Virus record (IMG/VR): IMGVR_UViG_3300027128_000009
Span: 1 to 35,386 of that record
Source: a virus
DNA: 35,386 bases
Reading direction: 5' to 3' (one strand)
Part shown: positions 1-35,386 of the stretch, one piece after another
Layout: the number at the start of each line of letters is the position of its first letter
Position numbering within the stretch: position 1 is the stretch's first letter
The notes under the pieces: generated by a model
What the model saw: only the letters and a program-made list of their open reading frames with translations
What the model was told of the DNA's origin: nothing
The model's database searches: none
Position numbers and translations under genes: made by a program

Positions 1-2
1 AT

Positions 3-3000
3 ATAAATACTGTATTTAATATATCTGGGGTTGGTAAGGGCGCAGAGTTCATATCATTATCTGGTGCTTCACAGTTTTTTATAAAACAAAATAATTTAAC
101 AAATATTACAACTCAAGAGTTTGAAGAAAAAATACTTTCTCCATTAGGAAAAAGTTTAAAAGATTTTAATAAGGAATCGGATTTTAGATCTTATGTAGAA
201 GATACTTTAATTCCTAACATAAGGTTAAACAAACCAAATTATTTATTTGGGTTATCTACTCAAGCATCGGCTCATGATTACCTTATCAATAATCTATCTT
301 GGTTATACTTGTTAAATACATCTGCTAACGGCAATTTAGCTTTTCAACCATCAACTTTAGTTGTAGACAGAATTGTAGATAATTTCTTTTATTACAATCC
401 AATAACTTTAAACGAAGCGTTAAAAGATGTAGCCACTTATATTTGGAAAAACTATACAACCTGTTCTTTATTTTCCACATACGAATTAATACCATCAATG
501 TTCCTTAGTGGGACTGGTAGATATGTTAGTGGAACGCAACAATTAGATAAGCTACACACTCTGATAGATGTACTATATTCTCCGTTATACTTAGATGCTA
601 AAGATACTCGCGTTCGTGATGTGTTTGAATTGTATAATTCAACATCCAAGTTTAATAAAGATACTACACAAGCAGGCCCATACAGTAAGTTTTTACAAGC
701 AATATCTTACTCAATGTATGATGTTGACGATCAGATTAGTAAATTAAATTTACTCTATGACATAGACAGATGCCCAGATGAGTATTTGCCTAGGATTGCT
801 GATCTTATAGGTTGGGAACTTTTAGGAGCAGATTCAAACAAATGGCGTGGTCAACTAAAAAACGCCATGATTGTTTACAAGTCTAAAGGAACGAAGAAAG
901 CTCTTAAATTAACATTAGAATCAGTATTCGGAGATACTTCATTTAATGTTAGCTCTGAAATAACTGAGTTGTATGAATCTTACATCCCTAATCTAATTTA
1001 CTATTGTTTAGCTACAGAGTGTTCAGCATTAAGTAGCCATGAGTCTTGGACTCTATCAAAAGCATTAGAGGCAGGAGTTCCTGTGACTAGTTACTCTTAC
1101 ACTGATATGGATCACAACATCCGTACAGTCGTGGACGCTATTCTTCGTGAATGTTTTTCGTTATATCCACAAAATTTTACAATAGGTGGAGTTCCTTTCT
1201 CTGTTAATTCTGAATATGATTATCGAGGTGTTGTAAACAATATACCTCCTTGGGAATTAATTAAATATTACAGATATTGTGATATAGATCCAAGAATGAT
1301 GAACTTCTTAGAGGAAAGACTTACATCTCTAGGAGTTCCACGCTATGTTGTTAATGGGTTTAAAACATATGTAAACCAAAATATTTTAACAGGTACTTCT
1401 ATTTTGTCTGTTAAAAATGGTTGGCTATTTTTTACATCTGGTGTAAATTATCCACCCAACAGAGAGTCTATTTTAAGAAACTTTGAGAAGGATAAAGTAA
1501 AGTATTTACCTTTATGGAATTCTAAGTCATCTTCATTCAACTTATCTTTAGAAGCATCATCATTTGAATTTAGTACTTATGCTAAATCATTATTTACATC
1601 TAATGGTTTAAAGAGTATCCTAAAGGCAATTTATGAATACACTCCTGCTCACTCTATCCCGTTAGTAGATTTAAATATTACTGATGAAGATACTGCGGGT
1701 TATGATGAGTATGTATGTAACAATGTAACATACTCTCCATCATCGGATGTGTTTACAGCATCTTCAGTTTTCGCAGGATTCTCTAGAGTTGGTATGAATA
1801 TGAGTTCTCTTAATAGAGACTTCTCTAGACGAGAAGTTGATTCTTTAGGGGATGGTGTATTCTTATCAGGAATCGGACTGTCTGGATTAGATAGAACATC
1901 TGTTAGAAGAAGAAACTACCAAAATTTAATAAATAAAGGTGGGTGGTACGATAGAACTGGATTTAATATGCCGGGATACTATGCTGGATCTGATGTACAG
2001 AATTTTAACTCGTACATACCATTGGGTTACATCCCATCAGCAGGTAAGTTTGCACCCGTAGCAACATATCAATCATTCTTGTATGATCGACTAAGCTCCA
2101 TTACGATTCCAGAAGTGTATGCAAGATGCGAGGGGTTAAATTCCCAAAATCAATTTTACGGAGTATATTCTAGTGCCACATTCCCTGTTAGAGGAACTAG
2201 TAGCATTGATGGAAACTATTGTGTTCGATATTCAACCAGAGGAGAATGTGATCCAATTATACCCGTGATGCATAGAAAAATGCAAAGTAATGCATACACT
2301 CTGGCAGAAGAATTTGTGTCTAATTTTGGATATCAAGGATTAGATCCTTCCGTATACAATGTAATCCAATGCATATCAAATTCTAGTTTAACTACTCAAC
2401 CATTAAAAACTGAAGATTTCTATAGATTTGAGTTTGGAAGAGATTTGCACAAATTGTATTTAAACTTAATAAAAGTCTTTGGCTTCCATAGTTTAACAAG
2501 AGGAGAATCTAGAGATAACGGCGGGTTTAATTTATTCTCACACATTAATGGCCCCCTGTTGTACAATGGTACTTTTAATGTTTATGGGTCTGCACTCAAT
2601 ACTTACCCAGAGTTAGTTACTAGCTCTTACACATCGGAAGTTCGATTAGGAAATTCATATAAAAATATATTCTCTACAAGTGCGCTAGCATCTGGAACAT
2701 ATGTAGCAAGTTCTACATCAGATCTTTATGTTCAAAAATATGAATTTAGAAATCCACATATCCTTAGTGGAGTAGAACTAGTTGTGCCTTCTGGTGTTGG
2801 TCCAAATGACTACTTCTCCGTTTATAAAATTGATACTAGTTTTGAAACAGAAGACGGTGAAGATTTTGCAATAGATAATACTGTTCTAAAGATAAGATCA
2901 AAGCCATCTGATGGATTAACTAGAGTTAAATTTAATTTAGGAACTTATGGACTCACAGCGAATAAATTAACTCCAGAGCATAATTTTAAAGTAGAAGTTC

Positions 3001-3677
3001 CTTATTTCATAGGAAAAGATACTACCAATTTATATGGTGGTGGCGGTGTGGGGGTATGGATTCATACTGAACCTGAAAATGGATATGTATGGTCTTGGTC
3101 GAACAAGGGCGTTTGGGAAATTGATTCTGTTGAATCTTTAACTAAAAAAAGGATTTTAGAAAATCTATCTCATTATGATACGATGCCATTAAATCAAATT
3201 AATGTAGACGATATATCCAGCCCGTCGCTGTTAATTGGTCAATCGTTACTAGATATTCGTAATGTTAACTCAACTTTATTTAAAAAGAATATTGTTGAAT
3301 TTCATACAAATAATAACTTAAATAAAATTCCAAACTACTATAATAATCAAGTACATAGACTTAATCAAGTTTATTCTGTGGAGGTATTTATGATACCGGA
3401 TCCTGTTGGAGATTCGTATGCTTTAATAGATAGAGTTAATATGTTGGACTCTACTTTAAATGAAATGTCTTCAGGATACACAGAAGATGAACTACAAAAA
3501 GTAATGATTTTCTTTAGAGAAAATGCACTTGGATTAGGTTCTCGCGTCGCACAAACTACAAGTTCTGTTTTCGGTGTTAGTGGAGGCAGTAGAATTAATT
3601 ATAGATACCATCCTGCGTTTGGAATATTTACTCAAAATGCAGCAGATGCTTACACGATTATAGATATAAGCCAATGA
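3..3677 (+). CDS. Baseplate wedge protein, gp7 / P2 gpI-like (5' end outside window)
   Basis: The reading frame is open from the first bases of the window, so the gene starts upstream; a TTG at 309 is only an internal codon. About 1224 residues are visible. Around visible residues 236-315 there is a tail-protein-I type segment (short motifs DRCPDEYLPRIADLIGWEL and the KSKGTKKAL loop), the hallmark of P2 gpI, whose T4 counterpart is the core of baseplate wedge protein gp7. The rest is Ser/Tyr/Asn-rich beta-type sequence I cannot assign. Its stop overlaps the next start (ATGA), so the two are translationally coupled. Size and position at the head of a fibre/baseplate block fit a wedge protein that bridges the hub and the peripheral fibres. 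The family call for the gpI segment is fairly firm; the gp7 identity is inferred. Confidence 0.75.
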   Translation: MNTVFNISGVGKGAEFISLSGASQFFIKQNNLTNITTQEFEEKILSPLGKSLKDFNKESDFRSYVEDTLIPNIRLNKPNYLFGLSTQASAHDYLINNLSWLYLLNTSANGNLAFQPSTLVVDRIVDNFFYYNPITLNEALKDVATYIWKNYTTCSLFSTYELIPSMFLSGTGRYVSGTQQLDKLHTLIDVLYSPLYLDAKDTRVRDVFELYNSTSKFNKDTTQAGPYSKFLQAISYSMYDVDDQISKLNLLYDIDRCPDEYLPRIADLIGWELLGADSNKWRGQLKNAMIVYKSKGTKKALKLTLESVFGDTSFNVSSEITELYESYIPNLIYYCLATECSALSSHESWTLSKALEAGVPVTSYSYTDMDHNIRTVVDAILRECFSLYPQNFTIGGVPFSVNSEYDYRGVVNNIPPWELIKYYRYCDIDPRMMNFLEERLTSLGVPRYVVNGFKTYVNQNILTGTSILSVKNGWLFFTSGVNYPPNRESILRNFEKDKVKYLPLWNSKSSSFNLSLEASSFEFSTYAKSLFTSNGLKSILKAIYEYTPAHSIPLVDLNITDEDTAGYDEYVCNNVTYSPSSDVFTASSVFAGFSRVGMNMSSLNRDFSRREVDSLGDGVFLSGIGLSGLDRTSVRRRNYQNLINKGGWYDRTGFNMPGYYAGSDVQNFNSYIPLGYIPSAGKFAPVATYQSFLYDRLSSITIPEVYARCEGLNSQNQFYGVYSSATFPVRGTSSIDGNYCVRYSTRGECDPIIPVMHRKMQSNAYTLAEEFVSNFGYQGLDPSVYNVIQCISNSSLTTQPLKTEDFYRFEFGRDLHKLYLNLIKVFGFHSLTRGESRDNGGFNLFSHINGPLLYNGTFNVYGSALNTYPELVTSSYTSEVRLGNSYKNIFSTSALASGTYVASSTSDLYVQKYEFRNPHILSGVELVVPSGVGPNDYFSVYKIDTSFETEDGEDFAIDNTVLKIRSKPSDGLTRVKFNLGTYGLTANKLTPEHNFKVEVPYFIGKDTTNLYGGGGVGVWIHTEPENGYVWSWSNKGVWEIDSVESLTKKRILENLSHYDTMPLNQINVDDISSPSLLIGQSLLDIRNVNSTLFKKNIVEFHTNNNLNKIPNYYNNQVHRLNQVYSVEVFMIPDPVGDSYALIDRVNMLDSTLNEMSSGYTEDELQKVMIFFRENALGLGSRVAQTTSSVFGVSGGSRINYRYHPAFGIFTQNAADAYTIIDISQ

Positions 3678-5722
3678 TTAGAGGATCCGTAGAAATCATA
3701 AATAACTTAGGGGAGCCAAACGAAGAAATATTATTTATAGAAAATAATATGATCGTGGATGGTGCGGCTGAAACTATAGCTACAATGATGACAATCCCTC
3801 CTGATGCGAGTGCATACGGATTTGGATCATCTATCTATGATACATCTAATTTTACCATTCAAGCAATTTCGTTCGGTAAAGCTCCTATTCAGTATTATTT
3901 GAACGCACACAAACTAGATGGTATTTCTAAATATGGTAGGGAAGCATCTGGACAAATTTGGGTTTCTGGTATGGGTGCTTCTGGCACTTCTTCTTATGTC
4001 CCTTTACCATTCTTACCTACATCTCCCAGTCCATATGATAATTATCTTGTTGATTTAACAGACAGTGAGTTTTTATCATACATATCAACAAACATTACAA
4101 ATGTAGAAGTCTCTGCTTTAGGTTACACAAATATAGATGGACTTCTTGCAACTTGGGGTGGATTTGATATTTATACACCCTTATATGAAACTCCACAGAA
4201 TCTATATTCAGTATCCACTATTTCTGATAGTCGAAATCACTTTATTACTTTAGGAACTAATGGGCAAGTATCTTGTTGGGGTGGAAATAACGCATACGGC
4301 GAATTAAATGTTCCTTCTGATTTAGGTAGTTGTATAAGCGTTGCAGCAGGATTATTTACTTCTTACGCTGTTAATAATAGTAATACCCTGCGATCTTGGG
4401 GGAGAAATGCATATTTTCCTCCTGAACAAAGGACCAATGTATCTTCCGTAGTTGCGGCATATGATCATAATATTATACTAAAAACAAATGGAACTGTATC
4501 ATCCTTTTTTAGTCTTCTCATGCCTACTAGACCTATACCACAGGCTATTCAGGGAAATGTAAAAAAAATTAAATCACATTGGGGAGCACATCACACATTA
4601 GCAATATTAAACGATAATTCTGTTTCTGGTTGGATGAGTACATGGAGAACAGATCCAACTTTAAATAAAGGACAAATAACCTTTCCAGCATTACCAAACA
4701 CTGTAGTTGATGTTGCTGCTGGGGAATATCATTCTTTAATATGTTTTTCTGATGGTACTGTATCCGCATTTGGTGACAATGATAAAGGGCAATGTAATAT
4801 TCCTAGCTCAATACAAGGATATACTATACAGGGAAATGTTGTAGGTGTCGCTGCTGGTTTGAGTCAAAGTTTTGTAATATTATCTAATGGTAAGGCTTTT
4901 GGTTGGGGACTTGATTCAGGTGATTTTGATTTAACATTAGATGTTCCCAATGAGGATAATAAAAAAATAAAAAATTTATCTGTCGGATTAGATGGTAAAT
5001 ATGCACATGCAGTTTACACATCTACATTAGAATACACGACTATAGGCACATCATCAGTTACTATATCTTCCGTAGATGGTGGATTCTACAATAGTGAAAA
5101 TTATAAACAAAATGTTAATTTACTGCCATTCCCTAATAATGTTATAAACAAAATGGTAATAAATGACGAAGTTGTAGATATAATCCCATCTGCTATTGGA
5201 ACTTTATTAGATGGGGCCTATGCGCCTTCCGGTGGGGTTACTGTTGTTGTTGCGAGCGGTGTAGCACCATATACGGTTGTAGCTTCTGCGAGTGTAAGTG
5301 GTACTTTAAATACACAAGGTAACATAGATTTTAGGGGGTATATTAAAAATATTGCTCCTGCAACTAATCCAGCAAACGGGCTGGTTGTAAGTTCTCTAAA
5401 TGTATCGTCTAATGGGGAAATAACATACTCCCTTACCTTGGGAACAGCAGATTGTACTGTAGCAAACTTATATGGTGGAATAACCTCGATGGGTCTTTGG
5501 ACATACGATTTACAAAAAAATCTAGCTAAGGGAGATAAGCCCCCTTATGTTTTTAAAAGGTTGCCTGAAGAATCAGGTACATACAAGGCTCCATTAGATT
5601 ATAAATTATTTGCTAAAAAAACATTTAACGATAATATAGTTAAAATAAAAGATTATACTACCTTTGCAGCCATAGACAGGCGATCTAGTTTACAACTTAG
5701 ATGGAGATTGTATTTCTTATAA
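3674..5722 (+). CDS. Tail protein with RCC1-like beta-propeller inserted in a conserved base domain
   Basis: 682 residues. Residues 1-70 (GSVEIINNLGEPNEEILF, NNMIVDG) match the N-termini of the genes at 5753 and 22296. The last ~90 residues (ITSMGLWTYD, then TFAAID followed by LRWRLYFL) match their C-termini. Between them, roughly residues 143-440, I count about seven repeats of the RCC1 type: V..VAAG..H..L...G.V..WG.N..GQ, for instance VVDVAAGEYHSLICFSDG and VVGVAAGLSQSFVILSNG. Seven blades is the normal RCC1 propeller count. This suggests a display domain inserted in a structural base, perhaps a receptor-binding or decoration head. The start overlaps the previous stop by ATGA. RCC1 repeats are well supported; the adhesin role is inference. 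Confidence 0.72.
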   Translation: MIRGSVEIINNLGEPNEEILFIENNMIVDGAAETIATMMTIPPDASAYGFGSSIYDTSNFTIQAISFGKAPIQYYLNAHKLDGISKYGREASGQIWVSGMGASGTSSYVPLPFLPTSPSPYDNYLVDLTDSEFLSYISTNITNVEVSALGYTNIDGLLATWGGFDIYTPLYETPQNLYSVSTISDSRNHFITLGTNGQVSCWGGNNAYGELNVPSDLGSCISVAAGLFTSYAVNNSNTLRSWGRNAYFPPEQRTNVSSVVAAYDHNIILKTNGTVSSFFSLLMPTRPIPQAIQGNVKKIKSHWGAHHTLAILNDNSVSGWMSTWRTDPTLNKGQITFPALPNTVVDVAAGEYHSLICFSDGTVSAFGDNDKGQCNIPSSIQGYTIQGNVVGVAAGLSQSFVILSNGKAFGWGLDSGDFDLTLDVPNEDNKKIKNLSVGLDGKYAHAVYTSTLEYTTIGTSSVTISSVDGGFYNSENYKQNVNLLPFPNNVINKMVINDEVVDIIPSAIGTLLDGAYAPSGGVTVVVASGVAPYTVVASASVSGTLNTQGNIDFRGYIKNIAPATNPANGLVVSSLNVSSNGEITYSLTLGTADCTVANLYGGITSMGLWTYDLQKNLAKGDKPPYVFKRLPEESGTYKAPLDYKLFAKKTFNDNIVKIKDYTTFAAIDRRSSLQLRWRLYFL

Positions 5723-5752
5723 TTTTAAATAATGTAAGTATATATTAATAGT

Positions 5753-6328
5753 ATGAAAAACCAAGACATCATATCCCCAAGAGGACATTTAGAAATAGTT
5801 AAAATCTGGAACACAGGTCAAGAAGAAATCGTGTTTTCAGAAAAGAATACTATCGTATCTGGTATGGGTGTGGGGTTAGCTTTAATGTTTGCTGGTTCTG
5901 GTTCTGATACAATCAAAGACTATCAAATTGGTAGATTTCAAGTAGGCACTAGTTCCCATACTACATATGGAGCATCAACATACGAGTTAGCTTCCGCTCT
6001 TACATTAGGTAATTACGGTGCGGCTCCTGACATACGAGTATCTTCATTATCTCAAATGGTTAATGGAAATGTAGTAACTGAAAAGGCTTTTGGTGTCATA
6101 CCTTTTAATTTAACCAGAAAAGTAGATAAAACATCGGTCCAATTTGGAATATTTTTAGGACCTAACACAGCTAATGTGGCTTCTCAATTAAAAGAAATCG
6201 GATTGTTCATGAATAATCCTTTTAAATATTCACCGGAAACACCAATTCTCGTAGCATACAAACCATTTAGCCCAATAGCTAAAACTGATCAATTTAGCTT
6301 ATTATTTAAGTGGACTATCATTTTCTAA
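5753..6328 (+). CDS. Small tail structural protein, stand-alone base domain
   Basis: 191 residues made up entirely of the domain that flanks the RCC1 propeller in the upstream gene. Shared features are G-x-LEIVKIWNTGQEEIVF at the start, KNTIVSGMG, YQIGRFQVGTS, then LKEIGLFMNN and ILVAYKPF, ending in LLFKWTIIF. The gene at 22296 is a third copy. No enzyme motif or signal peptide is seen. The short upstream gap has no clear ribosome-binding site but contains TATATATTAATAG ending just before the ATG, so expression could come from a near-leaderless transcript or by read-through. Likely a virion component, perhaps a fibre or baseplate adaptor; the exact role is unknown. Confidence 0.6.
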   Translation: MKNQDIISPRGHLEIVKIWNTGQEEIVFSEKNTIVSGMGVGLALMFAGSGSDTIKDYQIGRFQVGTSSHTTYGASTYELASALTLGNYGAAPDIRVSSLSQMVNGNVVTEKAFGVIPFNLTRKVDKTSVQFGIFLGPNTANVASQLKEIGLFMNNPFKYSPETPILVAYKPFSPIAKTDQFSLLFKWTIIF

Positions 6329-6338
6329 GGAATAGCAC

Positions 6339-9300
6339 ATGGCATTTATCCCAACAGACTTATACTTATCTAGCGGAACAGCAGGAATATTTAACTACTG
6401 GACTCCCTCAGTAACTAAATTTGATAGTTCAACTTTCTACAACTGGGAACAAGATAATGAACCCTTGTACGACTTAGATGAGCGTACATCTTTATTATGG
6501 GATAGAGCCGGAAATCCTATACAGGATGGATTCTCTGGAATTGCAGGTAAGGTATTTGTTGTTTCCGCTAATGCAACCTTTGCGGTAAACTCTAATTCTA
6601 ACGGGATGGTATTCCGTAATTTAAGTTCAGTATTAAATGTACTTCCTAGCAGAATTACATACCCAATAATAATTGAGGTTGCATCATACGGTGATTTGGG
6701 TGATCTAGTTTTAAAAAATATAAAGATTGACGAATCTGTTCCCGGCGCAGGACTAGAGATAGTAAACAGAGCATTCGGAAGAAGCACTCATGCTAGTGGA
6801 GCTTTATTTAATGGAACTACAGTATCTGCGGTTAGCTCAACAGATCTGTATAACTCAATTATAAATTCGAGTTCAATTTACCTATCAACAGTAGTTACTA
6901 GTTCTGTTACTGATCCTCGGTGGGCAACAAATCGTGGGTGGATATCCCCAATACCATTAGGATATACTAACTATGGATTTGGTTCTGGATACATTAATTT
7001 TAATGCTGGGCTAATCGTAGATACTTTAGACAAGATTAAATTTGCTCCATACACCGCTACACAAGATGCAACTGTGCCATCTGATTATTTTAGAGTTTCT
7101 GGGGCTGATGGAAATACTTATTACTCTAGTAATGGTATAGCTGCGAATAATGTAAATTGTTTTGCCGCAATATATGGCAATTATTTAAATAAAGTAAAAA
7201 TAGAAAACTGTGCAGGCCCAATCTACATTAGAAACTTCTGTGTAGATGGTGGTGGATCCACATCAGGAGTATCTCTTGCACATACGACTCAAACAGGATT
7301 TGACATTACTAACTCAAAGGTAACTCTAGAAAATTCATTTGCATTACGCTGCAAAGAAAACGGGTTTAAATTTGTAAATTCAGATATTACCGTGAGAAGA
7401 GGTTTGTTTGCAGTAAGAAACTATGCACTAAGCACTACGAGCGCACGCGACACGAGCGTTACTGGAATTGGTTTAAATAGTATTAATTCTGTAATAACTA
7501 TTGAAGATCAAACTACACCAATTACAGTATCAGGCTTGGATATTCCTATTCATACCATGTTTAATAACATAGGTATAAAATTAGTAAACTCACATTTACT
7601 TGGTAAAGGATCTCTTCCTGCTAGTAGCACTTTAACAGCGTCTGAGGCTCCCATACTAATTCAAACTTTGTGCAACACCGAATGTGGTATGCATTTAGAA
7701 AATTCAGTTTATAAGCACAAGGGAATTACTCAAGCATCTCAAAATTATAATGGCATTCGTGCGTACAACTCAATGCTAGAGTTGCCTATGGTTGTAGCAA
7801 GTTATAACCAAGGAATTGGTTTTGAAGCTGTTAATTCAATAATTATAAAAAACCCCAACACCGTAAAAGTAGATCAATCCAACAAGTTCAAAGATATTAG
7901 TTGGAACATTGAGCAGTTTACTTACGGGTATAATGGGCAGCATTTAGTTTTAAATAATTCACAGTTGCTTTATAAGAAGACAGATTCTACTCCTGACAAG
8001 ATGGGAACCACTCTTTTCTACGGAGTGCTAGGCGTAAATGATGTCAACGGAACAATAACTCATAAATCCGGCATAATAGTAAAAAACAACTCGTATGCTG
8101 ATTTCGTTCAGACAAAAATACAAACTTTAAATATAAACACAGATACCTACTACAATAGCGCAGCGGTATTTGGTACATGTATTAATGTTGCAAAGAATTC
8201 AAAAGCTAGATTCTTGGGATCAAAATCAGGGCCTACGGTATTACTTGGTGCAAACGAGTATGGAACAAATACTGCTGCTGCGGTTGCAACAGAAAACTCT
8301 GAGTTAGAATTCGCTGGTGTTACATTTATAGGACAAGCAGGGGTAGATGCTCTTGTTGAGAAAAACTCTGTAGTTAAATTTAATCCACAAAGAACTGATG
8401 AAGGTAATCTTGATGTTTCTGGTTGGAACTTATCTGATGGAACCAATCATACTAAAGTAGAATTGCACTCATTGCGTGCGTGCTTAGTTGCGGATGATAA
8501 CTCAACTATAGTGATGGAAGACCTAGGGGATATACATTCTTTCTGGCCTGCATCACAAACTAGTAGCATGGATTATAATCAAGATAATTCATTAAATACA
8601 TCTGCCTACACTGCTAGTGGGTATCTACAGTTTTATCCAAATGGGCAGGATGAAGATATTGTAGACAACCAAGGAACTAGATTTAATCTATCTTCAACAA
8701 CTATTAATACCCCAAATGATAGATTGTTTACTGCTGGATCTAGAGAATTCTTCTTGGTTAATTACAAGAGCGCAACAGCAAGCTCTGATATATTAGCTTT
8801 CTCTACTGGAGGCATGTGTGTTCGTGCAGTAAATAACAGTAATGTTAAGGTAAATAATGTTCACTTCCCTGCCGGATGGGAAAACTGTAGGGGTATTTAT
8901 TACGATACATCTGCGACATTCTGTGAAAGACTTAGAATTTGGAATATCTGCGATAGTTCTAAACTACATGCTGCATATTGTTCAGTCAGTGGGTTGTATC
9001 CATCTTTAGCTGGATACAGAGGTCCAAGTTCTGTGTATGTGTCCGGTGCAAGCATAACTGCTTCGGGCGCACCCGCAGGAACGCCAGATACAGGAATACT
9101 AAGTGTTCTTGATTATTACGGAGCTTCTGGAGCAAACCTAGGTACAAATTATGGCCCATTTAGATTGTACATGTCTCCTAATGGAAGAGCTAAGTTCTTA
9201 ACAACTAATGCATCAGATTCTGGTATTGTGTACCAAGTGCTTTCACAAGGATATAATCCATCAGCAACTTGTAGTACTATATCAACAGAATTGTCTTCAA

Positions 9301-9575
9301 TTTATTCAGACATAACTACGGCAAAGTTCTATTATGTGTCTTCTATGTTAGATGATAGTTATGCAAATAGAATTCGATTAGATGAGTCAGCAGCAGATAC
9401 TTTTGCTAATGCTAGACACAATGCAATACAAAAATCTGGGCGCGTTCCGTTGGTAACTATTTATAGATCTAGAAATAGTACATCTACAGGATCTCAAGCG
9501 TTTGATGCTGGCTATGATAAATTTGGAAATGGTTTTAAATCATCTGAAATATTTGATTTAAGGAGAGATAACTAA
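6339..9575 (+). CDS. Large beta-helix tail/baseplate structural protein
   Basis: 1078 residues, preceded by a good AAGGA ribosome-binding site. The N-terminus carries YNWEQDNEPLYDLDER, matching YYWEIDNIPLKQLQEN in the next gene, so the two probably dock on the same partner. From about residue 280 to 840 there are recurring short strands ending in N-S-x-(I/V)-x-(V/I/L/F) turns (NSKVTLENS, NSDITVRRG, NSVITIEDQ, NSELEFAG, NSVVKFN, NSNVKVNN). This is the ladder pattern of a right-handed parallel beta-helix, as in phage tailspikes and pectate-lyase folds. The C-terminus ends FKSSEIFDLRRDN. Its stop overlaps the next ATG by one base. A structural fibre/spike or baseplate periphery role is likely; I see no clear catalytic residues for a depolymerase. 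Confidence 0.65.
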   Translation: MAFIPTDLYLSSGTAGIFNYWTPSVTKFDSSTFYNWEQDNEPLYDLDERTSLLWDRAGNPIQDGFSGIAGKVFVVSANATFAVNSNSNGMVFRNLSSVLNVLPSRITYPIIIEVASYGDLGDLVLKNIKIDESVPGAGLEIVNRAFGRSTHASGALFNGTTVSAVSSTDLYNSIINSSSIYLSTVVTSSVTDPRWATNRGWISPIPLGYTNYGFGSGYINFNAGLIVDTLDKIKFAPYTATQDATVPSDYFRVSGADGNTYYSSNGIAANNVNCFAAIYGNYLNKVKIENCAGPIYIRNFCVDGGGSTSGVSLAHTTQTGFDITNSKVTLENSFALRCKENGFKFVNSDITVRRGLFAVRNYALSTTSARDTSVTGIGLNSINSVITIEDQTTPITVSGLDIPIHTMFNNIGIKLVNSHLLGKGSLPASSTLTASEAPILIQTLCNTECGMHLENSVYKHKGITQASQNYNGIRAYNSMLELPMVVASYNQGIGFEAVNSIIIKNPNTVKVDQSNKFKDISWNIEQFTYGYNGQHLVLNNSQLLYKKTDSTPDKMGTTLFYGVLGVNDVNGTITHKSGIIVKNNSYADFVQTKIQTLNINTDTYYNSAAVFGTCINVAKNSKARFLGSKSGPTVLLGANEYGTNTAAAVATENSELEFAGVTFIGQAGVDALVEKNSVVKFNPQRTDEGNLDVSGWNLSDGTNHTKVELHSLRACLVADDNSTIVMEDLGDIHSFWPASQTSSMDYNQDNSLNTSAYTASGYLQFYPNGQDEDIVDNQGTRFNLSSTTINTPNDRLFTAGSREFFLVNYKSATASSDILAFSTGGMCVRAVNNSNVKVNNVHFPAGWENCRGIYYDTSATFCERLRIWNICDSSKLHAAYCSVSGLYPSLAGYRGPSSVYVSGASITASGAPAGTPDTGILSVLDYYGASGANLGTNYGPFRLYMSPNGRAKFLTTNASDSGIVYQVLSQGYNPSATCSTISTELSSIYSDITTAKFYYVSSMLDDSYANRIRLDESAADTFANARHNAIQKSGRVPLVTIYRSRNSTSTGSQAFDAGYDKFGNGFKSSEIFDLRRDN

Positions 9576-11752
9576 TGGTTAATTTTAAAGACAGTCAATA
9601 TAAGTTTACAGATCCAATTCGGTATTTTAAAGAAAATGATCCTTACTATTGGGAAATAGATAACATTCCACTAAAACAATTGCAAGAGAATGTTTTGTGG
9701 TTAAAAGACCAAATAGATGTAATCCCAACAACGGAAGATACAACAACGGCTACAGGCATCAACCGCGCTGATTTTAATGAATTGCGTCCAGTAGCAGACG
9801 GAACAAATAACATAGTCACTGTTAATTCTGGTAGATATATTGCTAGAATTAATGATGCGTATGATTTAACCCCGTTACAAAAAATAATTAAATTAGTAAC
9901 ACCAATTGGAGAGACAGAAAAATTCAAAACTCAATTTGAAGTAAGTTCTATAAATCCTAACAGTGCTCAATATAATTATGTTGCAACACTAAACTCTGTA
10001 CTAATAGATATAAATACAAATTCATTAAATTTAAACGGTTTGATTGAACGAGTAACTACTTGGAATAATGAGATAAGTAATTTAACTACGATACAGTATG
10101 TAAACGGAAAACCAGCTAATTATAACTGGCCCTTATTAGACCCAGCAGACAATGTTAAATTATTTAATATTCCTGAGGGCATACAAAGAAGTTCTCAAGT
10201 ATTAGCAAATGAGTTTATAAAACAATTTAGAGGTGTAGCTAGAACCGCAGTAGTTGATGTTCCTGAACAACTAAGTATAGAAATTCCATCATTTGATGAA
10301 AATGATTTTTTCGTACAAACAGTGGATGCTAATGGAAATGTTACTGGCCGTCAATTACTTAGCGGAGCCAGTAAAAGAATAGACCTATTGTTCATATACA
10401 GTAAACCAGTGGATTCAAGGCAGACTACAATTCAAAAATGGAGCGGTGGTAGTCTTGCAACTGCTGGAACTCCAGTTAAAATAACCAAACCTATTTTAGG
10501 CTTAATTAAAGGTGCAGGTATTGGCGGTAGTAATATGTCAGTAGGACAATCTACAACTCCGTTTGTTGATACTAGTATAGATCACACATCTATACTACCA
10601 AACATTTCGGATGAGTTAGATCCTAACAATGGATTCCAATCTGCCGCATTAAACACACATGGATCATTCCCAAGTCCTGATGATTTAATGAATTTAGCTC
10701 CATTAATACAAGAAAAATTTGAGGCTAATGACCCTAGATTGATCGGCCAAACAATTTTGCCAATAGCTTACATTGTTGTAAGAAGAGATGCAAGCATAGG
10801 AAGCACGGGAGCAGGAATAGTTCAATCATCAGATATTATTGATATTCGACCTTTCTTTAGAACAACAGAATTAACATATGGAGAAAGATCAGGAATTTGT
10901 GCGGCTACTCCAAGTATCTCGCTTGCTAATCCAGTAGCAACAAAATATAATTTAGAAAAAGAAATTAGTGACCTAAAACAATACGCAGATTCTACATACG
11001 AACCACGACAGGCAGTTACGAATAATCCTAAAGTTGCAGCAGCAGGCTATATTTTTGGAGGCACTAATTACGGCCCAGAAAGATTTATGGATAGCCTTAA
11101 TACTGTACCCCCGGGTTGGGATCTTTCTTATAGAATTAGAGAGGGTAGAACCCAATTTCATCCATCAATGCATTATGTTGATATGGGAGCAATTAAATCT
11201 GGCAACATGTCTGATAATAGATCACCAGCAGGTAATGAAAACGAATTTCAAGGTGCTGGAAATCTTAACGGAGCTTTTGGTATTCCTTTAGTTTGGAATA
11301 AAACAATTGAAGTTACAGGAATACAAACTACTTTTTCTGATTTTTTTGTAGAAGCATCATTCCATAATTGTTTTCCTCAAACAGGAAATGGTGTACAAGG
11401 GGAAGGTGATGATAATGATAGCGTAGACTCAAAATATACTGGAATTTATGTTATAAAAAGAGGACAGACGAGCAATTCTGTAAAATTCACAATTATTGCA
11501 ACCGCTAGTCTTGGTTATGTGCGTTTCTTTGATGGATATAATTTTTCTATATACGACGGTAGAAAACCTTTTAATTTATTTCAAGTAAAAAATATAGGAA
11601 CTGGAGGAAATATAGAAGCTAATTCAAATAGATTATCGCCATTTTCATCATGTTTCTATCCTTCAGTAAAATATACGGTAACTTTAACTCCACAACAGCA
11701 ATCTACCTATAGCAGTGATTCTGGAATTAGTCAAATACAATCATTCATATAA
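9575..11752 (+). CDS. Virion structural (baseplate/fibre) protein with WExDNxPL N-terminal motif
   Basis: 725 residues. The N-terminus (DPYYWEIDNIPLKQLQEN, then LWLKDQID) shares the W-E-x-D-N-x-P-L motif with the preceding beta-helix protein. Beyond that the proteins differ. The middle contains a Ser/Thr-rich stretch and a segment with RPFFRTTELTYGERSG and SDLKQYADS that could be a linker helix. The C-terminal part (residues about 490-725) is beta-rich. Translation is probably coupled to the previous gene through the TAATG overlap. I recognise no named family. Position in the baseplate block and the shared motif support a structural role in the tail; the exact location is unknown. Confidence 0.55.
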   Translation: MVNFKDSQYKFTDPIRYFKENDPYYWEIDNIPLKQLQENVLWLKDQIDVIPTTEDTTTATGINRADFNELRPVADGTNNIVTVNSGRYIARINDAYDLTPLQKIIKLVTPIGETEKFKTQFEVSSINPNSAQYNYVATLNSVLIDINTNSLNLNGLIERVTTWNNEISNLTTIQYVNGKPANYNWPLLDPADNVKLFNIPEGIQRSSQVLANEFIKQFRGVARTAVVDVPEQLSIEIPSFDENDFFVQTVDANGNVTGRQLLSGASKRIDLLFIYSKPVDSRQTTIQKWSGGSLATAGTPVKITKPILGLIKGAGIGGSNMSVGQSTTPFVDTSIDHTSILPNISDELDPNNGFQSAALNTHGSFPSPDDLMNLAPLIQEKFEANDPRLIGQTILPIAYIVVRRDASIGSTGAGIVQSSDIIDIRPFFRTTELTYGERSGICAATPSISLANPVATKYNLEKEISDLKQYADSTYEPRQAVTNNPKVAAAGYIFGGTNYGPERFMDSLNTVPPGWDLSYRIREGRTQFHPSMHYVDMGAIKSGNMSDNRSPAGNENEFQGAGNLNGAFGIPLVWNKTIEVTGIQTTFSDFFVEASFHNCFPQTGNGVQGEGDDNDSVDSKYTGIYVIKRGQTSNSVKFTIIATASLGYVRFFDGYNFSIYDGRKPFNLFQVKNIGTGGNIEANSNRLSPFSSCFYPSVKYTVTLTPQQQSTYSSDSGISQIQSFI

Positions 11753-11755
11753 TAT

Positions 11756-13906
11756 ATGCCAATAATTGTTGATCCGTGTTTAGATTTTACACCGGGAATT
11801 CCACCTAGCGGAGTTGACGGTGTTACACGGGTTAGACCTGAGATAATTAGACCAGAAGAACCACCTTTAATTATTAATGGAGGTTGCTTATTAATCTCTG
11901 AACCAGATGGAAATCCTATAATATTAGATCAAATATTATTTAATGAATATAATCTAAGACCATCATTATCAGGAGTATCCGATAACTATCAATACAATTT
12001 AGGATCTACTGATTTAGGAAATAACTTTTTTAATCAATCTTATTATTTGGTGACGAGTGGAAATGAAACTGTCACATCCGCTACAAATAATTCAGTAGCA
12101 TTATTTGGTAATGTTACAGATCAAGATATTCAAAGTTTAATATCTAGGGAATTATCTAGTATTCCTTTGATAAACAAAGCACTCATAAAAGTAAACTCTA
12201 ACATAATTCGTCAGGTAGTAAAAAAAGAAATTGGTGATATTTTATATAACTTATATACACCAGACGGGTTGATTTATCCAAGCGTAACTATAAACAAATC
12301 ATTACAGACAAGGATATTAAATAACACTTTAGGAGAAATTGACTACGGATACATTATTGCGTTAGCAGTTAGATCTGCGTTAAATAGAGCTACAATTCAG
12401 TTTCAAACTGCAACTAGAATTTTAACATCTGTATATGGTAACACATATCAACAAATTTTAAATTCTAGATTAGTTAATTTATTAACAACTAGTTCTAATG
12501 CTAATACTAATTCAACATCTGTAGTTGTGCCCATACCTGCGCGGGGAGTGTCAAGAGCAGATATAAATAAAATTGCATTAGATCCACAAGCATATACAGC
12601 CGCTGCTGCGTCTTCTTCGGATGTCTATTTACCAGCTAAGTTAGAGTTACTTAGATTATGGTATATTCTTCCAGAAGATTTTTATGCTAGAATACCTGTA
12701 GAAACTTCATCCGGTAGATTTTTACATGTAAATATAAATAACTCAGAAAATATAGATCTTCAATTATCCACAGGCCAGTTTAGTGCTGTGCCTGTACAAG
12801 ATTACACTTATGACCTAGAAGTAGCAACTGCTACAGGGACAGAACTTATTCAATGTGAAAATGAACTAGAAAGATCATATACACTTAATAATGATGTTCA
12901 AGCTGCTTGCCTATATGATGTTCAAAGTAAATTCCAAATAAATTTAACTGTATCATCTCAACCATCTGCAAACTTAGAGTACAATTATGATTTAACTACA
13001 AGTAATACTTATGCGTACATGCTCTTGTTAGATGTGAATACTATAGAAGAAGTACCAACACTAGAGTCGCCATTGGTTAGAAAGACAAAAGCTAAATACA
13101 CATTAAGCACTGATCCCGTAGAAGTTTCCGCAGCAATTAAATTTAGAGCATTCCCATGGTATACATTATCTTTACAATACAATGATCCATTGTTTGGGCA
13201 CATAGCACCTGAGTCTGTTTTTGAGTTAGAAACTACCGATTTTAGTTTGCATCAGTTTGGAGATGATTTAAACGGCCCTATATTTGTTAGACGCTTACCT
13301 AGGTCTGTTTTAGTAATCCCCACAAACAAATACGAATATTCTGTTTTTAATGGTAACTCTACATTGATTGATTGGAATGTTCGTAGAGCATCTTTTGTTT
13401 ATCATCCTGACGAGAAGTATTTTAATAATGATTTAGGTGCTGGTCATTTTTATATGTCGTTTAGAAAAACATCTAGCTATAATTTAACAGACATTGATGG
13501 ACGAGTAAACGATTCCGCATACTTTGCTTGGGATAAAGCTACTAACTTAAACGAAGCAAATAACTTTACTTACGCTAATGAAAATACAGAGTTTTACTTA
13601 TCGCCAAGTTCAACTAAGTCGGCGCACGGATTTAGAACTGCAATTAACCTAATATCATCTTTAAATACAATATACGAATTACCTGATGGTTTATTATGGC
13701 CTGATGTCTATGTTCGTATGAATTTAACTGAATATTGCAATCAAAAAATAGGAATCCCAACTTACATGTTTAATAAACTACGACAAGGAGAAAAAACTGG
13801 AGTTAAGATTTATCATGATAAGGATGGTGATTACGAAGTGGGAAGCAGAATTGGAGCTTTACGAGATGGGCAAACAGATAATTTGCCTATATACTTAGAG
13901 TATTAA
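11756..13906 (+). CDS. Large hypothetical virion structural protein
   Basis: 716 residues starting just after the previous stop, without an obvious ribosome-binding site, so expression by coupling is likely. The N-terminal 50 residues are Pro- and Ile-rich (FTPGIPPSG, RPEEPPLIINGG), which suggests an extended arm. The middle has Asn/Thr/Ser-rich beta sequence. A helical patch lies around residues 120-230 (LISRELSSIPLINKALIKV, IIALAVRSALNRA). The end carries KIYHDKDGDYEVGSRIG, with a D-x-D-x-D pattern that could bind calcium. No family is recognised. It sits directly in front of the PAAR tip gene, which suggests it belongs to the tail/baseplate. Confidence 0.5.
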   Translation: MPIIVDPCLDFTPGIPPSGVDGVTRVRPEIIRPEEPPLIINGGCLLISEPDGNPIILDQILFNEYNLRPSLSGVSDNYQYNLGSTDLGNNFFNQSYYLVTSGNETVTSATNNSVALFGNVTDQDIQSLISRELSSIPLINKALIKVNSNIIRQVVKKEIGDILYNLYTPDGLIYPSVTINKSLQTRILNNTLGEIDYGYIIALAVRSALNRATIQFQTATRILTSVYGNTYQQILNSRLVNLLTTSSNANTNSTSVVVPIPARGVSRADINKIALDPQAYTAAAASSSDVYLPAKLELLRLWYILPEDFYARIPVETSSGRFLHVNINNSENIDLQLSTGQFSAVPVQDYTYDLEVATATGTELIQCENELERSYTLNNDVQAACLYDVQSKFQINLTVSSQPSANLEYNYDLTTSNTYAYMLLLDVNTIEEVPTLESPLVRKTKAKYTLSTDPVEVSAAIKFRAFPWYTLSLQYNDPLFGHIAPESVFELETTDFSLHQFGDDLNGPIFVRRLPRSVLVIPTNKYEYSVFNGNSTLIDWNVRRASFVYHPDEKYFNNDLGAGHFYMSFRKTSSYNLTDIDGRVNDSAYFAWDKATNLNEANNFTYANENTEFYLSPSSTKSAHGFRTAINLISSLNTIYELPDGLLWPDVYVRMNLTEYCNQKIGIPTYMFNKLRQGEKTGVKIYHDKDGDYEVGSRIGALRDGQTDNLPIYLEY

Positions 13907-13907
13907 A

Positions 13908-14198
13908 ATGCCTACAATCTTAACTATTAATCCAGCCGAAATATCTTTAGGCCATTGCCACCCCGGAACTCCTCCTGCGGGACCCGGAGCATTAATAACT
14001 CGTGTTAATGGATTTAATGTAATGCGGGTTACAGATCTTTATTTCCCCGCAACTTGTGGGGATACCAATCACCCTAGATTGTGTGTTACAGGATCGACAA
14101 ATGTTTTTGTAGAAGGTCTTCCTGTCTTTAGAACAGGGGATCCTATATCATGTGGGGATTTTGGTGGCGCAGGGCTTAATTTTGTTTTTGTAAATTAA
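13908..14198 (+). CDS. PAAR-domain tail spike tip protein
   Basis: 96 residues, the normal size for a single PAAR domain. It has the family's glycine turns and repeated beta strands: GHCHPGTPPAGPG near residues 15-27, VTGSTNVFVEGLPVFRTGD at about 61-79, then SCGDFGG. PAAR proteins form a sharp cone at the tip of contractile-tail spikes and bind a metal through His and Cys. Candidate ligands here are H16, H18, the His of the TNHP motif and the Cys of ISCGD. In T4 the equivalent is gp5.4 on the gp5 needle. It is the last gene of the tail block and starts two bases after the previous stop. The family call is strong; the metal ligands are inferred. Confidence 0.88.
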   Translation: MPTILTINPAEISLGHCHPGTPPAGPGALITRVNGFNVMRVTDLYFPATCGDTNHPRLCVTGSTNVFVEGLPVFRTGDPISCGDFGGAGLNFVFVN

Positions 14199-14233
14199 AA
14201 AAATAAAAAATTTGCAAAATAACTGTTTTTAGG

Positions 14234-14241
14234 TATAAATA
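14234..14241 (+). promoter_or_regulatory. T4-type late promoter core TATAAATA
   Basis: An exact TATAAATA lies in the intergenic gap after the PAAR gene. Transcription would start about 14248, leaving a leader of some 30 bases that includes the AAAGGA ribosome-binding site at 14263-14268 and the ATG at 14278. It would drive the head-assembly cassette. The window encodes a gp55-like late sigma factor (30787-31194) that would recognise such a core. The same octamer also occurs inside coding regions (for example 12562 and 12733), so the match alone is weak; the position is what supports it. Confidence 0.7.
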
Positions 14242-14277
14242 ACAATAGGGATAGATTCCCACAAAGGATTTAAAATT

Positions 14278-14649
14278 ATGAAGCACTTAAATATATCAGA
14301 TGACGCAATGAAAATTATTCTCGAAAACTCAGCTTGGGCTGATTTTGGTCTAAAGGTTGGAAAAACACAAGACCAGAAAATAGACGAATCAACCGAAGAA
14401 GAAGTAGAGGAGTTAGAAGAGGAAGCTCATGTATGCCCCCTCTGTGCCTCACACCTAGACGAGGCTATTAGCGATGAGGCCCTAATGGAGCACACAGCTA
14501 ATGTTCTCGAAGCCGTCAACGCTGCTACCCTCAATGAAGAAGAGGAAGAAGAAGACGATGAGGAACTCTACGAAGAAGACGAGTCAGAAGAGGAAGACGA
14601 AGATGAAGAAGATGAAATGCCTATAAAAAAATCAATGAAGAAGAAGTGA
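14278..14649 (+). CDS. Acidic prohead-core-like protein (gp67-like by position and composition)
   Basis: 123 residues. Residues 86-113 are almost pure Glu/Asp, followed by a short basic end (KKSMKKK). T4 gp67 is a small core protein with a similar acidic tail, and it lies just before gp68-gp21-gp22-gp23, as this gene does, so I infer a core role. Residues 51-59 hold H-x-C-x2-C-x2-H (HVCPLCASH), a possible half zinc site not expected in gp67. KIILEN near residue 12 could be a prohead-protease site. It has a good AAAGGA ribosome-binding site and a late promoter in front. There is no sequence-level proof of homology to gp67. Confidence 0.5.
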   Translation: MKHLNISDDAMKIILENSAWADFGLKVGKTQDQKIDESTEEEVEELEEEAHVCPLCASHLDEAISDEALMEHTANVLEAVNAATLNEEEEEEDDEELYEEDESEEEDEDEEDEMPIKKSMKKK

Positions 14650-14698
14650 GTCTAAACTCACATCTATTAAACTTGCCGTTAGCAAGAAAGGTATAACT

Positions 14699-15232
14699 AT
14701 GAATTCACTAAATCGTATATTTGGATTAATTAACGAAGCTAAAAAAGCTAAGAAGAAAAAGAAAGGAATGGTAGGCCCAACACCAAAAGGTAAAGCCAAC
14801 CGCTACGATCATGATTCTTTTGGAATGCAGGCTGAATCTTCACACATGAAGAAAAAGAAGCTAATTGGTAAGCAGCATAGATTAGACATAAACAAAAACG
14901 GAAGATTGGATAAGAAGGATTTTAAAATGTTGCGTGGAGAGTCCTCCGAAATCGTAACTGTTCTATCTATTCTAAAAGAAGCCTATCAAGATGAGCTTAT
15001 TTCAGAAGAAGCATTCTTAGCTATAGCTGATCCAATCATGCGTTCATTGATGAATGAAGTCACTTTCCCAGATACTTATGAAAAAGAGGACTTAGATGAT
15101 GCTGAAGCTGAGGGTCCAAAAAAAGTAGTTAAGGGTATAAAAAAACCCAAAGTATCAGGCACTGCTGAAGAACGCAGAAAAAGAAGACACGCAGAAGCCT
15201 CCGATAAAAGATCAATGAACCCCGGTAAATGA
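14699..15232 (+). CDS. Lysine-rich putative internal head protein with EF-hand-like loop
   Basis: 177 residues. It starts MNSLNRIFGLINEAKK, nearly the same as the start of the gene at 16649 (MNYIQRIYDLLTEAVE). Both place an L-(I/L)-x-E before Ala at residue 13, the type of site cut by T4-like prohead protease. A run of six lysines follows. Residues 63-74 (DINKNGRLDKKD) fit an EF-hand/dockerin-type calcium loop. The rest is charged and rich in Lys/Glu. A ribosome-binding site (AGAAAGG) precedes the ATG. Placed between the acidic core protein and the protease, it is best read as a packaged internal protein with a removable capsid-targeting peptide; this is inferred. Confidence 0.5.
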   Translation: MNSLNRIFGLINEAKKAKKKKKGMVGPTPKGKANRYDHDSFGMQAESSHMKKKKLIGKQHRLDINKNGRLDKKDFKMLRGESSEIVTVLSILKEAYQDELISEEAFLAIADPIMRSLMNEVTFPDTYEKEDLDDAEAEGPKKVVKGIKKPKVSGTAEERRKRRHAEASDKRSMNPGK

Positions 15233-15242
15233 GGATAATTAA

Positions 15243-15644
15243 ATGACGAAACAAGTTTCTATTGGTGATTTTGCAATGTCACTCATCGAACAAAATAAAG
15301 ATGAGTACAAGAGAAGTACAGCTAATGGATTGCCTGTTTCAATTCCAACTCCTGACGGCCCTGATCTTTCTAAGATTCAAGTAGATGAAGCTACGGTCAC
15401 AGATATATTTGCTAGATCCTTTGGAATAAAAAAGAAGGCTGTAGCTAGACCTGTACAAGAATCTAAGAGAGTGGAGGAACGAATTAAGCCCAAGACGAAA
15501 TCTCCTGAACAACTAATAGCTGAATTTGAACAAGTTTTAGTTCAAGCTAGAGGGTTGATTCAGGAGATGACTACCTGTGGAATGATTGGCGTTAATATGG
15601 CAGGCCCCGGGAAAAAGAAGAAAAAGAAATTGAGATTAAAATGA
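15243..15644 (+). CDS. Small basic putative internal head protein
   Basis: 133 residues, highly charged, ending in a poly-lysine tail (KKKKKKLRLK). Possible prohead-protease sites are SLIEQ near residue 14, VDEA near residue 48 and LIQEM near residue 107. It also carries PSIPTPD-like Pro-rich sequence and no recognised fold. It follows the previous gene by ten bases with a GAGGATAATT leader, and its last bases overlap the next start (ATGA). Membership of the head-internal cassette is inferred from location and composition. The function is unknown; a DNA-binding core or packaged protein is the simplest reading. Confidence 0.45.
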   Translation: MTKQVSIGDFAMSLIEQNKDEYKRSTANGLPVSIPTPDGPDLSKIQVDEATVTDIFARSFGIKKKAVARPVQESKRVEERIKPKTKSPEQLIAEFEQVLVQARGLIQEMTTCGMIGVNMAGPGKKKKKKLRLK

Positions 15645-16027
15645 GAATTATAAAACTTTTGCAAGAATCTAGATTTGGTGGTGGAAGAGGTTCTGATGCA
15701 GGTAGATCTGTATTTGCATCAAAAGAAGGAACAACTCGTCAAAAAGTAAAATCGGCAAAAGGAAGAGTTAAAGTTTTTAAATCCATATCAAAAGCACTAG
15801 CTGCCTCTGACTATGGGTCAATATTTTCAACAGTTGCAAGTGATAGAATTTATGTTGTAACTCGCCCAACATGGGGTGAAAAAAGTACAGAAGCTGGTAA
15901 TAAGGTTGCAAAGGGGTTTGCCGCAGGAACGCCCTTTAGCGAGATAAAAGGATATTCAGTCCGCACACGCAAGAAACACGGTAAAGAGCGGTCAGAAAAA
16001 GTATTAAAATACAAGGAACACAGATGA
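15641..16027 (+). CDS. Small basic protein with N-terminal LLQE motif
   Basis: 128 residues, overlapping the previous stop by ATGA and the next start in the same way. The N-terminus MRIIKLLQESRFGGGRG has an L-L-Q-E/S junction at residue 9, again of the T4 gp21 cleavage type. A compact domain may follow (VFKSISKALAASDYGSIF, DRIYVVTRPTW), then a basic Arg/Lys-rich tail. I recognise no family. Its place in the run of coupled, basic genes before the protease suggests a protein loaded into the prohead, possibly injected with the DNA as T4 internal proteins are. That role is inference. Confidence 0.42.
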   Translation: MRIIKLLQESRFGGGRGSDAGRSVFASKEGTTRQKVKSAKGRVKVFKSISKALAASDYGSIFSTVASDRIYVVTRPTWGEKSTEAGNKVAKGFAAGTPFSEIKGYSVRTRKKHGKERSEKVLKYKEHR

Positions 16028-16647
16028 AACAAAAAAAGAAAAAAGGCCCATGTTGGAAGGGTTACGAAGCTATTGGGATGAAAATGAAGGGTGGTCGTAA
16101 AGTCCCTAATTGTGTTCCCGTTAGTGAATCAGTTGATCGTATTTTTGAAGAACTTAGCTTAATAAATGAAAAAAAAATAAAAAGAGCCACAAGAGTAACA
16201 AATGCTCTTTATAACCAAAGAAAAAAAGCTGAGGGTACGAGTGCTGAGTCGGCAGCAAGACAAGCACATCTAGCCCAATTAAATAAATTACAAGCTGCTA
16301 AGAAAGAGAGTGCAGGCCGTAAAGCTGCAAGAGTTGAAGACTCTATTGAAAGAATAGGAGATCTTGTAACAGAAGTAGCAGCATGGCAAAGAAAAGAGGG
16401 AAAAAATCCTTCCGGTGGTCTAAATAAAAAGGGAGTTGAATCTTATCGTAGAGAAAACCCCGGTTCAAAATTAAAGACCGCTGTAACTACCAAGCCTTCA
16501 AAACTTAAAAAAGGTTCAAAGGCTGCTAATAGAAGAAAATCATTCTGCGCTCGGATGGGTGGGATGAAAAAGAGTAGAACATCTGAAAAGACTGCTAATG
16601 ATCCAAATAGCAGAATAAACAAATCATTAAGAAAGTGGAATTGCTAA
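16024..16647 (+). CDS. Cys-containing basic protein with two recurrent phage motifs
   Basis: 207 residues. The N-terminus GPCWKGYEAIGMKMKGG then RKVPNCVPV is a short Cys-bounded motif I recall from hypothetical proteins of T4-like marine phages. A segment VDRIFEELSLINEKK (about residues 37-51) resembles the N-termini of the 14699 and 16649 products. The C-terminus SFCARMGGMKKS, DPNSRINKSLRKWNC is another recurrent phage motif, possibly the one catalogued as DUF6321, though I cannot check that. The middle is helical and Lys/Ala-rich. It overlaps the preceding gene (ATGA). The cysteines may bind metal. Role unknown; a virion or prohead-associated protein is likely from context. Confidence 0.5.
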   Translation: MKQKKKKGPCWKGYEAIGMKMKGGRKVPNCVPVSESVDRIFEELSLINEKKIKRATRVTNALYNQRKKAEGTSAESAARQAHLAQLNKLQAAKKESAGRKAARVEDSIERIGDLVTEVAAWQRKEGKNPSGGLNKKGVESYRRENPGSKLKTAVTTKPSKLKKGSKAANRRKSFCARMGGMKKSRTSEKTANDPNSRINKSLRKWNC

Positions 16648-16648
16648 T

Positions 16649-17092
16649 ATGAATTACATTCAAAGAATATACGACTTATTGACCGAAGCAGTAGAAGTTT
16701 CTGAGTCTAACAGAGCTTCTAAAATGAAGAAGTATCAACTTGCAAAAAGCTCCGATGCTTGGAAAAGAAGCACTGGTGCAAAAACTGGTGCGGACCTTTC
16801 TAGAGGTACATCAGGGGAAGATGAGTCCGGTGATATGCATTGGAAGGGTAGGGCAGGAGAACCCGGCACTGGTAAAGGAGGATCTAGACAAATGATACAT
16901 CAAGTAGATTATTATAGAGATCCTGATAATAAAGTAGGAGCGCATTCTCATTATGGTCGCGGAATTAAAGGTGGGGATGATACTGGGGAGTCTAGAGGTG
17001 TAAAGAAAGAAAGATTAACAAGTACTCCAAGAAAAGAAGCTAAAAAGATTATAAAAGGAGCTTTTAAAAGAAAGTTGCGTAGTCAGCGGTAA
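16649..17092 (+). CDS. Putative internal head protein with N-terminal capsid-targeting-like peptide
   Basis: 147 residues. MNYIQRIYDLLTEAVE parallels the start of the 14699 product residue for residue, with the possible cleavage after E13. The body is hydrophilic, Gly/Lys/Ser-rich and probably disordered (GKGGSRQMIHQ, HSHYGRG), and it ends in a strongly basic helix (AKKIIKGAFKRKLRSQR). No family is recognised. It starts one base after the previous stop and is the last gene before the prohead protease. The N-terminal pairing with 14699 is visible in the sequence; packaging and cleavage are inferred. Confidence 0.48.
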   Translation: MNYIQRIYDLLTEAVEVSESNRASKMKKYQLAKSSDAWKRSTGAKTGADLSRGTSGEDESGDMHWKGRAGEPGTGKGGSRQMIHQVDYYRDPDNKVGAHSHYGRGIKGGDDTGESRGVKKERLTSTPRKEAKKIIKGAFKRKLRSQR

Positions 17093-17114
17093 TAATAATT
17101 TTTAGGAATCTAAT

Positions 17115-17786
17115 ATGAATCTATTAACAGACTTCTTTGGTACAGACTCAGTACGAGTAATCAACGAATCTAAATCAGGTAATGGTTTGGTTCGTGTAGC
17201 AGGCATCTTCGGTAGAGCCGATGAGTTTAATAATAACAATCGTCGCTACAAGAAGTCGTTATTAGAGCGTGAGATGGGCAAATTAATGCCTATGATTACA
17301 GAGAGAAGATTACTAGGTGAACTAGACCACCCTGAGTATACATCTGTTAAATTAACTAATGTCTCACACTTAATTACAAAATTAGATTGGGATGGCAACA
17401 AACTAATAGGAGAAGCTGAATTGCTCAATACTCCTGCTGGTAAGGTTGCACAGCAGTTAATTAAAGACGGTGTTAGAATTGGTATCTCAAGTCGTGGTTT
17501 AGGTAGCTTAAAGGAATGCGAAGATACTCCGGGTAAGCAAGAGGTTCAAGAAGATTATAAAATGGTAACCTTTGACCTAGTTGCAGACCCAAGCACAAGA
17601 GGCGCATTCCCATCTGTCTCAGAATCTACGCTATTATTAAAACAGAAGACTAAGCAACAGGCTCTACGGGAGAATGTATTTGTTACCTTACTTAAAAATA
17701 AGTTAGATTTAAAATATAAGCCCGAAGAGATAATTGAAGATGTTGATATAGTAGAAATAAGCAAGGCTGAATCATTATCTAGGTAA
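17115..17786 (+). CDS. 21: Prohead core protease, T4 gp21-like
   Basis: 223 residues, the size of T4 gp21. It is the serine protease inside the prohead that trims scaffold, capsid and internal proteins, then degrades itself. Family signatures are visible: GIFGRADEFNNNNRRY at about 30-45, LGELDHP with the likely catalytic His at 72, and RIGISSRGLGSL with the likely catalytic Ser at 125, followed by VTFDLVADPS. The N-terminus contains VINES at 16-19, a possible self-cleavage site. A TTTTAGGA ribosome-binding site precedes the ATG. It is followed by scaffold and capsid genes, exactly as in T4. The call is firm. Confidence 0.92.
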   Translation: MNLLTDFFGTDSVRVINESKSGNGLVRVAGIFGRADEFNNNNRRYKKSLLEREMGKLMPMITERRLLGELDHPEYTSVKLTNVSHLITKLDWDGNKLIGEAELLNTPAGKVAQQLIKDGVRIGISSRGLGSLKECEDTPGKQEVQEDYKMVTFDLVADPSTRGAFPSVSESTLLLKQKTKQQALRENVFVTLLKNKLDLKYKPEEIIEDVDIVEISKAESLSR

Positions 17787-17820
17787 AAAATAAAAATCTA
17801 AGGTTTTTATTTTAACCTTA
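17787..17820 (+). other. Two mutually exclusive hairpins between protease and scaffold genes
   Basis: AAAATAAAAA (17787-17796) can pair with TTTTTATTTT (17804-17813) in a perfect but all-A/T 10-bp stem. TAAGGTT (17799-17805) can instead pair with AACCTTA (17814-17820) in a 7-bp stem. The two share bases and cannot form together. This could be a weak attenuator that tunes scaffold against protease levels, or simply AT-rich spacer. Confidence 0.35.
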
Positions 17821-17849
17821 TTAAATAAATATAGATCATAGGAGCATTT

Positions 17850-18494
17850 ATGTCAGAAGTTAAATCCATAGCACAGTTATTGCCAGAGGGTCTTTCAGAG
17901 GAAACCGTAACACAAATTGCGGAACTAGTAGACACCATAATAAATGAAGAAGTAAATGATCGCGTTAAACTTTTGGAGTCTAAAATAAAAGGTTTCTTGC
18001 GGATGGAAATAACCGCTATAAAAGAACACGCATTAAAAGAACTCCAAGAAGAAAATGACATTTATCGTAATGCTCAATTGTTTGAAAGCATTAAGTCCTT
18101 AATGTCTCTCGAAATTGGAAAAACCGATGAGGCTAACGGCGTATCCGACATTATCAAAATGTCTAATCAAATAGAGGAAGAAAATCAAGTTCTAATAGAG
18201 GAACTTACTTCTTCAACAAAACAAGTACAAGAGCTTGAAAGAGCACTTAAAGTTCTTTCAAAGAAGAACAAGGCTCTAGAAGAAGCCGCTTCTTTGTTAG
18301 AATCAGAAGCAATACAACTTGAAGAGGAAGTTGAACAATTAAAAGAACAAGCAACTTTACCATTCAAGACATCAGAGAAAGCAATGATTATTGCTGACGA
18401 GATGGAAAATACTCCAGTCAAGAAAGTTTCTAAGGTAAATAACCAGTTCTTGACTGAAGGTGTTATGGCCCTAATGCCAAAACTAAATAATTGA
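17850..18494 (+). CDS. 22: Prohead scaffolding core protein, gp22-like
   Basis: 214 residues, dominated by a long coiled-coil, Glu/Lys/Leu-rich, in residues about 65-175 (QIEEENQVLIEELTSST, SEAIQLEEEVEQLKEQ). It is small for T4 gp22 (269 residues) but of the same kind: a highly helical scaffold lying between protease and capsid. LLPEGL near residue 11 and FESIK/VNNQFLTEG near the end could be protease sites. An AGGAG ribosome-binding site lies at 17840-17844. Its stop overlaps the region of the capsid ribosome-binding site, so the genes are probably co-translated. The assignment rests on position and coiled-coil character rather than a clear motif. Confidence 0.8.
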   Translation: MSEVKSIAQLLPEGLSEETVTQIAELVDTIINEEVNDRVKLLESKIKGFLRMEITAIKEHALKELQEENDIYRNAQLFESIKSLMSLEIGKTDEANGVSDIIKMSNQIEEENQVLIEELTSSTKQVQELERALKVLSKKNKALEEAASLLESEAIQLEEEVEQLKEQATLPFKTSEKAMIIADEMENTPVKKVSKVNNQFLTEGVMALMPKLNN

Positions 18495-18497
18495 GGA
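18493..18497 (+). promoter_or_regulatory. Ribosome-binding site that sets the capsid start at 18503
   Basis: GAGGA lies five bases before ATG 18503. The open frame continues up to a TTG at 18491, but that codon lies before this site and has none of its own. The GAGGA also overlaps the scaffold stop codon (TGA 18492-18494), so capsid translation is tied to the end of scaffold translation. Confidence 0.75.
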
Positions 18498-18502
18498 ATA
18501 AT

Positions 18503-20047
18503 ATGTCCGATTCATTACACAATCCCAACCACAATAAGCTAGTTGAGAAGTGGTCACCAGTACTAGAAGGCATTAGTGACCAATACACAGCTAAAGTTAC
18601 CGCTATTCTCCTAGAGAACCAAGCGAAGTCAATCGTTGCCCAACAGGTTAACGAAGACCTATCAGCAGCAGCAACTACCACGGGTCGCTTAGGCACTTTC
18701 CAAAAGTTCGCCTTCCCACTCGTTCGTAGAGTATTCCCCGAATTGATCTTTAACAAGATTGGTTCAGTTCAGCCTATGGAAGGTCCAGTATCACAGATCT
18801 TCTACTTAGGTTCTGCTCGTCAGTACGGTTCAAGTACTCCACAAACTTTGTACAGCAAGTACAATCTAACCTATCGTGGTTTAACCACTTCAGCCATAGG
18901 TACAACTGGAACACTAACTACCACAGGCACTGTTAATACAAGTGCTTTGTATGGTGGAGCAAATGGTTCTGGAACTTTAGGTACAGCATCAACCACATAC
19001 GGCGGTCAGATTGCTATGTGGCCTACAAACACTACATTCCTTGGTTGGAATGTTTCAGCAGGTGAAACTCTAACAGGTACGGGTATTCCTGAACTCAACA
19101 TTAGTGTTGAGCAGCAGCCTGTTGTCGCTCGTACTAAGAAGATGCGTGCGATGTGGACAATTGAAGCTAGCCAAGATCTCAAGGCTTATCACAATCTTGA
19201 TCTTGAGCGTGAGTTGACCGAACTCATGTCAAAGGAATTGGAACTTGAAATCGACCGCGAGTTGATTGAAGACCTCCGTGGTATTGCTTATAATATTAAG
19301 AATACCACAGGGGGTTCTGTTGGTGGTTGGAATCCAACATCATTAGACAATGAAACTAATTCAAATAACTTTGGTGCAATAGGTGGAACAGGCCCAACAA
19401 ATGAATCAACATCATTTACACCTGCATCCTTCACATATGGTCAGCAGACAATGCCAACCAATGATTTCGGGTCAACAAGCAGAAGCAATGTTTTCGTAGT
19501 AGATCTAACATCTACAGCAATGAACTATGCTCCTCAACATGCAGGCCATGTCTATGCTAACTTGTTAGCAGTTATGAACTTTGCATCACAGGACATCTAC
19601 AAGACAACTCATCGCGGCCCCGGTAACTGGGTTATTACATCACCTTTGATTGGTGCAATGTTGGAATCCGCTGCCAAGCTCGAAGGTGGTATCGGCCCCA
19701 AGACTGAAGGCATCACAAACATGGGTGCTAACAAGATTGAGTACCGTGGTAAGTTCGCTGGTAAGTACGATCTCTTCATCGACCCACTCTGGCCTGAAGA
19801 CGAGATTATGATGGGTTACAAGGGTGGAAGCCCCATGGACGGTGGATTCGTTTACTGCCCATACATCCCAATTGAGTCACTACCAACAATAACGGATCCT
19901 GAAACCTTCCAACCAAGAAAGGGTATCTTGACCCGTTACGCAAAGGCTGCAATTCAACCTGCTAACAGATTCTATAGAATCATTAGATTGGTTGGACCTG
20001 CCGCAACCTACCTCTACTCACCATTCGTCAAGGCAACTAACACCTGA
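18503..20047 (+). CDS. 23: Major capsid protein, gp23-like
   Basis: 514 residues from the ATG with a good ribosome-binding site, close to T4 gp23 (521). Family segments include PLVRRVFPELIFNKIGSVQPM around 75-95, VVARTKKMRAMWTIEASQDL about 205-225, the LDLERELTELMSKELELEID helix next to it, and a C-terminal RIIRLVGPAATYLYSPF. Possible maturation sites in the N-terminal 60 residues are VLEG and LLEN; T4 gp23 loses its first 65 residues after an x-x-E site. Codons differ clearly from the neighbours: many C-ending and CGT codons, as expected for the most abundant protein. A perfect terminator follows. The call is firm; the cleavage point is a guess. Confidence 0.93.
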   Translation: MSDSLHNPNHNKLVEKWSPVLEGISDQYTAKVTAILLENQAKSIVAQQVNEDLSAAATTTGRLGTFQKFAFPLVRRVFPELIFNKIGSVQPMEGPVSQIFYLGSARQYGSSTPQTLYSKYNLTYRGLTTSAIGTTGTLTTTGTVNTSALYGGANGSGTLGTASTTYGGQIAMWPTNTTFLGWNVSAGETLTGTGIPELNISVEQQPVVARTKKMRAMWTIEASQDLKAYHNLDLERELTELMSKELELEIDRELIEDLRGIAYNIKNTTGGSVGGWNPTSLDNETNSNNFGAIGGTGPTNESTSFTPASFTYGQQTMPTNDFGSTSRSNVFVVDLTSTAMNYAPQHAGHVYANLLAVMNFASQDIYKTTHRGPGNWVITSPLIGAMLESAAKLEGGIGPKTEGITNMGANKIEYRGKFAGKYDLFIDPLWPEDEIMMGYKGGSPMDGGFVYCPYIPIESLPTITDPETFQPRKGILTRYAKAAIQPANRFYRIIRLVGPAATYLYSPFVKATNT

Positions 20048-20069
20048 TTAAACGATAGGTAATAAATTT

Positions 20070-20100
20070 GAGCCAGAGAGAAATAAAATCTCTCTGGCTC
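20070..20100 (+). terminator. Strong intrinsic terminator after the capsid gene
   Basis: GAGCCAGAGAG (20070-20080) and CTCTCTGGCTC (20090-20100) form a perfect 11-bp stem around a 9-base A-rich loop, followed by TTTCATTT. It ends the head-assembly transcript and separates it from the neck operon. The mirrored loop side is A-rich but has no matching T-tract for the other strand, so it acts mainly on the + strand. Confidence 0.9.
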
Positions 20101-20135
20101 TTTCATTTACCTATATACAATAGAGGGTATTTTTT

Positions 20136-20294
20136 ATGGGTGGTATAGTTAAACCAAAAATTGATACTTATGGAAATAGTTTTGCTATCCCATATGGAGA
20201 TTTAGTTGATACATCAAAGCCTAACGGTGAAATAAAATATGATGAACTAAATAACACAACTATCCAAGATAATATAGATTTGAAGAATCTATAA
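20136..20294 (+). CDS. Short frame, likely 5' part of the gp13-like neck gene
   Basis: 52 residues starting MGGIVKPKIDTYGNSFAIP, with an AGAGGG ribosome-binding site at 20122-20127. It ends in QDNIDLKNL and a stop. The next frame (-1) carries a clear neck protein with no start codon of its own until far inside the conserved region. If one T were added to GATTTG near 20279, the two would fuse as DNIDFEESIKSYILGRLGYP. This would give a protein of about 286 residues, near T4 gp13 (309). Either the sequence has a one-base error or a real mutation, or a -1 ribosomal frameshift joins them. I see no classical slippery heptamer. Confidence 0.55.
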   Translation: MGGIVKPKIDTYGNSFAIPYGDLVDTSKPNGEIKYDELNNTTIQDNIDLKNL

Positions 20295-20995
20295 AATCAT
20301 ATATTCTAGGTAGACTAGGATACCCCGTAATTCGAGTTGAGTTAAGTGATTTTCAATTAAAATCAGTTATAGATGAATCTGTAACAAAACTAGCTAATCA
20401 CGCACCTTTTTGGGCTACTCAATTTATATCTTTTAAAACAACGGCTGGAGTAAACATATATGAGTTACCTCGATATGTTATGGATAATATTCAATATGTT
20501 GTGTACAAGAAGGATTTAATTGGTGTTCCCGGTATGGGACAATCATTAGAGCAAGATTACTTCCTTAAATATTTTCAACAAAACTTTTTGTTCAATGATT
20601 TTAGCATTGGAGAATTTAATCTTCTTCAAATTAGCTTAGAGATGATGCGAAAGATTCTAGGTCAAGATGGATCATTCGATATAGTAGATAACAAATACTT
20701 ACAAATATATCCTGTTCCAGCAACCACAGATCAATCAGTGGTAGTTCAGTATCGTGCTCTTAATTCCGATACTATACATCCTGCTTACAAAGTATTCATA
20801 CAAAAATACGCACTAGCATTAGCCAAAGGTGTACTAGGACAGGTACGAGGAAAATATAAAACACTACCCGGCCCCGGAGGTGGTGCTCAGTTGAATGGTG
20901 ACGCACTAATTCAACAAAGTGAAAAAGAATTAGATCTTTTAGAGAAACAATTATTGACAGAATTTGAAGAACCACCTAGCTTCACATTATATTAA
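20273..20995 (+). CDS. 13: Neck protein, gp13-like (start missing; frameshifted from 20136)
   Basis: The frame opens after a stop at 20270-20272 and runs 240 codons to 20995. The first ATG (20480) lies well inside the protein. The upstream part is clearly coding: LGRLGYPVIRVELSDFQLKS is the typical start of T4-like neck protein, followed by APFWATQFISFKTTAGV and IYELPRYVMDNIQYVVY. So the usable gene must borrow a start, most simply from the frame at 20136 through a one-base shift. Neck proteins seal the packaged head and receive the tail. Neighbours gp14 and gp15 support the call. Annotating only 20480-20995 would lose about 69 residues. Confidence 0.75.
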   Translation, partial: YRFEESIKSYILGRLGYPVIRVELSDFQLKSVIDESVTKLANHAPFWATQFISFKTTAGVNIYELPRYVMDNIQYVVYKKDLIGVPGMGQSLEQDYFLKYFQQNFLFNDFSIGEFNLLQISLEMMRKILGQDGSFDIVDNKYLQIYPVPATTDQSVVVQYRALNSDTIHPAYKVFIQKYALALAKGVLGQVRGKYKTLPGPGGGAQLNGDALIQQSEKELDLLEKQLLTEFEEPPSFTLY

Positions 20996-21561
20996 TGAAT
21001 AAAAATTTTAAAACGAATGTCAATATCCCCGAAATCGAAATCGTAAATAGCGATAGCGAATTAAGTTTATTTGATAGAACTAATCCAGATATTAATTTGT
21101 TTAATTTAGTTGATGAGGAAAACATCAGGCTTTCTGGGTCTAAGATTAATTATTATAAGTTTATAGTTTCTACGGAATACGATCCAGTTTACTTAGAACA
21201 AAAGAATAAACCGATAAGCCCAAATGCAATCATAGTTTATGGTCACTATGATCCAAAAGTTATAGAAGAACCACTAAATCAATTTGGTATTAATTTAACT
21301 AACGATCAATTATTTACATTTAACAAATCTTACATTGATAAAAAAATAGGTAGATCTCCCATTGCAGGAGATATAATCCAACCTCACTTTCAAAATATAA
21401 AATATGAAATCTTTGAGGTGCAAGAAGATAGTTTTGAAGCATATGGAATTTATCATTACATTTGCACAGCTAAGGTTCTAAGAGATTCGGAAGAAGTGCA
21501 GAACATGCACCTAGATAAGAAAGCTCCAGAAATTGGACAGAGGGATATAGATGTCTATTGA
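20995..21561 (+). CDS. 14: Neck protein, gp14-like
   Basis: 188 residues, starting on the last base of the gp13-like stop (TAATG). The segment AIIVYGHYDPKVIEEPLNQF and the later PIAGDIIQPHFQNIKYEIFE have the pattern of T4-like gp14: a strand-rich domain with GD-x-I-x-P and YEI motifs. T4 gp14 is 256 residues, so this is a short form. Together with gp13 it forms the neck ring that accepts the completed tail. It overlaps the next gene by eleven bases. The call rests on pattern and on the gp13-14-15 order. Confidence 0.75.
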   Translation: MNKNFKTNVNIPEIEIVNSDSELSLFDRTNPDINLFNLVDEENIRLSGSKINYYKFIVSTEYDPVYLEQKNKPISPNAIIVYGHYDPKVIEEPLNQFGINLTNDQLFTFNKSYIDKKIGRSPIAGDIIQPHFQNIKYEIFEVQEDSFEAYGIYHYICTAKVLRDSEEVQNMHLDKKAPEIGQRDIDVY

Positions 21562-22294
21562 TTTAAATAAACTCTATTCAGGATCATCAGTTGACCCCGG
21601 AACTGTAACACCTCAATTAAGAACATCAGCCACCATAGCACGGGAGCTAATTAATAGATCCATGAAAAAAGCATCTAGTGTTTCTTTTTTTTACAAAGAA
21701 ATGCTCCGAGCTGTAATTGCTAAATTTTCAGATTGTATAACTATAAATCCTGATGGGAAAGTTGTTCCTGTCTCTTGTATCCATGCAACACAGGAAAGAG
21801 CAATAGCAAAATTAGTACAGGAAACTAATTTAATACTGCCGATAATTTCTATTGATCAACCAAAAAGTAGTAGAGATGAAAAGCGTGGAAGATACAAGCC
21901 CGTAGTATTATCGGAAAAAATAACCGATACCGTAACAAAAAGAAATCATAGAGTTGTTAGTTTAGCACCAACTCCTATCGAAGTGGAATATGAAGTAATT
22001 GTTTTGTGTAAGTATAAGAGTGACCTAGATCAAATCTCAGAACAAATACATTCTTGGTTTTTACCTGACTTAGAACTTACAACATCCTTTAGTAACAATA
22101 TAAAATTGTTTATTAAAGAAGAAGCAACCGAATCAGAAATAATTGCAGCAGATAGAGAAGATAGAGTAATTAAACGGGTGTTCAGAGTATTTGCCAGTAC
22201 ATACATTCCCAGTCCAAAATTTTTAATGACTTCTACAGGTCAGATAGAAGACTTTAATTTTGAGTACGAGATTGATTCTGACATGAGTAATTAA
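21551..22294 (+). CDS. 15: Tail sheath stabiliser / completion protein, gp15-like
   Basis: 247 residues against 272 for T4 gp15. Features of the family are visible: LAPTPIEVEYEVIVLCKYKS around 135-155, DLDQISEQIHSWFLPD next, and the end RVFRVFASTYIPSPKF. T4 gp15 forms a hexameric ring at the top of the tail, locking the sheath and binding the neck. The gene starts inside gp14 and ends two bases before the next ATG. No promoter of its own is seen. Gene order gp13-gp14-gp15 is as in T4. Confidence 0.78.
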   Translation: MSIDLNKLYSGSSVDPGTVTPQLRTSATIARELINRSMKKASSVSFFYKEMLRAVIAKFSDCITINPDGKVVPVSCIHATQERAIAKLVQETNLILPIISIDQPKSSRDEKRGRYKPVVLSEKITDTVTKRNHRVVSLAPTPIEVEYEVIVLCKYKSDLDQISEQIHSWFLPDLELTTSFSNNIKLFIKEEATESEIIAADREDRVIKRVFRVFASTYIPSPKFLMTSTGQIEDFNFEYEIDSDMSN

Positions 22295-22295
22295 A

Positions 22296-22919
22296 ATGAC
22301 CCTATCCATTAAAGGAAAAGTATCTATATTTAAAATAGACTCAGAATCTAAAACTAAGATTTATGAGGATAATAACATTATAACCAAAGGCATGGGATAT
22401 ACTTTAGCTAATTTAATGTCGGAGCAAGAAGACACAAAATTAGAAAATTTTCAAATTAGGTACTTTCAAATAGGTACGGGCAAGGTTGATTTTTCATTAG
22501 AGGATGCTGCTGTACAATCTTATTTTTATGAGCTTCAAAGCCCATTACCCTACGCTGCTTATGGAGATAATATAGATTCAGAAATTAAAAAAAATTACAG
22601 TTTAGTAGACACAGCTTTTACTACTGGATTAAATTTAATTAAAGGAAGTCAGCAATCTTTTGTTGAAATCCCAGAAAGCCGGACAACCAAGTTTTTTACT
22701 AGATCTGCAAAATTTAGATTATTTGTCGAAAAAAATATGGCTAATAACAATGAAATTTTGGAGCTAGGGCTTTTTGCAAAGAATCCCGATTCTACTTATA
22801 AACAGGATAACCCTGTACTAGTCGCATACAAAGCCATTACATCTAGCATAACTAAAAACCAAGATAACCAATTTTTAATTGAATGGAGTATCTCGGTGTT
22901 GGATGAATCCGAAATTTAA
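22296..22919 (+). CDS. Third copy of the base-domain structural protein
   Basis: 207 residues. It starts LSIKGKVSIFKIDSESKTKI, then NNIITKGMGYTLANLM, FQIRYFQIGTG, later LELGLFAKNPD and NPVLVAYKAITSS, ending FLIEWSISVLD. Each segment matches the proteins at 5753 and the flanks of 3674. This copy lies with neck/tail completion genes rather than baseplate genes, so it may sit at a different place in the virion, for instance the collar or neck. No enzyme motif is present. It follows gp15 by one base and is the last gene before a probable new transcription unit. Confidence 0.6.
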   Translation: MTLSIKGKVSIFKIDSESKTKIYEDNNIITKGMGYTLANLMSEQEDTKLENFQIRYFQIGTGKVDFSLEDAAVQSYFYELQSPLPYAAYGDNIDSEIKKNYSLVDTAFTTGLNLIKGSQQSFVEIPESRTTKFFTRSAKFRLFVEKNMANNNEILELGLFAKNPDSTYKQDNPVLVAYKAITSSITKNQDNQFLIEWSISVLDESEI

Positions 22920-22951
22920 AAATATTTCTAACTTTAAATATTCAAGTACGG

Positions 22952-22962
22952 TATATATTATA
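22952..22962 (+). promoter_or_regulatory. AT-rich promoter-like motif TATATATTATA before the tail sheath operon
   Basis: The same 11 bases occur at 26803-26813. Both are intergenic, at the head of a tail gene group, and both are followed within two bases by a stem-loop. The motif is a two-to-three mismatch variant of the late core TATAAATA. A start about 22966-22970 would put the stem-loop at the very 5' end of the mRNA. This is a proposal, not a proven promoter. Confidence 0.45.
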
Positions 22963-22964
22963 GA

Positions 22965-23015
22965 TTGATTCCATGCTAACTTTCATAGAAGTATGAAAGA
23001 AAATAAAAGAATCAA
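22965..23015 (+). other. Structured leader: outer and inner stems
   Basis: TTGATTC (22965-22971) pairs with GAATCAA (23009-23015). Inside it CTTTCATA (22980-22987) pairs perfectly with TATGAAAG (22992-22999) around a 4-base GAAG loop. There is no T-tract, so it is not a terminator. An ATG at 22993 inside the loop opens a 12-codon frame (MKENKRINDWQT) whose stop overlaps the next ATG. The structure could protect the 5' end or control translation of the small gene and sheath. Confidence 0.45.
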
Positions 23016-23027
23016 CGATTGGCAAAC

Positions 23028-23198
23028 ATGAAGACAATAATCAATGAGTCCTTGCAGACTCTTCAAATATGTGTTTTAGGTCCTAGTGGAAATGACATTA
23101 TTATGTTAGGCCCAAGACAATCAATGTTAGTACACCCCACACAAATAAGCCAAATGATCCACAACTTGGCAAAAAGAAAAGTTATTAAGATTATCTGA
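23028..23198 (+). CDS. Small 56-residue tail-associated protein
   Basis: MKTIINESLQTLQICVLGPS, then NDIIMLGPRQSMLVHPTQIS and a basic end RKVIKII. It has the shape strand-strand-(LGPxxSxxV)-helix-strand seen in short proteins that often sit next to tail sheath genes in myophages; I recall that pattern but cannot name a family. It has no strong ribosome-binding site of its own and its ATG overlaps the stop of a 12-codon leader frame. It ends 15 bases before the sheath gene. Length and codon pattern support a real gene. Confidence 0.5.
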   Translation: MKTIINESLQTLQICVLGPSGNDIIMLGPRQSMLVHPTQISQMIHNLAKRKVIKII

Positions 23199-23213
23199 TA
23201 AGAGGAATTAAAT

Positions 23214-25319
23214 ATGGCAAACTTTGTATCCCCGGGAGTTTATACAGTAGAGAAGGATATTTCCGAATATCCAGTAGCAGGTAATTCATCAATAGTAGGA
23301 ATAGTTGGCTTTGCTTCAAAAGGTCCTGTTAATGATGCTACCCTAATAACATCACAAGAAAATTTAATAAGAACTTTTGGTGAACCTAGTGAATCTATTC
23401 CGGGTCAAGGTTTGGAGGGTGCTCTAGAGATTTTAGAGACTACTCGTTCCATTTATTTCATTCGTGCTGCTGGAGATAGTGCTGTTGATGCATCAACTGT
23501 TCTTCAGTTAGGAACTGCACCTTCTTTACTAGTTTCAGCAAATAGTTATGGGGTATCCTCAAATTTATACTTAAAAGTTCAAGTTACAGACAACGCTGGT
23601 GTAGAGAAATACATAGAACCAAAACAGTTTGCAATTCCTAGCGGTTTAGTAGCATCCACAGTTTCCAACGCTCAATTTTTAGCCATAAATTCCATCGTAG
23701 GTGGAAGCGTAGATAGTGATCAAATTGGAACTTACTTAATAGGTGGAGCTACCTATTTAACAGGAGCATATGCAGGATCTTCCGCTTCTATATCTGTTTC
23801 CTCTTATTCAGATTCAGCATACACTGTTGGAGTAAGCGCAATTCGTGCTGGATTTGTGAATGGTAGTTTAACTGACGCTGCATACGGTAGCGCAGTAACT
23901 GTATACGGAGGATCAATCCCAACTACAGGAGCAGCTTACTTAGTTAAATCACTATACCCCGGCGTTGGCTACAATGGTGGTACAAAGTCTGATGGCTCGG
24001 TTAGTGGAAACTCAATCGAAATAGATGCAGTTGGAAATGCAAATGTAATTCTAACTGTAAATGATAAGGGTTCTGCTGCTGAACAATTCAAAGTTGGATT
24101 AACATCTTCAACCTTCATAGAAGATAAGATTAATATTGGACTAGAAAATGCCAAGTCAGAATACATCAAGGGCTACTTAGTATCAGGTTCAACATACACT
24201 GATATATCAGTAACTTCTCTAAGTGGCTTCGAGGCATTAGCCACAGCACTAGGAATACCAGCAGCAACAGTAATTACTTACGGTGGTTACTTCAAGCGTG
24301 GATCTTCTGTTGTAAACTCTGGTTCAACCGACATAAATACTGCAACATCTAGATTCCTTAAGTTTATCGAAGTCAATTCAAACTTGGCAAACGGTACTAA
24401 CGGAACCGGAACTGATACACAAAACTATGCAGCAATAATTGGATCTCCTTCAGACACACCTAAGAGCGGGTTGTACGGATTGGATTATGACGATTTGAAT
24501 ATCTCAATCGGTATAATTCCCGGATTCAATAATACTGCCGTACAAAATGCTTTGATTACTTTGGCTGAATCAAGCCAGAATTTCATTGCACTCGTAGCCC
24601 CTCCCTATGGAGCAATCAATACCCCACAAGAAGCTATCGAGTGGAGTAATGGTAGATCAGAAACTAGAGCAGTTGCTATTAATAGCAATTACGCTGCTGT
24701 CTACTGGCCTTGGGTAAAAGTGTTTAGCGTGTTTGATGGGATAGATCGTTGGTACGATCCATCAATTTTCGCTGCAAGACAAATGTGCTTCACAGATTCA
24801 GTAGCAGACACTTGGTTTGCTCCCGCTGGATTCCGTAGAGGTAGACTAACCAAGCCAATAGAAGTGGAAGTAAACCTCAACCAAGGTGATCGTGATTCCC
24901 TCTATAGTGGTGGAAACATAATCAACCCAATAGTAAACTTCCCACAAGCCGGAATCACAATTTTCGGACAAAGAACTGCACAGAGAACACCATCAGCACT
25001 TGATCGTGTTAATGTACGCAGATTGATGATTTACCTCCGCAAAGCTGTTTTAAATAGCACACAATCCTTTGTGTTTGAACCTAATGATCCATTCACATGG
25101 GAAGCTGTTCGCGGAGTTATAGCACCTCTCCTAGAAGATATAAGATCAAGAAGAGGTATAATTGATTATTCTGTTGTTTGCGATGAAACAACCAATACAC
25201 CTGTACGGGTAGACAGAAACGAACTTTGGTGCAAAGTAATTGTTCAGCCCACCAAAGCTGCTGAAATCATCGTATTTGAGCTTAATGTAACTAGCCAATC
25301 TGCTCAGATTGGCGGCTGA
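23214..25319 (+). CDS. 18: Contractile tail sheath protein, gp18-like
   Basis: 701 residues (T4 gp18: 659). The N-terminus NFVSPGVYTVEKDISEYPV is the classic sheath start. SIVGIVGFASKGPVNDATLI follows, and the conserved C-terminal domain shows WPWVKVFSVFDG, RWYDPSIFAARQMC, PAGFRRGRL and FGQRTA. The sheath polymerises around the tube and contracts at infection. Variable Gly/Ser/Ala-rich sequence in the middle (about residues 150-400) is the surface domain. A ribosome-binding site AAGAGGAA precedes the ATG. The tube gene follows at 25332. Very firm. Confidence 0.95.
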   Translation: MANFVSPGVYTVEKDISEYPVAGNSSIVGIVGFASKGPVNDATLITSQENLIRTFGEPSESIPGQGLEGALEILETTRSIYFIRAAGDSAVDASTVLQLGTAPSLLVSANSYGVSSNLYLKVQVTDNAGVEKYIEPKQFAIPSGLVASTVSNAQFLAINSIVGGSVDSDQIGTYLIGGATYLTGAYAGSSASISVSSYSDSAYTVGVSAIRAGFVNGSLTDAAYGSAVTVYGGSIPTTGAAYLVKSLYPGVGYNGGTKSDGSVSGNSIEIDAVGNANVILTVNDKGSAAEQFKVGLTSSTFIEDKINIGLENAKSEYIKGYLVSGSTYTDISVTSLSGFEALATALGIPAATVITYGGYFKRGSSVVNSGSTDINTATSRFLKFIEVNSNLANGTNGTGTDTQNYAAIIGSPSDTPKSGLYGLDYDDLNISIGIIPGFNNTAVQNALITLAESSQNFIALVAPPYGAINTPQEAIEWSNGRSETRAVAINSNYAAVYWPWVKVFSVFDGIDRWYDPSIFAARQMCFTDSVADTWFAPAGFRRGRLTKPIEVEVNLNQGDRDSLYSGGNIINPIVNFPQAGITIFGQRTAQRTPSALDRVNVRRLMIYLRKAVLNSTQSFVFEPNDPFTWEAVRGVIAPLLEDIRSRRGIIDYSVVCDETTNTPVRVDRNELWCKVIVQPTKAAEIIVFELNVTSQSAQIGG

Positions 25320-25331
25320 TAGGAGACAATC

Positions 25332-25952
25332 ATGGCAACACCACAACCATATTTTATTAAATCTTCTGGAGTAGGTTCAAGAGGAACTTCCGAAAAAAAT
25401 AAACTACCTTTAATATCCACAAACTTAGATTCAGTAAGATCTTATCAGTGGGAAATTCATTTCCAAGGTTTACCTCCAATAGGTGATTTCCAACAAGGTA
25501 AATCACTTACTTTGGCTGCAAAACAAGTCACTCAAATAGGCCACATGGTTGAGGATATTGAAGTTCATAGATTTAATGAAAAAGTTTACTATCCCGGTAA
25601 AGCATCTACAGAAGATTTAAAGGTTACATTCGATAACTTGTATCAACCTCAAATGGCTGATCTCCTCTACAATTGGTTCCAAGGAACTTACAATCCTGTT
25701 GATGGTAGATCAGGAACTATGCGTAGCACAACAGGATCATCTTCAAAAGTGAAGGGAACCGCAGTTGTTCTACAGATGGATGGTAAGGGAAATGTTGTTG
25801 GTGGAACAAAACTTTACGGAGTCTATCCTAAGGCTTGGAAACTAGCAGAGTTCAACTATGCTACATCTAATGAATTTCATACAATTGAAATGACTCTTCG
25901 TTATGATTTTGCTGTTCAATATAACTCATCAGATATTAATACTCACTACTGA
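25332..25952 (+). CDS. 19: Tail tube protein, gp19-like
   Basis: 206 residues against 163 for T4 gp19. The typical order is seen: NLDSVRSYQWEIHFQGLPP, QVTQIGHMVEDIEVHRFN, VYYPGKASTEDLKVTFDN, LLYNWFQGTYNPVDGRSG and the C-terminal EFHTIEMTLRYDFAVQY. It forms the hollow inner tube through which DNA passes. The ATG has AGGAG six bases in front and lies 13 bases after the sheath stop. Firm. Confidence 0.92.
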   Translation: MATPQPYFIKSSGVGSRGTSEKNKLPLISTNLDSVRSYQWEIHFQGLPPIGDFQQGKSLTLAAKQVTQIGHMVEDIEVHRFNEKVYYPGKASTEDLKVTFDNLYQPQMADLLYNWFQGTYNPVDGRSGTMRSTTGSSSKVKGTAVVLQMDGKGNVVGGTKLYGVYPKAWKLAEFNYATSNEFHTIEMTLRYDFAVQYNSSDINTHY

Positions 25953-25958
25953 TAGGTT

Positions 25959-26789
25959 ATGGCTAGGCCACCATTTTTTATTAGAGAATTAAAGCGTCCT
26001 CCAAATGAGGATGGTGGATTTATATTTACACCTAAAAAACAATCTTTAAGACAAATAATAAATAATGGTTTTCAAGCTGAACGCGAGCTGTTCGCTCAAA
26101 ATCAAACAAGAATAACTGAAAAAAATCGTAATGAAAATAGAATCCTCAACTTATCAAATAATTTAGATTCTATAAGAACTTATTCTTGGCAAGCAATATT
26201 TGAATTTTCTTCAGATCAGGAAAGACTAGCTGGAGATATACCAATATTTACATTGGCTATAAAAAATATAGAATTTCCTAGCTATATACAAGACAAAACA
26301 AACTTATCCATAGACGGAAAAACTCTTGGTATATTATATGGTCTTAGTAGTGAAAAAACATTTAGACTAACTGTTCAGGATTTATATCGAGGAAATGGTT
26401 CTATTCTTGGTTATTTATTTAATAAACAGTATATACCTAATTCAGATGCTGTTGCGGGGGGATCGTTTAATTTAAGAATTCTTAAATATACTACAGATGG
26501 TGAACTATTTGAAATACTAGCCTTTAGTGGTTGTACAATTTTTGGATATAAATTAGGTAATTACGACTACCATAAAAATGAAATGCAAGAATATCTTTTA
26601 GAGATTTCGTATGATTCATTTATGCAGGCTCCATCAAATTACGCAGATAAAACTGTTAGTGAGATTATAAATATAGGTGTAGAAAGTATTAGGCCAGTTC
26701 CTTCATCATCTCGATCTAATACTGTAGAAACATCTACCGAGGGGCAGCAAAATAGTAATACGCCTTTTACTCCAACTAGTTCAAAATAA
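25959..26789 (+). CDS. Second tail-tube-like protein (tube initiator gp54-like or paralogue of gp19)
   Basis: 276 residues. A central part mirrors the tube protein: NLDSIRTYSWQAIFEF, IKNIEFPSYIQD, KTFRLTVQDLYRGNGS, YLLEISYDSFMQAP. It has an extra N-terminal arm of about 65 residues, Arg/Asn/Gln-rich, and a Ser/Thr-rich disordered tail. In T4 the baseplate proteins gp54 and gp48 share the tube fold and start tube growth, so a tube-initiator role is likely. An alternative is a minor tube component. It follows gp19 by six bases with a weak ribosome-binding site. A terminator follows. Confidence 0.65.
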   Translation: MARPPFFIRELKRPPNEDGGFIFTPKKQSLRQIINNGFQAERELFAQNQTRITEKNRNENRILNLSNNLDSIRTYSWQAIFEFSSDQERLAGDIPIFTLAIKNIEFPSYIQDKTNLSIDGKTLGILYGLSSEKTFRLTVQDLYRGNGSILGYLFNKQYIPNSDAVAGGSFNLRILKYTTDGELFEILAFSGCTIFGYKLGNYDYHKNEMQEYLLEISYDSFMQAPSNYADKTVSEIINIGVESIRPVPSSSRSNTVETSTEGQQNSNTPFTPTSSK

Positions 26790-26802
26790 ACTAACACTAT
26801 AA

Positions 26803-26813
26803 TATATATTATA
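26803..26813 (+). promoter_or_regulatory. Promoter-like motif TATATATTATA within a 16-bp palindrome
   Basis: TATAATATATATTATA at 26798-26813 is a perfect 16-bp palindrome. Its last 11 bases equal the motif at 22952. A start at about 26814-26820 would fall on the following hairpin. It could drive the 879-residue gene, whose ATG is only 33 bases further on. The function is inferred. Confidence 0.45.
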
Positions 26814-26842
26814 CCCACTCAGATTGACTGGGTGGGTTTTTT
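26814..26842 (+). terminator. Intrinsic terminator directly in front of a start codon
   Basis: CCCACTCAG (26814-26822) pairs with CTGGGTGGG (26828-26836), nine pairs with one G-T wobble and a 5-base loop, followed by six T. The next gene's ATG is at 26846. Upstream tail transcripts would stop here, yet the GGGTGGG arm is the only purine-rich element near the ATG, so the same hairpin is probably also the leader of the following gene. Confidence 0.8.
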
Positions 26843-26845
26843 AAT

Positions 26846-29485
26846 ATGGATTACTTTAAAGAATTATTAACTAGTTATCAAAAATTAAAGAAGCGGGAAT
26901 TCCGTGTTCCTGTATCTATTGACGAGGCAGTTCAATTAGATCCTCAGGCCAAGGCACTCGCGGATCAATACATAACGCAAGCTCAAAATGTACAAAACCA
27001 ACCTCCTCCAAATAATAAAATTACGGTTTCCCAAATTCCGGGAAGTCTTATTTGGATAGCGCAAGAAGGAAAAGCAAGAGGTCAGCCTGTATTTGATGGG
27101 TTTCCAAATGCTGGAGGAAGAGCATTGGCAGTAGCAGGAACTGGCAATGCTAAACAAAATTATAATGATTTTGTAAAGTTATTAACATCTGAGCAAGAAG
27201 GACAGCCAAAAGATAAAGGAGCAGAGCAACAAAATGCTCCCACTCAAGAATCACCAACCAATCAAGTAATAAGTGCGTCATGGCATAATCTGGGAAGCCA
27301 ACAATTAACTATATCGCTTGGTGATGTTGCCTTGGGGTTAAAAGAAAGAGGTACATTCTTCTCTTCTACAAAAAAAATGGCGGGATCATTTTTTAAATGG
27401 TTATCAGGAAGAAATCCAGAGTATGTTACTGATTATTTTCATTCTGGTTCTAATTATGATTTAGAAAAAAAGATAGAGAATGCCACAAACATAGATGGTA
27501 CTCCTTTATCAGATGAACAGAAGCAACAATTCTTAGAGACATTTAAAGAGTATTTAGATGTCTGCGAGAAGCTAGATAAAAATCCTAACAATCCATCATT
27601 ACATGAAGACCTACAAAACATAGCAAAAAAAATAGAATTTGGTGCAGGTAATGATAAAAGAAAAATGAGAATTAAAGTTGGTGTAGGGAATAATAACCAA
27701 CCAATTTATGCAACTATAGGCTGGGCGAAAGGATCAGGTAATGTAAAAGATACTAATATGCTTATGCATATTAATCTAAGTTACGAGGAGAAGGTTAAAG
27801 AGTGGGCTAAAAATCAAAACCCGCAAATTGATGAGGGGGAGCTAGAAGGTTTCTTACTTCCCGTTAGAAAAAGATTTACCGAGTTTTCAAAGAGCGTAGG
27901 CGCATACAATCAGATAGTTGGACGAATAGGTGAAGAAGTTCCTGTTATAGTCTCAAAGATGTTAAATGGATTACGGTATAAGACGGAGGGTGATATTGCT
28001 AGAGGTGAAGCGTCCATGGCTTCCGCTGCTAAGGATTTAATTAAATTAACAGAGGATTACAGATTTACATTGTTTGAAGCTCTTAGAATTGCAGATGAAT
28101 TTAAAACAGGGCAGATAGCAGTATTAGATCCAACACTAGCTCAAATAACTAACTTAGACGAATTACGGGGTGCAGCTAAAGAAACAATAAGCAAAAGTTT
28201 AGATACAATAAAAATGCAAATAGAACAGGAGTCAGGAATAAGTATGACTCCAGAAAATTTAGACAAATTAACATCCGCATTGGTAGACAACGCACTTGCT
28301 AAACTGATGAGGATTAATGTTATAATTCAAAATAAACTAAGACCTAATTCAATCATATCTGTTGGTGAAAACACTAGAAACGGAAAAAAGACTGACCATT
28401 TGTACACTTACAACACAGAGGAAGATGCTAAGAATGCAATAAGAGCTTTAGTAAAAAAGATGCCTAATGAATCAGACAAGAAATATGCTGCTAGATTAGA
28501 AGGCATGTACAAGAAGTTTATTTTGCCTACTTCCGCAGCAGAAAAGATGTATCCTGAAATTAAAGGGCAGAAGTATGATCCTAACGGCGTTGTTGTTCAT
28601 GTGGGCGTTAAAACTTCTATCGTTGAGGGTAGTGTAGTTGCGGGTACATCTTCCCCTAAACAAACCGATCAAAACTTTACACAAGATGTTACTCCACAAA
28701 TGCAAGCAATGTACAAGCGTATACAAAAAGAGCATGGGGTTCCTGAGTCTGAGGTAAGAGCTTTTTATGAACAGTGTGCTGATGCGCGTGCGAAGTTTGA
28801 TGATACAACTGACGCATTTAAAAAATGTAAGAAAAATGGAAAGTACAGAGAAGTACCTCCCTCGGTTGCAAAACTAGTTTTAACTCAATTGTCTGACGAT
28901 GAATCAAAAGCTAGATATGGTGCTAAATTAAACAGTGGTAAAATTACAGAAGATTTGTATCAAAAAATGTTAACCGAGTTACAGGATAAATCTGATTCAA
29001 TTCATTTAGATTCCATTAGAAATCTAGTTGGCTCAAAGGATGCAAATACTAAAAACAAAGGTATTGCTCTTTTAGATAGTTTAATATCTAATGCTGGTAA
29101 TGCTGAAGAAGTACCACAATTACTTGTTGCTGGAGTGTTAGGTACAGGTAATGTAAAAGTAGCTGATCAAAATAAATCAATGTCTGATCTTGTAAACGGA
29201 TTAAAAGATGGATCACTTAGATTAGATCCAGAATCAGATAACTTTGTGTTTCAAAGATGTTTAACTGATAATTGTGATGTTGGAGAACCAATAGCTAACT
29301 TTGCTTTAGCTGATGGTGGTTACACAATGAAGTTTGGTAGTCGCTATATTAAACAACAAAACAATGAACTTACTGGATCAGAGTCTGGTTACCTAGGAGA
29401 AGCTAAAAAACTTTATAATGATTTATTAAAATTGTTGTTTGAACAAAGAAAGTTAATTGATACAATCATTACTAAGTATCAGTAA
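26846..29485 (+). CDS. Large 879-residue hypothetical protein, possibly a virion protein
   Basis: No family recognised. It is hydrophilic and rich in Lys, Asn and Gln. The N-terminus MDYFKELLTSYQKLKKREF is a basic helix, followed by a Pro/Asn-rich linker (NQPPPNNKI). A globular part contains GSLIWIAQEGKARGQPVFDG (about residues 66-85) and FFKWLSGRNPEYVTDYFHSG near 190. Long helical segments fill 330-480, and two Cys pairs occur (QCADARAKF, KKCKKNG; CLTDNCD near 800). The C-terminus is a leucine-rich helix. Its position after the tail genes suggests a late structural or injected protein. The last seven bases overlap the end of the convergent nuclease gene. Confidence 0.45.
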   Translation: MDYFKELLTSYQKLKKREFRVPVSIDEAVQLDPQAKALADQYITQAQNVQNQPPPNNKITVSQIPGSLIWIAQEGKARGQPVFDGFPNAGGRALAVAGTGNAKQNYNDFVKLLTSEQEGQPKDKGAEQQNAPTQESPTNQVISASWHNLGSQQLTISLGDVALGLKERGTFFSSTKKMAGSFFKWLSGRNPEYVTDYFHSGSNYDLEKKIENATNIDGTPLSDEQKQQFLETFKEYLDVCEKLDKNPNNPSLHEDLQNIAKKIEFGAGNDKRKMRIKVGVGNNNQPIYATIGWAKGSGNVKDTNMLMHINLSYEEKVKEWAKNQNPQIDEGELEGFLLPVRKRFTEFSKSVGAYNQIVGRIGEEVPVIVSKMLNGLRYKTEGDIARGEASMASAAKDLIKLTEDYRFTLFEALRIADEFKTGQIAVLDPTLAQITNLDELRGAAKETISKSLDTIKMQIEQESGISMTPENLDKLTSALVDNALAKLMRINVIIQNKLRPNSIISVGENTRNGKKTDHLYTYNTEEDAKNAIRALVKKMPNESDKKYAARLEGMYKKFILPTSAAEKMYPEIKGQKYDPNGVVVHVGVKTSIVEGSVVAGTSSPKQTDQNFTQDVTPQMQAMYKRIQKEHGVPESEVRAFYEQCADARAKFDDTTDAFKKCKKNGKYREVPPSVAKLVLTQLSDDESKARYGAKLNSGKITEDLYQKMLTELQDKSDSIHLDSIRNLVGSKDANTKNKGIALLDSLISNAGNAEEVPQLLVAGVLGTGNVKVADQNKSMSDLVNGLKDGSLRLDPESDNFVFQRCLTDNCDVGEPIANFALADGGYTMKFGSRYIKQQNNELTGSESGYLGEAKKLYNDLLKLLFEQRKLIDTIITKYQ

Positions 29486-30021
29486 TGACTTATTAACCAG
29501 AATATAGCTTCTTTAGTGTATATACTTAATAACTCTTTTAGTTTTACTATTAAGTATTCATTTTTTAAAATTACATAATAGCTTAGATTGTTTAAAAACG
29601 GTTGATGGAATTTCTTGTAAGGTATGATGCACAAGATATCTTTTCTATCTTGTTGGAAGATAACCATTGGAATCTTTGCACACTTTTTAGCATCCCTGTC
29701 TGCTTGTTGTAAAGCCTCGTTGATTAAAGACTTAGATGTAAATGTTGATCCTATGTTTTCGCTGTTGTATCCTTTTTTACATTCAAGTACGAAACAGAAT
29801 TGTTGCGGTGTGATAAGATCTCCGTAGATCTGAAGATGCTTAGGTAGGCTATGTGTTGTGGCAAAGGCCCCAGATCCCGGCGTTGGCGCGAACTCTTCTG
29901 TCTCAAAGTGTTCATTAAACATCTGAGCAACTTTGCGCTGAAAGGTATTACCTTTATTCTTGCTGTTCAAACGCTTCTTTTTATTTTTAACTAGTTTGCT
30001 TAAGTCGTATTCGTCTTGCAT
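29479..30021 (-). CDS. PD-(D/E)XK nuclease, Holliday-junction-resolvase-like
   Basis: 180 residues. The start is a basic arm (KLVKNKKKRLNSKNKGN), then the helix FQRKVAQMFNEHF. TPGSGAFA at 47-54 follows, then GDLI with D68, and FVLECKKGY with E80 and K82. This is the GD...ExK layout of the PD-(D/E)XK fold, together with the TP-x-SGA loop typical of archaeal-Hjc-like and phage resolvase-type nucleases. The usual first Glu of the helix is Gln here (FQRK). It could resolve branched DNA before packaging, act in repair, or degrade host DNA. It is read on the minus strand, divergent from 30068, and converges on the 879-residue gene. Confidence 0.72.
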   Translation of the reverse strand: MQDEYDLSKLVKNKKKRLNSKNKGNTFQRKVAQMFNEHFETEEFAPTPGSGAFATTHSLPKHLQIYGDLITPQQFCFVLECKKGYNSENIGSTFTSKSLINEALQQADRDAKKCAKIPMVIFQQDRKDILCIIPYKKFHQPFLNNLSYYVILKNEYLIVKLKELLSIYTKEAIFWLISHY

Positions 30022-30040
30022 ATTTTTTTATTCCTATGTC

Positions 30041-30049
30041 CTATTATAG
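30041..30049 (-). promoter_or_regulatory. Promoter-like CTATAATAG in the divergent gap
   Basis: Read on the minus strand this is CTATAATAGG, with a sigma-70 type TATAAT about 21 bases before the nuclease ATG. The same ten bases occur on the plus strand in the other divergent gap at 31199-31208. No convincing TTGACA is placed upstream. On the plus strand it reads TATTATAG ahead of the 30068 gene, so it may serve both directions. Confidence 0.4.
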
Positions 30050-30067
30050 TGCTAGGAGGTTTCCAAA

Positions 30068-30478
30068 ATGGAAACAACAAACACCACACAACCTTTAAAT
30101 CCTACTTTAGTAAAAAAAATGTCATCATCTGAAAGAATAAAAGTTTCTTTCACTGATACAAAAAGTAAAGTAGAATTTAAAAACAAAGGCCACAAGGAAG
30201 GTCGTATGAAGATAACACTTAAATTTGGAAAAGATGAATCTGAAGGTTTTTTGAATTTCTGTCGTCTAGCAAAACCCGATAACATGGGTCAGGATGATTT
30301 TGCCAAGTTCTTATTCTACAAGGGAGTACAAGCCTTGCAACAAGACTTTGCTCAAAAGGTAGAGGATTACAAGAAAGAACATCCTGAAGAATTTGCAAAG
30401 GTTCAAGCAGAGATGGATGAAGTTATGGCTAACACAAAAGGCTCCGTTACAGTTGCTGAAGAAGCACCTAAACTATGA
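30068..30478 (+). CDS. Small hypothetical early/middle protein
   Basis: 136 residues, charged. It has a perfect AGGAGG ribosome-binding site nine bases before the ATG. Predicted strands (RIKVSFTDTKSKVEFKN, GRMKITLKFGK) are followed by helices (FLNFCRLAKPD, FAKFLFYKGVQALQQDFAQK, HPEEFAKVQAEMDEVM). The last part looks like an amphipathic helix. I recognise no family. It could be a small regulator or binding protein; its ATGA-type overlap with the following thioredoxin-like gene suggests a shared unit. Function unknown. Confidence 0.5.
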   Translation: METTNTTQPLNPTLVKKMSSSERIKVSFTDTKSKVEFKNKGHKEGRMKITLKFGKDESEGFLNFCRLAKPDNMGQDDFAKFLFYKGVQALQQDFAQKVEDYKKEHPEEFAKVQAEMDEVMANTKGSVTVAEEAPKL

Positions 30479-30837
30479 TGGAACTCGTTCAGATAAAAAA
30501 TAATAACCATCTATTTAAATCCATTAGGCAGATACAGGCTCAGAAGGATAAAAGCGATTTCGCTGTGTTCTTTAAGTCGCCTTGGGATGACAGATGTAAT
30601 TATATTTTAGATCAGTTACAAAAACCCGGGAATGACGCATTCTCGACAGTCTTTTTAATTGATACTTTCGAGACACCCGAGCTTTTTACGGAAGTTGATA
30701 AAAACTTCCCATGCACATCTGTTCCGTTATGTTACTTCTATGTAAATAGAAAAAAACTAAGAGATTACAAGGTCTTCACAGAAGTTTTACCTTCTAGAAT
30801 TCTTTGGACTTTCGGGATTGACGAGAACGATTACTGA
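30475..30837 (+). CDS. Thioredoxin-fold-like protein with degenerate active site
   Basis: 120 residues. DFAVFFKSPWDDRCNYIL (about residues 28-45) resembles the beta-strand plus active-site helix of thioredoxin (F-x-A-P-W-C-G-P-C), but reads S-P-W-D-D-R-C, keeping only the second Cys. VFLIDTFETPELF follows as the next strand/helix. TSVPLCYFYVNRK near 86 looks like the cis-Pro strand. If correct, this is a non-redox or monothiol thioredoxin-like protein; T7 uses host thioredoxin as a polymerase processivity factor, but any link to the PolA here is speculation. Its 3' end overlaps the late sigma gene on the other strand by 51 bases. Confidence 0.5.
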   Translation: MMELVQIKNNNHLFKSIRQIQAQKDKSDFAVFFKSPWDDRCNYILDQLQKPGNDAFSTVFLIDTFETPELFTEVDKNFPCTSVPLCYFYVNRKKLRDYKVFTEVLPSRILWTFGIDENDY

Positions 30838-31194
30838 TGAATCTTTGCGGATCTCAAAAAGGTCCGCAATTTTTTTATCATATTTTTTCCGTTTGGTGTA
30901 AACTAGGCGGAGGTTATTTAAAATAACCGTTGTAAAATAATTAAAGGCACTACCATGGTTCGGGTCAAAGTTTTTAAGTTTCTTTATAATTAATAAGAAA
31001 CACTCTTGTTTGGCATCGTCAAGGTCCACATCAAACTTAAATGACTCTAGGATAGTTCCTATTAAAATATCAAATAAGGCCATTAACTCATCCTCGTATG
31101 GGTTGGGGCCTTTTTTCCGTTTTTTCTTATCGTATTTGAGGTATAATACGATCAACTCCTCAAACCGCTTGTTATCAAGATAATATTTACTCAT
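30787..31194 (-). CDS. 55: Late-transcription sigma factor, T4 gp55-like
   Basis: 135 residues. Residues 58-107 resemble sigma region 2: DLDDAKQECFLLIIKKLKNF, DPNHGSAFNYFTTVIL, NNLRLVYTKRKKYDKK. T4 gp55 has the same pattern (KGLHNFD, PHAYITQ, RIKKERKE). gp55 directs RNA polymerase to TATAAATA promoters, and one lies at 14234. T4 gp55 is 185 residues and ends in a hydrophobic clamp-binding tail (SLDFLYE). This protein ends ...VLVNPESPKNSRR and shows no such tail. A basic linker KKKRKKGP sits at 23-30. The gene is divergent from the polymerase operon. Confidence 0.75.
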   Translation of the reverse strand: MSKYYLDNKRFEELIVLYLKYDKKKRKKGPNPYEDELMALFDILIGTILESFKFDVDLDDAKQECFLLIIKKLKNFDPNHGSAFNYFTTVILNNLRLVYTKRKKYDKKIADLFEIRKDSSVIVLVNPESPKNSRR

Positions 31195-31198
31195 ACCC

Positions 31199-31208
31199 TA
31201 TAATAGGT
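31199..31208 (+). promoter_or_regulatory. Promoter-like CTATAATAGG in the sigma/polymerase divergent gap
   Basis: TATAAT lies at 31200-31205, 13 bases before the polymerase ATG, so a transcript would be almost leaderless. The identical 10-mer is found in the divergent gap at 30040-30049 (minus strand). The motif is nearly palindromic (CCTAT-A-ATAGG) and may therefore be an operator rather than a promoter, or both. No clear -35 box is seen. Confidence 0.4.
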
Positions 31209-31217
31209 AACTAAAGT

Positions 31218-32237
31218 ATGGTAGACCTTTTAGATCTCTATAAGAATAGAAAAAACTGCAATAATCCTGTCTGCCAAGGATGTTCTATTCTAGATAAGCC
31301 CAAGCCCATCCATGCCCATATGGATTACGCTGGAGCAGAGCAGACTGATGTTTTGTTCCTTATGGACTCCCTTCGTTGGGGAGGGTTTGAGATTACCAAT
31401 CTTTCCGACAAGGGTGAGGAAGCGGTCTTTAAAGGATATGTTAATCCGATAATTAAAAAGTACGCTGTAGCTGCTGCGATTAAGTGTCCAGATGTTAAGG
31501 AGGAGGATATGTCCCCCGCTAACATGGAGATCTGCCGAAACCATCTACAGGCTACGATAGATCAGTACAAGCCAAAGCTAATCTTTACCTGTGGCAACCT
31601 AGCCATGAAGATGCTTATTAAGAAGTCTGGCATCACTAACAAGCGGGGCAAGACTTTTGATTACAATGGTATTCCCGTCATCCCCATCCTGCACCCAGCC
31701 TCAGTATCCATTGAGCCAAAGCTCGTAACCCTCTTCCAGCAGGATATTCGTAACGGGTACAATAAGTATATCCTAAAGAAGGATAGTGAACTCATTGTTC
31801 CTTACGAGATCATAATGTCCCTAGAGCAGCTAGAGGAACTGTCCTTCTTATACGGACAGACTGACAACATTGCTGTAGACATTGAAACTACGGGCTTGGA
31901 TTTCAAAAAGGATTCCATCATGACGATAGCTATCTCCTACAAGCAGGATGGAGATTTAAAGCAAGCCATCATTCCTTACATCCACAAAGAATCTCCGTTT
32001 TCCGTAGAAGACCGTAAGCAGGTGGCTATTATACTAAACAAGATCTTCAACAACCCCAACAACAAGAAGATTCTACAGAACGCTAAGTTCGACCTGAAGT
32101 TCTTGTATGGGCAGGGGATCACATTTACGAATGTGTGGGACACTAAGCTAGTATCTCACTTTATCCGTGAAGACGCACCCAAGTCGTTGATGGATCTTGT
32201 TAAGCAATACTTCCCCGAGTACCTGAAGGAGTTCTGA
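31218..32237 (+). CDS. PolA fragment 1: UDG-like domain plus most of the 3'-5' exonuclease
   Basis: 339 residues. Residues 14-165 have the family-4 uracil-DNA-glycosylase layout. Candidate Fe-S cysteines are C14, C19 or C22, C90 and C106; LIFTCGNLAMKML, NKRGKTFDYNGIPVIP and the HPAS loop at 159-162 also fit. The usual GExPG water-activating motif is replaced by LFLMDSLRWGG, so glycosylase activity is doubtful. Residues 215-339 are the DEDD exonuclease: DIETTGL with D221/E223 and QNAKFDLKFL with D292. The frame stops after YFPEYLKEF, before motif III, which is in the next gene. Stop and next start overlap as TGATG. Phage PolA proteins with N-terminal UDG-type domains are known; the break here is unusual. 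Confidence 0.85.
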   Translation: MVDLLDLYKNRKNCNNPVCQGCSILDKPKPIHAHMDYAGAEQTDVLFLMDSLRWGGFEITNLSDKGEEAVFKGYVNPIIKKYAVAAAIKCPDVKEEDMSPANMEICRNHLQATIDQYKPKLIFTCGNLAMKMLIKKSGITNKRGKTFDYNGIPVIPILHPASVSIEPKLVTLFQQDIRNGYNKYILKKDSELIVPYEIIMSLEQLEELSFLYGQTDNIAVDIETTGLDFKKDSIMTIAISYKQDGDLKQAIIPYIHKESPFSVEDRKQVAIILNKIFNNPNNKKILQNAKFDLKFLYGQGITFTNVWDTKLVSHFIREDAPKSLMDLVKQYFPEYLKEF

Positions 32238-32713
32238 TGTTAACCGTTAAGGATCCCAAGAAGCAAAACTGGGCTGAGATGTCTCTCACCGAGTTGGCTG
32301 AAGGTAATGCACAAGATGCATTCTTCACTTGGAAGATCTTCCACTTGTTGGAGGATCAGCTTAAGGAGCTAGAGTTACATCACCTGTACGAGAATCTAAT
32401 TGCCCCCATGACCCCTGTATTTGCTGAAATCGAGTACAATGGTCTGGAGGTAGACTCAAGTACACTAGACAAACTTAATGCAGACCTAGAAGTTAAGATC
32501 ACTGGTAAGCATCAGGACATCAAAGCTATTCCAGAAGTGGCTGTGGAAGACAATATGAACTCCTCGGCTGACTTGGTAGACATCCTATTCACACGGGAAA
32601 ATAGTTTCCAACTGTATCCTCCTGTGAACACGGCAAAGGGGAAGCCATCAGTAAACTCAGAGTGTATAGAAATTTTGCTAGAGCAGATAGAAGATGAACT
32701 GGAGTCGAGATGA
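32237..32713 (+). CDS. PolA fragment 2: end of exonuclease and start of thumb
   Basis: 158 residues beginning MLTVKDPKKQNWAEM. GNAQDAFFTWKIF (residues 23-35) is exonuclease motif III with D27; the catalytic Tyr expected four residues before it is Gly (G23). APMTPVFAEIEYNGLEVD, NSSADLVDILFTREN and TAKGKPSVNSECIEIL are the first PolA polymerase segments (thumb start). The frame ends in QIEDELESR. The stop overlaps the next gene's ATG (ATGA), but that next gene is a dNMP kinase, not the rest of PolA. This fragment has no complete activity of its own and must associate with the products of 31218 and 33251. Confidence 0.82.
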   Translation: MLTVKDPKKQNWAEMSLTELAEGNAQDAFFTWKIFHLLEDQLKELELHHLYENLIAPMTPVFAEIEYNGLEVDSSTLDKLNADLEVKITGKHQDIKAIPEVAVEDNMNSSADLVDILFTRENSFQLYPPVNTAKGKPSVNSECIEILLEQIEDELESR

Positions 32714-33264
32714 AGTATACATTGTTATTAACAGGTAAGATGCGTGCAGGGAAGGACGAGCTTGCAAAGATTATGATTAAGCTCGATCCTTCTCTGCGCC
32801 GGATGGCATTTGCAGATGAGTTGAAGAGACTGTCGGCAGAAGTTTTAGGTATTCCTGTAGAAGATCTACACGATCCTGAAAAGAAAAAACTTTATAGGGA
32901 TAGGTTGATCTTTGGTGGTAACCTTGTCCGTGCGATAGCTCCTCATACTTGGGCAGACCATATCTACTACAGTGATGAATACCAGCAAAATAATGTAATC
33001 ATCACAGACGCTCGTTATCCAAACGAGATAGAGAACGGTAAGTTCCTTGCCAAGGATACGCATAGAAAGGTACTGGTTGTTCGGATTGAAGCATCTGATG
33101 AGATCCGTGAACAAAGAGGAGCCAACCCTGAGTTTGAGAAAGATGTATCTGAAATATCTTTAGATTCATATCCGTATGATGTCCGTATTCGTAATGAGAG
33201 CACAGTAGAGGAGCTAGAAAAAATAGCTGTTCAGCTCTATAATTACATCTATGGCAAGAACTGA
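32710..33264 (+). CDS. Deoxynucleoside monophosphate kinase, lying between PolA fragments
   Basis: 184 residues (T4 gp1, the dNMP kinase, has 241). It has a P-loop at 9-16 (GKMRAGKD), FADELKR at 34-40 and TDARYPNEIENG around 99-110, the D-x-R-x-x-x-E pattern of phage dNMP kinases. It phosphorylates dNMPs to dNDPs with ATP, feeding the polymerase. The start overlaps PolA fragment 2 by ATGA, and its last 14 bases overlap the start of PolA fragment 3. There is no intron or intein sequence around it. The family call is good; substrate range cannot be read from sequence. Confidence 0.85.
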   Translation: MKYTLLLTGKMRAGKDELAKIMIKLDPSLRRMAFADELKRLSAEVLGIPVEDLHDPEKKKLYRDRLIFGGNLVRAIAPHTWADHIYYSDEYQQNNVIITDARYPNEIENGKFLAKDTHRKVLVVRIEASDEIREQRGANPEFEKDVSEISLDSYPYDVRIRNESTVEELEKIAVQLYNYIYGKN

Positions 33265-34330
33265 TCCTATTGCAGTCAGTAAGAGTGTAATCAGCAGCAC
33301 TCCTACTGAGAAGCTCGAACGGGCACGCGATTTCTTGAACAAACTTCAAGAACTTCGTGGTCTAGAGAAGTTGCAGTCCACCTACATTGATGGCGTGGGG
33401 AAAGCTATCACATATAACGGTCATGATAAGGTGTACTACGACTTCCGATTCGATGGCACAGTTACAGGACGATTGTCTTGTGCTGCATATTCCGCTCGTG
33501 AGAATATGGGTGTGTCGTTCCACACTTTGCCTCGGACCAAGGATCCGAACATCCGTAGCCTATTCGTAGCTCCCAAAGATCACTACTTTATCGCTGCTGA
33601 CTACTCAGCGATGGAACTTAGAATCTTGGCTCATGTGTGCAAAGATAAAAACTTAGTGCAAGCGTTCTTCTCTGGTCAAGACCTGCACAAGTACACAGCC
33701 TCGCTTATTTGGAAGAAGCCTATCGACCAGATCACTAAGGAAGAACGCCAGATCGCTAAGTCAGTTTCGTTCTTGATCGTGTATGGTGGTAGCGAGTTCA
33801 AGCTCAGTAAGACTGTTAATATTGATATTGACGAAGCTAAAGACATCATTGATACTTATGGAACGGTTTATCCCGGCGTGTTTGCTTGGATGAATGAGGT
33901 CAAGGAATACATTAACAAGAATAAGTACGCCAAGAGTATTTTCGGTCGCCGTAGAAATCTAGACAATATCAGATCTCCTATCCCCAAGATCCGTTCTCGT
34001 TGCGAGCGTCAGGGTGTGAATTTCATTATCCAAAGCTCTGCATCAGAGATCACAACCTTCGCACTTTTAGATATTGCTCAAGAGTTTAAAGCGCAAAACA
34101 TGCAATCTCGTGTTGTTGCAAGCGTACACGACTCGATTGAAGTTGTTAGTCCCAAGGATGAGATTGACGAAGCTCTGATGATTATGAATCATAAAATGAC
34201 ACAATACCCCTACCTCCGTAAGGTCATGGGATTTAATTGTGCAGTCCCCATGGCTATTGAGGATGTAAAGTTTAACAAGAGTGGCGGTGTCGCCAATATT
34301 AAGGAGATTAAGAATGTCATTGTCGGCTGA
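33251..34330 (+). CDS. PolA fragment 3: fingers and palm of family-A DNA polymerase
   Basis: 359 residues. Residues 20-48 finish the thumb (LEKLQSTYIDGV). FRFDGTVTGRLSC at 66-77 follows, then motif A DYSAMELRILAH with D117, motif B RQIAKSVSFLIVYGG with R166, K170 and F174, and motif C VHDSIE with H293/D294. All polymerase catalytic residues are therefore present. F174 sits at the site that decides ddNTP discrimination. No ribosome-binding site precedes the ATG, which lies inside the dNMP kinase gene, so translation is coupled. This fragment shares its frame with fragment 2. It overlaps the ThyX gene by 17 bases. Confidence 0.9.
   Translation: MARTDPIAVSKSVISSTPTEKLERARDFLNKLQELRGLEKLQSTYIDGVGKAITYNGHDKVYYDFRFDGTVTGRLSCAAYSARENMGVSFHTLPRTKDPNIRSLFVAPKDHYFIAADYSAMELRILAHVCKDKNLVQAFFSGQDLHKYTASLIWKKPIDQITKEERQIAKSVSFLIVYGGSEFKLSKTVNIDIDEAKDIIDTYGTVYPGVFAWMNEVKEYINKNKYAKSIFGRRRNLDNIRSPIPKIRSRCERQGVNFIIQSSASEITTFALLDIAQEFKAQNMQSRVVASVHDSIEVVSPKDEIDEALMIMNHKMTQYPYLRKVMGFNCAVPMAIEDVKFNKSGGVANIKEIKNVIVG
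34301..34307 (+). promoter_or_regulatory. Ribosome-binding site choosing the ThyX start at 34314
   Basis: AAGGAGA lies six bases before ATG 34314. The frame runs further up to a GTG at 34281, inside the polymerase gene, but that codon has no such site and adds residues (MAVSPILRRLR) that do not look like ThyX. The start at 34314 is therefore preferred. Confidence 0.85.
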
Positions 34331-35114
34331 AAACCCTAATAGAAGTTATTTCCTCAACGATGGTATTGGGTTTATTTCAATCGTAGATAGGATGAAGAAT
34401 GATGCTGCCTTGAAAGTAGTAAACGCAGCACGCATTAGTTATTCTAAAGTACGATACGAGATGGAAGAGAAGGATATTAATTTAGTTAAGTTCCTTCTTG
34501 CACACTCGCATACATCTCCGTTCCGTCATAGCTACTATACCTTCCATGTTAAAGCTCCCCTATTTACACTCCGTCAATGGATAAAGTATCAGGTAGGCAG
34601 TACTTGGAGAAAATACGAAGTTGATGGGAACCCTGTGTCTGTAGAGATGTTTGATCTGATGTACGATACAGACAAGGGATGCTCGTGGAATGAGGTGAGT
34701 GGTCGATACGCTCCATTCAAGCCTGAGTTCTACATTCCGATGATGATGCGTGCAAACCCTCCTCACGGCAATAAGCAGGCTAGTGTTGTGCTTGGATCAG
34801 ACTTCGATCACTCAGCAGCTAGAATTAAGATGTTTAATGAGTGCGAAGCTGCCTACAAAGCATACGAGGAAAGAATTGAATCAGGTATTGCTAAGGAGAT
34901 CGCTCGTATGATGCTTCCTCAAAACATCTACACAGAGGCGTACTGGACTGTGAGCTTGCAGGGAGTACTACACTTCTTACAGCAACGACTACACCCCGAT
35001 GCTCAGTTCGAGATTCAGCGTGCAGCAAATTCTATATATACCCTCGTCTGTCCTGACCTAAACAGAATGGAAATAACTAAGTCTTCTATCTTAGGGGGTG
35101 AAACAAATGCGTGA
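34314..35114 (+). CDS. thyX: Flavin-dependent thymidylate synthase ThyX
   Basis: 266 residues. It converts dUMP to dTMP using FAD and methylene-tetrahydrofolate. Visible motifs: HTSPFRH at 66-72, LRQWIKYQVGS at 87-96, SWNEVSGRY at 124-132, LPQNIYTEAYW and the C-terminal HFLQQRLHPDAQFEIQ with the substrate/FAD residues. Two things are odd: the family motif RHR is KYQ here, and 28 extra residues lie between it and the S-x-N-E-x-S motif that normally follows after two residues. Overlap with PolA fragment 3 and with the next gene shows it belongs to the replication operon. The identity is firm; activity should be checked. Confidence 0.88.
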   Translation: MSLSAENPNRSYFLNDGIGFISIVDRMKNDAALKVVNAARISYSKVRYEMEEKDINLVKFLLAHSHTSPFRHSYYTFHVKAPLFTLRQWIKYQVGSTWRKYEVDGNPVSVEMFDLMYDTDKGCSWNEVSGRYAPFKPEFYIPMMMRANPPHGNKQASVVLGSDFDHSAARIKMFNECEAAYKAYEERIESGIAKEIARMMLPQNIYTEAYWTVSLQGVLHFLQQRLHPDAQFEIQRAANSIYTLVCPDLNRMEITKSSILGGETNA

Positions 35115-35386
35115 TCCTCAAATGTTAATCTTTGGCGACCTGCACCTTCGGGATGATATTCCGGATTACCTAGATGCACAATGTGCATTTATCGAGAAAA
35201 CGGTAAAAGATTTCAACGAGATATGTCCTATTAATTATCCTAAGATTGTATTTCTAGGGGACATCTTCGATAAAAGAAATCCTAGCATAAAAGTTATGCT
35301 TGCATTAAAAGCTCTTCTAAGCAAGCTACATGCTGATGTTTTTATTGTAAGAGGAAATCACGATGCAGTATCCAAGGCTGATGATG
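35107..35386 (+). CDS. SbcD / T4 gp47-like nuclease subunit (3' end outside window)
   Basis: 93 residues visible. This is the start of a calcineurin-like phosphoesterase: IFGDLHL with D11 and H13, FLGDIFDKRNP with D52 and D55, and VRGNHDA with N84-H85-D86. These are the metal-binding motifs of Mre11/SbcD/gp47, which works with a Rad50/SbcC/gp46 ATPase in recombination and host-DNA processing. The ATG overlaps the ThyX stop by eight bases. The partner gene probably follows downstream. Confidence 0.88.
   Translation, partial: MRDPQMLIFGDLHLRDDIPDYLDAQCAFIEKTVKDFNEICPINYPKIVFLGDIFDKRNPSIKVMLALKALLSKLHADVFIVRGNHDAVSKADD

Follow-up and report, generated by a model that had tools for sequence, protein, structure and literature searches.

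In the analyzed stretch of viral DNA (the window; 35,386 nucleotides, positions 1 to 35,386 of IMG/VR record IMGVR_UViG_3300027128_000009), a family A DNA polymerase (PolA) is encoded in three separate ORFs, p1, p2 and p3, with a complete dNMP kinase gene placed between the second and the third. The usual single-polypeptide form of the enzyme is absent, and three ORFs are also found in the close relatives of this locus. A multi-subunit PolA, co-transcribed with passenger genes, is the most likely explanation: we consider it probable that this is a split replicative polymerase, whose pieces assemble in trans and whose seams carry such genes.

According to this explanation, a lineage of uncultivated tailed phages would produce three separately translated, translationally coupled polypeptides: (i) p1, composed of a UDG-like domain and the N-terminal half of the exonuclease, (ii) p2, with the C-terminal half of the exonuclease and the thumb, and (iii) p3, with the fingers and the palm. 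By analogy with the split gp43 of T4-like phages, these would come together in trans as a single working enzyme, in which contact between p1 and p2 would complete the exonuclease site, and contact between p2 and p3 the thumb.

The four ORFs, and the junctions between them that had been reported in a first-pass annotation of this DNA (TGATG for p1/p2, ATGA for p2/kinase and a 14-base overlap for kinase/p3), were read in the sequence; the features are summarized in Table 1. Profile searches upheld the assignment of the three ORFs to successive PolA segments. The p1 product matched UDG (PF03167; 1.5e-8) and exonuclease (PF01612; 5e-17) profiles, and was also matched by alignment with UDG family 4 and Klenow. 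A Pfam search with p2 gave no match, and this product was recognized by PHROG polymerase profiles only (PHROG 17, DNA polymerase; 7e-13). The p3 product matched the palm/fingers profile of family A DNA polymerases, with motifs A, B and C present. When concatenated, p1, p2 and p3 are colinear over their whole length with unsplit PolA of phages (e.g. MW202455), and both junctions are seamless in comparison with unsplit PolA and Klenow.

Table 1. Features of the split polymerase locus (window positions, unless a locus is named).
Feature	Position	Strand	Description
p1	31218-32237	+	339 aa; N-terminal UDG-like domain and N-terminal part of DEDD 3'-5' exonuclease
p1 exonuclease catalytic residues	D221, E223, D292	+	invariant D/E/D
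AAGGAG, Shine-Dalgarno-like	32226-32231	+	5 bases upstream of p2 ATG, inside p1 end; read from sequence
p2	32237-32713	+	158 aa; C-terminal part of exonuclease (exo III motif GNAQD) and most of thumb
p2 D27 codon	32315-32317	+	exonuclease catalytic residue in trans to p1; equivalent to Klenow D501
dNMP kinase	32710-33264	+	184 aa; P-loop GKMRAGKD; between p2 and p3
p3	33251-34330	+	359 aa; thumb end, fingers, palm; PF00476, 2e-80
p3 motifs	A: D117; B: R166/K170/F174/Y178; C: H293-D294-S295	+	invariant or nearly so
ThyX thymidylate synthase	34314-35114	+	next gene, same operon; PF02511, 2.9e-39
SbcD-like phosphoesterase	from 35107		gene after ThyX
Seam proteins of approx. 61-70 aa	L067 3134-3337; L073 3370-3558; L076 3349-3561; L083 3370-3558; L097 3372-3557		

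The region upstream of p1 (29479-31194) contains a conserved block, composed of a minus-strand PDDEXK_15/RusA-like gene, two small plus-strand genes and a minus-strand sigma-region-2-like gene, with the same order across the clade.

A search for the same split in related phage genomes, as the first-pass annotation had proposed, was successful. The order p1, p2, kinase, p3 was identified in three IMG/VR contigs from three other metagenomes (L001-L003), another IMG/VR contig (L033) contains p1 and p2 and is cut off after the start of the kinase gene, and four loci (L004-L007) carry p1, p2 and p3 without the kinase gene. The wider family, collected by a scan with a diversified alignment (loci at 41-57% identity), consists of metagenomic assemblies. 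Values of dN/dS were 0.02-0.12 where dS was unsaturated, and the distances of p1 were correlated with those of p2+p3 (r = 0.94; 0 of 2000 permutations), which argues that the pieces are co-inherited. Decay and assembly error are ruled out as sources of the arrangement by the independent contigs, the low dN/dS and the conserved catalytic residues; it has evolved and been maintained, as was originally suggested.

A nucleotide search of phage records gave no match, and a protein search of these records retrieved only PolA of <60% identity (approx. 36% for the best among the matches listed); no isolate in the collection was therefore found to carry the family. A scan of genome contigs for the family found nothing.

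The p1/p2 split occurs at an identical site in every locus of the clade in which both sides are present (approx. 45 distinct loci). In the alignment of natural p2+p3 fusions of relatives with Klenow, G23 of p2 corresponds to Y497 and D27 to D501, which puts the first seam after exo motif II and before exo motif III of the exonuclease domain. Residue conservation was counted in 45 distinct p1 and 49 distinct p2 sequences. All four metal-binding acids of a DEDDy exonuclease are present, divided between p1 (D, E and D, in 45/45) and p2 (D27, in 49/49), and proofreading should therefore depend on the two chains coming together in trans. This invariant, divided active site also lends indirect support to a working polymerase assembled from the pieces. 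At the position four residues before the last Asp, all 49 p2 sequences have Gly (G23) in place of the Tyr of a DEDDy site, so that the exonuclease may be weakly active or inactive even though the four acids are conserved. In a structure predicted for p1 alone, the UDG and exonuclease folds were present and the last 30 residues were poorly ordered, as expected for half a domain.

Four cysteines in the UDG-like part of p1 (C19, C22, C90 and C106; window 31218-31720), equivalent to the Fe-S cysteines in UDG of family 4, are retained in only 17 of the 45 p1 sequences, so that in part of the clade this domain has probably ceased to perform its original function.

The loss of these cysteines in many members, the Tyr to Gly replacement and the resemblance to Bst-type polymerase structures, which lack proofreading, could also be explained if p1 were an independent UDG/exonuclease-like protein, with a dead exonuclease, and the polymerase consisted of p2+p3 (or p3) only. 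However, the four acids are invariant in divergent members, and across two separate proteins, which would be unexpected for a dead site, and p1 is co-inherited with p2+p3. We consider this alternative unlikely.

It could also be proposed that programmed frameshifting fuses the pieces, giving a single-chain polymerase in the window and other forms that lack an insert, since p1 and p2 overlap by one base and one frameshift would be enough to join them, as it would for p2 and p3 in the kinase-less forms. Against this, the p2 frame is open for just 6-11 codons upstream of the ATG, and no slippery heptamer was read at the p1/p2 junction. Moreover, the start of p2 (MLT in 48 of the 49 distinct sequences, VLT with a GTG start in the remaining one) is kept even when 1-3.7 kb of cargo separates it from p1; in L084/L135, where this distance reaches 3.7 kb, fusion by frameshifting is excluded. 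This makes frameshifting extremely improbable as a general explanation. Equivalents of the Shine-Dalgarno-like sequence of p2 are present in the kinase-less loci L006 (GAAGGAG) and L004 (GAAAGAG).

A distant phage PolA encoded in L028 (4116-6249) is also divided: an exonuclease of 211 aa and a polymerase of 532 aa occupy frames that overlap, and the split follows the exonuclease domain.

The p1/p2 seam is a hotspot for inserted genes, although the locus is otherwise syntenic. Gene order near the polymerase is almost fixed (RusA/PDDEXK_15-like, two small genes, sigma-like, p1, p2, p3, (ThyX), SbcD, SbcC, (GroES), RNR). At the p1/p2 seam, cargo was found in 25 of 44 loci, with 12 content types, versus 0 of 44 loci and one content type at the sigma/p1 boundary (Fisher p ~5e-10). 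The four boundaries upstream of p1 contain cargo in 0/26, 0/27, 0/34 and 0/44 loci, and SbcD/SbcC in 1/34; Fisher p values for p1/p2 against the compared boundaries are between 5e-10 and 2e-7, with the reservation that the loci are related and not independent. The count of changes on the tree, at least 14 at this seam, therefore carries more weight than the Fisher test.

The cargo of the p1/p2 seam comprises genes for glutamine synthetase (GS), ThyX, a saccharopine-dehydrogenase-like protein, PDDEXK_11, DUF3310 and small ORFs. The largest insert (GS, ThyX and a gene encoding 659 aa) is that of L084/L135, and in L087-L089 ThyX is encoded inside this seam, as opposed to downstream of p3 in the window. 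Among the relatives, a PD-(D/E)XK nuclease occurs at this seam only in L090, L093, L094 and L101.

A family of small proteins (approx. 61-70 aa; Table 1) recurs in the p1/p2 seam of divergent members, mostly encoded just before p2 and overlapping its start. One possible role for these proteins is that of a small partner to the split polymerase.

Phage polymerase genes often contain introns or inteins (the intein of KSY1; introns cited in PMC10580990), and cargo of this kind could lie within self-splicing elements whose removal restores one polymerase. However, the cargo genes encode ordinary enzymes, and members with no insert still have the p1 stop codon and the p2 ATG, so that splicing would yield no open frame. 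A search for Rfam introns in ten family loci and in the window region found none, and we assign this possibility an almost negligible probability.

The second seam is located in the thumb, between two helices. The p2 and p3 segments are fused in about half of the clade members and separate in the rest, which requires at least three changes of state on the tree (unrooted parsimony). L071, L082 and L105 are nested within fused members, and their p2/p3 split is thus independent of that in the clade of the window; the second lineage with this split carries no kinase gene. In L115, which has the longest branch, p2 and p3 are fused via a longer loop at the position where the others are split. This is only a hint that the loop predates the split, since the placement of L115 on the tree is unsure. 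The predicted structure of the natural p2+p3 fusion of L069 matched Bst Pol I at TM 0.75, and such a fusion is predicted to fold as a Bst/Klenow-type PolA.

Residues D117, R166, K170, F174, Y178 and D294 of p3 are conserved across the family. The window p3 has a 33-base in-frame gap (at 34262) relative to all of its relatives, and the 11 absent residues correspond to a conserved C-terminal strand, VEVGxSFGGGV (the VEVGTSFGGGV region). The gap represents either a deletion in the window phage or an assembly fault; without these residues, the window copy of the polymerase may be impaired.

The presence of a complete dNMP kinase gene between the second and third pieces, noted at first pass, was confirmed by a match to PHROG 139 (dNMP kinase; 6e-24), by the P-loop (residues 9-16) and by the same gene order in L001-L003; matches to the Pfam families DNMK and P-mevalo_kinase were only below the cut-offs. 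The gene occupies the p2/p3 seam exclusively in the subclade of the window: it is complete in L001-L003, its start is visible in L033, and it is absent from L004-L007. Kinases from outside the clade share approx. 27-35% identity with it, and in none of the loci of such relatives that were examined (L012-L020) does the split polymerase adjoin the kinase gene.

The first-pass annotation also proposed that the kinase gene was inserted into one ancestral polA gene and split it, and that the pieces and the kinase form a physical complex. The tight overlaps that embed the gene in the window and in L001-L003 would fit such a nucleotide-channelling complex, as would the nucleotide-related cargo (ThyX) of some relatives, but neither part of the proposal withstood the comparison with related loci. 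L004-L007 have the same p2/p3 split without the kinase gene, and this split is therefore older than the kinase insertion; a second lineage is split here without it, and the p1/p2 split exists throughout the clade without any kinase. The common frame of p2 and p3, regarded as a sign of insertion, is real in the kinase-bearing form but restricted to it: in L004-L007, p2 and p3 overlap by ATGA in different frames. A complex is further opposed by the genes in the other seam, which are unrelated to one another and in part not related to nucleotides (GS, dehydrogenase, nuclease).

Finally, the synonymous distance between the window and L002 is 0.52 for the kinase gene (5460-6014 in L002) and 0.16-0.21 for p1, p2 and p3. 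This 2.5-3-fold difference from the polymerase flanks suggests that kinase alleles have been exchanged by recombination, and is what would be expected if the kinase were a passenger open to exchange and not a subunit co-evolving with the polymerase. Insertion with channelling is consequently highly improbable.

Considering the kinase-less relatives, the higher kinase dS and the functionally unrelated cargo in the other seam, the kinase is best read as a co-transcribed operon passenger, with no structural part in the polymerase. It would feed the dNTP supply, a role deduced from its family and not from its position.

The tree suggests an order of events for the multi-subunit polymerase with passenger genes. 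The p1/p2 split, common to the whole clade, would have occurred first, and the p2/p3 split later, with more than one origin; entry of the dNMP kinase gene was most likely last, since it is found in this seam only in the subclade of the window. Since the seams are stop/start junctions already, insertions there would be tolerated, and complete genes in the orientation of the operon could accumulate as its passengers. There is a slim chance that the clade-wide family A replicase is proofreading only when p1 and p2 meet, and that the seam enzymes (dNMP kinase, ThyX, GS) are recruited co-translationally into an exchangeable replication-metabolism complex.

If the pieces assemble, this would be a natural, deep-rooted family A polymerase with an exonuclease active site shared by two polypeptides, and a ready system for asking how subunit supply regulates, or dispenses with, proofreading. 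The locus also shows that phage metabolic genes can come to insert preferentially at seams within an essential enzyme, which offers auxiliary metabolic genes a way into replication operons. For annotators, such split loci should not be taken for frameshift errors.

Split phage polymerases are already known; as far as we searched, the split site, depth and cargo described here are new. No matching description was found in the open-access literature, which, given this restriction, is weak evidence of novelty.

Among the closest precedents is the split gene 43 (PolB; 43A/43B) of the T4-like phages 44RR and Aeromonas phage 25, the products of which co-purify and are active (Petrov, Ratnayaka and Karam 2010, reviewed in PMC2988022). 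It too is a phage replicative polymerase in separate polypeptides, with other DNA (IC-UTS, a seg endonuclease gene) at the seam, and the split may have been in place before the inserted gene arrived (PMC2988022). However, this is a family B enzyme with one split, and its cargo is a homing endonuclease gene or untranslated sequence, not metabolic enzymes; the window seam contains no homing endonuclease gene, the dNMP kinase gene being there instead. Likewise, NrdA of Aeromonas phage Aeh1, split by MobE, is an essential enzyme active as two chains (PMC2988022), but it is a ribonucleotide reductase with homing endonuclease cargo.

Within family A, the polymerase of Methylophilales phages MEP401/MEP402 (OP830906, L136), and of most group I genomes, is divided between two ORFs that flank a small one (PMC10580990). 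Its split is located just before motif A in the palm, and not in the exonuclease or thumb, and ORF14 is a small protein with no assigned function; it was not encountered among members of the window clade. The PolA of Lactobacillus phage 521B is also annotated as two pieces, but is divided inside the polymerase domain, by 335 bp without an annotated gene, which may be an intron.
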